Assembly (NCBI GenBank): GCA_902621855.1 | Contig: CACNNQ010000003.1 | Location: 122,665-186,664 of the forward strand | Reading direction: 5' to 3' | Length of the DNA: 64,000 nt | Source: an uncultured Alphaproteobacteria bacterium | GTDB lineage: Bacteria; Pseudomonadota; Alphaproteobacteria; HIMB59; GCA-002718135 | Part shown: piece after piece, positions 1 through 64,000 of the stretch | How positions within the stretch are numbered: position 1 is the first letter of the stretch | Layout of the letters: each line of letters begins with the position of its first letter | The notes under the pieces: generated by a model | What the model was told of the DNA's origin: nothing | What the model saw: the letters and a program-made list of their open reading frames with translations, nothing else | Databases searched by the model: none | Program-made: the position numbers and the translations under genes

Positions 1-2830
1 TTGTTAGAGGTTTAGTATCACCAAGAACTTTCTTTTGAAGTTCTTTCGGAAAGCCTCCATGTGGTATACCAATCTCCCCTTTAAAAAATTCAATGACTGA
101 AGCAGGAAAAGAGATTTCTTTTTTTGGGTCTAACACATCTTCTTTGGATAAATCATTAGCGATCATATAGAGCGCCATATCACCTACAATTTTAGAAGAA
201 GGTGTAACTTTAACAATATCACCAAAAAGTTGGTTTACCTCTGAATATTTATTAGCAACCATTCCCCACTTATCAGTTGTAATTCCCAATGATCTCGCTT
301 GTTCTTTTAAATTTGTAAACTGACCACCAGGCATTTGGTGAAGATAAACATCAGAACTACCACCTTTGAAATCGGTTTCAAATGCATGATAATTTTGACG
401 GACTTGTTCCCAATATAAAGACAGTGTTCTTATAGCCTCTTCATCAAGTTTAGGGTCTTGATGATTTTGTTTCATTATAGATACGATTGATCCAAGTGCA
501 GGTTGTGATGTTAATCCACTCATCGAGTCAATTGCAAGATCCACGATATCTACCTTTTCTTCTATAGCAGCTAGGACTGAAGCAGATGAAGTACCAGATG
601 TATCGTGAGTATGAAAATGAATTGGAAGATCAGTTGTTTGCTTGATTTCATTAACTAATTTTTTTATAGCATTAGGTTTTGCTAATCCCGCCATATCTTT
701 AATAGCGATAATATGTGCTCCTGCTTTCTCTAAATCTTTAACAAGATCAATATAATATTTTAATGTATATTTTTTCTCATTTGGATCAGTTACATCATTT
801 GTATAACAGATAGTACCTTCACAAATTTTATTTTGATTGCGGACTTCATCAATTGCAACACGCATATTATCAATCAGGTTTAATGAGTCAAAAACTCGGA
901 ATACATCAATTCCAGCTTGGGCTGATTGTTGAATGAAATGTTTAACAACATTATCTGGATAATTTTTATATCCAACAGCATTAGATCCTCTAAAGAGCAT
1001 TTGTTTAAGAAGGTTAGACGCTCTTTTGTTTAATCTTGCTAATCTATCCCAAGGATCTTCTTTTAAAAAACGCATCGATGTATCAAACGTTGCACCTCCC
1101 CAACATTCTAATGAGAATAAGTTGCTTAGATTTTTACTATAATATTCAGCAATGTTAACAAGATCATCTGTTCTCATTCTTGTAGCAAGAAGCGATTGGT
1201 GTGCGTCACGCATCGTTGTGTCAGTAATTAGGGTATGGGGTGTTTCTTTTATTTTATTTGCAAATTTTTCTGGACCTAAAGTTTGTAAATCCTTTACATA
1301 ATTATTTTTTTCACTTTTAATGCTTGATATAGGGACTTGAACTTCTACAGTCGAGTTATTACTGACTCTTCCAGATATATCATTGTGTCCATTTACAATT
1401 ATATTTCCAAGATAAGATACAATTTTTGATGCTCGATCTTTTTGGGGATTATATGCATAGAGCTCTTTTTTAGTATCCACAAAATTGGTATTATAATTTC
1501 CTTCAAGGAAATCTTTATTGTTTATAAGAGACTCAAGAAATACTAAATTTGTTTTAACACCTCTAATTCTAAACTCTCGCAAAGCCCTATCCATTCTTTT
1601 AATACAGTCGTCTTGATGCTTTGCCCAAGTTGTTACTTTTACAAGTAAAGAATCATAATACGGTGTGATGATCGAACCTGAAGAAGCATTTGCTGCATCT
1701 AGCCTCACTCCAAAACCAGCGGCTGATCGGTAAGTCATTATCTTTCCATAATCGGGCATAAAATTATTAAGCGGATCTTCAGTAGTAACTCTACATTGAA
1801 TAGCAAATCCATTTAGATGAATGTCTTCTTGTTTAGGAAGAGCTGGATGATTGCCAATTTTTTCACCTTCTGCAATTTTTATTTGAGCTTTTACAATATC
1901 AATACCAGTTACTTCCTCTGTTACTGTATGTTCAACTTGAATTCTTGGGTTAACTTCAATGAAATAAAATTCGCCTGATTTTTTATCAAACAAAAATTCA
2001 ACAGTTCCTGCACCAAAGTATTTGACTTGTTTTGCAATTTTAATAGCAGCGTTACAAATTTCTTCTCGAGTTTTATTTTCAAGAAAATGTGCAGGTGCTC
2101 TTTCAATAATCTTTTGATGCCTTCTTTGAAGAGAACAATCTCTTTCAAAAAGATGTAAGATATTTCCATGTTTGTCACCTAAAATTTGAACTTCAATGTG
2201 CGCAGCATCTTCTAAAAATTTTTCTATAAATACTTCATCTTTTCCAAAAGCTTTAAGTGACTCACTTTGAGCAGTTGTAATTTGATCTATTAATTCTTTG
2301 CTTGATCTAACAACACGCATTCCTCGACCGCCACCACCCCAACTAGCTTTAACAATTACTGGGTAGCCAATTTTCTCAACTTCTTTTTCAACACTTTTTA
2401 AATTTTCTTTTGTTACAAGAACAGACGGAACGGTGCCTACCTTTGCTTCTTCCGCAACTTTTTTAGCTTCAGTTTTATTTCCAAATCTTTTTAGTATTTC
2501 TTTACTAGGCCCAATAAATGTTATGTCATTTTTTTCACACTGCTCTGCTAGTTCAGGACTTTCAGATAAAAAACCATAACCTGGATGGATAGCATCAACC
2601 TTTGCATCTTTAGCAATTTTAATAATCGAGTCTATATCCAAATATGCTTGAATTGGACCTTTACCTTCACCAACTAAATAACTTTCATCCGTTTTAAATC
2701 GGTGAATAGCAAAACGATCTTCTTTAGAATAAATAGCAGCTGTTTTAATACCAGACTCTTCAGCAGCTCTAAAAATTCGAATAGCAATTTCACTTCTGTT
2801 TGCTGCTAAAATTTTACCAATCTTTTTCAT
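1..2830 (-). CDS. pyc: pyruvate carboxylase (C-terminal part beyond window edge)
   Basis: Reverse-strand reading from ATG at 2830 gives MKKIGKILAANRSEIAIRIFRAAEE..., biotin carboxylase motifs and a carboxyltransferase domain (LFSLECWGGATFDTSMRFLKEDPW); open to window edge, so absent from the ORF track. Confidence 0.93.
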   Translation of the reverse strand, partial: MKKIGKILAANRSEIAIRIFRAAEESGIKTAAIYSKEDRFAIHRFKTDESYLVGEGKGPIQAYLDIDSIIKIAKDAKVDAIHPGYGFLSESPELAEQCEKNDITFIGPSKEILKRFGNKTEAKKVAEEAKVGTVPSVLVTKENLKSVEKEVEKIGYPVIVKASWGGGGRGMRVVRSSKELIDQITTAQSESLKAFGKDEVFIEKFLEDAAHIEVQILGDKHGNILHLFERDCSLQRRHQKIIERAPAHFLENKTREEICNAAIKIAKQVKYFGAGTVEFLFDKKSGEFYFIEVNPRIQVEHTVTEEVTGIDIVKAQIKIAEGEKIGNHPALPKQEDIHLNGFAIQCRVTTEDPLNNFMPDYGKIMTYRSAAGFGVRLDAANASSGSIITPYYDSLLVKVTTWAKHQDDCIKRMDRALREFRIRGVKTNLVFLESLINNKDFLEGNYNTNFVDTKKELYAYNPQKDRASKIVSYLGNIIVNGHNDISGRVSNNSTVEVQVPISSIKSEKNNYVKDLQTLGPEKFANKIKETPHTLITDTTMRDAHQSLLATRMRTDDLVNIAEYYSKNLSNLFSLECWGGATFDTSMRFLKEDPWDRLARLNKRASNLLKQMLFRGSNAVGYKNYPDNVVKHFIQQSAQAGIDVFRVFDSLNLIDNMRVAIDEVRNQNKICEGTICYTNDVTDPNEKKYTLKYYIDLVKDLEKAGAHIIAIKDMAGLAKPNAIKKLVNEIKQTTDLPIHFHTHDTSGTSSASVLAAIEEKVDIVDLAIDSMSGLTSQPALGSIVSIMKQNHQDPKLDEEAIRTLSLYWEQVRQNYHAFETDFKGGSSDVYLHQMPGGQFTNLKEQARSLGITTDKWGMVANKYSEVNQLFGDIVKVTPSSKIVGDMALYMIANDLSKEDVLDPKKEISFPASVIEFFKGEIGIPHGGFPKELQKKVLGDTKPLT

Positions 2831-3042
2831 CAAGCCACCATTAAATAAGGATTATTACTTAATATTTTTTCGGAGATGCATCTATATGTTCCTTACTAAA
2901 TTAGCAAGAGATCAAGGGAATTTAGCCATTTTTTAGGATTTGGAAGCAATTATAAATTGATAATAAACTGTAAATTATCGATTTAATATCTGTGCACATA
3001 TGTCCCTTTATCAGAAAGGTTATTTTATATTAATGTCAAATT

Positions 3043-3489
3043 ATGAATTCATTAAATGAAAATATAAGACCTTATCAAAGCTGTTCTAAATCAGTCTTCT
3101 TAATTTTAGGAATTATATTTATTAGTTGGATTTCATTATTCTCTATTTTTCTTATTGTACAAGGTGCATGGCCTGTATCTATATTTCTTGGACTTGAATA
3201 TCTGATAATTTTTTATTTAATCCGTTTATATTTCAAAGAAAAAAATATTAAGGATGAAATTAACATTAATCAAAAAGAAATATCTATAAGAAAATATAAA
3301 GGTGATAAACTTTTACATTCATCTAAATATAATACTTATTGGTCCAAAGTTTTTTTTACAAAATTTAAAAACACTTCCAAGTTATCTATAAGAGAATCAG
3401 ATAAAGAAACTGAAGTTGCAACTTTCTTGCATACTGATTTAAAGGAAAGTTTGTACTTAAGAATTAAAAGACAATTAAGTTATTATTAA
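3043..3489 (+). CDS. DUF2244-like membrane protein
   Basis: 148 aa ORF, two TM segments then a basic domain; resembles the DUF2244 family. Confidence 0.6.
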   Translation: MNSLNENIRPYQSCSKSVFLILGIIFISWISLFSIFLIVQGAWPVSIFLGLEYLIIFYLIRLYFKEKNIKDEININQKEISIRKYKGDKLLHSSKYNTYWSKVFFTKFKNTSKLSIRESDKETEVATFLHTDLKESLYLRIKRQLSYY

Positions 3490-4289
3490 AATAACAAATC
3501 ATTCATATTGAAAAGACCTGTTTTCTTTTTAGAAATAAATATAGCTGCTTCGATGGCCCCATCTACAAAAATTGATCGATTATTAGCTTTATGAACTAAA
3601 TCAATTCGATCATTAGTTCCCATAAAACTTACAGTATGTTCACCTGCAATTTCACCGCCTCTTGTAACAGAAAAGCCAATGTCACCTTTTTTTCTAGATG
3701 ATAGTTTTTTTGTACGATCTAAAACTTTTGATTTATTTAATTTAGTTTTTCTTCCCTCAGCTGCATATTCACCCAGCGATAATGCAGTTCCGGAAGGAGC
3801 ATCTTTTTTATGTTTATGATGAGTCTCAGCAATTTCAATATCATAATCAGTATCTTTTAGAGCTGATGCTGTTTGTTTTACTAAGTTAAATAGTAAGTTA
3901 ACTCCCAAACTCATGTTAGAAGACATGAGTATAGGTATTTTTTTAGAATAACTTTTTACTTTCTTTTTTTGTGAATCCGTCATTCCGGTTGTGCCAATAA
4001 CAACTGCTGTTTTATTTGCAGAGGCGATCTTAAGATTATCTAAAGTAGACTCAGGTGTTGTAAAATCAATGATGACATTTGAATCTTTGATTAACTGAGC
4101 TGCATTAGCTGTAACTAATTTCACAGAGTGTATACTTGAAACCTTGTTTAAAGGTTTGTTTATATCTTTATGTTTTTTGTGTTCAAAACCACCGACAAAT
4201 TCTAAATTTTTATTTTGTAAAATTTGTTTCGATATTTCCTGACCCATTCGGCCAAGACAACCTGCAACTGCTATTTTAATTTTTGCCAT
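3486..4289 (-). CDS. dapB: 4-hydroxy-tetrahydrodipicolinate reductase
   Basis: IAVAGCLGRMGQEI, ETHHKHKKDAPSGTAL motifs. Confidence 0.95.
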   Translation of the reverse strand: MAKIKIAVAGCLGRMGQEISKQILQNKNLEFVGGFEHKKHKDINKPLNKVSSIHSVKLVTANAAQLIKDSNVIIDFTTPESTLDNLKIASANKTAVVIGTTGMTDSQKKKVKSYSKKIPILMSSNMSLGVNLLFNLVKQTASALKDTDYDIEIAETHHKHKKDAPSGTALSLGEYAAEGRKTKLNKSKVLDRTKKLSSRKKGDIGFSVTRGGEIAGEHTVSFMGTNDRIDLVHKANNRSIFVDGAIEAAIFISKKKTGLFNMNDLLF

Positions 4290-4330
4290 AAAAACTTCTT
4301 ATACTTTGGTGATTATAAGTTGAAAAGAAA

Positions 4331-5464
4331 TTAAGTTAAATCTTCCCAAACTTCTTTTAATTTTGAGAAAAAACCTTGCGATTTTGGGCTATGTTTTTTT
4401 GATGTCCCACCTTCATTTTCAAACTCTCTCAAAATATCTTTTTGTTTGCTATTTAGATTGACTGGTATTTCAACGTTTGCTTGCACATACATATCACCTC
4501 TTCTACTTTGTCGAAGTATACTCATCCCTTTGCCGCGAAGTCTAAATTGTGTCTCAGATTGAGTTCCCGCTGGAATATTAAGTCTAGCTTTTTTTCCTTC
4601 TATAGTTGGTACTTCTATTTCACCACCTAAAATTGCAGTAGTGATTGAAATTGGGATTTCACAAAATATATTTTCCTCTTCTCTTTCAAAAAGTTTGTCC
4701 TTCTGCACCTCAACAAAAATGTACAGATCTCCATTTCCAGCACCTCTTTCACCTGGCTCTCCTTCGCCAGCTATACGAATTCTTGTACCTGTATCAACAC
4801 CAGCTGGGATAGTAACAGAAATTGTTTTTTGCTTTTTTATATTCCCTGTTCCAGAACATTTAAGACATGGATTTTTTATACTTGAACCCTCTCCACCACA
4901 TGTAGGGCATGGTCTTTCAATAGAAAAAAAGCCTTGTTGTGATCGAACTTTACCTGCGCCACCACAAGTAGAACAGGTACTTGGTCCAGATTTATCTGCA
5001 CTTCCAGTTGCTGCACATGTATCACAACCAACATAAGTTGGAATTCTTATTTGTGGTTTTTTTCCAGTAAAAGCTTCGAATAGTGAAACGGACATATTAT
5101 AACGAAGATCGCTTCCTCTTTGAGGTCCTCGTCTTCTTGATGATTGTCCTCCAAAACCCCCACCAAAGAACTCTTCAAAGATATCAGAAAAGCCACCTGC
5201 AAAATCTCCAAAGCCTTGAGCTCCACCCATTCCACCTTGTTTGAAAGCGTCATGTCCATATTGATCATAAGCTGATCTTTTTTCTGAATCTTTTAGAACT
5301 TCGTAAGCAGCAGATGCTTCTTTAAATTTTCTTTCAGCATTTTTGTCATCCTTGTTACGATCAGGATGATATTTCATGGCTTGTTTTCTATAAGCTTTTT
5401 TTATTTCATCTTCGCTGGCATTTCGTTGAACACCGAGTATTTCATAGAAATCTTTATCAGCCAC
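4331..5464 (-). CDS. dnaJ: chaperone DnaJ
   Basis: J domain with HPD, G/F region, four CxxCxGxG-type zinc motifs. Confidence 0.98.
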
Positions 5465-5492
5465 ATCTCCTCCTTATAAAAATTATGGAGCG

Positions 5493-7415
5493 TTAATCTT
5501 TTTTATCTTCGTCTACTTCTTCAAATTCTGCATCTACAACCTTTTCATCTTTTGTATTATCAGCTGATGGTTCAGCACCAGATGGATCAGCCTGAGGTGC
5601 AGCACCTTGAGGGTTTTGTTTATAAATTGCTTCACCCATTTTAAGAGATGACTGAACAAGTGCTTCAGTTTTTGATTTTATAGCTTCTAAATCCTCACCG
5701 TCTTTTACTTTCTTAAGCTCTTCAATATCTTCAGTGATTTTGTTTCTATCAGCTTCAGGAATTTTATCTCCGTGCTCTTTTAAGTTCTTTTCAGTTTCAT
5801 TTATTAAGCTATCGGCATGGTTTCTAGTATCAACAGCTTCTCTTTTCTTTTTGTCAGCTTCAGCGTTTTCTTCTGCTTCTTTAACCATTTTTTCAATCTC
5901 TTCATCTGATAATCCCCCAGAAGCCTGGATCTTAATTTGTTGTTCTTTACCAGTTGATTTGTCTTTAGCTGAAACGTTTACAATACCATTTGCATCGATA
6001 TCAAAAGTTACTTCAATTTGAGGCATTCCTCTTGCGGCAGGTGGAATACCCACTAGATCAAACTGACCTAGTAATTTGTTATCAGCAGCCATCTCTCTTT
6101 CACCTTGAAAAACTCTAATAGTTACTGCACTCTGATTATCTTCAGCTGTAGAAAATATCTGGCTCTTCTTAGTTGGGATAGTTGTGTTTTTATCAATAAG
6201 TTTTGTAAATACACCACCAAGTGTTTCAATACCAAGTGATAAAGGTGTAACGTCAAGTAATAGTACATCTTTGACATCACCTTGTAATACTCCTGCTTGA
6301 ATTGCAGCACCAGATGCAACAACTTCATCTGGGTTAACACCTTTGTTAGGCTCTTTACCAAAGAAGTTTTTTACTATCTCCGTTACTTTAGGCATTCTTG
6401 TCATACCACCAACCAAGATAACATCATCAATTTCAGCAGCTTGTAATCCGGCATCTTTGAGTGCCATTTCGCAAGGCTTTAAACTTTGGTTTAAAAGTTC
6501 CCCTACAATAGCTTCAAGTTTTGCTCTCGATAATTTAATCGTTAAATGTTTAGGGCCAGATTGATCAGCTGTTATGAATGGTAAGTTAACTTCTGTTTCA
6601 GTTGAACTTGATAATTCTATTTTTGCTTTCTCAGCAGCCTCTTTCAAACGTTGAAGGGCAAGTTTATCTGAACGTAAATCAATACCATTATCTTTTTTGA
6701 ATTCGTCAGCGAGATAATCAATAATTTTAAGATCAAAATCTTCACCACCAAGATGCGTATCTCCATTAGTTGATTTAACTTCAAAAACACCGTCGCCTAT
6801 TTCTAAAATGGAAATATCAAATGTACCTCCACCAAGATCATAAACAGCAACAGTACCAGTTTTCTTTTTATCTAAACCATATGCTAACGCTGCAGCAGTA
6901 GGCTCGTTAATAATTCTTAAAACTTCTAGTCCAGCTATTTTTCCAGCATCTTTTGTTGCTTGTCTTTGTGCATCATTAAAATATGCAGGAACTGTTATAA
7001 CTGCTTGTGTAACAGTATCTCCTAAATAAGACTCTGCTGTTTCTTTCATTTTTTGTAAAATAAATGCACTAATTTGACTTGGGCTATATTTATCTCCACG
7101 TGCTTCTACCCAAGCATCACCGTTATCACCTTTTACTATTTTATAAGGTACTAGTCCGCTGTCAGACTTAACAGCTTCATCCTCAAATGTTCTTCCGATT
7201 AATCTTTTTATGGCAAATAAAGTATTTTCAGAATTAGTTACTGCTTGTCTTTTAGCTGATTGTCCAACAAGTTTTTCTTTTGTGTCACTGAATGCTACCA
7301 TTGACGGTGTTGTTCTTCCGCCTTCAGAATTTTCGATTACCTTTGCTTCCTTACCGTCCATTACTGCAACGCAGGAGTTTGTAGTACCTAAATCAATACC
7401 AATTACTTTTGCCAT
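5493..7415 (-). CDS. dnaK: chaperone DnaK (Hsp70)
   Basis: [17 protein letters not shown] and full-length Hsp70 sequence. Confidence 0.99.
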
Positions 7416-7540
7416 ATTTTTTATCCTCTTTGCTTAATTATTTACCAATCAACATTGGCTACATTAGATATGGGAAAAAAGTTTTAAAATACAAGGATGT
7501 TCCAGATTAATATTAAAAAAAACAAGTAATTTAGGGTTTT

Positions 7541-8212
7541 TTATGACTTTTCTTTACTCTCATTTTCAGGATTGTCCTCTTCTTTTTCTTTTGTAGGTTC
7601 TCCTGTTTTAGCGACTGGTTTTTTGGAAACCCCAACCATCGCGGCTCTTAATAAACGATCGTGCATTGTATAGCCAGATTGGACTTCTTGCACTACTGTT
7701 CCTTCTTCAACATCATTATTTTCAATTTCCATCATTGCTTGATGAAAATTATGATCAAATTTTTGATTTAAAGATTCAATTTTTTTAACTCCGTGTTTTT
7801 CTAGAGTACTTTTGTATTCTTTAAGCACCATTTTTAAACCATCGATAAGATTTTTTATACTTTCTGGATGATTTTCATCTTCTGGTAAAGCATCTAATGC
7901 TCTTTCTAAATTATCTCCTGGCGATAGAATGTCTCTTGCTAAATTTATGCTACCAAACTTTATCGTTTCAACTTTTTCTCGTTCAAATCTTTTTCTAAGA
8001 TTTTCCATTTCAGCGAGTAATCGGATTTTTTCTTCTTTAAGTGTTTCAATTTCCTTTTCTAAACTATCTTCTTCTGTATTTTCATCATCACTTGTCTCTT
8101 CTGTATCTGTGTTTTCTTGACCATCATTACTATCTTCTTCATTTTCAATATTCTCAGAATCAGGTTCTTTAATTTCTTCTTGTTGCTTATCTTCGTCTTT
8201 TTTTTCAACCAT
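7541..8212 (-). CDS. grpE: nucleotide exchange factor GrpE
   Basis: acidic N-terminus, coiled coil, C-terminal VQSGYTMHDRLLRAAMVGVSK. Confidence 0.96.
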   Translation of the reverse strand: MVEKKDEDKQQEEIKEPDSENIENEEDSNDGQENTDTEETSDDENTEEDSLEKEIETLKEEKIRLLAEMENLRKRFEREKVETIKFGSINLARDILSPGDNLERALDALPEDENHPESIKNLIDGLKMVLKEYKSTLEKHGVKKIESLNQKFDHNFHQAMMEIENNDVEEGTVVQEVQSGYTMHDRLLRAAMVGVSKKPVAKTGEPTKEKEEDNPENESKEKS

Positions 8213-9258
8213 TAATCAATCACCTTTCCAATAATTTTTGATGTGTAATCAACAAGAGGAACTATTTTGGAGTAGTTTAGTCTTGTTGGCCCAACTACAC
8301 CTATAGCTCCTATAATTTCTTGTTCATTATTTTTATATGGGGCCATTACCATAGAAAGACCAGAGTGTTTAAACAAAAAATTTTTAGATCCAATAAATAT
8401 TTGAACCCCTTTCGCCTTTCCTGCCGTTTCTAATATATCTACAAAACTAGATTTTTTCTCAATTTCATCAAAAAGATTGCGAATTTGATCTAAATCTTTT
8501 GAAACTATTTCATCTTTTAATAAATTTGATTGGCCATGCAGAAAAATGTAAGGATTTTTACTATTAGGCTGAGTTTCAATAATACCTTGTTGAATTAATT
8601 TTGAAGAAATTGACTCTAGCTCATTTTGAGAATTTTTTATTTCTGTTTGTATTAATCTTTTAATTTGAGAAATGTTTTTATTACTAAAATTTGATGTTAG
8701 ATAGTTTGAAGCCTGAATTAATAATGAACTATTATATTTTCCATTATCTTCAATGATACGATTTTCCACTTCTCCATTCTCATAAGCAAGAATAAGCATT
8801 AATTGACTATTATTCAGTCTTATAAATTCAACATGCTTTAAATTTTTTTGAAATTTTGGAGCTATAACTATACCTGCATAACTTGATAATCCTGAAATAG
8901 CTTTAGAGGCAACATCAAGAGCTTCTTCGTAAGACTTCCCTTTAGTTAAGCATTGTTGTTTAATATTTTCTTTATCAATCTTAGAAATTCTTCCAAATTC
9001 TAATAGCCCATCTACAAAAAACCTCATTCCCTTTTCTGTAGGCATCCTTCCAGCAGATCTATGTGGAGCATAAAGAAGTCCTTCTTTTTGAAGATTAGAT
9101 AAAATTGAACGAATTGAAGATGAAGATAAGTGTAAGCCTCCCATTTTCATAATTGTTTCAGATCCAGCTGGGGATCCAGTTTTTAAATATGATTCAACTA
9201 ATTTTTTAAATATTAATTTAGACCTATCATTAATTTGTGCGTATAAGTTATCAGACAT
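8212..9258 (-). CDS. hrcA: heat-inducible transcription repressor HrcA
   Basis: N-terminal winged helix, GxVGPTRLNYSKIVPLVDYTS C-terminus; adjacent to grpE. Confidence 0.95.
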   Translation of the reverse strand: MSDNLYAQINDRSKLIFKKLVESYLKTGSPAGSETIMKMGGLHLSSSSIRSILSNLQKEGLLYAPHRSAGRMPTEKGMRFFVDGLLEFGRISKIDKENIKQQCLTKGKSYEEALDVASKAISGLSSYAGIVIAPKFQKNLKHVEFIRLNNSQLMLILAYENGEVENRIIEDNGKYNSSLLIQASNYLTSNFSNKNISQIKRLIQTEIKNSQNELESISSKLIQQGIIETQPNSKNPYIFLHGQSNLLKDEIVSKDLDQIRNLFDEIEKKSSFVDILETAGKAKGVQIFIGSKNFLFKHSGLSMVMAPYKNNEQEIIGAIGVVGPTRLNYSKIVPLVDYTSKIIGKVID

Positions 9259-9305
9259 AAAAATTTTATTTAAAAATAATATTTATCTACTATTATTAAA
9301 TTTAT

Positions 9306-10016
9306 ATGAGAAAAGATAGATCCTTCAACAAAATGCGCGATATTTCGTTTGAGACAAACGTGAATATTCATGCCGATGGATCGTGTTTAGTTAAATTTGG
9401 AAATACTCACGTTTTATGTCTTGCTACTATTGATGAAAAAGTTCCACATTGGCTTAAAAATACTGGCAAAGGTTGGATAACAGCTGAATATGGGATGTTG
9501 CCCAGATCAACAAATACTCGCATGGATAGAGAGGCAGCTAAAGGTAAACAATCGGGGAGAACCCAAGAAATACAAAGACTTATTGGAAGAAGCTTAAGAT
9601 CAGTAATTGATTTATCTAATCTTGGTGAAAGACAAATAAAAGTTGATTGTGATGTTCTTCAAGCTGATGGAGGAACAAGAACAGCTTCTATTAATGGTGG
9701 TTTTGTTGCTTTATACATAGCTATAGATAAAATTAAAAAAAATTATAATTTACAAAAACCAATTGTAAAAAATTTTATTGGAGCTATTTCTGCTGGAATA
9801 GTAGAAAATAAATCTTTGTTGGATTTAAATTATGAAGAAGATTCTAAAGCTGAGGTAGATGCAAACTTTGTAATTAGTGGTACAGGTGAAATAGCTGAAA
9901 TTCAAGTAACAGGTGAAGAATTTTTCTTTACTGAAAGTCAATTTGGTGAATTATTTTCTTTGGCGAAAAATGGTATCGCAGAAATAATAAAAAAACAAAA
10001 AGAAATCTTAAATTAA
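9306..10016 (+). CDS. rph: ribonuclease PH
   Basis: GKGWITAEYGMLPRSTNTRMDREAAKGKQSGRTQEIQRLIGRSLRS. Confidence 0.97.
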   Translation: MRKDRSFNKMRDISFETNVNIHADGSCLVKFGNTHVLCLATIDEKVPHWLKNTGKGWITAEYGMLPRSTNTRMDREAAKGKQSGRTQEIQRLIGRSLRSVIDLSNLGERQIKVDCDVLQADGGTRTASINGGFVALYIAIDKIKKNYNLQKPIVKNFIGAISAGIVENKSLLDLNYEEDSKAEVDANFVISGTGEIAEIQVTGEEFFFTESQFGELFSLAKNGIAEIIKKQKEILN

Positions 10017-10017
10017 A

Positions 10018-10599
10018 TTGAATAAATTATTATTTTTTACAAATAATGAAAATAAAAAAAAAGAAGTAGAAAACCTTTTTAAAAATTTAAAATATAAAAT
10101 TTTATCACCTAGTGACATGAGTTTAATTTTTGAACCTAATGAAATTGGAAAAAGTTTTATTGATAATGCTAAAATAAAATCATCTTATGGATTTAATAAA
10201 TTTAATATACCGTGTTTTGCTGATGACTCAGGTATTTGTATAGAAGCCTTAAGCTGGAAACCAAATATTAATTCCAAAAATTTTTTAGGAAGTTTTAAAA
10301 ATAAAAATGATTGCTTTAACTATATTTTAAAAAAAGTAAATAAAACAAAAAAAAATAAAGCTTACTTCATTACCTCAATATGTTTAACGTTAAATGAAAA
10401 ACACCATATAATTTTTCAGGGAAGACTAAATGGAACCATATCTAATAAAGCTATGGGACAAAGAGGGTTTGGTTTTGATCCAATATTTAAACCATTTAAA
10501 TTTTCAAAAACACTAGGAGAGATGGACAAAGAGGAGAAAAATAAAATTAGTCACAGATCAATAGCTATTAATAAGCTTATAAATTTTTTGACTAATTAA
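10018..10599 (+). CDS. rdgB: non-canonical purine NTP pyrophosphatase (RdgB/HAM1), TTG start
   Basis: FFTNNENKKKEVE, FADDSGICIEAL, GQRGFGFDPIF motifs. Confidence 0.93.
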   Translation: MNKLLFFTNNENKKKEVENLFKNLKYKILSPSDMSLIFEPNEIGKSFIDNAKIKSSYGFNKFNIPCFADDSGICIEALSWKPNINSKNFLGSFKNKNDCFNYILKKVNKTKKNKAYFITSICLTLNEKHHIIFQGRLNGTISNKAMGQRGFGFDPIFKPFKFSKTLGEMDKEEKNKISHRSIAINKLINFLTN

Positions 10600-11875
10600 T
10601 TTTTTCAGCTGCACCTTTATTTATTTTGAGAATATCTAAATCTCTTTCTATCATATTATCTTTAAAATAAAATTTACCGTCAACACCGTCAAATTTAATT
10701 TTAGAGTTGTTAAGAAGATTAATTAATTCGCTGTAAGATAAATTTTTTTCAAATACAAAATTTAAAAGACCAATTAGATCATAGGGGAGTGTAGATACTC
10801 TAAGTAAATTCTCATCATATAAGGTTGTATATTTATTAATTAAATCCTCCCTATTTATTATAGAAATACCTGGAAAAATTGCTCCTTGTAACGAAGGTTC
10901 AAAGAAGAAATTTTGGTCATCAATAACGCCCGTACTTATAAATTGCACAACATTTGGATCGATATCATAGTAAGTTAAAAGAGGTGCTACCTGTAAAAGA
11001 TTTAAGCCATAATCAGCTAATAGAATATGTGTAAAATCATAATCACTAGTGGTTTTGAATTTTTTTAATTTGTTTAATCTTTTTTTTGATGTTTCATCTT
11101 TTTTTGTTGATAATATTTTTTTTTGTCTTTCAAGTTCATATTTTCTGAGTTCGTACTTACCAAGTTCTTTAATTGCATCTCTCACATTTGATAAATCATT
11201 TTTATAAGACGATCTGTTTATTAACACTGAGTCACTTTTATCTATAACATTATCTATGATCGAGTTAATTAAATAACCGTAATTGTTTTCTGGATAAAGT
11301 AAGGCAACTTTAGAATTTTTTTCTAAATATTTAAATAATTCTTCCAATTCATTTTTAGGAAAAAAGTTTATTAAATAAATACAATTTCTTGCAAGGTTGG
11401 TATCTGAAGAAAATGAAAAGAAAATAATTTGTTTATGACAAAAATTTTCTACAACACTGGTGTCTTGAGAAGATATCGGCCCTATATATATTTTACCCTC
11501 TTCATTGTTTTCTTTTAAAATTTTTTTAAGTTCTTCGTTATTATCATAAGATTTTATATCAAAATTAACAAATTCTAAGTTTTTGTCATATACTCCTAAT
11601 TCCAAAATATTAGTCAATTGATCAGCAAAATAATCGTTTTTATTTTTTGATAATAGGACGGTAATATTATTACTAAGTTCAGATTTTTTATTTACAATTT
11701 TGTTTTCAAAAAGAACATTATTATCAACGGTCTTATTTTCTATTAATATATTTTTTTGAACATTTTGGTTTTCATCTGAGGTTTTTTGAGATTGAGTAGT
11801 TTTATTTACTGGAGAACATGAAGTTAAAAATATAATATGAAAAAACATAATCAAAAATATGACTGAGCTTTTCAT
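10592..11875 (-). CDS. LppC/LpoA-like penicillin-binding protein activator lipoprotein
   Basis: Lipoprotein signal (MKSSVIFLIMFFHIIFLTSC), periplasmic-binding-like fold, located beside rsmI as usual; start moved from track 11908 to the Met before the signal peptide. Confidence 0.7.
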   Translation of the reverse strand: MKSSVIFLIMFFHIIFLTSCSPVNKTTQSQKTSDENQNVQKNILIENKTVDNNVLFENKIVNKKSELSNNITVLLSKNKNDYFADQLTNILELGVYDKNLEFVNFDIKSYDNNEELKKILKENNEEGKIYIGPISSQDTSVVENFCHKQIIFFSFSSDTNLARNCIYLINFFPKNELEELFKYLEKNSKVALLYPENNYGYLINSIIDNVIDKSDSVLINRSSYKNDLSNVRDAIKELGKYELRKYELERQKKILSTKKDETSKKRLNKLKKFKTTSDYDFTHILLADYGLNLLQVAPLLTYYDIDPNVVQFISTGVIDDQNFFFEPSLQGAIFPGISIINREDLINKYTTLYDENLLRVSTLPYDLIGLLNFVFEKNLSYSELINLLNNSKIKFDGVDGKFYFKDNMIERDLDILKINKGAAEKIN

Positions 11876-12695
11876 TGTATCTACACCAATCGGAAACTTA
11901 AAAGACATTTCTCAAAGAGCAATAGAAACAATAAAAGAGTCCGATGTAGTTATTTGCGAAAACCCTCAACATTCTCTTAAACTACTAAATAAATTAGGCA
12001 TTAAAAAGAAATTAATTTCATTACATGATTATAACGAGAAAGGAGTTATTTCAAAGGTGTCCAAAGAGTTTTTGAATAAGAAAATCGCACTTATTTCAGA
12101 TGCTGGTTCACCATTAATTTCAGATCCAGGTTTTAAGTTTTTACAATATTCCATAAGTAATAATTTTAAAATATCTTCAGTTCCTGGAGCAACGGCTTTA
12201 ATTCCTGGACTACAATTATCAGGCATCCCTATAAACAGATTTAATTTTTTGGGATTTTTTCCAAAGAATACTAGTGATATGAAAGAGTTTATTAATGAAA
12301 TTAAAACGTCTGAAACAACAACAGTCTTTTACGTTTCAAGTCATAAAGTTAAGAAATGCTTAGAATTTATAGAAGAGGAAATGGAGGATAGATTAATTAG
12401 TATTGCAAAAGAACTTACAAAAATAAATGAGAGAGTGATTAGAGGTACAGTAATTGAAATAAAAAATCAATTATTGAAGAATAAAGCAAGTTTAAAAGGT
12501 GAGTTTGTTATAGTAGTTGAGGGTACAAGCCAAAAAAAATTAAGTACTATTAATAATATTGAATTATACAATGAGGAGATAAAGAAATTGTTGTCAAAAT
12601 TTTCTTTGACCGACGTCGTTGGAATAGTACATAAATTAACAGGAATAACGAAGAACAAAATTTATAAATGGGCTCTAAAATTAAAAAAATCTTAA
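11859..12695 (+). CDS. rsmI: 16S rRNA (cytidine(1402)-2'-O)-methyltransferase
   Basis: VSTPIGNLKDISQRAIETIK, ISDAGSPLISDPGF, SSVPGATALIPGLQLSG. Confidence 0.96.
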   Translation: MTELFIVSTPIGNLKDISQRAIETIKESDVVICENPQHSLKLLNKLGIKKKLISLHDYNEKGVISKVSKEFLNKKIALISDAGSPLISDPGFKFLQYSISNNFKISSVPGATALIPGLQLSGIPINRFNFLGFFPKNTSDMKEFINEIKTSETTTVFYVSSHKVKKCLEFIEEEMEDRLISIAKELTKINERVIRGTVIEIKNQLLKNKASLKGEFVIVVEGTSQKKLSTINNIELYNEEIKKLLSKFSLTDVVGIVHKLTGITKNKIYKWALKLKKS

Positions 12696-13270
12696 GTTTT
12701 ATAACTGGATTATTCTTAATGATATTTTTTTCATTTATATATTCTTGCTCACCCTCTGGAATTCTAGCAACAGGTGGAGGTACTGCTATGGTTGTCGCTG
12801 AAGGTGATCGTTCACTTGGTACTGTTGTTGATGACGCAACTATTAAGGTAAACATCTCAGCCAAATTTTTAGATGCAGGCAATAATCTATTTATTAATAT
12901 AAACACTACCGTTCTAGAAGGTAGGGTTTTACTTACTGGACTAGTTAACAATCAGGAAGAAAGGATAGAGGCTGTCAGACTGGTATGGGAAGTTGAGGGA
13001 ATTACTGAAATAATAAATGAAATTGAGATTGGTAATAGAGAAAGTATTAAAGACTATGCTAATGATCTATGGATAAATACTCAGGCTAAGGGTTTAGCTG
13101 CCAAAACAATAGGCTTGAGATCTGTCGGATATAATTTTGAAACAATAAAAGGTAAAATATATGTTGCTGGAATTACTAGCAAACCGGACCAATTAGAAGA
13201 ACTTGTAAACGCTTTGAAGACAATTAAGGGTGTTAAAGAAATTATAAATTACGTAATAATAAAAGAATAA
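12668..13270 (+). CDS. BON-domain lipoprotein
   Basis: Lipobox FIYSCSPSG and BON repeats (VLEGRVLLTGLVNNQEERIEAVRLVWEVEGITEIINEI). Confidence 0.88.
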   Translation: MGSKIKKILSFITGLFLMIFFSFIYSCSPSGILATGGGTAMVVAEGDRSLGTVVDDATIKVNISAKFLDAGNNLFININTTVLEGRVLLTGLVNNQEERIEAVRLVWEVEGITEIINEIEIGNRESIKDYANDLWINTQAKGLAAKTIGLRSVGYNFETIKGKIYVAGITSKPDQLEELVNALKTIKGVKEIINYVIIKE

Positions 13271-13621
13271 TTATCTTAAAGCACCAATTTTTTCACCTGC
13301 AAGAATATGAATATGAAAATGAGGAACCTCTTGTCCTCCATCTAATCCAGAATTAGAAATTATTCGATATCCTGATTTTCTCACATTAAGTTTATCAATA
13401 ACTAAATTTACATTTGTAAAAAATGAGGATACTGTTTTCTCTTCAGCTTTATTTATGAAATCTGAAAAATCAATACAGTCTAATTTAGGAATTCCCAATA
13501 CATGAATTCTTGCCTGCGGATTAATATCATTAAAAAAAAGGGATATTTCATCTTCAAAAAATTTGTCACAGGGAATTTCGTTTCTAAGTATTTTAGCAAA
13601 AATATTATTTTTATCGTACAT
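13271..13621 (-). CDS. HIT family protein
   Basis: ends ...GGQEVPHFHIHILAGEKIG (HxHxH). Confidence 0.92.
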   Translation of the reverse strand: MYDKNNIFAKILRNEIPCDKFFEDEISLFFNDINPQARIHVLGIPKLDCIDFSDFINKAEEKTVSSFFTNVNLVIDKLNVRKSGYRIISNSGLDGGQEVPHFHIHILAGEKIGALR

Positions 13622-13894
13622 TTATTTTCTTTTTTCAAGCTCCTTATAGAGTTCAGAGATGGTAATTTTTTTTGACTTTAGTAGTACTAAAAAATGATAG
13701 ATGACATCAGCAGCTTCCTCAACTGTTCTTTTTTTAGAACCTTTTAAAAAATCTACGACAAGTTCATTTGCTTCTTCTCCAAATTTTTGAGCTATCTTTT
13801 TAGGTCCTAAGCTCAATAACTTATTTGTATATGAATTTTTTGTTTTATTTTTAACTCTTTTATCAATAACACTAAATAATTCATCAATGTTCAT
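13622..13894 (-). CDS. hisE: phosphoribosyl-ATP pyrophosphatase
   Basis: QKFGEEANELVVDFLKGSKKRTVEEAADVIYHFLVLL; in his operon. Confidence 0.94.
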   Translation of the reverse strand: MNIDELFSVIDKRVKNKTKNSYTNKLLSLGPKKIAQKFGEEANELVVDFLKGSKKRTVEEAADVIYHFLVLLKSKKITISELYKELEKRK

Positions 13895-13902
13895 TAAAAT
13901 CT

Positions 13903-14658
13903 CTATATTCTAATTTCGATATTTTTCTTTAATAAATATTCTTTTACCTCTTTAATACTGATTTCATTAAAATGAAAGACTGATGCTGCTAGTAATGCGT
14001 TTGCATTGCCCTTTGCAACACCTTCATAGAAATGATTTAAATTACCAACACCACCACTGGCGATTAAAGGGATTTCTAGGAATTCTGAAACTTTTTTTAA
14101 TAATTCAATATCAAAGCCAGATTTTGTTCCATCTTTATCCATAGATGTTAGTAATATTTCACCAGCACCTAATTTTTGAACATGTTCAATCCAATTAAGT
14201 GCTAATAGATCAGTCTTTTTTGTTCCTCCATGGGAAAAAACATACCAATCATTATTTATTTTTTTTGCATCTACTGCAATTACAATGCATTGATTACCAA
14301 AATATTCAGATGATTTTTTGACAATATCTGGCTCATTGATTGCAGCTGAGTTTATTGAAACCTTATCAGCGCCTGCTTTTAGCAATGATTGAATATTTTC
14401 AACAGATGAAATACCCCCTCCTACTGTTAACGGAATAAAAACTTCATTTGCAGTTTTTCTTACTACGTTAACCATTGTATCACGTTGTTCAATAGAGGCA
14501 CTTATATCTAGGAAGCATATTTCATCTGCTCCGTTTTCGGAATAATGTTTAGCCTGTTCAACAGGATCGCCAGCATCAATTAAGTCTATAAAATTAATAC
14601 CCTTTACAACTCTTCCATCTTTGACATCCAGACATGGAATTATTCTAACTTTTACCAT
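13903..14658 (-). CDS. hisF: imidazole glycerol phosphate synthase subunit HisF
   Basis: [39 protein letters not shown]. Confidence 0.98.
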
Positions 14659-15400
14659 ACGATTTAATTATATTTTGTGCTTTATTTAAATCAATATTAC
14701 CAACATAAAAAGATTTACCTGCTACAACTCCTTCAAGTTCATTTGAATTAATTTCAATCAATTTTATCAAATCATTATAGTTAGTAAGACCCCCTGCCAT
14801 TATCACATTTTTTTCATAGTTTTGTGTATTTTTAATCATTGAAAGAATATTTTGTAAGAAGCTTATGTTTATACCATTTAGCATTCCGTCGTTTTCTATA
14901 TCGGTAACAATATAACCTTTGATATTAGAAGTTTTATAAAACTCTAATATGTCTTTAATTCCTAAATTTGATTCTTTTTTCCACCCCTTAATCATTATAC
15001 TGTTTCCTTTTACATCAAGAGAAATATAAATTCTTTTTTTGTATTGTTTGGAAATTTGTTTAACTATGTCAGGGTGACTTACTGCCATCGAGCCTAAAAT
15101 CAAATTATTTATGCCTAAATCAAAATATTTTTTTATATCAAGTTCTGACCTAATACCACCACCTAATTGAATTGGTATTGAGATTGATTGTCTAATTTTT
15201 TTTATAGTTTGTAAGTTTATATCTACTCTACCAAATGCAGCGTCTAAATCTACTATATGGATTTTTTTACATCCAGAGTTTTGAAAAAAAATTGCTTGCT
15301 CCACTGCATTAGTGTTAAAAATCTCACTAGACTCATCTACACCCTTAGACAGCCTAACACACTTATTATCCTTTAAATCAATCGCAGGGATAATTTGCAC
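14645..15400 (-). CDS. hisA: phosphoribosylformimino-5-aminoimidazole carboxamide ribotide isomerase
   Basis: [35 protein letters not shown]. Confidence 0.97.
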
Positions 15401-15936
15401 TACAAATTTTTATAGAAATAAATTCCTTTTATAAAACTTCCGTTTATAAAAGCATAATACGGGTTTTCTCCCCAGGTCTTATAACCTTTATTTGAGAACA
15501 ATTGAATTGCAGCGTCTTGAGTTTCTCTTACTGACATTTGGATGGATTTTATATTTTCTTCCTTTGCCTTATCTTCTGAGAAATCAATCATTGACTTTGC
15601 TAACCCATAACCCCTAGCCCAAGGCGCAACAAAGTGTCGTTTTATTTGAGCTATATTTTTTCTGGACTCTATATTTGGAGCTTCGTAAGATAATTGCAAG
15701 GTCCCTGCTATAACTCCGTTTAGCCTACCAACAATTAAATTATTTAATTTATCAGATACGATCTTTTTCCAATATTGGTTTAAAATTTCTCTAGTAGGAA
15801 CTCTTAACCACCCAAATCCTCCACCAGCGTTAATTGCTTGTTCGGTAATATTACAGAGATCAGCAAGGTCTACTTCAGACAATTGATATATTGTTTCGGT
15901 TGATATGTTTATTTTTTCTTTAAGTTGTGTAGACAT
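15400..15936 (-). CDS. GNAT family N-acetyltransferase
   Basis: IKRHFVAPWARGYGLAKSMIDFSEDKAKEE - GNAT acetyl-CoA-binding motif. Confidence 0.82.
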   Translation of the reverse strand: MSTQLKEKINISTETIYQLSEVDLADLCNITEQAINAGGGFGWLRVPTREILNQYWKKIVSDKLNNLIVGRLNGVIAGTLQLSYEAPNIESRKNIAQIKRHFVAPWARGYGLAKSMIDFSEDKAKEENIKSIQMSVRETQDAAIQLFSNKGYKTWGENPYYAFINGSFIKGIYFYKNL

Positions 15937-15941
15937 ATGTT

Positions 15942-16562
15942 TTAACTTATAAAGTTTTTAATTAAGTTTAATCCTTGGGAGGAACTTTTTTCAGGATGAA
16001 ACTGAACGCCGTATATATTTTCTTTCCCAACAATTGAAGTAAAATTTATTCCATACTGAGTTTCTGCCAAAATATTTTCCCTATCTTGGCATTCAAAATA
16101 GTAAGAATGTACAAAATAGTAGTCTGCCGCTTTACTTAAAAGACTGTTACTCTGTTTCGGCTTAACAGAATTCCAACCCATGTGTGGCATTTTTAAATTT
16201 TTTTTTGGAAGCGGCCTAATAAACCCTTTTATCCAACCAAGACCCTTGTGCAAACCGTTCTCTTCACTTGCTTCTGCAAGCATTTGCATACCTACACATA
16301 TGCCTAAAAATGGTTTTTTCTTTACTAATGCAAAGTCATAGAGCTCTTCGATCATACCAGGTGTATTTTGTAATCCAGACATGCAAGTAGAAAATGCCCC
16401 TTGTCCTGGTAGGACTACATGCGTTGAATTTTTAATATCATTTACATTTTTAGATATTATTACATTTGCCTGTATGTTGTTATCTTTTGAAATCTTAATA
16501 AATGATTTTTGAGCAGATAAAACATTGCCTGAACCATAATCAACTATGGTAATGTTTTTCAT
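15942..16562 (-). CDS. hisH: imidazole glycerol phosphate synthase glutamine amidotransferase subunit
   Basis: VDYGSGNVLSAQKSF, FLGICVGMQML, GVQFHPEKSS. Confidence 0.97.
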   Translation of the reverse strand: MKNITIVDYGSGNVLSAQKSFIKISKDNNIQANVIISKNVNDIKNSTHVVLPGQGAFSTCMSGLQNTPGMIEELYDFALVKKKPFLGICVGMQMLAEASEENGLHKGLGWIKGFIRPLPKKNLKMPHMGWNSVKPKQSNSLLSKAADYYFVHSYYFECQDRENILAETQYGINFTSIVGKENIYGVQFHPEKSSSQGLNLIKNFIS

Positions 16563-16567
16563 TAAAA

Positions 16568-17155
16568 CTATAAAGTTCCTTTTGATGAGGGTATTTGATC
16601 TTTTCTTCTTTGATCAAATTCTATAGCAATTCTGAAACTTTTAGCAAATGCTTTGAAACATGACTCAATGATGTGATGATTGTTTTTCCCATAAATATTT
16701 TCAATATGCAAGTTACATTTTGATTCATTAGTAAATGCTTTAAAAAACTCTAAGAAAAGTTCAGTATCCATTTCTCCAATTTTTTTTAACCCCAAATCAA
16801 CTTTCCAAACTAATTCTGGCCTACCACTAAAATCAATAACACATCTAGATAAACAATCATCCATTGGAATATAAAAAAACCCATATCTATTTATACCTTT
16901 TTTATCGGCCAATGCATTTGTTGTTGAAAGAGCAATAGCGTATGCTGTATCTTCGACGCTGTGATGTAAGTCAACATTAGTGTCACCAACTGTTTTTAAA
17001 TCCATATCAACTAAGCTGTGATGAACAAAAAGTTCAAGCATATGATCAAAAAAACCAATGCCTGTTGAAATATTAGCTTTTCCAGATCCATCCAAGTTGA
17101 TGGTGCACGAAATCTTTGTTTCTTTTGTATTTCTTTCAATTGAAGCTTTTCGCAT
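16568..17155 (-). CDS. hisB: imidazoleglycerol-phosphate dehydratase
   Basis: TGIGFFDHMLELFVHHS, DLHHSVEDTAYAI. Confidence 0.98.
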   Translation of the reverse strand: MRKASIERNTKETKISCTINLDGSGKANISTGIGFFDHMLELFVHHSLVDMDLKTVGDTNVDLHHSVEDTAYAIALSTTNALADKKGINRYGFFYIPMDDCLSRCVIDFSGRPELVWKVDLGLKKIGEMDTELFLEFFKAFTNESKCNLHIENIYGKNNHHIIESCFKAFAKSFRIAIEFDQRRKDQIPSSKGTL

Positions 17156-17236
17156 TTTTGCCTAATATCAGTGAAATCTAATTTATTCTAGGTAAATTAC
17201 TTGATAAAAATAATTAAATAGCCATCTTATTATTTA

Positions 17237-17785
17237 ATGAAAAAAAATATTATTAAATCAACCACAATTGTAGGTATTAGGAAAGACAATTTGGTTGTTA
17301 TAGCTGGAGATGGTCAAGCCAGTCTGGGTAACACAGTCATGAAATCAAATGTAAAAAAAATCAGAAGACTCGGCGCTGATGATTCAGTTATTTCTGGATT
17401 TGCAGGGTCTACAGCTGATGCATTTGCTTTATTCGAAAGATTAGAGGGAAAGTTAGATCAATATAAGAATCAACTTAAACGAGCTTGTGTTGAATTAGCT
17501 AAAGATTGGAGAACTGATAGATATTTAAGAAGATTAGAGGCAATGATGATAGTCGCTGACAAAGAAGTAAGTTTGCTTTTATCTGGTACCGGAGATGTTA
17601 TTGAATCAGATGATGGAATTCTTGCAATAGGCTCTGGTGGACCATACGCAAATAGTGCAGCAAAAGCTTTGATGAAAAATACAGAAATGGATGCAAAAGA
17701 AATTGCTTTAGAATCTCTAAATATAGCTGCTGATGTTTGTATATACACAAATCATAATATTATTTCGGAAACTATAGAGCTTTAA
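17237..17785 (+). CDS. hslV: ATP-dependent protease subunit HslV
   Basis: [29 protein letters not shown]; precedes hslU. Confidence 0.97.
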
Positions 17786-17787
17786 AA

Positions 17788-19101
17788 ATGGAATCTAGTT
17801 TCAGCCCAAGAGAAATTGTTTCTGAATTAGATAAATTTATTATTGGTCAAAATAGTGCAAAGAAAGCTGTTGCTGTTGCATTAAGAAATAGGTGGAGAAG
17901 AAAACAACTTGATGATTCTTTAAAAGAAGAAATTGTACCAAAGAATATTTTAATGGTTGGCCCTACTGGTTGCGGAAAGACCGAAATATCTAGAAGACTC
18001 GCTAAGCTAGCAAATGCTCCTTTTATAAAGGTTGAAGCGACAAAATTTACTGAGGTTGGTTATGTTGGAAGAGACGTAGAACAAATTATAAGAGATTTAG
18101 TTGAAATAAGTATTACAAAAACAAAAATACAAATGGGTCAAGAAGTGAAAGCAAAAGCAGAAAAAAATGCTGAGGAAAGGATTTTAGATGTTTTGGTTTC
18201 AAAGAGTTCAACACCTGCAACACGTGATAATTTTAGAAAGAAACTAAGATCGGGTGAATTGAATGATAACGAAGTGGAAATTCCAGTATCATCAAACCCT
18301 AATTTCAGTCTACCTACTATGGATATACCTGGAATGCCGGGCTCTCAAATGGGAATGATTAATTTAGGAGATATTTTTGGTAAAGGAGTTGGTGGTCAAA
18401 AGAAAATGAAAAAAATGAGTATTAAAGATTCTCATGCATATTTGCTAAATGAAGAAACTGATAAGCTTTTAGACAAGGATAAAATCAACTCAAGAGCTCT
18501 AGAAGATGTTGAGCAAAATGGTATTGTCTTTATAGATGAGATAGATAAGATTACTTCTAGAGCAGAAAGAAGTGGTGCAGATGTATCTCGTGAAGGTGTG
18601 CAAAGAGATTTATTGCCCCTCATTGAAGGAACTTCAGTAACAACTAAGTATGGAGTGGTAAAAACGGATTATGTTTTATTTATTGCCTCAGGTGCTTTTC
18701 ACCTATCGAAACCATCAGATATGCTTCCTGAACTTCAAGGTAGATTACCTATAAGAGTTGAGCTTGATAGTCTTAGTAAAAAAGATTTCAAACTTATTCT
18801 TACTGAAACACAAAATAGTCTAATTAAGCAGTATCAAGGACTTCTAGGAACTGAGAAGGTTGATTTAAAATTTGAAGAAAGTGGAATTGATACTATTGCC
18901 TCACTCTCTACAGAGATAAACCAAAACGTAGAAAACATAGGGGCAAGAAGACTGCATACTGTGATGGAAAAGTTGCTCGAAGAAATTAGTTATACCGCAT
19001 CAGACATAGGCCCCACAGAAATAATAATTAATAAAGAATATGTTGAAAATAGCCTAGGAGAACTTATTAAAAGTCAGGACTTATCTAAGTTTATATTGTA
19101 A
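17788..19101 (+). CDS. hslU: ATP-dependent protease ATPase subunit HslU
   Basis: [41 protein letters not shown]. Confidence 0.98.
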
Positions 19102-19130
19102 AGCTCATTTAATTTTTTAATAGTTGTGAA

Positions 19131-20465
19131 ATGAGTTTTTTTAATAGCATCAAACTTGAATTACTTATTTTTGTATTAATTACACTAAGTATTTTTGTTT
19201 CGTTTAGTTCAGACCTTTGGTTTTATAATTATTTTATAAGCTTAGATGAGAAGGTGAATGGTGTTTTTCTCAAAGAGTTTTTTAAAGAAATAACAAGACT
19301 TGGAAGCTCATCATGGTATTTTATTATTACATTCATGGGGTTTGTTATCTTTTACATGGGTAAAAGACTTCAAATTATAAAATATAAAACAATACACGAT
19401 CTTTCTAATTTTTTCATTACTTCTTTTTTTTATGTTTTGATAGTTGGTATAATTACGCAAATCATAAAACATATTGTAGGAAGGCCTAGGCCAAATCATA
19501 CTAACTTCGAAGATGTTTTTGATTTTCAATTTTTTACTTTGGAATCAAATTTTCATTCTTTCCCATCTGGACACTCTTCTACAATATTCATAGTTTGCTT
19601 TGTTTTAGTTTCTGTTTTTCCAAAATTAAAATATTTTTTTTATTTTCTAGCATCGATTATTGCTTTCAGCCGTGTTGTTTTAGGAGCACATTTTTTTACA
19701 GATATTGTTACTGGTGCAATTTTAGCTTTAATTTTATTCAAGATTTTAAACAAGTTAATAGAAAAAAATTTTAATAAATACAGATTGTCAAATTTAATTC
19801 CCAAAAAAAATTCTGAGATTATTTATTATATTCTGATTTTGTTTTTTTGTTGTATCTTTGTAACTATGGGCCCATCCTTAGATTTGTATGTATCAGGACT
19901 ATTTTATTTTGGTAAGTCACAATTTGCGTTACAAAGTTTTGATTTAGTTTCAATATTATTTCGTGATATTTTGTTACCCTTAATACTCATTTATATTTTA
20001 ATTTTACCTATTGTTGGGAGATTTATTAAAATCGAAAAAATCTTTTTTAATTATAAATTTTCTCTTAGAGAAATATTTTTATTATGGGGTTGTCAAATTA
20101 TAAGTGTTTTAATATTTGTAAATCTTGTACTAAAAAATATTTGGGGTAGAGGAAGGCCCAACGATGTAATTGAATTAGGGGGTAAGGAAATATTTTCCCC
20201 GTGGTATGAGATTAGTAATGCCTGTGAAACTAATTGTTCTTTTGTTTCTGGTGATGCTTCTGTTGGGTTTTCAATTATAATTCTATACTTAGTTACAAAA
20301 AAAAAATTTTTTCTATATACAAGTGTTATTGCTGGTTTAGTACTAGGTTTAATTAGAATAATGGCTGGTGGTCATTTTTTAAGTGATGTTTTTTTTGCTG
20401 GCTTTTTTGTTGTAACTTTAAATATAATTTTATTTGAATTGTATAAAAAATACTATGCTAAATAA
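19131..20465 (+). CDS. tandem-domain PAP2 phosphatase family membrane protein
   Basis: Two PAP2 signatures in one ORF: KHIVGRPRPN...FPSGHSST...SRVVLGAHFFTD and GRGRPND...CSFVSGDAS...RIMAGGHFLSD. Confidence 0.85.
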   Translation: MSFFNSIKLELLIFVLITLSIFVSFSSDLWFYNYFISLDEKVNGVFLKEFFKEITRLGSSSWYFIITFMGFVIFYMGKRLQIIKYKTIHDLSNFFITSFFYVLIVGIITQIIKHIVGRPRPNHTNFEDVFDFQFFTLESNFHSFPSGHSSTIFIVCFVLVSVFPKLKYFFYFLASIIAFSRVVLGAHFFTDIVTGAILALILFKILNKLIEKNFNKYRLSNLIPKKNSEIIYYILILFFCCIFVTMGPSLDLYVSGLFYFGKSQFALQSFDLVSILFRDILLPLILIYILILPIVGRFIKIEKIFFNYKFSLREIFLLWGCQIISVLIFVNLVLKNIWGRGRPNDVIELGGKEIFSPWYEISNACETNCSFVSGDASVGFSIIILYLVTKKKFFLYTSVIAGLVLGLIRIMAGGHFLSDVFFAGFFVVTLNIILFELYKKYYAK

Positions 20466-21840
20466 AATTCTATTGCCATCATTTCTTGTTTTACTTTTAT
20501 TAAAAATAGGTGCCTTAAATTTTACTTCTTTTAATTTGTTTGGTGATGAGGCACAGTATTGGCTATGGTCTAAAAATATTGACTTTGGTTATTTTTCAAA
20601 ACCACCTTTTTTACCTTGGGCAATAAGAATTTATACAGAAATATTAGGCAGTAGTTTTGTTTCATTAAAACTTCTTCCATCTATTGTTTACTTATTGGTT
20701 GCTTGGGGTGTTTATAATCTTTTATTTAACTCTGGACTAAATAAAAAAGATTCATTGGCAGGCTGTTTAATTTTTTTATTTATACCGGCTGTTTCTTTTT
20801 CATCTTTCATAATTAGCACAGATATCTTTTTATTATTATTTTGGACTCTTTCACTCAATGAATTAATTAAGATCAGCAGTGAACAAAGTTTGAAAAATTT
20901 TATATTATTAGGTATATTTCTGGGATTAGGTTTTTTATCAAAATACGCAGCTATATATTTTGTAATTTGTTTATTTGTTTTAATTTTATTTGATAAAAGA
21001 TTTAGAATAATTTTTTTTGAAAATTTATTAGGTTTTAGTCTTACTTTTTTGTGTGTATTCATAATTATCGTACCAAATATTATTTGGAACTTCAATAATG
21101 ACTGGATAACACTTCAGCATACTTCAGATAATGCAAATTTTGCAAATATTGAAATAAATCTCATTAGGGGTTTACAATTTTTATTAATTCAAATTTTAAT
21201 GTTAGGACCATTTATAGTTTTGGGAGGGTTGTTTGGATTTGGTAAATGGAACTATATCCAAAAAATTTTTCTAATATTTTCTATGCCTATAATTTTAATT
21301 GTTTTAGTAGAAGCTGTTATTGTCAGAGCTAATGCAAATTGGGCTGCTCCAGCTTTAATTTCCTTGTTTTCACTTTTGTATATTAAAATTAATAATTCTT
21401 TTTTAAAGATTGCTAATTTCGTATTTAATTTTACTTTCTGTCTTGTTCTTTTTGTTATGATTGGAATGAGTTATCCCTCTAAAATTTTTGACCGAATAAG
21501 TGGTATAAATGATTATGCTCTTAAAATTTACAGCAATTCTTCAAACAGTGTCCTGAAAAATATAGTAGTTTCAGATCGGCTTTTATTTTCTAGCCTTAAT
21601 TTTGAATTAAGAGATAGGGGTATTAATTTCTATATGCCGCATAAAGAAGGGGATGAAATCACAAACCATTTTAAAATAGTATCTCCTCTTAGTAAAAATA
21701 TAAATGAAAACTTTACTTTGATTGGAAGTCCTTCAGATATAAATTATTTAGAGAATGAATATAAAATGCTGAAAATACATTCACCTGATCAAAAATTTAC
21801 AAAAAGAAAACTTGATGTTTACGAGGTTGTGTTTGAATAA
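20434..21840 (+). CDS. GT39/ArnT-like dolichyl-phosphate-mannose-type glycosyltransferase
   Basis: FGDEAQYWLWSKNIDFGYFSKPPFLPW motif, many TM helices; true start probably the Met overlapping the preceding stop (about 20455). Confidence 0.85.
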   Translation: MNCIKNTMLNKILLPSFLVLLLLKIGALNFTSFNLFGDEAQYWLWSKNIDFGYFSKPPFLPWAIRIYTEILGSSFVSLKLLPSIVYLLVAWGVYNLLFNSGLNKKDSLAGCLIFLFIPAVSFSSFIISTDIFLLLFWTLSLNELIKISSEQSLKNFILLGIFLGLGFLSKYAAIYFVICLFVLILFDKRFRIIFFENLLGFSLTFLCVFIIIVPNIIWNFNNDWITLQHTSDNANFANIEINLIRGLQFLLIQILMLGPFIVLGGLFGFGKWNYIQKIFLIFSMPIILIVLVEAVIVRANANWAAPALISLFSLLYIKINNSFLKIANFVFNFTFCLVLFVMIGMSYPSKIFDRISGINDYALKIYSNSSNSVLKNIVVSDRLLFSSLNFELRDRGINFYMPHKEGDEITNHFKIVSPLSKNINENFTLIGSPSDINYLENEYKMLKIHSPDQKFTKRKLDVYEVVFE

Positions 21841-22486
21841 ATTTCTAGTATTTTTTATTATATTTGTAGTTAATACATCTCATGCAAATAATTTTAGTGC
21901 GGAATATAATGTTAGCACAGCAGGAATTAAAATTGGTAATTTTAGTTGGTCATTAAATATTAATGATAATATTTATCAAACAGAAATAAATTTAAAAAAT
22001 TCTGGTATTTTTTCACCCTTATATAAATTTGAAGGAAGCTACCTTTCAACTGGGGTTATTGAAAACAATATATTTAAGACCAAGAATTATAAACAGTTTT
22101 GGAAAACTAAGAAGAAAACAAAAGTGGTTAAAATGTCATTTGATGATTATTTAATTGAATTAAAACAAGAACCCATAGAAGAAGAAACAGCTAGAGTAAG
22201 CCTGGAAGACTTATATTTATATTTTGACCCAATCACCTCTTTTATAAATATTTTAAATGGAGAAAATGAGGCCAAGACAATTGATGGGAGAAGAATATAT
22301 ATATTTAAAAAAAATGAAGGTGAAGATGGAAATATAATTTTAAAAATTAAAGATTATGAAAATATTTGGGCTGATCATAAAAGAAATGATTTAAAAAAAA
22401 TTGAATTTGTTGTTGAAGATGGTTTTCTTCCATATGAGATTCTTATTCATTTTAAAGAAAGAGTGTTTAGGTTAGAAAAAATCTAA
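21812..22486 (+). CDS. DUF3108-like exported protein
   Basis: Signal peptide, then FSAEYNVSTAGIKIGNFSWSLNI; resembles DUF3108. Confidence 0.7.
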   Translation: MMFTRLCLNKFLVFFIIFVVNTSHANNFSAEYNVSTAGIKIGNFSWSLNINDNIYQTEINLKNSGIFSPLYKFEGSYLSTGVIENNIFKTKNYKQFWKTKKKTKVVKMSFDDYLIELKQEPIEEETARVSLEDLYLYFDPITSFINILNGENEAKTIDGRRIYIFKKNEGEDGNIILKIKDYENIWADHKRNDLKKIEFVVEDGFLPYEILIHFKERVFRLEKI

Positions 22487-23022
22487 ATTTTTTTTTTTCT
22501 TAAATACACAAAAAGAGCTCCGTCACCCCCGTGTTCAAAACCTGCATCTTGATATGTTAAGATATATTTCTTAAGATTATCTTCGTTTATCCAGTTTACT
22601 ATTGAGTTTTTAATTTTTCCATAGAAAAGCTTGGGGCTTGTGTCTTGATCATTTTCAATTTTTTTATGAATGCCCTTTCCTGTAATTATAAGCAGACATC
22701 TTTTATTCTTGTTATAGTTTTTTTTCACCTCGCTTATAAATTTTTCATGTGCTTCAACTAAACCGTACCCATGAAGATCAATTCTTCTATCTATACTAAT
22801 TTTTCCTCGTTTAAGTTCCTTGTTAACTTCACCAAATGATAGTTTAAATTCTGAGCTGCTAACTTTGTTTTCAGTTATTGTTTGTTTACTGGTATTCATA
22901 GCGTTGATTTTTTTATCTAATTTTATATTTTTTTTATTAGTTTTTTTCGTTTTAACTATTGAGACATCTTTTTTAAAAGGCTTTACACCCTTCATTTTCT
23001 TTAAAAAAAAATCTTCTTCCAT
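22483..23022 (-). CDS. Smr-domain protein
   Basis: IDLHGYGLVEAHEKF...CLLIITGKGIHK...GGDGALFVYLRKKK. Confidence 0.92.
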   Translation of the reverse strand: MEEDFFLKKMKGVKPFKKDVSIVKTKKTNKKNIKLDKKINAMNTSKQTITENKVSSSEFKLSFGEVNKELKRGKISIDRRIDLHGYGLVEAHEKFISEVKKNYNKNKRCLLIITGKGIHKKIENDQDTSPKLFYGKIKNSIVNWINEDNLKKYILTYQDAGFEHGGDGALFVYLRKKKI

Positions 23023-23450
23023 TATCTTTTTGTGTAGTATTTAATTAAATTATTTACTCTTTCAGGTGTTTGCAAATACCACAAGCTGTCTATCATCTCT
23101 AATGATGCCATGAATTTTTGTTTCTTATTTAAAAAATAAAGCATTTTTTTAAATTTAGAGACACCTTTTGCTCCCAGCTGAAAAAGCATTTCTATTAATA
23201 ATTCTTTCTCTGAGATTGTGTGGTCTTTTTTAAAAAATTTTTTTTTGTATTGTTTGTGTGCTATTTTAAAATCTAATTCAAACAATTCTTCAAAATGTTT
23301 TTTTTTAAATTTTTTAATGTAATATTTATTTTCTTTTTCTGTAATGAGATGTCCATAGCCAATAGTATAAAACCCTAATTGATCTTGATAAGGCTTATCG
23401 GAATAACCTTCGTTTTTTTTAATTCGATCTTTTAGTTTTTTAAAGGACAA
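23022..23450 (-). CDS. phage-type (GH24-like) lysozyme
   Basis: IKKNEGYSDKPYQDQLGFYTIGYGHLITEKE retains the E...D...T pattern of T4-type lysozymes. Confidence 0.75.
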   Translation of the reverse strand: MSFKKLKDRIKKNEGYSDKPYQDQLGFYTIGYGHLITEKENKYYIKKFKKKHFEELFELDFKIAHKQYKKKFFKKDHTISEKELLIEMLFQLGAKGVSKFKKMLYFLNKKQKFMASLEMIDSLWYLQTPERVNNLIKYYTKR

Positions 23451-23453
23451 ATA

Positions 23454-24035
23454 TTACGTTTGGGTTAATATCCATATAGGACTAGAGGAATTCACTTCTT
23501 TTTCAAAAGTCCATGTGTCTTTGTTTTTGATAATTTTTCCCTCATCTTCATTTATCATTTGTTCACTAATAAAATTAATAGATATTGAGATAATGTTATT
23601 TTCAACTTTTGCATCTTCAATACTATCTATAACCAATGAATAAAATTGGGAGGTTGGGTCATTTTCGTTTTGATCAATTGCTTTTTCAAAAGCTGAATAA
23701 ACATCATTAGAAACAAGTCCTTTCAATGTCTTTTTGTCTCCATTGTTGAAAGATGTAATAATAATTTCAAAAGCTTTTTTAGCCCCTTCTAAAAATTCCT
23801 TATGATTAAAATGGTTAACATTTTTATATACATTTTCTAATTTAAGTTGATTTTCGAGTAACGAAGGTATTTCGGTTGTTGGTTGTTTATTCTCTTTAAT
23901 TGTGGTTTTTTGTTCTGGAGCTTGTTTTTGGAAACCTGTTCTTTTGCCCAAAACACTTCTTAAACGATATATTATAAATCCAGCGATTGCTGCAAATATT
24001 AGTATATCAAAAAATTGTAGATCACCATAAAGCAT
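23454..24035 (-). CDS. Tim44/TimA-like membrane-anchored protein
   Basis: N-terminal TM, Tim44-like domain (FLEGAKKAFEIIITSFNNGDKKTLKGLVSNDVYSAFEKAI). Confidence 0.88.
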   Translation of the reverse strand: MLYGDLQFFDILIFAAIAGFIIYRLRSVLGKRTGFQKQAPEQKTTIKENKQPTTEIPSLLENQLKLENVYKNVNHFNHKEFLEGAKKAFEIIITSFNNGDKKTLKGLVSNDVYSAFEKAIDQNENDPTSQFYSLVIDSIEDAKVENNIISISINFISEQMINEDEGKIIKNKDTWTFEKEVNSSSPIWILTQT

Positions 24036-24049
24036 ATAAATTTATATAA

Positions 24050-24742
24050 TTACTTTTTTAAATATTGATAGTTAAATTTATTCCAAATTGGGTTTTTAAT
24101 CTTTTTTAACATTTCTTTATGTTTTGAGAATTCCTCATCTGACACATAAATTTCTTTGGTTTTTTCGTTATTTATATTTGTGAAATTGGTGTTATAGTTA
24201 TTATCTTCAAATGTCTCCAGTTTCATTGAAAATTGCTTGCCACCTTTTAATTCTAAGTATACCGATGCCAATAATTGAGAGTCAAGCAAGGCGCCATGGA
24301 ATGACCTATCAGACAAGTCTATACTAAACCGCCTGCAGAGATAATCTAAATTTGCTATTCTTGTGTTTAAAACTTTCCTAGCTAATGAAACAGTATCTAT
24401 AACAGGGTTTGTTAAAGGTGGTATTCCAATTAAAGATAGTTCATTATTAATAAAACCTAAATCAAATTGTGAATTATGGATTATAAGTGTATCTTTTTTA
24501 ATAAAATCTAACAATTTTTTATAAGATTGTTTGAAAGTTTTTTGTTTATCCAAGAATTCATTAGATAAGCCTACAATCTTTTTTGCATCAGAACTTATAT
24601 CTTTATCAGGTTTACAATAAAACTGTAGGGTGTTTCCTGTTGGTACGTGGTTTTTTAGCTCAACACAACCAACCTCAATTATTCTATCTCCAGACTTAAA
24701 ACTTAGCCCGGTGGTTTCTGTATCTAAAACAACTTCTCTCAT
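24050..24742 (-). CDS. dnaQ: DNA polymerase III subunit epsilon
   Basis: VVLDTETTGLSFKSGDRIIEVG, HGALLDSQLLASVYLEL. Confidence 0.96.
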   Translation of the reverse strand: MREVVLDTETTGLSFKSGDRIIEVGCVELKNHVPTGNTLQFYCKPDKDISSDAKKIVGLSNEFLDKQKTFKQSYKKLLDFIKKDTLIIHNSQFDLGFINNELSLIGIPPLTNPVIDTVSLARKVLNTRIANLDYLCRRFSIDLSDRSFHGALLDSQLLASVYLELKGGKQFSMKLETFEDNNYNTNFTNINNEKTKEIYVSDEEFSKHKEMLKKIKNPIWNKFNYQYLKK

Positions 24743-25329
24743 TTTACTAATATGTCTAATATGTTATTTATATTTATAATATATTTTTTCAGTGATTGGT
24801 TATTGAAAATTATTATATTAGAGTGCTCTTTTCTTTGCCTGTCGGTAGTTTGGTGTTTAATAATATTGTTGAAGGTTTTTTTGGTCATAAGTTTTGATTT
24901 TTTTAATCTTAAAAATCTGTTTTTTCTTGTAGATATAACCGAAACTACAAAATCAAATTCTTTTTGTAGATTGTTTTCAATTAATAGCGGTATATCAAAA
25001 AAAATTATTTTTTGTTTTGTCTCTTTTTTTATAAATTGGATTCTTTTTTTTCTTATTATTTGAAATATATATTTTTCTAGATTGGTTTTAATTTCTTTAT
25101 TAGAAAAAATAGTCTCTGCAATAACTTTTTTATTTATTTTTTTATTTTGAATTGAGCTGCTTAATCCAATTTTTACTAAGTGGTTGATAAAATTTTTATT
25201 AGGTTTTTGGTATAATTTAGCCACTTCAACATCAGAGTCTTGTAATTTAAGTTTTCTTTTAATAACTTGATTTGAAAAAGTGGATTTCCCTGATCCAATT
25301 CCTCCAGTTATTGCAACCAAAAGTGTCAT
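24739..25329 (-). CDS. coaE: dephospho-CoA kinase
   Basis: AITGGIGSGKSTFSN; position between dnaQ and aroE. Confidence 0.93.
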   Translation of the reverse strand: MTLLVAITGGIGSGKSTFSNQVIKRKLKLQDSDVEVAKLYQKPNKNFINHLVKIGLSSSIQNKKINKKVIAETIFSNKEIKTNLEKYIFQIIRKKRIQFIKKETKQKIIFFDIPLLIENNLQKEFDFVVSVISTRKNRFLRLKKSKLMTKKTFNNIIKHQTTDRQRKEHSNIIIFNNQSLKKYIININNILDILVK

Positions 25330-26111
25330 TTTATTTTTTTGTCTAAGATTTTAATAAGTTTTGTGTCTACTGAAGGACTAAAACCAAACCACAATTTAAA
25401 ACATGGTATAGCCTGATGTAATAACATCGATATACCATAGATTTTTTTATTTTTTGGAAACATTTTTAAAAATTCAGTTTCTTTTGGACTATAAACTATA
25501 TCACTTAGTAGAACATTTTTGTCTACTAGGTGTTTTTTTGATTTTTTTATTAAGTTTTTTGGTGTTGTGTTAATTATTAAACCCGCAGACCCCAAGTGTC
25601 TATCTAAGGTTTTTAGGCTTTTAGTATATTTTAATTTTTTTAAAAAATTGATTTTTCTTCTTGTTCTGTTGAAAATGGTTATTTTTTTGAAGCCTTTAAT
25701 CCTTAGAACATAATGAATGGCTTGAGCTGCACCTCCGTATCCGACAAGAAGGATTGTTTTGTTTTTAATGTTGATGTTTTTAGGTAGAGAATTAAAATAA
25801 CCCAACCAGTCAGTATTGATGCCCTTAATTTTTTTTCCTATTAATATACAGTTTACAGCATTTATTTTTTTTGAGTGTTTATCAAGAATGTCTGTGTGTT
25901 TTATTATCTGTTTTTTGTATGGTATTGTTATGTTTAAACCTTTGGTTTCTTTGTTTTTGATAACCTTTGTAATTTCTTTTGTAAAATTTTTATTTTTTAT
26001 TTCAATATATCCATAACTTGCTTTAATTTTATACTTTTTAAACCAATAGTTGAAAATCGTTGGAGACAAACTTGTGGAAACTGAATTACCGACAACAAAG
26101 TAATTATTCAT
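25326..26111 (-). CDS. aroE: shikimate dehydrogenase
   Basis: VGNSVSTSLSPTIFNYWF, GLNITIPYKKQI, VGYGGAAQAIHYVL. Confidence 0.93.
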   Translation of the reverse strand: MNNYFVVGNSVSTSLSPTIFNYWFKKYKIKASYGYIEIKNKNFTKEITKVIKNKETKGLNITIPYKKQIIKHTDILDKHSKKINAVNCILIGKKIKGINTDWLGYFNSLPKNINIKNKTILLVGYGGAAQAIHYVLRIKGFKKITIFNRTRRKINFLKKLKYTKSLKTLDRHLGSAGLIINTTPKNLIKKSKKHLVDKNVLLSDIVYSPKETEFLKMFPKNKKIYGISMLLHQAIPCFKLWFGFSPSVDTKLIKILDKKIK

Positions 26112-26731
26112 TTTATTTTAGATATATAGTTTAATAATTTAAACAGTGGCAGCCCTAATACATTAAAATAATCACCTTTAATATTTTCAATTACATTTGG
26201 TCCCAAGGCTTCAATTTGATAACACCCAACTGAATTAAGGATTTGTTTTCCAGTTTTTTTTAGATATTTTTCAATCTGTAGCGGTTTTAATTTTCTTATT
26301 TTTACAGATGTGGTTTCTGAGGTTTGCCAAACTTTTTTACCATTTTTACAAATTGTAAGCCCTGAAACTATTTTGTGTGTTTTACCAGATAGTTTTATTA
26401 TTTTACTTTGAGCCTCATACATATTTTTAGCTTTGTCAAACACCTTATTGTCTAAATATATTAAGGTGTCACACCCAATAACATAATGTTTAAAATAATT
26501 TTTTTTAATACTTATGCTTTTAGCTTTTTCATAAGATAGTGTTTTAGCGATATTAGTTGGCTTTAATTTTCCCTTAATGCTTTTTTTTATAAGCTCTTCA
26601 TTACACAGTGGTCTTACTTGTTTAAATTTAAGTCCACAGTTTTGCAAAATTAACTTCCTAGACTTGCTGGAACTTGCTAGAATATATGTGTTGTTAGTAA
26701 GCATGTTTATAATGTATCTACTTATTAACAT
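26108..26731 (-). CDS. maf: Maf-like nucleoside triphosphate pyrophosphatase
   Basis: YILASSSKSRKLILQNCGLKF, GCDTLIYLDN, YQIEALGPNVIENIKGDYFNVLGLPL; start may be about 27 nt further in. Confidence 0.92.
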   Translation of the reverse strand: MLISRYIINMLTNNTYILASSSKSRKLILQNCGLKFKQVRPLCNEELIKKSIKGKLKPTNIAKTLSYEKAKSISIKKNYFKHYVIGCDTLIYLDNKVFDKAKNMYEAQSKIIKLSGKTHKIVSGLTICKNGKKVWQTSETTSVKIRKLKPLQIEKYLKKTGKQILNSVGCYQIEALGPNVIENIKGDYFNVLGLPLFKLLNYISKIK

Positions 26732-27115
26732 AATTAAAATAAAATTAAATTATCGTTAAAAGTGTTTTTTTTTATTTTTATATTATCAACAGTTTAATAC
26801 TTATAAAAAAATTATCCACTTTGATTTTTAATAGTTTTTATCCCAAAGACTCAACAACTTATCAGTCTTTATTTTAAAATTTAATTTATTGTAAAATATA
26901 AACAATTTAGTATTATTAAAATAATACACAATTTGAATTCATTTTTTTTAAGATGTTAATAAAAAATTAATTAATTCTTAAGAAAAAAAAATTATTGTAA
27001 TAACTACATCCAACAACAACTAAAAATATATATAAATAATAATATTATTATTGTTTTGACATTAATATTTTTTTTTTGTAAAAAATATTTTCATTTCTAA
27101 TACAATTTCAACAAT
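26732..27115. other. candidate chromosomal replication origin (oriC)
   Basis: 384-bp very AT-rich intergenic gap between divergent maf and rho; near-consensus DnaA boxes TTATCAACA (26783-26791), TTATCCACT (26812-26820), TAATACACA (26922-26930); AT-rich tract with perfect palindrome AATAATAATATTATTATT (27035-27052). Confidence 0.6.
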
Positions 27116-28375
27116 ATGAATTTACAAGAATTAAAGAATAAAAATCCAGAAGAACTATTAAAACAAGCTGATAAACTTGGAATTGAAAACCCATCATCGC
27201 TTAGAAAACAAGATTTAATGTTTGCTATTTTAAAAACAATAGCTGATGAAGGTACACCAATCACAGGCTTGGGAGTAATAGAGATAATGCAAGATGGATT
27301 TGGTTTTTTACGATCTTCAGAATCTAACTATCTTCCAGGTCCTGATGATATTTATGTATCTCCATCCCAAATAAAAAAATTCAGTATTAGGACAGGCGAT
27401 AGTGTTGAGGGTGAAATAAGATCACCAAAACAAGGTGAAAGATATTTTGCTATAATTAAAATAAATAAAATAAATGGACAGGATACTGACCAAGTAAAAA
27501 ATAGGGTAAATTTTGAGGACTTAACTCCTTTATATCCAGATTCAAGATTTAGACTTGAACAAGAAAAACCAATGCCAGATTTAACTGAAAGAATTATTGA
27601 TATAATTGCACCACTTGGTAAAGGACAAAGACAGTTGATTGTTGCTCAACCTTTTACTGGTAAAACAATAATCATGCAAAAAATAGCAAATGCTATAACC
27701 GCTAATAGCCCCGATACAAAACTAATAGTTCTTTTGATAGATGAAAGACCAGAAGAAGTAACTGACATGCAAAGATCTTTGACTAAAGGAGAAGTAATTA
27801 GTTCTACTTTTGATGAACCTGCCTCAAGACACGTTCAAGTAGCTGAAATGGTTATAGAAAAAGCTAAAAGATTGGTTGAATATAAACATGATGTTGTAAT
27901 ACTTCTTGATTCAATCACAAGGCTTGGAAGGGCATACAATACGGTTGTTCCTTCAAGTGGAAAGGTATTAACAGGAGGTGTTGACGCTAATGCTTTACAA
28001 AGACCTAAAAGATTTTTTGGAGCTGCTAGAAACGTAGAAAAAGGCGGATCTTTAACTATTATAGCAACAGCTTTAATTGATACTGGAAGTAGAATGGATG
28101 AAGTAATTTTTGAAGAATTTAAAGGAACTGGTAATAGTGAAATGGTTTTAGATAGAAAACTAAGTCAAAAAAGAACATATCCAGCATTTGATATTGGTAA
28201 ATCTGGAACAAGAAAAGAAGAATTATTACTTGATAAAGATGAACTTGGTAAAATATTTATTTTAAGAAAAATACTGGCTCCAATGGGAAGTACAGAAGCT
28301 ATGGAGTTCTTGTTAGATAAAATGAAAAATACAAAAACAAACAACGATTTCTTCCAAAGTATGGGAACTAAATAA
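27116..28375 (+). CDS. rho: transcription termination factor Rho
   Basis: [61 protein letters not shown]. Confidence 0.99.
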
Positions 28376-28437
28376 ATATAAATTTTTTATAATTTTTCTT
28401 ATTTACTTAATATCATCTTGGGTTTAATTCCCAAAAA

Positions 28438-29724
28438 ATGAAACCTTTTAAAGAGACAATTTTTGCTCTTGCTACGCAAAGAGGTAAATCAGGTATAGCC
28501 GTCTTTAGAGTTTCAGGAAATAACTCTCATAAACTTATAAAATCAATATCGTCTAAAAAAAAATTTAAAACAAACTTCGCTACATTAAATAATTTATTAG
28601 ATGGAAAGAGTATTATAGATCAAACGCTAACAACTTTTTTTAAATCACCTAAAAGTTATACAGGAGAAAATATGGTAGAAATATCATGTCACGGAAGCAT
28701 CTCAGTAATTAATAAAATAACCAAAACCCTATTAAAAAAACAAATCAGACTTGCCGAACCAGGAGAGTTTACCAAAAGAGCTCTAATGAATGATAAACTT
28801 AGCGTTTTAGAGGCCGAAACAATTAATGATTTAGTTAATGCAGAAACGGAAAACCAAAGAAAGACAGCCATTGGTAATTTAAGTGGAAATTTAGATAAAC
28901 TAGTCAATGAAATATCAAATAAACAAAAAAAACTTCTAGCGGATATAGAGGCCATAATTGATTTTGCTGATGAAGACCTTCCCAAAAAAATATATAAAAG
29001 TATAAAAGAACAAAATAAGAACATATATAAACAAATTGAAAACATTATCAAAAAATCATCTCTGTCTAGACAAATACATAACGGTTTTACAATAACTATT
29101 ATTGGAAAACCAAATACAGGAAAATCCTCTTTTATAAATTATATTAATAATAAAGAGGTATCTATAGTTACCAATATACCAGGAACAACAACAGATTTAG
29201 TAAGCTCCACAATAGACATACAGGGAGATAAATACACATTCATTGATACAGCAGGAATAAGAAAATATAAAAATTTAATTGAAAAAATAGGTATTGAAAG
29301 ATCATTAGAGAGTGCAAAAAAGTCTGATTTAAATATAGTTTTTCTTAAAAATAATGAAAAGAAAAACTACAGTAAGATTAAATCAAAAATATTTGTTAAA
29401 TCAAAATATGATACCAATAAAAAGAAATTTAGCGGGGTACAAAGCATTTCATCAGTATCTGGTTATGGAATTGAAAATCTTATTAAAACTATTTCTTCAA
29501 AACTAAAGAAAAAACCAATTTTTGGACCGGTTTTTTCACGTGAAAGACACCTGGAAAGCCTAAACAAGTCACTTGTATTGCTTAAAAGTCTGGATTTAAA
29601 AGAAATAGATATTGCTGCAGAAAATGTTAGAAGGTCAATTATGTATATTGATGGAATTAATCAAAAATTTGATATTGAGAAAATTTTAGATATAATATTT
29701 AGTGATTTTTGTATTGGTAAGTAA
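28438..29724 (+). CDS. mnmE: tRNA uridine-5-carboxymethylaminomethyl(34) synthesis GTPase MnmE
   Basis: TIFALATQRGKSGIAVFRVSG, IIGKPNTGKSSFIN, C-terminal FCIGK. Confidence 0.97.
   Translation: MKPFKETIFALATQRGKSGIAVFRVSGNNSHKLIKSISSKKKFKTNFATLNNLLDGKSIIDQTLTTFFKSPKSYTGENMVEISCHGSISVINKITKTLLKKQIRLAEPGEFTKRALMNDKLSVLEAETINDLVNAETENQRKTAIGNLSGNLDKLVNEISNKQKKLLADIEAIIDFADEDLPKKIYKSIKEQNKNIYKQIENIIKKSSLSRQIHNGFTITIIGKPNTGKSSFINYINNKEVSIVTNIPGTTTDLVSSTIDIQGDKYTFIDTAGIRKYKNLIEKIGIERSLESAKKSDLNIVFLKNNEKKNYSKIKSKIFVKSKYDTNKKKFSGVQSISSVSGYGIENLIKTISSKLKKKPIFGPVFSRERHLESLNKSLVLLKSLDLKEIDIAAENVRRSIMYIDGINQKFDIEKILDIIFSDFCIGK
29534..29545. promoter_or_regulatory. parS-like site 1
   Basis: TTTCACGTGAAA palindrome, core of the consensus parS TGTTTCACGTGAAACA, inside mnmE. 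Confidence 0.6.
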
Positions 29725-29736
29725 TTTCACGTGAAA
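29725..29736. promoter_or_regulatory. parS-like site 2
   Basis: TTTCACGTGAAA directly after the mnmE stop and over the mnmG start region. Confidence 0.65.
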
Positions 29737-31608
29737 AAAGACATGGACAATAAATTTGATGTAATTGTAATAGGTGGAGGTCATGCAGGTGTGGAAGCAG
29801 CATGCTCATCTGCAAGAACTGGATCAAAAACAGCCTTAATTACCCATAAAATTGAAAAAATAGGAGAAATGTCTTGCAATCCTGCAATTGGAGGTCTTGG
29901 AAAAGGACATCTTGTAAAGGAAATAGACGCTTTAGATGGAATTATGGCTAAAGCCACAGACAGATCCTGTATACAATTTAGAATGTTAAACTCCAGCAGA
30001 GGTGCTGCTGTAAGGGGGCCTAGAGCTCAAACAGACCGAAATTTATATAAAAGTGCCATAAACAAGCTTGTAAAAGAGCAAAAAAACCTTCAAACAGTCG
30101 AAGGCTCGGTTGAAGACTTAATTGTTTCAAAAAATCAGGTAATGGGAGTTGTTTTAGGTAATAGCAAAAAGATATTTTCAAAATCTGTAGTTTTAACTAC
30201 AGGAACTTTCTTACGAGGGTTAATAAGAATAGGTTCTGAGAAACAAGAAGCGGGAAGAGTTGGAGATAAGCCCTCAATTAAGCTAGCAAAAAGGCTTAAA
30301 GATTTAAAGTTTTCAATAGGTAGATTGAAGACAGGAACACCCCCAAGATTACTTAAAAAAACTATAAATTTCAATAACTTAGACGAACAACAACCAGACA
30401 AGAAGCTCACTCCATTTTCTTTTATTAACAGAGATATCCACATTCCTCAAATATCTTGTTTTATTACCCATACCAATAAAAATACTCATAAAATTATCGC
30501 CCAGAACCTTAATCTATCACCAATGTATTCAGGTGAAATACAGTCGATGGGGGCTAGGTATTGCCCGTCTATTGAAGATAAGATTCATAAATTTAAAAGT
30601 AAATCATCTCACCAGATCTTTTTGGAACCAGAAGGATTAGATAGTGATTTAATTTATCCAAACGGAATATCATCCTCTCTTCCAACTGAAATTCAAGAGC
30701 AGTTTGTTAAGACTATTAAGGGTCTAGAGAATGTTACAATTACACAACCCGCTTATGCTATTGAATACGATTTTGTTGATCCTCAAGAATTAACACACTC
30801 GCTTGAAACAAAAAAAATAAAAAATTTATTTTTTGCAGGACAGATAAATGGAACAACTGGATACGAAGAAGCGGCTGCACAAGGTATAATGGCTGGGATA
30901 AATGCATCTCTGAAAACCACGTCCGACAAAGAATTTATAATACCCAGGTCTTCAGGATATATAGGTGTTTTGATAGATGATTTAGTCACAAAAGGAACTA
31001 AAGAACCATATAGAATGTTTACTTCTAGGTCTGAATATAGATTGTTACTTAGAGCCGATAATGCTGACTTAAGACTTACACCTCTCGGAATTGAGATAGG
31101 CTGTGTTGATGTAGATAGGCAAAGAGTGTTTGAAAAAAAATCCATAAGAATAAAAGAAGGCTTTACATTTGTTAAAAGTCATAAATTCTCGCCAGACGCA
31201 CTTCTAAAAAAAGGGATAAAAATAAATAAAGATGGAAAGAAAAGAAATATCATTGATCTCTTATCTTTTTCTAATATTACAACCCCAAAGCTCAAAAAAA
31301 TTGTTCCAGAATTAAATGATTTAGAAGATGATGTAATTGAACAAATAGAAATTGAAGCTAGATATGCAGGATATCTTAATAGACAAAGAATGGATATACA
31401 AGATTTCGAAAAAGAAGAAAATTTAAAAATTCCTAAATCAACCAACTATAAATTAGTTGGTAGCTTGTCTAATGAGATAGTTGAAAAATTATCAAAAATT
31501 AAACCACCAACTCTTGGTGCAGCCTCAAGAATATCAGGTGTAACCCCTGCAGCAACTATAGCCCTGCTTAGATACATTAAAAAAAATAAAAATAAAAAAG
31601 CAGCATAA
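29731..31608 (+). CDS. mnmG: tRNA uridine-5-carboxymethylaminomethyl(34) synthesis enzyme MnmG
   Basis: [41 protein letters not shown]. Confidence 0.99.
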
Positions 31609-31609
31609 T

Positions 31610-32215
31610 TTGGATAAAAACTCTGTAATAAAAAAATATAATCTCTGCAGTAAGCAAATAGATTTAATAGATAACTACATTTTAAAGTTAAAAAAAAACA
31701 ACCAAATACACAATTTAGTGGGGCCTTCCACAATTGATATTGCATGGGATCGACATGTTAATGATTCATTGCAGTTATCTGAGTTCATGTTGAAAAAAAA
31801 CGCATCAATAATTGATTTTGGTACTGGTGCAGGTTTGCCAGGGGTGATCTTATATATTTTTGGATTTACAAATATATTATTGATTGACTCTAAAATGAAA
31901 AAAATAAACTTTATTAAAGAATTCGCACACGAACAGAAATTAGAAATAAAAACTATTTGCACAAGGGTTGAGAAAATCAAAAATCAAAAATTTGACTTTA
32001 TTATCTGTCGAGCTTTTGCTCCACTAATAAAACTATTAGATTATTCACGTTTTTTTACAAAAAAAAATACATCACTACTTTTTCTTAAAGGAAGAAATGT
32101 TAAAAAAGAAATTGAAGATGCAAAAAAATCCTTTAACTTTGATTATAACCTATACTCCAGTAAAAGTGAAGGTGATGGTTTTGTATTAAAAATAAGTAAA
32201 TATAAAAAATTGTGA
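31610..32215 (+). CDS. rsmG: 16S rRNA (guanine(527)-N7)-methyltransferase, TTG start
   Basis: HNLVGPSTIDIAWDRHVNDSLQLSEF, IDFGTGAGLPGVIL. Confidence 0.96.
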   Translation: MDKNSVIKKYNLCSKQIDLIDNYILKLKKNNQIHNLVGPSTIDIAWDRHVNDSLQLSEFMLKKNASIIDFGTGAGLPGVILYIFGFTNILLIDSKMKKINFIKEFAHEQKLEIKTICTRVEKIKNQKFDFIICRAFAPLIKLLDYSRFFTKKNTSLLFLKGRNVKKEIEDAKKSFNFDYNLYSSKSEGDGFVLKISKYKKL

Positions 32216-32985
32216 AAAAAATTATTTCAATTTCAAATCAAAAAGGTGGGGTTGGTAAAACCACAACTACTATAAATCTTGCTACCTCTTTAGCTGCAGT
32301 AAAGAAAAATGTTTTAATTGTTGATGCTGACCCGCAAGGTAATGCAAGCACTGGACTAGGTCTTAACTATAATTCAAGAAAACCAACTATTTATGAAATG
32401 ATTCACGAAAAGAAACTTTTGGTTGAAGGAATTAAAGAAACACTAATTCCCGGTCTTAAAATAATTGGAGCAAACACAGATCTAGCTGCTGCTGAGGTTG
32501 AGTTGACAAATTTTGAAAAAAGAGAGTTTATATTTAAATCTATATTTTCTGAAATTAATGATTTTGATTTTATTTTTATTGATTGCCCACCTGCACTCGG
32601 ACTTCTAACAATCAACTCATTAGTTGCGTCTGATACTACACTTATTCCTCTTCAATCAGAGTTTTTTGCCCTTGAGGGCCTTTCAGCTTTAATGAACACA
32701 ATTAAACTAATACAACAAAATTATAATAAAGATTTAAAAATTGAGGGAATATTACTTACAATGCTAGACAAAAGAAATTCATTAAGCTCACTTGTAGAGA
32801 AAGACGTAAGGCAACATTTCGGAAATCAAGTATACAAAACCACAATTCCAAGAAATATTAAAATATCTGAAGCACCAAGCCATGGAAAACCAGCCTTGCT
32901 ATATGATACACATGCTGCAGGATCTTTAGCTTATATTGAGCTTGCAAAAGAACTCATTTTAAATCAAAATAAAAATTATGAATAA
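32212..32985 (+). CDS. parA: chromosome partitioning ATPase ParA, GTG start
   Basis: ISISNQKGGVGKTTTTINLATSLA. Confidence 0.98.
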   Translation: MKKIISISNQKGGVGKTTTTINLATSLAAVKKNVLIVDADPQGNASTGLGLNYNSRKPTIYEMIHEKKLLVEGIKETLIPGLKIIGANTDLAAAEVELTNFEKREFIFKSIFSEINDFDFIFIDCPPALGLLTINSLVASDTTLIPLQSEFFALEGLSALMNTIKLIQQNYNKDLKIEGILLTMLDKRNSLSSLVEKDVRQHFGNQVYKTTIPRNIKISEAPSHGKPALLYDTHAAGSLAYIELAKELILNQNKNYE

Positions 32986-33817
32986 AGAAAATAAACTTGG
33001 CATGGGTCTAGGAGCTCTCCTCTCTTCAAGTTCAAACAATAACACAAGTAACAATGGAGTACAAAAAATTAATATTTCACAAATCGTTCCTAACCCATCA
33101 CAACCTAGAAAAAACTTTAAGGATAGTGAGCTCAAGGAACTTTCAAATTCAATTAAAAGCCAAGGCTTAATCCAACCAATTATAGTCAAACCAGTTAGAA
33201 ACGAACAATATCAAATTATTGCAGGAGAGAGAAGGTGGAGAGCTTGTCAATTAAACGGTTTCCATGAAGTTGATTGTGTTGTTAAGAGTTTAGATGACAC
33301 TAATGTCTTAGAAGCTGCATTAATAGAAAATATTCAAAGAGAAGACCTAAATGTAATTGAAGAAGCAAATGCATACAAAGGTTTAATTGAACTTAAAAAA
33401 ATCAATAATGAAAATTTAGCTAAAATTATTGGCAAGAGTTCCAGCCATGTTTCAAATATCTTAAGACTATTAGATCTTGATAAAAAAATACAAGACATGG
33501 TTATAAATGGAGAACTCTCGATGGGACACGCTCGCGCATTAATAGGCGTGCCTAATGCCTATGAAAAAGCAAAAGAAATAGTGCAAAAAAATCTTTCTGT
33601 AAGAGAAGTGGAAAAAATAACTTCAAAGTTCAAAAAAACAAAAAAAACAATTAGTACTAAAGACCCCAATATAATTGATTTAGAAAAAGAGTTATCTGAC
33701 AAAATTGGACTTAAGACCTCAATCCAGTTTAATGAAAATGGCTCTTCTGGTTCTCTGACTCTGTTTTATAGTGATCTTAATCAACTAGATGATATTATGA
33801 GGCGCCTAAAGAAGTGA
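32978..33817 (+). CDS. parB: chromosome partitioning protein ParB
   Basis: LGMGLGALLSS, IVPNPSQPRKNF, IAGERRWRACQLNG, LIENIQREDLNVIEEA. Confidence 0.98.
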   Translation: MNKENKLGMGLGALLSSSSNNNTSNNGVQKINISQIVPNPSQPRKNFKDSELKELSNSIKSQGLIQPIIVKPVRNEQYQIIAGERRWRACQLNGFHEVDCVVKSLDDTNVLEAALIENIQREDLNVIEEANAYKGLIELKKINNENLAKIIGKSSSHVSNILRLLDLDKKIQDMVINGELSMGHARALIGVPNAYEKAKEIVQKNLSVREVEKITSKFKKTKKTISTKDPNIIDLEKELSDKIGLKTSIQFNENGSSGSLTLFYSDLNQLDDIMRRLKK

Positions 33818-34745
33818 TTATTTTCTTATAATTTAAAATAAACCTTAAACCCAAGACAATAGATAAGTTTCCATTTTTTCTAATTATATTTTCAGTTTTA
33901 AAAAGTAGATCTAACAACATCTTTTTTTTATTTAAGGTCATTTTATTATATATTTTTATCAAAAAACCTTTTTCTTTAAATAGATATTTTGGAATACTTT
34001 TTTCAAAATCATTAACATTATCACTACCTAAAATTATATGAGAAAAATGTTTGAATGTAAAATACAAGTTGTTAACTTCAATATTATTTGTGATATGTAA
34101 GTTGTACTTACTTATTATTACATCATTCTTATTTAGAATTTCAAAGTAAATTTTTTCAGAAACTGTATCCTCCCTAGAAATAATTTTATTTAATATAGAA
34201 AGGTTGATTTTTTCTCCCTTAAAATATTTAATTTTATCTAACTCGTTTTCTAACAGCATATACTTGTTATCTAGCTTATCCAATAATTTCCAAAACACCT
34301 CTTGATCTAATTTAACATCGTTAATTCGCATAAAGTTATTTATCAACCTCATTTTCAATTCTTTTGAAAGTTCATAACAATCAATTAAAAAACTATCTTT
34401 TCTTTCTAAAAACTTTTTTTTAATTAATTTTATTTTAGGATTATTTTCTTGAAAAAAAATAAATATATCTTCTTTTAAACTCAAATTTTCAACTGAGTCT
34501 CCATCTAACCCTTTTAAATCATTGACAACATAACATTTGTTCTTTGAAAAAAGACCGATATCACTAGTAACAGATGAAATTGATTTAATATTTTCGACGC
34601 CTAAAGAATATTTACTAGTCAGCGACTTAATCAATAGGCTCTTTATTTTTTCCATGAGCGTTATTTCATTTCCTGAAATAAAATAAAATTTTTTATCTAA
34701 TTCAATTTCCCTATTTAGTATTATATCAACAGGATTAATTTTCAT
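33795..34745 (-). CDS. holA: DNA polymerase III subunit delta
   Basis: FYFISGNEITLMEKIKSLLI and HolA-like organisation; beside lptE-leuS. Confidence 0.78.
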   Translation of the reverse strand: MKINPVDIILNREIELDKKFYFISGNEITLMEKIKSLLIKSLTSKYSLGVENIKSISSVTSDIGLFSKNKCYVVNDLKGLDGDSVENLSLKEDIFIFFQENNPKIKLIKKKFLERKDSFLIDCYELSKELKMRLINNFMRINDVKLDQEVFWKLLDKLDNKYMLLENELDKIKYFKGEKINLSILNKIISREDTVSEKIYFEILNKNDVIISKYNLHITNNIEVNNLYFTFKHFSHIILGSDNVNDFEKSIPKYLFKEKGFLIKIYNKMTLNKKKMLLDLLFKTENIIRKNGNLSIVLGLRFILNYKKIITSLGAS

Positions 34746-35235
34746 CTAAACAGGTGGCTAAGCTAACATTTTCGATATTATTTATAAATTTTTCAAAACT
34801 ACTAACTACAGACAATTCATATAGCTTTTTTAAAGATTGATCAGAGCCAAAATTATACCCTGATGATTTTGGTTCAAATGTAAATCTTGAAATAACATTT
34901 TCTTGGTAAACTCTACAATTTTCTTTTTTATTAAATAAATCATAGGTAAATACCAATTTATAATCTAACTTTTCAATTGCTTGATTAGTCTGTACTGATC
35001 TTTTAGTTTTTTCTTCAACTATGTTAATGTTTAAGTCATAATGATGATCAATCACCCCTCCTAAATAAACAGATGAATACTTATATAGTGAGGAAATATC
35101 CTCACCTGTAAAAAAAACCTCTGTTTTGTTATATAGCGGATTTTGAATTCCAGAATTATTTTTATAAACAAACTCTATTTGGCCACAAGAGAATAAAAAC
35201 GAAACCACTAATAAAATAATAATTTTTTTCATCAT
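34735..35235 (-). CDS. lptE: LPS-assembly lipoprotein LptE-like
   Basis: Lipoprotein signal [15 protein letters not shown]; leuS-lptE-holA gene order. Confidence 0.7.
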
Positions 35236-37745
35236 TTGATTACAAAGTTAATAATCTTATTTGGAACAAAAATTTCTTTTAGAATAATCTTACCTGTAAG
35301 ATATTTTTTTATTTTGTCGTTGTTTTTTGCTATTTTGATTAACTCTTTTTTTTCTTTTTCACCATGTATTTCAATAACACTTCTTATTTTTCCATTAATT
35401 TGTACTGCTATTTTTATATCTAATTTAAAATCAGTGTTTTTTACTTTTGGCCACTTTTGATTTATACACAGCTCTTCGGTATCTAGATTACACCAAATTT
35501 CTTCACTTAGATGTGGTAAAAAAGGCTGAAGAATCAAACAGAGTTTTTTTAATAACATCCCAAATGCGTTTTTATTTATTTTGCTATTAGATGTTAAGTT
35601 ATTAAGTAAATTTACATATTCATAAATTTTTGCAACACTTTTATTAAATTGGAAATTCTCAATATATGTAGATACGTCGTTTATTTTTTGATCAAAGTCG
35701 TTAAAATATAGGTCGCTACTATTTAATACATGCTGATAATTATTATATTTATTCAATAGGTCCCATATTTTATTTATAAATTTGTGCGATGAACTTATAC
35801 CAACCTCAGTCCATTCTAAATCTCTATCTGGCGGGCTGTCAGATAACATGAACCATCTGGCTGTATCTGCACCATAAAGATTGATAATATCATTAGGGTC
35901 AACAACATTTTTTTTGGACTTACTCATTTTTTCAATTTTACCTACACTAACTTCATTATTATTTTTATCAAAATATTTTCCATCAATAAATTCAACTTGA
36001 TTAGGTTCAATCCATTCATTTTCAATATTCTTATAAGTCTTGTGAGTAACCATGCCTTGTGTAAAAAGTCCTTTAAATGGTTCGTTAAGTTTAAAATATC
36101 CTAGATCTCGAAGAGCTTTTGTAAAAAACCTCGAATATAGTAAATGTAGAATTGCGTGCTCAATACCACCAATATATTGATCAACCGGCAACCAATAATT
36201 TATATCTTCTTCTTCGAAATGGTTTTCAGATCTAGCGTTGCAATATCGAAAATAGTACCAAGAAGACTCAAAAAAAGTATCAAAAGTATCAGTTTCTCTG
36301 ACAGCATCCATACCTGTTTCTTCACATTTTGTTTTTTTCCAATGATCAATGTTTTCAAGGGTGCTTGAAGTTTCAGTAAAACTATCAATTTTTGGAAGCT
36401 CAATTGGTAAACTATCTTCCCCAACTGTTTTAACTGTCCCATCATTTCTATAAATAATTGGTATAGGGCACCCCCAAAAACGCTGCCTAGAAATTCCCCA
36501 ATCACGTAATTTATAATTTACTTTTTTTGAACCTATACTATTTTTTTCTAATATTTTTATAATTTCTTTTTTCGCTTCTTGAGTCGTGAGTCCATTTAAT
36601 ACGGATGAGTTGATAACTTCACCTTCATCAGTAAATGCAATATTTTTAACCTCTATATTATCATTACCTCCAATTGGCTTCACAACCGGTATGATTTCTA
36701 ATTTATATTCATTAGCAAAATCCAAATCTCTTTGATCATGAGCAGGACAACCAAATATAGCGCCTAAACCATATTCTTTTAAAACAAAGTTTGCTATAAA
36801 TACTGGAAGTTTTTTATTTTTAATAAAAGGATGTTTTACAAATATATTGGTATTATATCCTCTTTTATCCTTTTCTACATTAAGTGTTTTACATTCATCT
36901 ATAAAGCTTTTTACCAAGTCATCTTGTGTAGAAAGTTGCAAAGATAATTCGTGGTCAACTGATAATGCAATAAATGTAGCACCATAAATTGTATCAGGTC
37001 TTGTTGTAAAAACCTTTATTTTTTTTGCATCATTAACTATTTCAAAATCTATTTCTGCACCTATTGATTTACCAATCCAATTAGATTGCATAACCTTTAC
37101 TTTATTTGGCCAGCCATCTAATTTATCAAGGTCTTTAAGTAATTCTTCTGAATATTTACTAATTTTCAAAAACCATTGAGATAGCTTCTTTTTTTCAACT
37201 ACCGCCCCAGAGCGCCAACCTTTTCCATCTATTACTTGCTCATTGGCTAATACAGTTTTATCAACTGGATCCCAATTAACCTCTGCTTCTTTCTTATAGG
37301 CCAATCCTGCATTAAACATATCAATAAAAAATTTTTGTTCATGCTTATAGTATTTAGGATGACAAGTTGCGATTTCCCTTGTCCAATCTAAAGACAATCC
37401 CATTTGTAGCAACTGATTTTTCATTGTTTTAATATTTTTGTATGTCCAATCCTCAGGATGCTTTTTTTCTGTCATAGCAGCATTCTCTGCAGGTAAACCA
37501 AATGCATCCCAGCCCATTGGGTGTAGTACATTAAAACCCTTCATTCTTTTATATCTAGCAACTACATCACCTAAGGTGTAATTTCTAACATGGCCCATAT
37601 GTATTTTGCCCGAAGGATATGGAAACATTTCTAAAACATAATATTTTTCTCTATTGCTATCTTTTTTAGTTAAAAAAATATTTCTATCAGACCATATTTT
37701 TTGCCATTTTTTTTCAACTATTTTATGATTGTATCTTGAAGACAC
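35232..37745 (-). CDS. leuS: leucyl-tRNA synthetase
   Basis: [43 protein letters not shown]. Confidence 0.99.
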
Positions 37746-37748
37746 GAT

Positions 37749-38360
37749 TTAACTAGATTCTAGTTTAAGTTTTTTTGCCTTGTTTAAAATAGCATTTTCA
37801 AGTTTAATATTGCTGTCATCATTGATATCTTTATTTACCCATCTATTGTTTTGATAATTCTGACAAAACGATGCTACTCTTAAATTTTGAGTTTTCAGCT
37901 CTTTTCCAGAGATAAAAATATTTAATTTACACCTTTCATCTGGATTATTAGTTGAAGAATACCAATCAGTTATAATGGTACCACCTATAGGATCAGCTGA
38001 ACTAAGAGGCATAAAACTTAAGGTATCTAAAGCTCCTTGCCAAAGATACACATTGATTGACATCCCAATTGAACCAACAACAGTATTTGTTTCTGTATCT
38101 TGGTTTATCAAACCGCTCATAGATATCCCTTTTTTTCCAAACAAACCTCCACCCGTTTGCAGACGTGTTTCTGCATCTCGCATGGCTAATTCTTTATTTA
38201 AAGCCGGGTTAACATTAGTTCCAGACCTCTCAATGATTTGACCAGTAGTCTGAGCCTTGGACCAAAGCTCTTCCATTTCTTCTTCACTTTTACCACTATT
38301 ACAAGAGGTTATAAAAATAAGTGATCCAATCACGATTAAAAGTTTAATTAGAAACATCAA
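37749..38360 (-). CDS. DUF3576-like lipoprotein
   Basis: Lipobox LIFITSCNSGK; upstream of leuS; family call by resemblance. Confidence 0.65.
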   Translation of the reverse strand: MMFLIKLLIVIGSLIFITSCNSGKSEEEMEELWSKAQTTGQIIERSGTNVNPALNKELAMRDAETRLQTGGGLFGKKGISMSGLINQDTETNTVVGSIGMSINVYLWQGALDTLSFMPLSSADPIGGTIITDWYSSTNNPDERCKLNIFISGKELKTQNLRVASFCQNYQNNRWVNKDINDDSNIKLENAILNKAKKLKLESS

Positions 38361-38400
38361 TAGGTAATTATTGTATCAAAACTCAAAAGTAAAACATAAA

Positions 38401-38430
38401 AAAACGGCACTATAAAAATAGTGCCGTTTT
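38401..38430 (-). terminator. rho-independent terminator downstream of porin
   Basis: Perfect 13-bp stem AAAACGGCACTAT-AAAA-ATAGTGCCGTTTT. Confidence 0.85.
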
Positions 38431-38452
38431 GTTAGATAAAAAATTTATCTGA

Positions 38453-39499
38453 TTAGAATGACATGTTCGCACCAATGTACCATGCTGATCCATCAGTTGA
38501 AGCAGCACCTTCATCTTCTGCGTCAATGTTAGTGTAGCCAAGAATAGCTGTAACACCTGATGCAACTGCGTAAGAAATACTTGCAGATGTTGAATCTTCA
38601 GCATCCTCAGTAGTACCAGCTGTACCAATAGTTGTACTATCTTTTGAAGTACCGCTCTTAGCACCAACATTAAATGTTAGGTCACCAGAAACATACTTAA
38701 TACCAACACCAACGAATTCACCGTCAGATTGAGTAGTATTTGTAACTTCAATACTGTCACCATCAGCAAAACCTACTGCAACAGTTAAGTCACCAGTTAC
38801 TGCACTAATACCAAAGTGAATACCACCTTCATCAGAAGTCATCTGATCTCCAGTTTTAGCACCTTCAGTAGCTGAATAACCAGCACCAATTGTTACCGCA
38901 GTGTCACCTAAGTCAGTTACATAAGTTGCACCAACACCAATGTGTCCGTCGATACCGTAAGTAGCACCAGATGCAGTGTCGTCATCAGTTGAAGCTGAGA
39001 AAGACATTGTTAGACCATCTACCAAGAAATCAGCAGCTGTATGGTATTCAACACCATATACCGTTGAAGCTGTCGCAAAGTCTAAACCAGTTGGCGCGTT
39101 GTTAGTAGTTGCTGTTGTAATACCTTCAGCACCAGCAGAACCTGGAATTGAAATATCATGTGATCCAGATGCGTTACCAGCATTTAATAGATCTAATTTT
39201 GATCCATCAGTGAAAGCAAGCGTGAAACCAGCATCACCATCACTTCCAGTAGCAGTACTAGACTCGTTAGCTAACATAAAGCTAGATGAAATTGTCATAC
39301 CACCATCAGTAGTTTCAGATAATGAAACAGTGAAGTTGTTATCGTTAATTTGAGCTCTTGAATCAGATCCACTGTTAGGTGATTGAAAGTGAAGCCCAGT
39401 TTGGTGGTTACCACTCATAGTTGCTGTTACAGCTTCAGCTACTGAAGCAGCACCAAGCGTAGATACTAGGGCAGTTCCCATTAATAGTTCTTTTTTCAT
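38453..39499 (-). CDS. porin-like outer membrane protein
   Basis: MKKELLMGTALVSTLGAASVAEA signal peptide, acidic beta-rich sequence ending in ...SAWYIGANMSF; start moved from track 39553. Confidence 0.85.
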   Translation of the reverse strand: MKKELLMGTALVSTLGAASVAEAVTATMSGNHQTGLHFQSPNSGSDSRAQINDNNFTVSLSETTDGGMTISSSFMLANESSTATGSDGDAGFTLAFTDGSKLDLLNAGNASGSHDISIPGSAGAEGITTATTNNAPTGLDFATASTVYGVEYHTAADFLVDGLTMSFSASTDDDTASGATYGIDGHIGVGATYVTDLGDTAVTIGAGYSATEGAKTGDQMTSDEGGIHFGISAVTGDLTVAVGFADGDSIEVTNTTQSDGEFVGVGIKYVSGDLTFNVGAKSGTSKDSTTIGTAGTTEDAEDSTSASISYAVASGVTAILGYTNIDAEDEGAASTDGSAWYIGANMSF

Positions 39500-39635
39500 A
39501 ATTACTCCTTTTGAGTTAATTTGAGTTAATGAATATTCATTAAATACAAGCAACTAACTTGTATTAATGTGGTATTTATAAAAAATTTGAAAAATTTCCA
39601 AAAAAAGCTTAAAAATAAATGAATTATATTTAACT

Positions 39636-40301
39636 TTGTTGTTTTTATACAACAATATGCCAATGTTTGATACAATTAAGTATAGAGAAATTCAGGAAAT
39701 TTTAGAAAAAAACACTAAAAACTGCCAAATAATAGCTATTTCAAAAAACCATCCTCAAGAAAGTGTATTAGAAGCACTTGATTCTGGAGTAAGAATATTT
39801 GGTGAAAACAGGGTCATTGAAGCTAAGAATAAGTTTACAGACTTAAGAAAAACATATCACAATATTGAATTACATTTAACAGGTCCTTTACAGTCGAATA
39901 AAGCAAAGCTAGCAATTGATACTTTTGATGTTTTTCACACTATTGATAGAGAGAAAATTGTAAAAGAATTTTCAAAATATAAAGACAGAATTCAAGAAAA
40001 AAAAATGTTTATTCAAGTAAACACAGGACAAGAACAGACAAAAAGTGGAATTCATCCCAAACAATTAGACGAATTTGTGAAATTCTGTAAATTTGATAAT
40101 TCTTTAAATATTCGTGGTCTAATGTGCATACCCCCAATTAACGAAAACCCAAAAACCCATTTTAATTTGTTACAAAACTTAGCGAAAAGAAATAATCTTA
40201 CTGAACTAAGCATTGGTATGAGTAATGATTATCTAGATGCCTTAGATTTTAACCCTTCTTATATAAGATTAGGAACAATACTTTTTGGAAAAAGAAATTG
40301 A
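39636..40301 (+). CDS. YggS family pyridoxal phosphate-binding protein
   Basis: IIAISKNHPQESVLEALDSGVRIFGENRVIEAKNKF, LHLTGPLQSNKAK, SIGMSNDYLDAL. Confidence 0.93.
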   Translation: MLFLYNNMPMFDTIKYREIQEILEKNTKNCQIIAISKNHPQESVLEALDSGVRIFGENRVIEAKNKFTDLRKTYHNIELHLTGPLQSNKAKLAIDTFDVFHTIDREKIVKEFSKYKDRIQEKKMFIQVNTGQEQTKSGIHPKQLDEFVKFCKFDNSLNIRGLMCIPPINENPKTHFNLLQNLAKRNNLTELSIGMSNDYLDALDFNPSYIRLGTILFGKRN

Positions 40302-40897
40302 AACAAATAATTAATTTATATACCGATATTAAAAATTTTAGTTTTTTAAAAAAAATTTTAAACAACGTACAATTAATACAAAAAAGTATTAACGATTTAT
40401 CACAATCATCTTTAATTGATGAAGGCGGTATAATATTGGTAAACGATTTTAGTTCAAAAATAAAGAATATTAAATATTTATCTAACAACTATTTATTAAT
40501 CACCAACGATAAAAAAAATGACTATTTGAAAGAAAATATCGTTGTTCTTCAAGCGCCTATATCACCTCAAATCATTAAAAGCAGCGTTGAAAATTTTTTA
40601 TTAAATTATGTTTTTAAATATTACGATATTAATATCTATCATCACAATTTATTGAATACAAAAACTAATATAACCTGTACTTTGACTGATATAGAGAGGA
40701 AAATTCTTATATACATATTTCAAAATATTAAATGTAGTAAGGGGGATATAAAAAAGAATGTTCTGAATTTAAAAAAAAATGTTCAAACAAACTCTGTTGA
40801 AAGCCATTTAACCAGGATTAGAAAAAAATTTGAAGAAATAAAAAGTACATACATTATTAAATCTAAAAATGATGAAATAAGTATCAAAATTAATTGA
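40298..40897 (+). CDS. degenerate OmpR-type response-regulator-like winged-helix protein
   Basis: C-terminal TLTDIERKILIYIFQN...VESHLTRIRKKFEEI resembles Trans_reg_C; N-terminus receiver-like without clear phosphoacceptor motif. Confidence 0.5.
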   Translation: MKQIINLYTDIKNFSFLKKILNNVQLIQKSINDLSQSSLIDEGGIILVNDFSSKIKNIKYLSNNYLLITNDKKNDYLKENIVVLQAPISPQIIKSSVENFLLNYVFKYYDINIYHHNLLNTKTNITCTLTDIERKILIYIFQNIKCSKGDIKKNVLNLKKNVQTNSVESHLTRIRKKFEEIKSTYIIKSKNDEISIKIN

Positions 40898-41477
40898 TTA
40901 AGCTTGGATTTATCAGCTTAAAAAATTTTTCATCAAATGATTCATTATACTTATGGTTGTAAAACGATAAGCTCAAAAGGAAATTATCACCAAGAATGTC
41001 AATTTTTCTTAGAATAAATGGATTGTTTTCAAAAATAATTTTTATTTCATATTCTATTGCTTCATTAATAACTGTTTTTTCTAAAACTATATTGTCTGTA
41101 TTTTCAATAACATTAGAATTTAAAAAAAAATTATTATTATTAAATACATCATCAATAAACCACGCTGAAGTTTTGCGGGGATCAAAAAATTCATCTTCTT
41201 CAAGATCATAATTGTAATACATTGCTTTATCTTCATCTAAAATAATTAAAATCTTAGATGGCTTTGTGTATTCCACTCTTATTCGTTTTGAACCTATGTA
41301 AATTACTCCCTCACTTAACGAGTTATCGTCACTTTGAATAAATGACGCTGAAAAAAATTTTAGATCGTTAAAATATTTTACACTTTTATTTATTATGATT
41401 TCATCTGCTAAACTTATATTGTTAAAAAAAAAAATTAGAAAAATAATTTTTATTATTTTACTCCCTTTTAAGAACAT
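40890..41477 (-). CDS. LolA-like outer membrane lipoprotein carrier protein
   Basis: Signal peptide, FSASFIQSDDNSLSEGVIYIGSKRIRVEYTKPSKILIILD; next to ftsK. Confidence 0.85.
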   Translation of the reverse strand: MFLKGSKIIKIIFLIFFFNNISLADEIIINKSVKYFNDLKFFSASFIQSDDNSLSEGVIYIGSKRIRVEYTKPSKILIILDEDKAMYYNYDLEEDEFFDPRKTSAWFIDDVFNNNNFFLNSNVIENTDNIVLEKTVINEAIEYEIKIIFENNPFILRKIDILGDNFLLSLSFYNHKYNESFDEKFFKLINPSLIN

Positions 41478-43692
41478 GTCTTTTACCTGCGTTATTAGCT
41501 TCAGAAATTATACCATCTTCTTCCATTTTTTCTATAATTCTTGCTGCTCTGTTATAGCCTATTTGAAGATATCTTTGTATGTAGCTTGTAGAAACTTTTT
41601 GTTGCTTAACTATAATTTCAACAGCCTTAGAATATAACTCATCAGTGTTATTAGAAATTAAATCATTGTCATAATTTGTATCTATATTTTCTTCATTTAA
41701 AGAAATTTCATTTTTATGATCGAATGTTGCCTGCTCTTTTATAGAGTTCACAACCTTTTCAACTTCAATTTCAGAGATAAAACCCCCGTGTAATCTTTTT
41801 ATATTAGCGCCATTTTCTAAAAACAACATATCCCCACTACCTAGAAGTTGTTCTGCCCCCATTTCATTTAAAATAGTCCTGCTGTCGAACTTGCTTGCTA
41901 CCTTATAACTTATGCGACTTGGAAAATTTGCTTTAATTGTACCGGTAATCACATCTACACTTGGTCTTTGTGTTGCAGTAATTAAGTGAATTCCTGAAGC
42001 TCGTGCCATTTGTGCCAATCTTTGCACTAAAGACTCAACCTCTTTGCCAGCTACCATCATTAAATCTGCCATTTCATCAATAACTACAACAATAAAAGGC
42101 ATTTTATCCAATTTAATTTCTCTCTTTTCAATTATTGGCATCTTGGTATCTGAATCTATCCCGGTCTGAACTTCTCTAAACAATTTTCTTCCCGAAGATA
42201 TCGTTTTTATGACCTTTTCATTATAAGAATTTATATTCTTTACATTCAGAGAGCTCATCAATTTGTATCTATTTTCCATTTCTCGCACAACCCATTTTAG
42301 TGCAAAAACCGCTTTATTAGGATTAGTTACAACAGGTGTTAAAAGGTGAGGAATATCTTCATATATACTAAGCTCTAACATTTTTGGATCAATAAGAATT
42401 AATTTACATTCATTAGGATTAAACTTAAAAAGCAAACTCATGATCATTGTATTAATCCCAACTGATTTACCCGACCCTGTTGTTCCAGCAATTAACAAGT
42501 GAGGCATTTTTTCCAAGTCAGTAAAAATTATATCTCCTGATATATTTTTTCCTAAAGCCAAAGTTAATGAATTTTGATCTTCAGTAAATTTCTGATCATT
42601 AACTATGTCACCAAAATAAACCTCCTCTCTTTTTTGATTTGGTATCTCAATACCCATGCTAGTTTTTCCGGGTTGCGAAGAAATTCTAGCAGAAATTGAT
42701 GACATTGCTCTAGCAATATCTTCGGAAAGTCCAATAATTTTACTTGATTTTATTCCTGCATTCGGAACAAACTCGAAAAGTGTAACAATTGGTCCTGATT
42801 TATAACCAGTTATTTTTCCTTCAACACCATATTCTGAGAGTGTTTTTTCTAATTTTATAGCTAGATCACTATTAGTCTTATTTACTTCTTTCAGGAAGTT
42901 ATTTTTATAAGGTGATTTTTTTAAAAGATCTTTATTTGGTAAAGTATATTCATACTGACTAAGTATATTCTTTTTTGATAAATTTTGTTTCTTAACAAGA
43001 TTTTCAGTTTTTTTATTTAAAGAATATTTGCTTATAGTTGGTTCATTTTTACTCTTTATAGTTCTAGATATATATTTCCTTTGAAAGATTTTAGTCCATG
43101 GAATAATATAAAAAACTTTGAAAATTTTAAATATATGTAAAATACCTAATAATTTTCTAATATAATTAGATTTTAAAGATAATGAATAACCTATTAAAAT
43201 TAGACCTATTACTAAAAAAAATAAATTAACAATAAAGATTAAAAAACTATTTATTAGATATTTAGAAAAAACTAAAAAAATAGTATTTGATATAAATATT
43301 GAAATTAGACCAGTATTAAAAAAATTTATATTGTAATACTGTAAAACATAACTTGTAATTACAATACCAATTATACTAGCAAAAAATTTTAAAATGAAGT
43401 AACGACTATTTATTCCCAGTATACTTTTCAGCCCCTCCAATAAAATAAATATTGCAAAACAATACGTAAGACCACCAAATATTATCAAAGAATAACTTGA
43501 TATATAAGCGCCATAAATTCCAAAAAAGTTTGAAATATTTTCATTTGTTGAACTATCAATGAATTTTCCAAAACCAGGGTCTGTCTGACTATAACTTATT
43601 AAACTACCAATATAAATAACAGCAAAAACAACACTTATTGTACCAAGAAAAAGTTTTAAAAAAAAATTCGTAATTGAGCTATATTTAAACAT
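41458..43692 (-). CDS. ftsK: DNA translocase FtsK
   Basis: N-terminal TM helices, HLLIAGTTGSGKSVGINTMI, C-terminal gamma winged helix. Confidence 0.98.
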   Translation of the reverse strand: MFKYSSITNFFLKLFLGTISVVFAVIYIGSLISYSQTDPGFGKFIDSSTNENISNFFGIYGAYISSYSLIIFGGLTYCFAIFILLEGLKSILGINSRYFILKFFASIIGIVITSYVLQYYNINFFNTGLISIFISNTIFLVFSKYLINSFLIFIVNLFFLVIGLILIGYSLSLKSNYIRKLLGILHIFKIFKVFYIIPWTKIFQRKYISRTIKSKNEPTISKYSLNKKTENLVKKQNLSKKNILSQYEYTLPNKDLLKKSPYKNNFLKEVNKTNSDLAIKLEKTLSEYGVEGKITGYKSGPIVTLFEFVPNAGIKSSKIIGLSEDIARAMSSISARISSQPGKTSMGIEIPNQKREEVYFGDIVNDQKFTEDQNSLTLALGKNISGDIIFTDLEKMPHLLIAGTTGSGKSVGINTMIMSLLFKFNPNECKLILIDPKMLELSIYEDIPHLLTPVVTNPNKAVFALKWVVREMENRYKLMSSLNVKNINSYNEKVIKTISSGRKLFREVQTGIDSDTKMPIIEKREIKLDKMPFIVVVIDEMADLMMVAGKEVESLVQRLAQMARASGIHLITATQRPSVDVITGTIKANFPSRISYKVASKFDSRTILNEMGAEQLLGSGDMLFLENGANIKRLHGGFISEIEVEKVVNSIKEQATFDHKNEISLNEENIDTNYDNDLISNNTDELYSKAVEIIVKQQKVSTSYIQRYLQIGYNRAARIIEKMEEDGIISEANNAGKRHVLKRE

Positions 43693-43739
43693 AAGGTTAA
43701 CTTGTAATACAATGTGATTATGGTAATTCGAAGAAAATT

Positions 43740-44921
43740 ATGAAAAAAATTTATTCTAATATTAATATTATTGGAGGAGGGTTAATTGGGGCATGTGCCG
43801 CCTATTCATTATCTAAACTAAATTACAAAATAACAATATTAGAAAAAAATTCTAAATTTAATATAAAAAACCACCCTGATCTTAGAACTGTAGCAATCTC
43901 AGAGGGTACAAAAATTTTTTTGAATGATATTGGCTTATGGAAAAAAATTAAACCTTATGCAGAGCCTATAAAAAAAATAAGCGTTATAAATCGCAAATTA
44001 TCAGAAAAAATTGAATTCGATAACTTTAGAAGGTTATCTAGTTTAGGTTACATTGTAAAAAATAAACATTTACTTAATGTGCTCTATAAAGAGTTAAATA
44101 AATTAAATAACATAAAGATTCTAAATCAAGCTGATGTTATTAATATTGAAAATAAAAAATACTTAATGACAACAAATTTAAAACAATGTTCCATTGATTC
44201 CGATTTGATTGTCGCTGCAGATGGAAAGTTCAGTTATGTTAGAAATATATTTAAAACTCCGATTTATAAAAAAAATTACAATAAAAAAGCTATGGTTCTA
44301 ACATTTACACACTCTAAAAATCATTTAAATACAGCTTTTGAATTTTTCTATAAAGATGGACCTTTAGCAATACTACCAATGAAAAAAACCAATAATAGTT
44401 TTACAAGTTCTATTGTTTGGACGCACGATGAAGAATTTATAGATGCATTAATAAAATTTGATAATGATAATATTATATCTATTCTTAACAAAAAATCACA
44501 ATACGTGGTTGGCCATATAAAGGAAATAATTACAAGACAAAGTTTTCCCATTTCCGCTCATATAAATTCAAAATTTTATGAACATAGAACAATATATGTA
44601 GGTGATTCAGCACATTCTTTTCATCCTATAGCTGGACAGGGTTGGAATTTAGGAATGAATGATGTTAGGAATTTATATAATCTTTGTGAAAAATATAATT
44701 CTTTCGGCATAGAAATAGGGGATCAATTTTTCTGTAATGAATATCATTCTTATAATTATTATAATGCTTATAGACTTTATCAAATAACAGATAAGCTAGA
44801 TTTAAGTTTTACAAATAAAAATCCTGTATTTTCGTTTTTTAGATCTTTTGGTATAAATCAAATAAACAAGAATGATAAACTTAAAGAATTAATTAGTGAT
44901 TTTGCAATGGGTATCAATTGA
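43740..44921 (+). CDS. UbiH/UbiF/COQ6 family FAD-dependent hydroxylase
   Basis: NIIGGGLIGACAAYSLSKLNYKITILEK, GDSAHSFHPIAGQGWNLGMNDVRNL. Confidence 0.92.
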   Translation: MKKIYSNINIIGGGLIGACAAYSLSKLNYKITILEKNSKFNIKNHPDLRTVAISEGTKIFLNDIGLWKKIKPYAEPIKKISVINRKLSEKIEFDNFRRLSSLGYIVKNKHLLNVLYKELNKLNNIKILNQADVINIENKKYLMTTNLKQCSIDSDLIVAADGKFSYVRNIFKTPIYKKNYNKKAMVLTFTHSKNHLNTAFEFFYKDGPLAILPMKKTNNSFTSSIVWTHDEEFIDALIKFDNDNIISILNKKSQYVVGHIKEIITRQSFPISAHINSKFYEHRTIYVGDSAHSFHPIAGQGWNLGMNDVRNLYNLCEKYNSFGIEIGDQFFCNEYHSYNYYNAYRLYQITDKLDLSFTNKNPVFSFFRSFGINQINKNDKLKELISDFAMGIN

Positions 44922-45510
44922 TTGTTTTATTCGAGAAATCCCCCATAATTTCAAGCTCTAGAATTGAAATCAACTTTTTATAAAATTCCACTAGATTTTT
45001 AGTTTCAAGCAAAACTTGCTTATCTTCATTTTTAAAAGGTGATATCATAGGTATAAACTTGACTATCTGAGGAAGTTCAATAGTCTCTAATTCTTCTAGA
45101 TTAAGATTAATCTCTTTTGCAGCCACATATTTTTTATATATGTTAAACAACTCTTTTTTTTGTTTAGCACTAAATAAAATATTTGAACTACTATGATTAT
45201 CAATTACTTTGGCATCTACCATTCTAAAATTGTAAGTTTGATTAAGTTCTTTAATAATTTTAAAACAGTTTATTCCTTGTAAACTAATTAAATATCTACC
45301 ATCATTTGTTTCGTTAAAATTATTAATTTTACCTACACATCCAATGTTGTATAATTGATTATTAGTATCAGTCTGTATCATTCCAATACACCTGTCTCTT
45401 GCTAGAGCGTAATCTACCATTTCCAAGTATCTTTTTTCAAAGATATTTAGTGGCAAATTTGTATCTGGAAAAAGAACAGCGCCGTTTAAAGGAAATATAG
45501 GTAACTCCAT
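44914..45510 (-). CDS. LON peptidase substrate-binding domain protein
   Basis: LPIFPLNGAVLFPDTNLPLNIFEKRYLEMVDYAL. Confidence 0.92.
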   Translation of the reverse strand: MELPIFPLNGAVLFPDTNLPLNIFEKRYLEMVDYALARDRCIGMIQTDTNNQLYNIGCVGKINNFNETNDGRYLISLQGINCFKIIKELNQTYNFRMVDAKVIDNHSSSNILFSAKQKKELFNIYKKYVAAKEINLNLEELETIELPQIVKFIPMISPFKNEDKQVLLETKNLVEFYKKLISILELEIMGDFSNKTIN

Positions 45511-45511
45511 A

Positions 45512-46378
45512 TTAAGAAAACATTATTTGTGACAGTTTTTTTCGGTAATTAACTGTGTGTTCATTAGAGTTTCCTAAAACTTCAAAAAATTCTAACATTT
45601 TCTTTTTTATCTTTTCTTTATTTTTTGGATAAAATTTCAAAAGTAAAGACATGCTATTTTCATAATCTTGCATTGAAAAATACTTATCAGCTATTTCTAA
45701 AACCAAATTTATATCATCTGGTTTTTCTTCCAGTTTAATCAATAAACTCTCAATATCTGGCCCAGAAATATTTTTTTTTAAGATTTCAGTTTTTTTTATT
45801 ATTTGCTTTATTTCATTTTTTTTAAGTATTTCTTCTTCTAATGATTCAAGAAAAGTTTCTAATTCATCAAATTGTTTTAATTCAATTAAACATTCCAAGT
45901 ATAAGCTTATAGCTTTTACCTCCTCAGGTTGGTTTGATATAAATTCTAACAAAACATCTTTAATATTTTCAAAATCTTTTTCAGACATTTTTTTATTTAT
46001 TTGATCATAGAAATCTTCAAAATCTTCATTTAATTTTGAACCTAAACATTTTTCAAGAAAATCAATAATTTGTTTTTCAGGAAGCACTCCTTGAAAAGCG
46101 TTAACGATTTGCTTGTCTTTGAAAGCAAAAACAGCTGGTATAGATTGAATACGTAACTGTGAAGCTATCTGTTGATTTTCATCTATGTTTATTTTTATTA
46201 AGTTAATTTTTTCTGAGTATTTTTTTATAATTTTTTCTAACACCGGAGTTAGTTGTTTACATGGACCACACCAAGGTGCCCAAAAGTCAACAATAATTAA
46301 TTTTTCTTTACTACCTTCAATTACTTTTTCATTAAATTGTAATTCATCTACATCAATTATATTTGTAGCTTTATTCAT
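45512..46378 (-). CDS. thioredoxin-TPR (CnoX/YbbN-like) protein
   Basis: VDFWAPWCGPCKQLTPVLEK plus C-terminal TPR-like region. Confidence 0.92.
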   Translation of the reverse strand: MNKATNIIDVDELQFNEKVIEGSKEKLIIVDFWAPWCGPCKQLTPVLEKIIKKYSEKINLIKINIDENQQIASQLRIQSIPAVFAFKDKQIVNAFQGVLPEKQIIDFLEKCLGSKLNEDFEDFYDQINKKMSEKDFENIKDVLLEFISNQPEEVKAISLYLECLIELKQFDELETFLESLEEEILKKNEIKQIIKKTEILKKNISGPDIESLLIKLEEKPDDINLVLEIADKYFSMQDYENSMSLLLKFYPKNKEKIKKKMLEFFEVLGNSNEHTVNYRKKLSQIMFS

Positions 46379-46887
46379 AAAATCTTGGTTATACTATAAT
46401 TGTTTAGTGAAAAAATATTTATTTTTATTTCATTTTCAAGAATGAAATTTATGAAATCATTCATCCTAATTGAAATAGTTGTTGTATTAATAAGAGGGTG
46501 AAAATTAATTATCTCACTTTCATATAATTTCTGGTCTAGATAAAAATTAACTTCTTTATTTTTATCATTTAATAGGGCAAAAGGCGAAACTGAACCAGGC
46601 TTAATTCCCAAGTATTTATCTAAATATCTTTCATTTGCAAAAGATAAGTTTTTAGCGTCAATTGATTTCGAAAAGAGCTTTAAATCTACAGTAGCTTTCT
46701 CATCACAGCTAAAAAGAAAAAAACTATTTTTTTTATTTTTCAGAAATAAGTTTTTAGTATGAGAACCCTTTATTTTACCCCTAAATTTTTCAGAGTCTTC
46801 CACTGTATATAAAGGCTCATGATTATGAATTTGAAAATCTAAACCTTTTACCCTAAGTAATTCAAATAAATCTGATTTTAAAAGCAT
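46375..46887 (-). CDS. YbaK/ProX-type prolyl-tRNA editing domain protein
   Basis: GKIKGSHTKNLFLKNKK, KPGSVSPFALLNDKNKEV. Confidence 0.9.
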   Translation of the reverse strand: MLLKSDLFELLRVKGLDFQIHNHEPLYTVEDSEKFRGKIKGSHTKNLFLKNKKNSFFLFSCDEKATVDLKLFSKSIDAKNLSFANERYLDKYLGIKPGSVSPFALLNDKNKEVNFYLDQKLYESEIINFHPLINTTTISIRMNDFINFILENEIKINIFSLNNYSITKIL

Positions 46888-46944
46888 AATTTATATTATA
46901 TTTATTACGATTTAAGGTATTTAAATAAAATTAGTAATATAACA

Positions 46945-48441
46945 ATGAATAAAAAAGCAATTGTAATAGGTAGTGGTTTTGGGGGTATAGCAGTCAGTCT
47001 TAGGTTACAAAAACTAGGGTATGAAACAACAATTATTGAAAAATTAAACGAACTAGGCGGAAGAGCTAGGGTTTTTAAAGTTAATGGTTATAAACATGAT
47101 GCTGGCCCTACAGTCATAACAGCTCCCTTTTTATTTGATGAATTATTTAGTTTATTTAATAAAAAAAGGGAAGACCATCTTGAGTTTGTTCCACTAGAAC
47201 CTTGGTACAGATATTATTTCCATGATGGAAAAACTTTTGATTACTGTTCAACAATTGAAAAAACAAATTTAGAAATCAGTAAGTTTGATAAAAATGATAT
47301 TCAAGGATATAAAAAACTTTTAGATCAATCAATAAAAATATTTGATGTAGGCTTTACGCAACTCGCTGATAAACCTTTTATTTCTTTTTTTAAAATGATT
47401 AAAGTAATACCAAGTTTAATAATTTTACAGAGTTATTTAACCGTCTCTCAACTAGTTAATAAATATCTAAAAAATCCATATCTTAGAAAAGCATTTTCAA
47501 TTCATCCACTTTTAGTCGGAGGAGATCCCCATACCACGACTTCAATTTACACCTTGATACATTACTTAGAACGTAAATGGGGAGTGTTTTTTTGTATGGG
47601 TGGAACTGGTAAAATAGTATCTGAATTAAAGAAACTAATGATAGATGCTGGAATTAAGATAAAAACCAATACAGAAGTAAAAGACTTAATTGTTGAAAAC
47701 AACAAAGTTTCCAAAATAATTACAAACAAAGAAGAAATTACAAACTTTGATTTGTTAGTTTGTAATGCGGATCCACCGATGGTTTACTCCAACTTATTAA
47801 CAAAATATAATTTTAAGAGAACTTTTAAAAAAGAAAAAAATTTACTTTATTCTATGGGTCTTTATGTTTTATTTTTTGGAACCAAAAAAAAATATAATAA
47901 TGTAGCCCATCATACTATATGGATGACAAAAAGATTTAAGTCTCTTTTAAATGATATTTTCAAAAAAAAAATATTAACTGATGATTTCTCATTATATATT
48001 CATCGCCCAACAGCTACAGATGAATCATTTGCGCCAAAGGGATGTGATAGTTTTTATGTCTTGTGCCCTGTTCCTAATTTACAAGGAAGTATAAATTGGG
48101 ATAATGAATCAGAAAAACTTAAAGATAGGATTATTGCTGAACTATCTAAGACAATATTGCCTAAATTAGAGGAAACAATCACGGATGTATTTTGGATGAA
48201 TCCTAAAGATTTTAAAAATGATTATAATTCAATGCATGGAGCAGGATTTTCTATTGCACCAATATTTACTCAATCTGCATGGTTTAGATATCACAATAAA
48301 GATAAAAAAATTAAAAACCTCTATTTTTCTGCAGCAGGTTCACATCCTGGAGCAGGAATACCAGGAGTTCTTTCTTCAGCCAAAGTCGTTGAAAATATTA
48401 TAAGATCAGAACTGAAAAATGATGAGAAACATAGATCTTAA
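46945..48441 (+). CDS. crtI: phytoene desaturase
   Basis: IVIGSGFGGIAVSLRLQKLGYETTIIEKLNELGGRARVF..., HPGAGIPGVLSSAKV. Confidence 0.95.
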   Translation: MNKKAIVIGSGFGGIAVSLRLQKLGYETTIIEKLNELGGRARVFKVNGYKHDAGPTVITAPFLFDELFSLFNKKREDHLEFVPLEPWYRYYFHDGKTFDYCSTIEKTNLEISKFDKNDIQGYKKLLDQSIKIFDVGFTQLADKPFISFFKMIKVIPSLIILQSYLTVSQLVNKYLKNPYLRKAFSIHPLLVGGDPHTTTSIYTLIHYLERKWGVFFCMGGTGKIVSELKKLMIDAGIKIKTNTEVKDLIVENNKVSKIITNKEEITNFDLLVCNADPPMVYSNLLTKYNFKRTFKKEKNLLYSMGLYVLFFGTKKKYNNVAHHTIWMTKRFKSLLNDIFKKKILTDDFSLYIHRPTATDESFAPKGCDSFYVLCPVPNLQGSINWDNESEKLKDRIIAELSKTILPKLEETITDVFWMNPKDFKNDYNSMHGAGFSIAPIFTQSAWFRYHNKDKKIKNLYFSAAGSHPGAGIPGVLSSAKVVENIIRSELKNDEKHRS

Positions 48442-49303
48442 CTCAACTAAAACTCTCAAAAAAGAAGGTAAAAGTTTTTATTGGGCAAGCTTTTTTTTAC
48501 CTCAAAATTCGAAAAAAAATGCAGGTATTCTCTATTCAATTTGCAGATATTTTGATGACATAGCTGATAAAAAATATGAAGATCAAACAAAATATTTAAA
48601 AGACTCCATTGAAGACATAAAAAATAATGAAAACAATACTGTAAATATTTTTTTAAAAAGAAATAAAATTCATAAATCAATTTTTATAGACTTAATAGAG
48701 GGATTAATTTTAGATCAAAAAAATATTAAAATCCAAAATACAGAAGAGTTAATTAAATATTCTTATCATGTAGCAGGCACTGTGGGATTAATGATGTCAA
48801 AAATTATTGGAGTTAAAGATAAAAAAGCAGCACGTTCAGCAATAGACCTAGGTATTGGAATGCAATTAACTAATATTGCACGTGATGTTTATGAAGATGC
48901 ACAAATGAAGAGAATATATTTACCAGCCAATTGGATACCAAATATATCTTTAACTAATTTAAAAAACTTAAATGATTCCAATAATGAAAAAGATAATGAA
49001 ATATCAAGTGCAATTAATAAAACAATTAATCTCTCTGAGAAATTTTACAAAAATGGATTTTCTGGATTAAAATATATACCCTTGTCTACCAGATTAGGAA
49101 TATTTATCGCAGCTAACGTTTATAAAGGTATTGGTGTTAAAATTAAAAAAAATAAAAAAAAATATTTTAGAGAAAGGGTTTATTTAAATTTTTTTGAAAA
49201 ATCTTTAATTACTTTCACGTCAATTTTAGTTTTCCTTTTTATTCCGTTTATACAATATCAATATGAAAAAATAAGAAACAGTCTCCCAAATGAAAATTTA
49301 TAA
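48419..49303 (+). CDS. crtB: phytoene synthase
   Basis: YSICRYFDDIADKK, MQLTNIARDVYEDAQMKRIYLP. Confidence 0.95.
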   Translation: MMRNIDLNSTKTLKKEGKSFYWASFFLPQNSKKNAGILYSICRYFDDIADKKYEDQTKYLKDSIEDIKNNENNTVNIFLKRNKIHKSIFIDLIEGLILDQKNIKIQNTEELIKYSYHVAGTVGLMMSKIIGVKDKKAARSAIDLGIGMQLTNIARDVYEDAQMKRIYLPANWIPNISLTNLKNLNDSNNEKDNEISSAINKTINLSEKFYKNGFSGLKYIPLSTRLGIFIAANVYKGIGVKIKKNKKKYFRERVYLNFFEKSLITFTSILVFLFIPFIQYQYEKIRNSLPNENL

Positions 49304-50372
49304 AGCTGCTATCATTGGCTTAGGCCCAAGTGGTCTGGCAGTAAATAAAATAATTTATGGTAATACCAAGGATGAAATAATTGCATTTGAAAATTCAGAT
49401 ATAAGTAATAGAGACAATTTTTTTGGTTTTTGGTTAACTGATTGGATGAAGCCTTTTGAAACAATAATTGAAAAAAAGTGGAATGAATGGATAATTGGAG
49501 ACGCTAAAACCCATATAATACATACTAGTAATGACAAGCCTTACTGTGTAATCAGTTTTAAAACGTGGCGAAATTACTGCCTAGATACAAAAAATAATTT
49601 AAAGTTAGAAAAAAAGCAGGTTCAGGAATATTTTCCCTTTAAAAATTATTTTAAAATAATTACCGCGGATAAAAAAGAATTTTATGCAGAAAAAATATAT
49701 GATTCAAGATCAGTAAAAGAGAAAAATGGTGAACTAACTCAGAATTTTTTTGGCATTAATATTGAAACAGCAGACCATACATTTGATGAAAAAAAATTAA
49801 CACTAATGCACTTTACTCAAGAAAGTGACATATTACATTTTATTTACATTTTGCCATTTAGCCATAATAGAGCTCTTGTCGAGTCTACAGTTTTTTCAAA
49901 GAATGTTCTTGATGAAATCTGGTTTAGAGAAAAAATAAATGATTATTTAAAAATGAATAATATAAATAAATTTAAAGAACATGGTAGAGAAAAAGGAGTG
50001 ATTCCGATGTTTTTTTGTGATGTTGCTAAACCTCTCAATAATAATATTGTTAATATTGGGATTAGAGGAGGAGCCTGTAAACCCTCAACTGGATATGCAT
50101 TTTCATTTCTTATCAAGCAAATTCAATTGTTAAACAAATCAAATAAAAACCATGTAACTGTTCATAAATTTATTGAAAGAAAAATGGATAAAATATTTAT
50201 CAATTTCTTAAAAAATAATAAAGAGACTGGAAAATCTTTTATTAAACTTGCCTCTAATTTAAACGGAGATGAATTTCAAAGTTTCATGATGGGTGAATCT
50301 AATTTTCTAACTAAACTTAAAATTATTAAAACAATGCCTAAGATGCCATTTATTAAAGAAATTTTTAATTAA
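49290..50372 (+). CDS. crtY: lycopene beta-cyclase
   Basis: Rossmann AAIIGLGPSGLAVN, FWLTDWMKPF, GIRGGACKPSTGYAF; operon context. Confidence 0.9.
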   Translation: MKIYKAAIIGLGPSGLAVNKIIYGNTKDEIIAFENSDISNRDNFFGFWLTDWMKPFETIIEKKWNEWIIGDAKTHIIHTSNDKPYCVISFKTWRNYCLDTKNNLKLEKKQVQEYFPFKNYFKIITADKKEFYAEKIYDSRSVKEKNGELTQNFFGINIETADHTFDEKKLTLMHFTQESDILHFIYILPFSHNRALVESTVFSKNVLDEIWFREKINDYLKMNNINKFKEHGREKGVIPMFFCDVAKPLNNNIVNIGIRGGACKPSTGYAFSFLIKQIQLLNKSNKNHVTVHKFIERKMDKIFINFLKNNKETGKSFIKLASNLNGDEFQSFMMGESNFLTKLKIIKTMPKMPFIKEIFN

Positions 50373-50373
50373 A

Positions 50374-51192
50374 ATGATAGCTGAACTTACATTATATAAT
50401 ATCGTTGCTTTTTTACTAATTTTTTTTATTGGTCTACCCCATGGCTCTTTTGATGGTGCTGTAGCTTCATTAGTTGGTTTTAGAAACAGATTTCAATTTG
50501 CACAATTTCTCTTGTATTACATTCTTCTATTTATTTTAGTAATTTTTTTTTGGATATATTTTCCAATTATTTCTTTAACAATTTTCCTTATTATGACAAT
50601 TTTTCATTTTGGATTATGTGATTGGACAAATTTTGGAATAAGTAAATATAAATATTCAGTCAGTTTTACTTATGGAATGACTATTATCTTTGGAATTATT
50701 TTTTTTAATGAAAATCAAGCTTTCAAAATTTTTGAATATTTAACCAATGAAAAGATCTATAATTTTCAAAATTATTTCTTTATACCATATTGCCTGACAA
50801 TTTTATCATTAATATACTTTTTCTATCTTTCTTTTTTTGAAAAAAAATTACAAAAGGGAATTATTGAAATAGTATTTCTTTTACTTGTTTTCTTCTTATT
50901 TGACCCCCTTTTAAGTTTTGCAATATATTTTTGTTTTTTCCATACTTACAAGCATTTAAAACATTTGATTAAAAATATTTATATAAATTTACCAAATAAA
51001 AAATTTGTCATTTTCTCAACTGTAATTTTTACAATTATTTCCTGGTTTGGTGGATTAGCAATATTATATATTTTAGTCCAAAATATTTCACTATACGAGT
51101 CAATGTTAAAAGTTGTTTTTATTGGTTTAGCAGCATTAACCTTGCCACATATGCTATTAGTGGATATCGTTTATAGAAGAAAATTTAAATAA
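50374..51192 (+). CDS. blh: Brp/Blh family beta-carotene 15,15'-dioxygenase
   Basis: GLPHGSFDGAVA, IFHFGLCDWTNFG, FHTYKHLKHL, ALTLPHMLLVD histidine motifs. Confidence 0.93.
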   Translation: MIAELTLYNIVAFLLIFFIGLPHGSFDGAVASLVGFRNRFQFAQFLLYYILLFILVIFFWIYFPIISLTIFLIMTIFHFGLCDWTNFGISKYKYSVSFTYGMTIIFGIIFFNENQAFKIFEYLTNEKIYNFQNYFFIPYCLTILSLIYFFYLSFFEKKLQKGIIEIVFLLLVFFLFDPLLSFAIYFCFFHTYKHLKHLIKNIYINLPNKKFVIFSTVIFTIISWFGGLAILYILVQNISLYESMLKVVFIGLAALTLPHMLLVDIVYRRKFK

Positions 51193-51245
51193 AATAATTT
51201 CTCATATATTGACTTATAAATTTAAAATGGTTATGTTCAATTTAT

Positions 51246-51320
51246 GCGGGCGTAGCTCAGGGGTAGAGCGCAACCTTGCCAAGGTTGAAGTCGAGGGTTC
51301 GAATCCCTTCGCCCGCTCCA
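51246..51320 (+). tRNA. tRNA-Gly (GCC anticodon), intact with encoded CCA
   Basis: GCGGGCG...CAACCTTGCCAAGGTTG...GTTCGAATCCCTTCGCCCGCTCCA folds to a complete cloverleaf. Confidence 0.97.
51270..51320 (+). repeat. att-like direct repeat copy 1 (3' part of functional tRNA-Gly)
   Basis: 51-bp GCAACCTTGCCAAGGTTGAAGTCGAGGGTTCGAATCCCTTCGCCCGCTCCA, identical to copies at 52423 and 54918. Confidence 0.93.
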
Positions 51321-51347
51321 AATATTGAGCGGGTTAGATTCAAGCAC

Positions 51348-51364
51348 TCCACTTACGATCCAAT
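51348..51364 (+). repeat. arm-site-like motif copy 1
   Basis: TCCACTTACGATCCAAT; related copies at 52340 and 54826. Confidence 0.5.
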
Positions 51365-51396
51365 AGAGCTTAGCTTTTCCTAGAAAGAGAGAACTT

Positions 51397-51540
51397 ATGG
51401 CTACTATTCAAAAGCGCAAATACTTAAATAAAACTAGTCACCAAGTTCGTATAAGGCGAGCTGGTGTAAGAACCATTACGAAAAGTTTTATGAACCGAAC
51501 CGACGCTAAAAGTTGGGCAAGGCACATGTCCAAATTATAA
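51397..51540 (+). CDS. free-standing tyrosine-integrase N-terminal (arm-DNA-binding) domain, or truncated integrase
   Basis: MATIQKRKYLNKTSHQVRIRRAGVRTITKSFMNRTDAKSWARHMSKL* (47 aa, below track cutoff); 76 nt downstream of the tRNA. Confidence 0.75.
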   Translation: MATIQKRKYLNKTSHQVRIRRAGVRTITKSFMNRTDAKSWARHMSKL

Positions 51541-51603
51541 TTTCAACTAAATTTTAAATTAATTTGCAATTTAAACTAAATTAGTTTTAATCAACCAATA
51601 TTT

Positions 51604-51918
51604 ATGAGAAGTCTAACTCTATTTTTTTGTATAATTTTTTTTTCAACAAGTTCCAATTCTAACACCTATGCACTAAAGATTAAAGAATATGGTCTTGCCG
51701 ATTTAACAATCAAAGTTAAAGAATATGGTCTTGCAGATGAGACTTGGAAAGTAAAAGGAGCATGTACAGGAGCAATTTCATATACTAGTGTTAAAATTAA
51801 AGAATACGGCACTGCAGATCTAACGGTAAAAATAAAATCTTACGGTCTAGCAGATAGAAAGGTTTGTATAAAAAATCCTAATGATCTTCCTTATTGGTTT
51901 TTAAATATGATAGATTAA
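51604..51918 (+). CDS. secreted small repeat protein, possible 7-bladed septoil-knot (DUF6150-like) protein
   Basis: Signal peptide, then repeats KIKEYGLADLT / KVKEYGLADET / KIKEYGTADLT / KIKSYGLADRK. Confidence 0.55.
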   Translation: MRSLTLFFCIIFFSTSSNSNTYALKIKEYGLADLTIKVKEYGLADETWKVKGACTGAISYTSVKIKEYGTADLTVKIKSYGLADRKVCIKNPNDLPYWFLNMID

Positions 51919-51926
51919 CGTTAGGA

Positions 51927-52253
51927 TCACCAACACGTAGTTGTTGAATTAATATTATTTCCCCAAATAGAACCACTTGAACTACAAGTTGTTGTCTGAG
52001 GAGTAAGAGATTGATTTAGTTGATCAAGCGAATTTGAAAGTTGTCTGTAAGCCTCAGCTTTTCTCTGAGCTCTTTGATTATCTAAATTCATTCTACATGT
52101 TCCATAAGCATCAGTACCTGGTTTGAAACCATAACCTTTACAAGTTGCGTCATCAGCTGCAATTCTTTTTCTATTGTTTTCAGCAATTTGTTCCGCAGAT
52201 AAACATGAAAATAATATCTGGGTAAGAATAAAAATAATAAAAATTTTTTTCAC
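51927..52253 (-). CDS. small lipoprotein, unknown function
   Basis: Lipobox ILFSCLSAEQ; GYGFKPGTDAYGTCRMNLDNQRAQR motif. Confidence 0.65.
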   Translation of the reverse strand: MKKIFIIFILTQILFSCLSAEQIAENNRKRIAADDATCKGYGFKPGTDAYGTCRMNLDNQRAQRKAEAYRQLSNSLDQLNQSLTPQTTTCSSSGSIWGNNINSTTTCW

Positions 52254-52339
52254 AACAGAATTCTAACCAAAATTCTTAATTCTATCCAGCATAAAAAATA
52301 AATTACATACTTTTTCTGTTATAATCTAAATAAATAAGA

Positions 52340-52356
52340 TCCACTTACAATCCAAT
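52340..52356 (+). repeat. arm-site-like motif copy 2
   Basis: TCCACTTACAATCCAAT, 67 nt before att copy 2. Confidence 0.5.
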
Positions 52357-52405
52357 ACAATAATACTTTCTCACCAATTCTTTTTAGTTTCTCTAGGAAA
52401 AGGCC

Positions 52406-52473
52406 GATCTCAATTGTACATGGCAACCTTGCCAAGGTTGAAGTCGAGGGTTCGAATCCCTTCGCCCGCTCCA
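52406..52473 (+). repeat. att-like repeat copy 2 (3' tRNA-Gly fragment plus 17-nt element-specific flank)
   Basis: 68 bp identical to 54901-54968; tRNA-identical part is 52423-52473; no tRNA 5' half, so not functional. Confidence 0.92.
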
Positions 52474-52561
52474 AAAATTAGCCGTTTTTTCCGATCAAGT
52501 TTTTAGATAGCACCTCAGAGTCGAGCGTGTGTCGATAATCACTTTCAGAAAGAGAGTGAAA

Positions 52562-52640
52562 ATGGCGTATATTAAAAAACGTAAACATAAATTTTCAACA
52601 ACCAATGAGATTGTTTATTATTTTTTATTCAGCAGTTTAA
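52562..52640 (+). pseudogene. second tyrosine-integrase N-terminal stub
   Basis: MAYIKKRKHKFSTTNEIV... after AGAAAGAGAGTGAAA leader resembling the AGAAAGAGAGAACTT leader of the first stub; coding similarity stops where the exonuclease gene lies. Confidence 0.6.
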
Positions 52641-53199
52641 TTAATAATTTTGCATATTCTCTGGCATCATCTATGGCTTTATGCGTATGTTTTGTATTAT
52701 CATGCAATTCTAGAGAGTAATCATCTCTACCTATGTCTTTATAATCTTTTTGTAGCACAGCAGCAGCATAGGATTTGATATCAAAGGCTGCTTGTCCATT
52801 CTTATCAAAAAAAGGCATAGAGAAAGGAATTTTTTCTAATCGTTCTGTAAGAAAAGTTTGAATATACCAATTGATCCACATAAAATCTAATGGAGCTGGA
52901 TGAGCAGCCATAACTCGTGGGGTTGGTAACGTGAGAAGCCAATCACCAAATTTATTCATTCCTTCTTTGGGTGAGACTTGATTATGCTGAGTATGTTTTA
53001 AAGCTTCTGGCGCTTCTGTTGTAAACCAATGCATAGTAGCGGGGTGAGGTTTGGCATTTTCTAGTGGCAAGAAATTAATTTCACATTCTCCAAAATTTTC
53101 TCCTTCTTTATTAACGGCTACAGCACCAAGGCTTATCATAGAATGTGTTCCTGGAATAGGTCCGTCCGCTTCTATGTCACACACAACATAAGTAGTCAT
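52618..53199 (-). CDS. DEDDh 3'-5' exonuclease (RNase T/DnaQ-like)
   Basis: YVVCDIEADGPIPGTHSMISLGAVA, AAHPAPLDFMWINW, HKAIDDAREYAKLL; start moved from track 53223. Confidence 0.88.
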   Translation of the reverse strand: MTTYVVCDIEADGPIPGTHSMISLGAVAVNKEGENFGECEINFLPLENAKPHPATMHWFTTEAPEALKHTQHNQVSPKEGMNKFGDWLLTLPTPRVMAAHPAPLDFMWINWYIQTFLTERLEKIPFSMPFFDKNGQAAFDIKSYAAAVLQKDYKDIGRDDYSLELHDNTKHTHKAIDDAREYAKLLIKLLNKK

Positions 53200-53247
53200 A
53201 GTTGAATTATTATCACTAACCACGGAGATTGTTAAGGGTTCTGGTCA

Positions 53248-53428
53248 ACCACACTACCACAGTTAAAACGCCCTTTTTTTGTTCTTACCTAAATCGCAAA
53301 CGTAAACATTTAATTTATTTATTAGATTTACGAAATGAACTGTGGTCTGTGGTGAACTGTCAAAAAACTCAAGTAATGATTGAAAAAATAGACCCACAGT
53401 TGAATTTAATAAACTGTGGTACTGTGGT
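53248..53428. repeat. CTGTGGT repeat cluster
   Basis: ACCACAG at 53256; CTGTGGT at 53340, 53347, 53414 and 53422; ACCACACTACCACAGTT is a near inverted copy of AACTGTGGTACTGTGGT. Confidence 0.75.
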
Positions 53429-53456
53429 AACGCTCCTTTTACACTCCAATTTATAT

Positions 53457-54653
53457 TTATAATTTCAATTCAAAAACAGATGTTGATAAATTTATTTTTT
53501 TTTCGTCTACTAATTTTTTGGGATTTTGAATTTTTTCGAATATCTTAATTTTTTCTGTAAGTGCATTATTCACTAGATATATATAAAATTTATCTTTTTC
53601 TTTAACAGCAGCGTTCCACTCGTTTTCTGTAATATCTAAGGAATTTATCGATTGCCCTTTAGTAGACTTTACTTCAATAAAAATTTCATTTCCGTCTTTA
53701 TCATATGAAGTTATATCCCAACCTGGATATTCATTTATTTCATAATGTTTTTTTATTTTTTTTGCTAGATCTTCTCTGCCAACACTCTTTAAGTTTTGAT
53801 ATTCATTTGAATACACATGTCTCTCTCCTGCTAGGCCCACCTTTTTAGATTCTTGGGTTCTTCTTTTAGATTTTGCTTTAAAGACTGTTGAAATTTTTCT
53901 CTTAGTTTTATTTTTTTCTCTTGGGGTAAATAAAGGTACCTCATACCCAACTTCTACATTTACTGGTTTAACCACATAAGCTTCAGAAATAATATCTAAA
54001 TTTTCAGCCCTTGGATCTTCAACAATTGAGTCATAAGACTCTAAAAAACTATCCAAGTCTTTATACAAAATCTCATTAGATACAGTATTAATATCATAGG
54101 ATTTTGCAAAACAAGTCCCACTTTGAAATGCGCTTACTAAAAATCTCGACGAACCTTTTATAGGTTCTTCAAAACTATTCTGATCTTCCAGTAATTCAAT
54201 TTCACTATTTAAACTTTGAAAGTTGTATTCATTAAATAATTGTCTGAAATGATCGGTAGCCAACTTAATTTTTTCTAAAGACTTATTGTTTCTTCCATAA
54301 ATTAACTCAAATTGATAAGCTCCTAAACCCAGACATAGATATAGTTTCTCTGCTGACCTTGAAAATAAATAAACAATATAAAAGCCTTCTCTTGGACTTT
54401 CTGTAATACTTTTATTCATTATTGCTAACCAAGGAACAGCTGACAAATTTCCTTCACCGACAGACGACTCAACTATATATTTTTTATCATTAACTTTATT
54501 TTTAATTTTATCAGACCACTTATCTATTACTAGATCATAGATAATATGATCTTTTTTAACAATTTTAATATCATATCCTGTTTTAGACTTGCTTTGACAA
54601 TGCAATCTATAAGATTTCCAATTACTTGATATTTGTCTAAGTATATCTTCCAT
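53457..54653 (-). CDS. MrcB_N (DUF3578)-DUF3883 restriction-like protein
   Basis: N-term SSVGEGNLSAVPWLAIMNKSITESPREGFYIVYLFSRSAEKLYLCLGLGAY (MrcB N-terminal-like); C-term VGLAGERHVYSNEYQNLKSVGREDLAKKI...YPGWDITSYDKDGNEIFIEVKSTKG (DUF3883, PD-(D/E)xK-like D...EVK). Confidence 0.8.
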   Translation of the reverse strand: MEDILRQISSNWKSYRLHCQSKSKTGYDIKIVKKDHIIYDLVIDKWSDKIKNKVNDKKYIVESSVGEGNLSAVPWLAIMNKSITESPREGFYIVYLFSRSAEKLYLCLGLGAYQFELIYGRNNKSLEKIKLATDHFRQLFNEYNFQSLNSEIELLEDQNSFEEPIKGSSRFLVSAFQSGTCFAKSYDINTVSNEILYKDLDSFLESYDSIVEDPRAENLDIISEAYVVKPVNVEVGYEVPLFTPREKNKTKRKISTVFKAKSKRRTQESKKVGLAGERHVYSNEYQNLKSVGREDLAKKIKKHYEINEYPGWDITSYDKDGNEIFIEVKSTKGQSINSLDITENEWNAAVKEKDKFYIYLVNNALTEKIKIFEKIQNPKKLVDEKKINLSTSVFELKL

Positions 54654-54753
54654 AAAATATATCTTAACACCTTAAATCAACAAAGTTTAGAATTAATAAA
54701 AAAACTAAAGCTCAAATTAGATTACTAATTGTGGAGAAACTAAAATTTAACTA

Positions 54754-54817
54754 TCAAACGAGTTGCCCCTTTGCCGGTTTTCAAGACCGGTGCTTTCAAC
54801 CGCTCAGCCACACCACT
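54754..54817 (-). pseudogene. truncated tRNA-Ser (UGA), 5' part only
   Basis: Reverse complement AGTGGTGTGGCTGAGCGGTTGAAAGCACCGGTCTTGAAAACCGGCAAAGGGGCAACTCGTTTG has D arm, anticodon arm (CTTGAAA loop) and part of the variable arm, but no T arm or 3' acceptor. Confidence 0.8.
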
Positions 54818-54825
54818 TCTAACGT

Positions 54826-54840
54826 TCCACTTACGCACCA
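54826..54840 (+). repeat. arm-site-like motif copy 3
   Basis: TCCACTTACGCACCA, 77 nt before att copy 3. Confidence 0.45.
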
Positions 54841-54900
54841 GTTGGATTACAAAGTCTTAAAATCTTGTAAAATTTTCTTGCACAAATAAAAGAAAATTTA

Positions 54901-54968
54901 GATCTCAATTGTACATGGCAACCTTGCCAAGGTTGAAGTCGAGGGTTCGAATCCCTTCGCCCGCTCCA
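54901..54968 (+). repeat. att-like repeat copy 3 (3' tRNA-Gly fragment plus 17-nt flank)
   Basis: 68 bp identical to 52406-52473; tRNA-identical part 54918-54968. Confidence 0.92.
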
Positions 54969-55054
54969 ATAAACCCCACAAACTCTCTATTTTGTCTGTT
55001 AAGTTTTTTTAAAACTTTCTAATTTTAAATCCTTATTGTGACACCAGTGGAACA

Positions 55055-55077
55055 GAAAAAATAGTCTTTTAAAGACT
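55055..55077 (-). terminator. rho-independent terminator of the 2OG oxygenase gene
   Basis: AGTCTTTTAAAGACT hairpin followed (minus strand) by a T-rich tract. Confidence 0.5.
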
Positions 55078-55082
55078 TCTAA

Positions 55083-55685
55083 CTAATTTCTTTTCAAAAC
55101 TAAATTAATGTTAAAACTGATGACTATTCTCTCTTCATTTGAAAAATTCTCATTTACAGAATGATCTAAATAACTAGGAAATAATACTAGTCCACCCTCA
55201 ACAGGAGTTATAGAATTTACCATTGCATTAAGTGAGTTTGGCTTGTTTGTTCTAGGGTGGGAGAAGACAGGGGCAGGTCTCGGGTCATAAAATACTATAT
55301 CACCACAATTTATTGGAGCTCTTACATAATAAGCTGCACTAATATCACTATTGCCATGATGGTGTCTGGCATTTGATGCTCCGCCGGTATTAATTATGGA
55401 CCACATACTTGAAATTTTTACAAATTGATTTTTAATGTCCCAATCCATATCATTGAGTAGCTGATTAATCTTTGGAGAAATCATATTAATGAAATCCACT
55501 ACATTTCTTTCCTTCAAATTAAAATCTTGTGAATGCCAGCCTTTTACATTACTCCTTATAACTCCTTTATTGTCTTGAGCCTGTAAACTTTTAATATAAG
55601 TGTATATTTTCTCATTTGTTTCCTCGTAGTTGTCCAGTTTAGACGTCCAAACAGGAGTAGAAAAAAAAAGATTTGGACCAGACAT
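55083..55685 (-). CDS. 2OG-Fe(II) oxygenase-like protein
   Basis: NARHHHGNSDISAAYYVRAPINCGDIVFYDPRP...LFPSYLDHSVNENFSNEERIVISFNINL; start moved to MSGPNLFFSTPVW. Confidence 0.82.
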   Translation of the reverse strand: MSGPNLFFSTPVWTSKLDNYEETNEKIYTYIKSLQAQDNKGVIRSNVKGWHSQDFNLKERNVVDFINMISPKINQLLNDMDWDIKNQFVKISSMWSIINTGGASNARHHHGNSDISAAYYVRAPINCGDIVFYDPRPAPVFSHPRTNKPNSLNAMVNSITPVEGGLVLFPSYLDHSVNENFSNEERIVISFNINLVLKRN

Positions 55686-55743
55686 ATAATTATATTTTAT
55701 TACTAAAATATATTTTAAATAGATCAAGTAAATATAAAACAAA

Positions 55744-57387
55744 ATGACAATACTTAGTGATAAATCAAATTATGAAAGTCTTTTAAAAAATGGAATTCAA
55801 AGTGCTAAATTAGGTAAATTTAAGGAGTCAGAAAATTATTTTATAAAAGCTATAAATCAAAATAAAAATAAGCCTGATGCATATATTAATCTTGCTAATA
55901 TTTTAATATTACAAAAAAGGAATACAAAATCTTTTAAAATTTTACATAATTATATTTCAAATAATACTACCAATTATGAAGTCTCTAATTTTGCTGCTAA
56001 AATTTTTTTAAATTTTAATGCACAAAATGAATTTATAAAACTATGCAAAATACTAAATATAAATAAAAATAAAAATAATAAAGAAAATAGCTTTATTTAT
56101 TTTGTAGAAGGTCAATTTTATGAGAGAAACAAAAATTTTTCAAAGGCAAAAAATTCATATTTTTTATCTATTTCTTGTAATGAAATTTTCTTTGAACCAT
56201 ATTTTAAATTATTTAATATATTTGAAAAAACTAATCAATTACAAGATTTAGAAAAACTAATTATTAAAACTGAAAAGATTTTTAATCAAGAGGAAAACAG
56301 AAATAAAATAAATTTATACAAATCAATATTATTAAATCGAAAAAATAATTTTTTGGATTCTCAAGAATATATTAAAACAAATAAATTGTATGAAAAGTTT
56401 AAAAATGATGACAATTTTTTAATTCAACTCTTAGATTTAGAATCAAAAAATAATGAGAGACTAAATAAATATTCTTATTCATTTAGAAATATTTTGGAAA
56501 GAAATAAATTAATTATAAATAAACCTGAAAATAAAAAATATCAAAACCATAATATGGATAATAATTTTCAAAAGTATAAAAAATTTTATTTTAAAAAAAA
56601 TGTACAACTAATAACTAAGAAATTAAAATACTTAAGTGATGATCAGATCGTGTTTTTAGTGGGTTTCCCACGATCTGGAACCACTCTTTTAGACAGTATT
56701 CTCAGATCTCATTCCCAAATAAAAGTAATAGAAGAAAAACCATATTTGTTAGATTTACGTCATAAATTCTTTGAAAGTAAAAAAAATAATCTTTCAGCTT
56801 TATTAAAAATAACTCAAAAAGAAAAAGATGAAATTAGAAACAACTATATAAACCATGCTATGACTAACATGGAGGGTAAAAAAATTATAATAGATAAATT
56901 TCCATTATTAATTACTGAAATAGGTTTTATTAATTGTATATTTCCAAATGCCAAAATTATTTTTGCTGTAAGACATCCTTGTGATGTTGTGATTAGCTGT
57001 TTTTTTACATCTTTTAAAATTAATGAGGCTATGGTAAAGTTTTTGGATTGGCAAAACACAATTGATTTTTATAATAATGTTTTAGATCTATTTGTATTTT
57101 ATGAAAATGAATTAGATCTAAAATATAAAATTATAAAATATGAAGATGTTGTGCAAAATTTTAAATATCAAATTACTAAATTAGTTGAATTCTTAGATCT
57201 TAAATATGAAAAAAATTTAGAAAAATTTTACGAAACTGCAAAAAATAGATCTCAAATCTTTACTCCTAGTTATACCCAAGTTGTAAATCCACTCTATACA
57301 AGTTCTATAAACCGTTGGAAAAATTATGACCAAAGTAAATTTCTATCAACGTCACTAAGTAAATGGATTGAAAAATTTAATTATTAA
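55744..57387 (+). CDS. TPR-sulfotransferase fusion protein
   Basis: N-terminal TPRs; FLVGFPRSGTTLLDSILRSHSQIKVIEE (PAPS-binding P-loop), FAVRHPCDVVISCFF. Confidence 0.9.
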   Translation: MTILSDKSNYESLLKNGIQSAKLGKFKESENYFIKAINQNKNKPDAYINLANILILQKRNTKSFKILHNYISNNTTNYEVSNFAAKIFLNFNAQNEFIKLCKILNINKNKNNKENSFIYFVEGQFYERNKNFSKAKNSYFLSISCNEIFFEPYFKLFNIFEKTNQLQDLEKLIIKTEKIFNQEENRNKINLYKSILLNRKNNFLDSQEYIKTNKLYEKFKNDDNFLIQLLDLESKNNERLNKYSYSFRNILERNKLIINKPENKKYQNHNMDNNFQKYKKFYFKKNVQLITKKLKYLSDDQIVFLVGFPRSGTTLLDSILRSHSQIKVIEEKPYLLDLRHKFFESKKNNLSALLKITQKEKDEIRNNYINHAMTNMEGKKIIIDKFPLLITEIGFINCIFPNAKIIFAVRHPCDVVISCFFTSFKINEAMVKFLDWQNTIDFYNNVLDLFVFYENELDLKYKIIKYEDVVQNFKYQITKLVEFLDLKYEKNLEKFYETAKNRSQIFTPSYTQVVNPLYTSSINRWKNYDQSKFLSTSLSKWIEKFNY

Positions 57388-57528
57388 CTTTTGAATAATG
57401 TTCCTTTATTAATTTAATTGTTTTTAGAATTCTCTTTTCGTAATCATCAAAATTTTTTCTACCGCTGGCAATTTTTGGGTATTTATGTAATAATTCTTTT
57501 AAATACCTCGGGTATACATTTTTTTTAT

Positions 57529-59040
57529 TCAATGCTTAAATAGCCTTTCTTTTAAAAAATATAATGGTAATTTATTTTTTTTAGCATACTCTATATTTTT
57601 ATGATCATTTATAGAGCCTGAAGGTTGTCCAACAGCTTTACACGAATATTTATTTAATATTTCCAAACTGTCTGTAAAAGGAAAGAAACCATCAGAAACG
57701 CATACAAAATTTTTCTTATATTTAAAATTCCTTGTATATTTGCTTAGTGCGATTTTTAAGGAATCAACTCTATTTGTTTGACCAATTCCCATGCCTAAAG
57801 TCTGTTTATTAGCACTTATAACTATCGCATTTGATTTAACATGTTTCGCAACCTTCGAAGAAAAAATCAAATCATCTATTTTACTGTCAGATACTTTATT
57901 AGAAGCTACAAGTTTTAAAAATTTTCTATTTATTTTATTTGTATCTATATTTTGATATATTTCTCCAAATACTGTTGAACGAACCTCCATGCTATTTAAT
58001 CTAACTTTATCAGTTTTAATTAATATTAATTTCTTTTTCTTTTTTAATATTTCTAAAGCATCTTCTTCAAAATCAGTTGCAGCAATTAATTCAAAAAAAC
58101 GTTTAGATATTTTTAATGCTAGCTTTTTTGTAATCTTCCTATTTAGTAATACAATTCCTCCAAACGCACTCTTACTGTCACTTTCAAATGCTTTCTCATA
58201 AGCTTTTTCAATACTTTTAGACGACGCAACACCACATGGATTGTTATGTTTTATGATTACACATGTAGGTTCATTAAATTCGCTTAGACATTTAAATCCG
58301 CTATCTACATCAATAATATTGTTATAGCTAATATCTTTGCCACTTATTTTAAGATTAAAAATAGATTTATGTTTATCACTAATTATATGTGATTTTTGAA
58401 AAGGATTTTCACCATAACGAAGATCTATTTTCTTATTTGTTATATTTTTTTTATTGAACCACTCACAAATGCCTTTATCATATTGGGCTGTAATTTTAAA
58501 AACTTTTGCTGCCATTTTTTTTCTAAAAATAATATCTGTATTTCCACTATTTTTATTCAAATTTTTAATAAGATTAACATAATCTTTTATACTAGTAATA
58601 GTCGTTACATATTCATAATTTTTACCTGCTGCTCTAATTAAACTAGGGCCGCCTACATCAATCATTTCAATTATCTTGCTTTGATCTTTATTTTTTATAA
58701 ACTTACTAAAAGGATATAAATTTACAATTACTAAATCTATTTTAGGTACATTTAGTTTTTTGAACTCTTTTTGATGTATATTATCGTCTCTTTTAAATAA
58801 TAATGAACCAAATATTTTAGGATTCAGTGTTTTAACCCTTCCGCCTAAAATTTCTTTAAATTTAGTAATCTTTGATACTTCCAAACACTGAAATCCTAAA
58901 GATTTAATTTTTTTACTAGTAGAACCTGTAGAGATAAATAAATAATTTTGTTCGTTTAGGTTCTGACAAAGATATTTCAAATTTTTTTTATCAAAGACTG
59001 ATATTAGTGCATATTTTTTTATATCTTTTCTAAAGACCAT
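57529..59040 (-). CDS. purH: bifunctional AICAR formyltransferase/IMP cyclohydrolase
   Basis: ALISVFDKKNLKYLCQNL, GGRVKTLNPKIFGSLL, LRYGENPFQKSH. Confidence 0.97.
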   Translation of the reverse strand: MVFRKDIKKYALISVFDKKNLKYLCQNLNEQNYLFISTGSTSKKIKSLGFQCLEVSKITKFKEILGGRVKTLNPKIFGSLLFKRDDNIHQKEFKKLNVPKIDLVIVNLYPFSKFIKNKDQSKIIEMIDVGGPSLIRAAGKNYEYVTTITSIKDYVNLIKNLNKNSGNTDIIFRKKMAAKVFKITAQYDKGICEWFNKKNITNKKIDLRYGENPFQKSHIISDKHKSIFNLKISGKDISYNNIIDVDSGFKCLSEFNEPTCVIIKHNNPCGVASSKSIEKAYEKAFESDSKSAFGGIVLLNRKITKKLALKISKRFFELIAATDFEEDALEILKKKKKLILIKTDKVRLNSMEVRSTVFGEIYQNIDTNKINRKFLKLVASNKVSDSKIDDLIFSSKVAKHVKSNAIVISANKQTLGMGIGQTNRVDSLKIALSKYTRNFKYKKNFVCVSDGFFPFTDSLEILNKYSCKAVGQPSGSINDHKNIEYAKKNKLPLYFLKERLFKH

Positions 59041-60551
59041 TTTCTTATTACTTTATTTTTATTAGTAATTCCTTTTATTACTATCTGTTTAGTTTCAACT
59101 GTGGTATTTCTATCTACTATTATACTATCCTCAACTATAAGTTCAACATCACTCTTAAAAATCCACATATTATTAAACTTTGTTCTAAGAATTATATTTT
59201 TTCTATTATTTGTAAAATTAAAAACAATTCCTGAAACTAAATGAAACCTTATATGATAAATAACTTTTAAATTATTTTTGGTTATCGATAATATCGAATC
59301 TTCTCCAACTAGAATATCTGACCCCTTTATGTTGGTAACTTTTCTTTTTACTATCTTACTAAATTTTTTCTGATATCCATTATGTGAACCTTCATAAACA
59401 TATTTTTTATCGTCATTATTTAATTCAAAAGTAACAGATTGAGGGTATTTTATATGAGGATTCCCCTCTTTTATCTCACTGATATTTGTATTTTGAAGAA
59501 TTATTGTTGAGTGTGCAGCACTGTATCTCAGGTATTCAGGATTTTTTCCTAAGCTTTCAGAAGCTCCACAATTTGAAATAATTTTCTCTCCTGAACAACT
59601 AAATTCTATTGATAATGTACCTGCGCTTAAATTCTTTGAGATACTATTATTGTTTGGTTGCACGACATCAAAAAATAATTTTTTGTTTTTGTCACTAAAA
59701 AAAGCTATTCCATTATTTATGCCCTTGAAGTCTCTAGACTTCATATAGCTCTCTTTGTTTATAGATTCTTGAATTATATGTGTATAATTATTATTTCCTC
59801 CATTAAACAAAGGTATTGTTCCATCACTGTGAAAATATTCATTTAAAGTAGAATTCATTATTAAAATTTTATTTTCAATTTTACTAGGGACTTTGGTATT
59901 AAAATACAAAAGAATATTTTTTAACTCATATAAATTGTTCAAGAATTTTGTATGTTCAACCAGGTTATAACTTTTATGCATACCAAAGCCATCAATTTGT
60001 TTATCAATTACTTGGTTTATATAGCTAATATATTTTTCATAATTCTTTTTTAAAATTAAAAGTGTAAGTGTACTCGCTATTAAGTCGTAAGAGCTAATTT
60101 GATCAATTTTTTTTCGTTTAAAATCAAATAAAACTCTATGCATATGATATAATATTATTTTATTTAATATTTTTTTTTCAACAATACTTGATGAAGAATT
60201 TATGAAGTCATAATTATAAATCATATTTATTAATCTTTTAGATGTTAAATCTTCAGACCAAGGATAAAATATTTTATTTTTGTTTAATTGATGCCAACCA
60301 AATATACTTTGTCTAGATAAACTAATACCAATTTTACCACCTAAAATTTCTGAGAAATTAAGAAAGTCAAAGTTATTTACGTATTTTGAGTTTATTTCAT
60401 GAAAATTTTTTTTGAAAATAAAGGATCTTATTAGTTTATAATTACTAAAATCTAATTTTTTAAAATTTAGATTATTAAATGATAAATCCTTGTTTTTTTT
60501 TAAAAATCTTAATCCAATAAATACAAAAAAAACTTTTATTAATGTATTCAT
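59019..60551 (-). CDS. heparinase II/III family protein
   Basis: DGTIPLFNGGNNNYTH, SAAHSTIILQNTNISEI; conserved purH-heparinase-rsmB order. Confidence 0.85.
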   Translation of the reverse strand: MNTLIKVFFVFIGLRFLKKNKDLSFNNLNFKKLDFSNYKLIRSFIFKKNFHEINSKYVNNFDFLNFSEILGGKIGISLSRQSIFGWHQLNKNKIFYPWSEDLTSKRLINMIYNYDFINSSSSIVEKKILNKIILYHMHRVLFDFKRKKIDQISSYDLIASTLTLLILKKNYEKYISYINQVIDKQIDGFGMHKSYNLVEHTKFLNNLYELKNILLYFNTKVPSKIENKILIMNSTLNEYFHSDGTIPLFNGGNNNYTHIIQESINKESYMKSRDFKGINNGIAFFSDKNKKLFFDVVQPNNNSISKNLSAGTLSIEFSCSGEKIISNCGASESLGKNPEYLRYSAAHSTIILQNTNISEIKEGNPHIKYPQSVTFELNNDDKKYVYEGSHNGYQKKFSKIVKRKVTNIKGSDILVGEDSILSITKNNLKVIYHIRFHLVSGIVFNFTNNRKNIILRTKFNNMWIFKSDVELIVEDSIIVDRNTTVETKQIVIKGITNKNKVIRKWSLEKI

Positions 60552-60554
60552 TGG

Positions 60555-61820
60555 TTAACAATTTTTTAGTAAAACAGCAAAGTACCCATCTACCTTATAT
60601 TCATTAATTTTACTTGGCAGAATGGATAAAATATCATTTTTAATAAATCCTTTAGAAAAATGATTATTATTTGTTGTAAAAAGTTTCCCAACCACAAAAT
60701 TTTTATTTTTTTTTAAAAAAATATCAATTTGATCTAGAGTTTCAATTTTTAGAAAACTACATACCATGTATAGGATTGCACCATTTTTGTTTAACATTTT
60801 AGATGCTTTATTTAACATTAATTTTTGAGTTCTAATCAAATTTACTATATTAGGCCCAACTTTTCTAAACAATAATTCAGGATTTTTCCTAATTGTGCCA
60901 ATGGAAGAGCATGGCGCATCTACCACTATAAAATCATATTTTTTGCTTTCTTCAATTTTCTCAAAATCAAGATTTGTAATTTTGGCTTTAAAATTTAATC
61001 TTTTTAAATTTTTCTCCAAAGTTATTATTCTTTTTTTGCTTATATCATTTAGAGTTAAGTTTCTTTTTTTAGAAAGTATTTGAAAGGATTTTCCTCCTGG
61101 CGCAGCACACATATCAAAACTATTTTCACCCAGAATTTTTTCATTTATGTTTATTAAAGGAAGAGAGGATGAGAAATCTTGAACCCACCAACTTCCATCT
61201 TGATATTGATGTATATTTTCAATCTTTTTTTTATTTATTAAGAAACCTGAGTGATCAGACGTTGAATATATTTTCTCTTTAAAAATACTTTTATAATTTT
61301 GATTTTTAAATACTAAATGTAAACTCGGCTCCTCACAAAAACTTTTAATAAAATTTTCCTTTTCTAAATCATTAAAATTAATTGTTTGTTCCTTAAACCA
61401 TACAGGTAAATCTTCAAAATTCACTTTGATTTTCTTTAATAGATTTTTTTGCGATATAATTTTTCTTAGACTCGCATTAATAAATCCAGTGTGTATTTTC
61501 AAAATTTTTCCTACTTCTACACTACTATTTACAACAGCATATTCTTTAAAATTTAAAAAAACTATCTGAGTAACTGCACTAAAAAGCAATATTTGTGCAT
61601 CTAGTTTTGTTTTTTTGTTTATGTAATTCGACAATATTTTTTTTGCATGATAGTAGTATCTCATAGTGTTTAAACAAACATTGTGAATGAAAGCTATATC
61701 TCTAGAACTTAACCCCTCTTTTTCGTCATTGCTAAAAATTTTATCAATAGTTGTTCTAGAATTATAGATCTTAAATAAAATTTTGTGACATTTTAACCTT
61801 AGTTTTGTTCCATTATTCAT
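60555..61820 (-). CDS. rsmB: 16S rRNA (cytosine(967)-C(5))-methyltransferase (RsmB/Sun)
   Basis: FDMCAAPGGKSFQIL, VVDAPCSSIGTIRKNPE; start placed at MNNGTKLRLK because the longer track ORF overlaps tdk. Confidence 0.9.
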   Translation of the reverse strand: MNNGTKLRLKCHKILFKIYNSRTTIDKIFSNDEKEGLSSRDIAFIHNVCLNTMRYYYHAKKILSNYINKKTKLDAQILLFSAVTQIVFLNFKEYAVVNSSVEVGKILKIHTGFINASLRKIISQKNLLKKIKVNFEDLPVWFKEQTINFNDLEKENFIKSFCEEPSLHLVFKNQNYKSIFKEKIYSTSDHSGFLINKKKIENIHQYQDGSWWVQDFSSSLPLININEKILGENSFDMCAAPGGKSFQILSKKRNLTLNDISKKRIITLEKNLKRLNFKAKITNLDFEKIEESKKYDFIVVDAPCSSIGTIRKNPELLFRKVGPNIVNLIRTQKLMLNKASKMLNKNGAILYMVCSFLKIETLDQIDIFLKKNKNFVVGKLFTTNNNHFSKGFIKNDILSILPSKINEYKVDGYFAVLLKNC

Positions 61821-61890
61821 AAAAATTCTAATCTTCTTAATTACTTTTATTTTTTTATATAATATACACAAATTAAAATATTTTAGAATA

Positions 61891-62442
61891 ATGAGAGGAA
61901 ATTTAGAAACTATTGTTGGAGCAATGTTTGCTGGGAAAACAAGCGAACTACTTAAACGAATTTTATGGGCTAAGCACCAAAATAAAAAAATTATAGTAAT
62001 AAAACCCAGTATTGACAATAGATATTCAAACAAAAAAATTATTACACACAATGATCTTAGCCATGATTGCTATTCAATGAAAAACTGGATCAGTGCTTTA
62101 AAGGATTTTGAATTTACTAAAGAAAAAGTTGATGTAGTTTTTCTTGATGAAATTCAATTTATGGACACTGATGACACCTTAAATAATGTTGAAATAATTT
62201 TAAATAAAGGAATAGACGTTGTTTGTGCTGGATTGGATCAAGATTCAAGAGGAAAGCCATGGGAAACATCATCGATGCTTCTAGGATTATCTGATAAAAT
62301 TGTTAAAATTTATGGCTTTTGTAATGTATGCGGTTTTGAAGCAACTAAAACATTTAGAAAAACTGAGGGTGGTGAAAGAACTCAAGTTGGAGCAGCAAAT
62401 ATTTATGAGCCAAGATGTTTGAAACATTGGCATCCAAGATAG
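61891..62442 (+). CDS. tdk: thymidine kinase
   Basis: TIVGAMFAGKTSELLKRI, FLDEIQFM, Zn-binding CNVCG. Confidence 0.95.
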   Translation: MRGNLETIVGAMFAGKTSELLKRILWAKHQNKKIIVIKPSIDNRYSNKKIITHNDLSHDCYSMKNWISALKDFEFTKEKVDVVFLDEIQFMDTDDTLNNVEIILNKGIDVVCAGLDQDSRGKPWETSSMLLGLSDKIVKIYGFCNVCGFEATKTFRKTEGGERTQVGAANIYEPRCLKHWHPR

Positions 62443-64000
62443 TCAAATATTTTTTCTATTTTCAATTAAACTTTTAACAACAGATGGATCTGCAAGAGTT
62501 GTTGTATCTCCAAGATTATCAAATTCATTGCAGGCTATTTTTCTTAATATTCTTCTCATAATTTTACCAGATCTGGTTTTAGGCAATCCGTCTGTAATAT
62601 GTATATGATCTGGAGTAGCAATAGGTCCAATTTTCTCTCTAATAGTTTTTCTTAAGTCTTTTATCAAATCTTCTGAAATTTCTTCTCCTACATTTAGAGA
62701 AACATAGCAATACAATCCACTCCCCTTTATGTCATGCGGATATCCAACAACTGCTGCCTCAGCAACTTTAGAATGAGAAACAAAAGCACTTTCTATTTCA
62801 GCAGTTCCTAAATTATGCCCAGAAACAATGATTACATCGTCTACTCTTCCTGTTATCCAGTAGTAACCATCTTTATCTCTTTTACATCCATCGCCAGTAA
62901 AATACTTTCCATCAAACTGTGAGAAATAAGTATCAATGAAGCGTTTGTGATCACCGTAAACAGTTCTCATTTGACCAGGCCATGATTGTTTTAAGCAAAG
63001 CATACCTTCACATTCTCCTTCTAATTCCTTACCATCTTTATCAACAATACATGGCTGAATTCCAAAAAATGGTTTTGATGCAGAACCAGGTTTCAATTCG
63101 ATAGCTCCTGTTTGAGGTGATATTAAAATACCCCCAGTTTCAGTCTGCCACCATGTATCCACAATAGGACAATTAGAATTACCTGGTACTTCAAAATACC
63201 ATCTCCAAGCTTCTGGATTAATTGGCTCTCCTACTGTACCCAATAGTTTCAATGAAGATCTACTAGTTTTATTAACATGTGAATTACCCTCTCGCATTAA
63301 AGCCCTAATAGCAGTTGGAGCAGTATAAAAAATATTTACACGATATTTATCAATGATTTCCCAAAATCTAGAAAATGTGGGATAATTTGGAACCCCCTCA
63401 AACATTAATGTCGTAGAACCATTTGATAATGGTCCATAAATTATATAACTATGACCAGTAATCCATCCTATATCAGCAGTGCACCAGTATACATCACCTT
63501 CATTGTAATTAAATATATACTCATGAGTAATGGAGGTATACACAAGATAGCCTCCTGTAGTATGCATTACACCTTTTGGTTTTCCTGTAGATCCCGAAGT
63601 ATAAAGAATAAATAAAGGATCTTCTGCGTTCATTATTTCTGGCTCACAAATACTATCTACATTTTTAGCTAAATCATCAAAATAAACATCCCTGTCACCA
63701 ATTAGATTTAATGATTTATTAGTCCTTTTAAAAACTAAACATTTTTTTACTCCAGGACAATTTTCTAAAGCTTTATCAGTTGTTTCTTTTAGAGGTATTT
63801 TCTTTCCTCCTCTTATACCTTCATCAGCAGTAACTATAAATTCTGAACCACAATCTTTAATTCTTCCAGATATTGACTCAGCAGAAAATCCACCAAAAAT
63901 TATTGAGTGGACTGCACCTATTCTACTACATGCGAGCATTACATAAGCTAACTCAGGTATCATTGTTAGATAAATGGTCACTCTGTCACCCTTCTTAACG
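62443..64000 (-). CDS. acs: acetyl-CoA synthetase (N-terminus beyond window edge)
   Basis: [26 protein letters not shown]; frame stays open to 64000 ([16 protein letters not shown]), so the track start at 63981 is internal. Confidence 0.97.

What the first reader, a model, noticed from the sequence alone, without database searches (positions are those of the whole stretch)
51246..54968. Tandem tRNA-Gly-bounded mini-elements: three identical 51-bp tRNA 3' repeats with no complete integrase
Seen: functional tRNA-Gly(GCC), then exact copies of its last 51 nt at 52423-52473 and 54918-54968. These delimit segments of 1153 and 2495 bp. Each segment opens with an integrase N-terminal stub and carries one or two cargo genes; neither has a complete recombinase. 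Established: tyrosine integrases often target tRNA 3' ends and leave such repeats. Inference: either two decayed islands, or small cargo cassettes moved in trans by a related integrase elsewhere. Perfect repeats alongside lost integrases make the in-trans option worth testing, in a genome type where mobile elements are expected to be scarce.
Basis: partly seen in the sequence, partly recalled or inferred. Interest (0 to 1): 0.82.

Follow-up and report, generated by a model that had tools for sequence, protein, structure and literature searches.

The report
tRNA-anchored gene cassettes mobilised in trans
Behind one glycine-tRNA gene, streamlined marine bacteria carry rows of tiny DNA cassettes, often a single gene, that keep the landing signals of an integrase but not the integrase itself and have nevertheless moved recently between species, which suggests a borrowed-enzyme, integron-like way of swapping genes.

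Summary
In detail: tRNA-Gly(GCC) at 51246-51320 and two exact 51-bp copies bound segments of 1153 and 2495 bp, each opening with an integrase 5' remnant, neither with a recombinase. The locus is a hotspot in the order: 59 of 102 same-genus genomes carry at least two copies of the tRNA's last 23 bp. I catalogued 65 such segments in related genomes; 47 have no integrase trace, 9 a weak trace or truncated stub, 9 a full integrase. Most integrase-less segments are 0.6-2 kb, commonly with one gene. Next to the att repeats lie paired 11-bp direct repeats placed like integrase arm sites. Their unit differs between element types but matches at the two ends of one element (p<5e-5, also for elements without integrase). 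Window segment 1 sits 97.9% identical in a genome with 78% core identity, at another array position behind a 1403-bp integrase-less cassette. That cassette is itself a clean presence/absence insertion elsewhere. Best reading: non-autonomous, CIME-like cassettes moved in trans by integrases of related elements; segment 2 is a recombinant of two element types with unmatched arms. The helper enzyme and excision are inferred. New variant of a known kind.

The parts
51246..51320 (+). tRNA-Gly(GCC), functional; its last 51 nt (51270-51320) are the attachment core of segment 1
   Evidence: ARAGORN; exact repeats
51348..51365 (+). left arm-type site of segment 1, TCCACTTACGATCCAATA (two TCCA units 11 bp apart)
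   Evidence: pattern found (<=1 mismatch) in 10 of 163 order genomes, each one an integrase-stub element, reversed control 0
51397..51540 (+). 47-aa integrase N-terminal stub (MATIQ type)
   Evidence: stub lineage 89-100% identical, nearest full-length integrase 79% identical over 73 aa
51604..51918 (+). cargo ORF, 104 aa, signal-like N-terminus, internal KxKxYGxAD repeats; no family
51927..52253 (-). cargo ORF, 108 aa, lipoprotein-like; weak PHROG of unknown function
52340..52357 (+). right arm-type site of segment 1, TCCACTTACAATCCAATA (17/18 identical to the left arm)
52406..52473 (+). conserved att half GATCTCAATTGTACATGGC plus exact 51-bp tRNA-Gly 3' copy (52423-52473); the half-site is shared by many elements
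52520..52540 (+). left arm-type site of segment 2, GTCGAGCGTGTGTCGATAATC (GTCGA units 11 bp apart)
   Evidence: same type precedes the full integrase of G128
52562..52609 (+). about 16-codon integrase start (MAYIK type) fused to the end of the exonuclease gene
52618..53223 (-). cargo: RNase_T / DEDDh-type exonuclease, 201 aa; a chromosomal gene between scpB and tatA-like genes in other genomes
53457..54653 (-). cargo: MrcB_N + NOV_C protein, 398 aa, weak similarity to candidate defence proteins
54757..54810 (-). 5' part of a tRNA-Ser gene abutting the right arm site
54825..54841 (+). right arm-type site of segment 2, TTCCACTTACGCACCAG: TCCAC type, not matching its left arm but matching the left arm of segment 1
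54901..54968 (+). conserved att half plus exact 51-bp tRNA-Gly 3' copy (54918-54968)
54969..55092 (+). left-end remnant of a third, TGTGACA-type element; arm degenerate at 55036-55055
   Evidence: 91% over 124 bp to the left end of an element in G016 (L052)

Best explanation
The locus is a tandem array of non-autonomous integrative cassettes at the 3' end of tRNA-Gly(GCC). A cassette consists of an attachment core (23 bp to the full 49-51 bp of the tRNA 3' end), a pair of 11-bp-spaced arm-type sites at each end, and usually one or a few cargo genes. Inferred mechanism: a tyrosine integrase made by a related element elsewhere (in the same cell or brought in later) binds the arm sites of the same type at both ends, excises the cassette as a small circle at the tRNA repeat, and inserts it at the tRNA of a new host or at an array repeat. 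The integrase gene lies just inside the left arm, so it can be deleted without harming the cis-acting sites; truncated stubs are what is left. Segment 1 is such a cassette. Segment 2 is a homologous recombinant: left half of a GTCGA-type element and right half of a TCCAC-type element, joined in a shared exonuclease gene; only the composite of segments 1+2 has matching outer arms. Shown: repeats, arm pairs, end matching, absence of integrase, transfer between diverged hosts, presence/absence polymorphism. Inferred: binding, excision in trans, identity of the helper.
For: Hotspot: exact 23-bp tRNA end in 2-5 copies in 59 of 102 same-genus genomes, reversed control 0. Of 65 att-bounded segments, 47 have no integrase trace, 9 a weak trace or stub, 9 a full integrase; 26 of the 56 without full integrase carry one ORF >=60 aa. 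Arm sites: 11-bp-spaced repeats at both ends of 9/9 full-integrase elements; left of 26/47 and right of 24/47 integrase-less ones, against 4.3% of control stretches; full integrases at tRNA-Gly, Leu, Arg, Val, Gln, Thr and Ala loci have such a pair just upstream of the gene. Left and right arms of the same element match better than re-paired ones: z 7.3, p 5e-5 (the limit of 20,000 permutations), for 30 non-redundant elements without any integrase trace. Mobility: window segment 1 is 97.9% identical in G106 (core DNA 78.4%) behind another cassette; window/G029 99.4% against 77.4%; G014/G106 99.9% against 84.9%; G032/G069 97.0% against 82.2%. Insertion polymorphism: a 1.4-kb integrase-less cassette lies between the tRNA and the next element in G014 but not in G023; removing it in silico restores the G023 junction (99% over 295 bp). 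The GGGACA arm pair: 50 sites in 33 genomes against 5 for the control, and none of the 30 fetched loci shows an integrase belonging to it. Autonomous relative: G128 carries a 12.8-kb GTCGA element with full integrase and Prim-Pol/helicase.
Against: No excision, circle or integration event was observed; only assemblies were available. No full integrase with segment 1's exact arm type was found in 163 order genomes, in 85,488 GTDB species genomes by arm pattern, or in IMG/VR. About half of the integrase-less segments give no clear arm pair at one or both ends. Segment 2 has mismatched arms. Genomes are incomplete single-cell assemblies, so integrases may lie in missing parts. Loci L103-L116 were chosen because of integrase hits, so the 9 full and 9 stub counts are enriched; among the 46 segments of the other loci the counts are 5 full, 4 stub/trace and 37 none. 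One of the 9 'stubs' (G050, 19 aa, E 8e-4) is doubtful.
Confidence: 0.78

Rival explanations
1. Fixed relics: separate islands integrated in tandem, lost their integrases and now only decay or are inherited.
For: Integrase stubs are pseudogenes with different truncation points and in-frame stops in G029 and G085. Some att copies and arms are degenerate. The third element after 54968 is a remnant.
Against: Integrase-less segments are 96-99.9% identical between hosts whose adjacent core DNA is 77-85% identical, and occur in different array contexts. The clean 1.4-kb insertion in G014 versus G023. Matching arms at both ends of elements with no integrase trace.
Confidence: 0.1
2. The cassettes spread by ordinary homologous recombination: incoming DNA pairs through the tRNA gene, the repeats and flanking genes, and no integrase acts on them today.
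For: Segment 2 itself looks like a homologous recombinant within the exonuclease gene (770 bp 99.5% to G071, 2312 bp 99.4% to G029). Genome exchange by recombination is common in marine streamlined bacteria (general knowledge).
Against: High identity stops at the att repeats while the flanks are only 77-85% identical. Att repeats can be 23 bp, short for RecA-type exchange. It does not explain why the two ends share element-specific 11-bp-spaced sites placed like those beside active integrase genes.
Confidence: 0.1
3. The 11-bp repeats are promoters or regulator sites of the cargo, not integrase arm sites.
For: In the CAATATAG class the left pair lies 15-30 bp upstream of the cargo start codon.
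Against: The same unit recurs at the other end of the element, next to the opposite att and often behind cargo of either orientation; all 9 full-integrase elements have it at both ends.
Confidence: 0.05
4. Single-cell amplification chimeras created the tandem arrangement.
For: The named hits are single-cell type assemblies, where amplification chimeras occur.
Against: The same junctions recur in independent genomes, for example segment 1 in G106 and the 1.4-kb cassette in G014 and G106.
Confidence: 0.02

Closest known systems
CIMEs (cis-mobilizable elements) and accretion, described for streptococcal ICEs
   Same: att-bounded segments without recombinase, stacked in tandem, thought to move with an integrase supplied by a neighbour
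   Different: CIMEs as I know them are remnants of ICEs, usually several kb to tens of kb (from memory). Here units go down to about 0.6 kb with one gene, form varied arrays, and keep matched arm sites at both ends.
Dehalococcoides ssrA genomic islands (PMC3146451)
   Same: Tandem islands separated by 20-bp copies of an RNA gene's 3' end; 15 islands there lack an integration module and were suggested to be CIMEs
   Different: That target is tmRNA and the integrase DsiB is compared with Ccr serine recombinases; the islands carry rdhA operons. No arm-type end code is described in the passages I read.
Additive flexible genomic islands of Ca. Methylopumilus (PMC10872708)
   Same: Streamlined aquatic bacteria; recurring copies of the last 20 nt of tRNA-Lys; islands of 330 bp-42 kb, 1-63 genes
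   Different: No mechanism, arm sites or transfer in trans is given in the passages I read.
Tycheposons (Hackl et al. 2023, known to me from citing papers and memory)
   Same: tRNA-targeting tyrosine-recombinase elements of ocean bacteria with cargo; the G128 element with integrase and Prim-Pol looks like one
   Different: Tycheposons carry a recombinase and are reported as 4-200 kb (PMC10872708). The cassettes here have neither recombinase nor replication genes. Membership was not tested.
Integron cassettes / CALINs (PMC11389934)
   Same: Arrays of mostly single-gene cassettes without integrase, mobilised in trans
   Different: Integron integrase acts on folded attC sites; here the site is a double-stranded tRNA 3' end with flanking arm pairs. 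Works like, not a member.

Membership tests
CIME (cis-mobilizable element) | Bounded by attL and attR of an integrative element | tested here: met
   Exact tRNA-Gly 3' copies at both ends
CIME (cis-mobilizable element) | No integrase and no transfer genes inside | tested here: met
   no recombinase and no transfer gene recognised in segments 1 and 2; 47 of 65 segments have no integrase trace
CIME (cis-mobilizable element) | att sites still functional, mobilised by a related element's recombinase | tested here: inconclusive
   Indirect only: matched arms, transfer between diverged hosts, insertion polymorphism; no excision assay
CIME (cis-mobilizable element) | Derived from an ICE or IME by deletion | tested here: inconclusive
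   Stub elements derive from integrase-bearing elements; no conjugation genes were recognised in the autonomous element examined
Tycheposon | Encodes its own site-specific tyrosine recombinase | tested here: not met
   Window segments and most cassettes lack one; G128's 12.8-kb element has one
Tycheposon | Inserted at a tRNA gene | tested here: met
Tycheposon | Recombinase belongs to the tycheposon clade and hallmark genes are present | not tested
   No reference set at hand; G128 has Prim-Pol and AAA_25 domains
Integron cassette array / CALIN | attC sites that fold as hairpins and an integron-type integrase | tested here: not met
   The boundary is an exact tRNA 3' end shared with the host gene; nearby integrases are phage-type with tRNA targets
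Prophage or phage satellite | Capsid, packaging or phage-like genes, or a match in viral collections | tested here: not met
   Cargo families are not structural or packaging genes; segment 1's arm pattern, the MrcB/NOV cargo and the G003 integrase found no relative in IMG/VR

The most novel reading that the evidence does not exclude
A tRNA-based counterpart of integrons: a shared pool of single-gene cassettes in an order of streamlined marine alphaproteobacteria, captured and reshuffled at tRNA genes by integrases of other elements, with the element-specific 11-bp arm repeats acting as an address that decides which integrase moves which cassette.
Probability: 0.45. Interest if true: 0.87.

Novelty: new variant of a known kind. 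Interest (0 to 1): 0.72.

Why it matters
How streamlined ocean bacteria with few evident mobile elements keep a large flexible gene pool is an open question. If one foreign integrase can move many tiny cassettes that carry only its binding sites, gene exchange needs almost no genetic load. It also means that counting integrases or islands of typical size misses most of the traffic. The arm-site code makes concrete predictions that can be tested in vitro and in metagenomes. Cargo includes candidate defence genes (DUF4268/PDC-S11, Type-I-like restriction-modification genes, an MrcB/NOV protein), sulfotransferases, a transporter and many secreted proteins.

Tried and rejected
Fuzzy regex search for the core: timed out, replaced by Hamming scan. 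The 49-bp core alone missed a class of elements with a 23-bp att; found through the G106/G014 junctions and rescanned. Viral contigs: the att core hits one high-GC phage, unrelated; segment 1's arm pattern finds nothing; a GGGACA arm pattern finds 17 contigs of 38-66% G+C with only a few weak integrase-model matches, judged chance; MrcB/NOV cargo and the G003 integrase find no relatives. Phage records: only integrases below 60% identity, best about 29%. A conserved mini-protein role for the stub was considered and rejected because of in-frame stops and varying truncation. A literature search for integrase-in-trans tRNA cassettes in marine bacteria gave nothing; the HIMB59 island paper has no integrase mention and a single tRNA mention in its main text. 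A mean-identity comparison with 18-mers and 31 long-core elements was superseded by the 46/37/30 non-redundant sets.
Full report
Observation. The window lies in a 1.48-Mb, 21-contig genome (88.5% complete). The same arm-site pattern finds only 'uncultured Alphaproteobacteria' assemblies. One relative in the same order is a single contig of 1,410,127 bases; from memory this fits strain HIMB59, so the window probably belongs to the HIMB59 order. tRNA-Gly(GCC) lies at 51246-51320 and its last 51 nt recur exactly at 52423-52473 and 54918-54968. The only full Phage_integrase of the genome is a 352-aa protein on another contig; similar open frames of 354-384 aa are found in many relatives. The only match to the tRNA-type integrase is the 47-aa stub of segment 1. 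Segment 1 carries two small ORFs without Pfam family. Segment 2 carries an RNase_T-type exonuclease and an MrcB_N+NOV_C protein.

The locus across relatives. The full query matched tRNA-Gly regions in most of 60 relatives; the surrounding regions were fetched. The exact 23-bp tRNA end occurs 2-5 times in 59 of 102 same-genus genomes and 2-3 times in 9 of 52 genomes of the second genus, with no hit for the reversed pattern. Empty or nearly empty sites exist: in G037 and G038 the tRNA is followed within tens of bases by a gene (cluster c9) conserved downstream in that genus. Arrays of up to six or seven repeats occur, for example in G019 and G016 (several of the G016 copies are degenerate). Att repeats come in two classes, about 49 bp or 23 bp.

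Catalogue. 65 att-bounded segments, 578 bp to 12.8 kb, were listed. With a profile built from integrases of these genomes, 9 have a full integrase (5.0-12.8 kb), 9 a stub or weak trace and 47 none. 26 of the 56 without full integrase have exactly one ORF of at least 60 aa. Cargo examples: sulfotransferase, DUF4268 (PADLOC PDC-S11), alpha/beta hydrolase, methyltransferase; judged from sequence alone, also an MFS-like transporter, Type-I-like restriction-modification genes and secreted small proteins. Loci L103-L116 were picked through integrase hits, so proportions are biased towards integrase; in the remaining loci the counts are 5 full, 4 stub/trace and 37 none.

Arm-type sites. Downstream of the left att and upstream of the right att many elements carry two copies of a 6-8-bp unit exactly 11 bp apart. 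At offset 11, near-exact 8-mers occur in 22/66 left and 18/30 right flanks against 2.1% of 5000 control stretches; other offsets are near background except offset 29, seen in the right flanks of five integrase-bearing elements. In the full set: 9/9 full-integrase elements at both ends, 26/47 (left) and 24/47 (right) of integrase-less ones, control 4.3%. Full integrases at tRNA-Gly, Leu, Arg, Val, Gln, Thr and Ala loci have such a pair just upstream of the gene. Units differ by element type: TCCAC, GTCGA, CCGACA, GGGACA, GCAGTAG, TGTGACA, GCGCCA, CGCTACA and others. Within one element the left and right flanks match better than re-paired ones: z 10.5 for 46 non-redundant elements, 9.4 for 37 without full integrase, 7.3 for 30 without any integrase trace; p is at the permutation limit of 5e-5 each time. 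In nine homologous integrase-less sulfotransferase cassettes the GGGGACA/GGGGACACT units are kept even in the most divergent copy, while much of the spacer varies. That these are integrase arm-binding sites is inferred from position, spacing and association, and from general knowledge of tyrosine integrases.

Movement. Element versus adjacent core DNA identity: window/G029 99.4% over 2312 bp versus 77.4%; window/G121 98.8% versus 77.2%; window segment 1/G106 97.9% over 1104 bp versus 78.4% (core compared over only 569 bp); G014/G106 99.9% versus 84.9%; G032/G069 97.0% versus 82.2%; G016/G102 96.4% versus 82.4%. Segment 1 lies directly at the tRNA in the window but behind a 1.4-kb integrase-less cassette in G106; the same cassette lies in front of a different element in G014. 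G023 has that next element directly at its tRNA, and removing the cassette in silico from G014 restores the G023 junction (99% over 295 bp). For G106 versus the window the same ungapped comparison gives only 51%, because of small indels next to the core; the gapped alignment is the 97.9% above. The sulfotransferase cassette with GGGACA arms occurs in several genomes and array contexts.

Lineages without a known integrase. The pattern TCCACTTACGATCCAAT (<=1 mismatch) occurs in 10 of 163 genomes, each time in an element with a truncated MATIQ-type integrase (profile matches end at positions 39 to 113); G029 and G085 have in-frame stops. The exact 19-bp version finds nine GTDB species genomes and no IMG/VR contig; their contig lengths equal those of G-genomes already seen. 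The nearest full-length integrase (G073) is 79% identical over the N-terminal 73 residues, and its element shares the right end of the MATIQ elements (94.8% over 287 bp to G030), which makes it the best candidate helper. GGGACA-N5-GGGACA occurs 50 times in 33 genomes against 5 control hits, near tRNA-Gly, tRNA-Gln and tRNA-Arg; among the 30 loci fetched for it only one has an integrase match, and that gene belongs to the neighbouring TGTGACA element.

Origin of segment 2. Its first 770 bp are 99.5% identical to a GTCGA-type element of G071 whose two ends match; from bp 135 on it is 99.4% identical to a TCCAC-type element of G029. The overlap is the exonuclease gene. Segment 2 is therefore best read as a homologous recombinant of the two; only segments 1+2 together have matching outer arms (51348 and 54825). 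The exonuclease itself is a chromosomal gene in other genomes (96-98% identity, between an scpB-like gene and a tatA-like gene in G021).

Possible helpers. G128 holds a 12.8-kb GTCGA element with full integrase, a Prim-Pol/AAA_25 protein and metabolic cargo, resembling tRNA-targeting satellites or tycheposons. No viral relative of the G003 integrase was found in IMG/VR; phage records give about 29% identity.

Known systems. Tandem RNA-gene-bounded islands without integration modules were reported in Dehalococcoides and tentatively called CIMEs (PMC3146451). Additive islands with tRNA-Lys repeats, 330 bp-42 kb, are known in Methylopumilus (PMC10872708). CALINs are integrase-less cassette arrays mobilised in trans (PMC11389934). 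What I did not find described is the combination of single-gene size, array variability and matched arm-type sites at both ends of integrase-less units; the literature search was limited to open papers and nine queries.

Limits. No experiment, no reads, incomplete genomes; arm sites undetected in about half of integrase-less ends; the helper for segment 1 unidentified. Verdict: new variant of a known kind, probably still or recently mobile as a class, with segment 2 a recombined member.

Noticed in passing
window 54757-54810 (-): A 5' part of tRNA-Ser lies directly beside the right arm site; similar inverted tRNA-Ser fragments sit beside right arms of TCCAC-type (G029, G121) and GGGACA-type (G022, G034) elements. 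It may be left from capture at a tRNA-Ser locus; unexplained.
   Followed up: partly
window 52618-53223: The exonuclease cargo is a chromosomal gene (between scpB-like and tatA-like genes in G021) that appears in two element types, so host genes can become cargo.
   Followed up: yes
window 51604-51918: 104-aa ORF with a signal-like start and repeated KxKxYGxAD motifs, no known family; conserved in G106.
   Followed up: no
window 54969-55092: Left-end remnant of a third element (TGTGACA type) with a degenerate arm pair, right end lost.
   Followed up: partly
L053 2265-8424 and L052 2261-10250: Arrays of seven and six tRNA-end repeats, several degenerate, with many small putatively secreted proteins, some of them paralogues, in the CAATATAG class.
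   Followed up: partly
L136-L146: In the second family, GGGACAAATATGGGACA pairs sit beside tRNA-Arg(TCG), in several genomes more than once, with no integrase match in the loci fetched: the same phenomenon at another tRNA.
   Followed up: partly
L059 8412-9590 and L113 7798-8978: Single-gene cassettes whose 313-324-aa proteins look related; the L059 one is DUF4268 / PADLOC PDC-S11 (E 8.7e-113), with CCGACA arms in L059 and GCAGTAG arms in L113.
   Followed up: partly
L001 1465-2523: 352-aa tyrosine recombinase beside a sirtuin-like gene; similar-length hits in many relatives suggest a resident recombinase, whose role in cassette movement was not tested.
   Followed up: no
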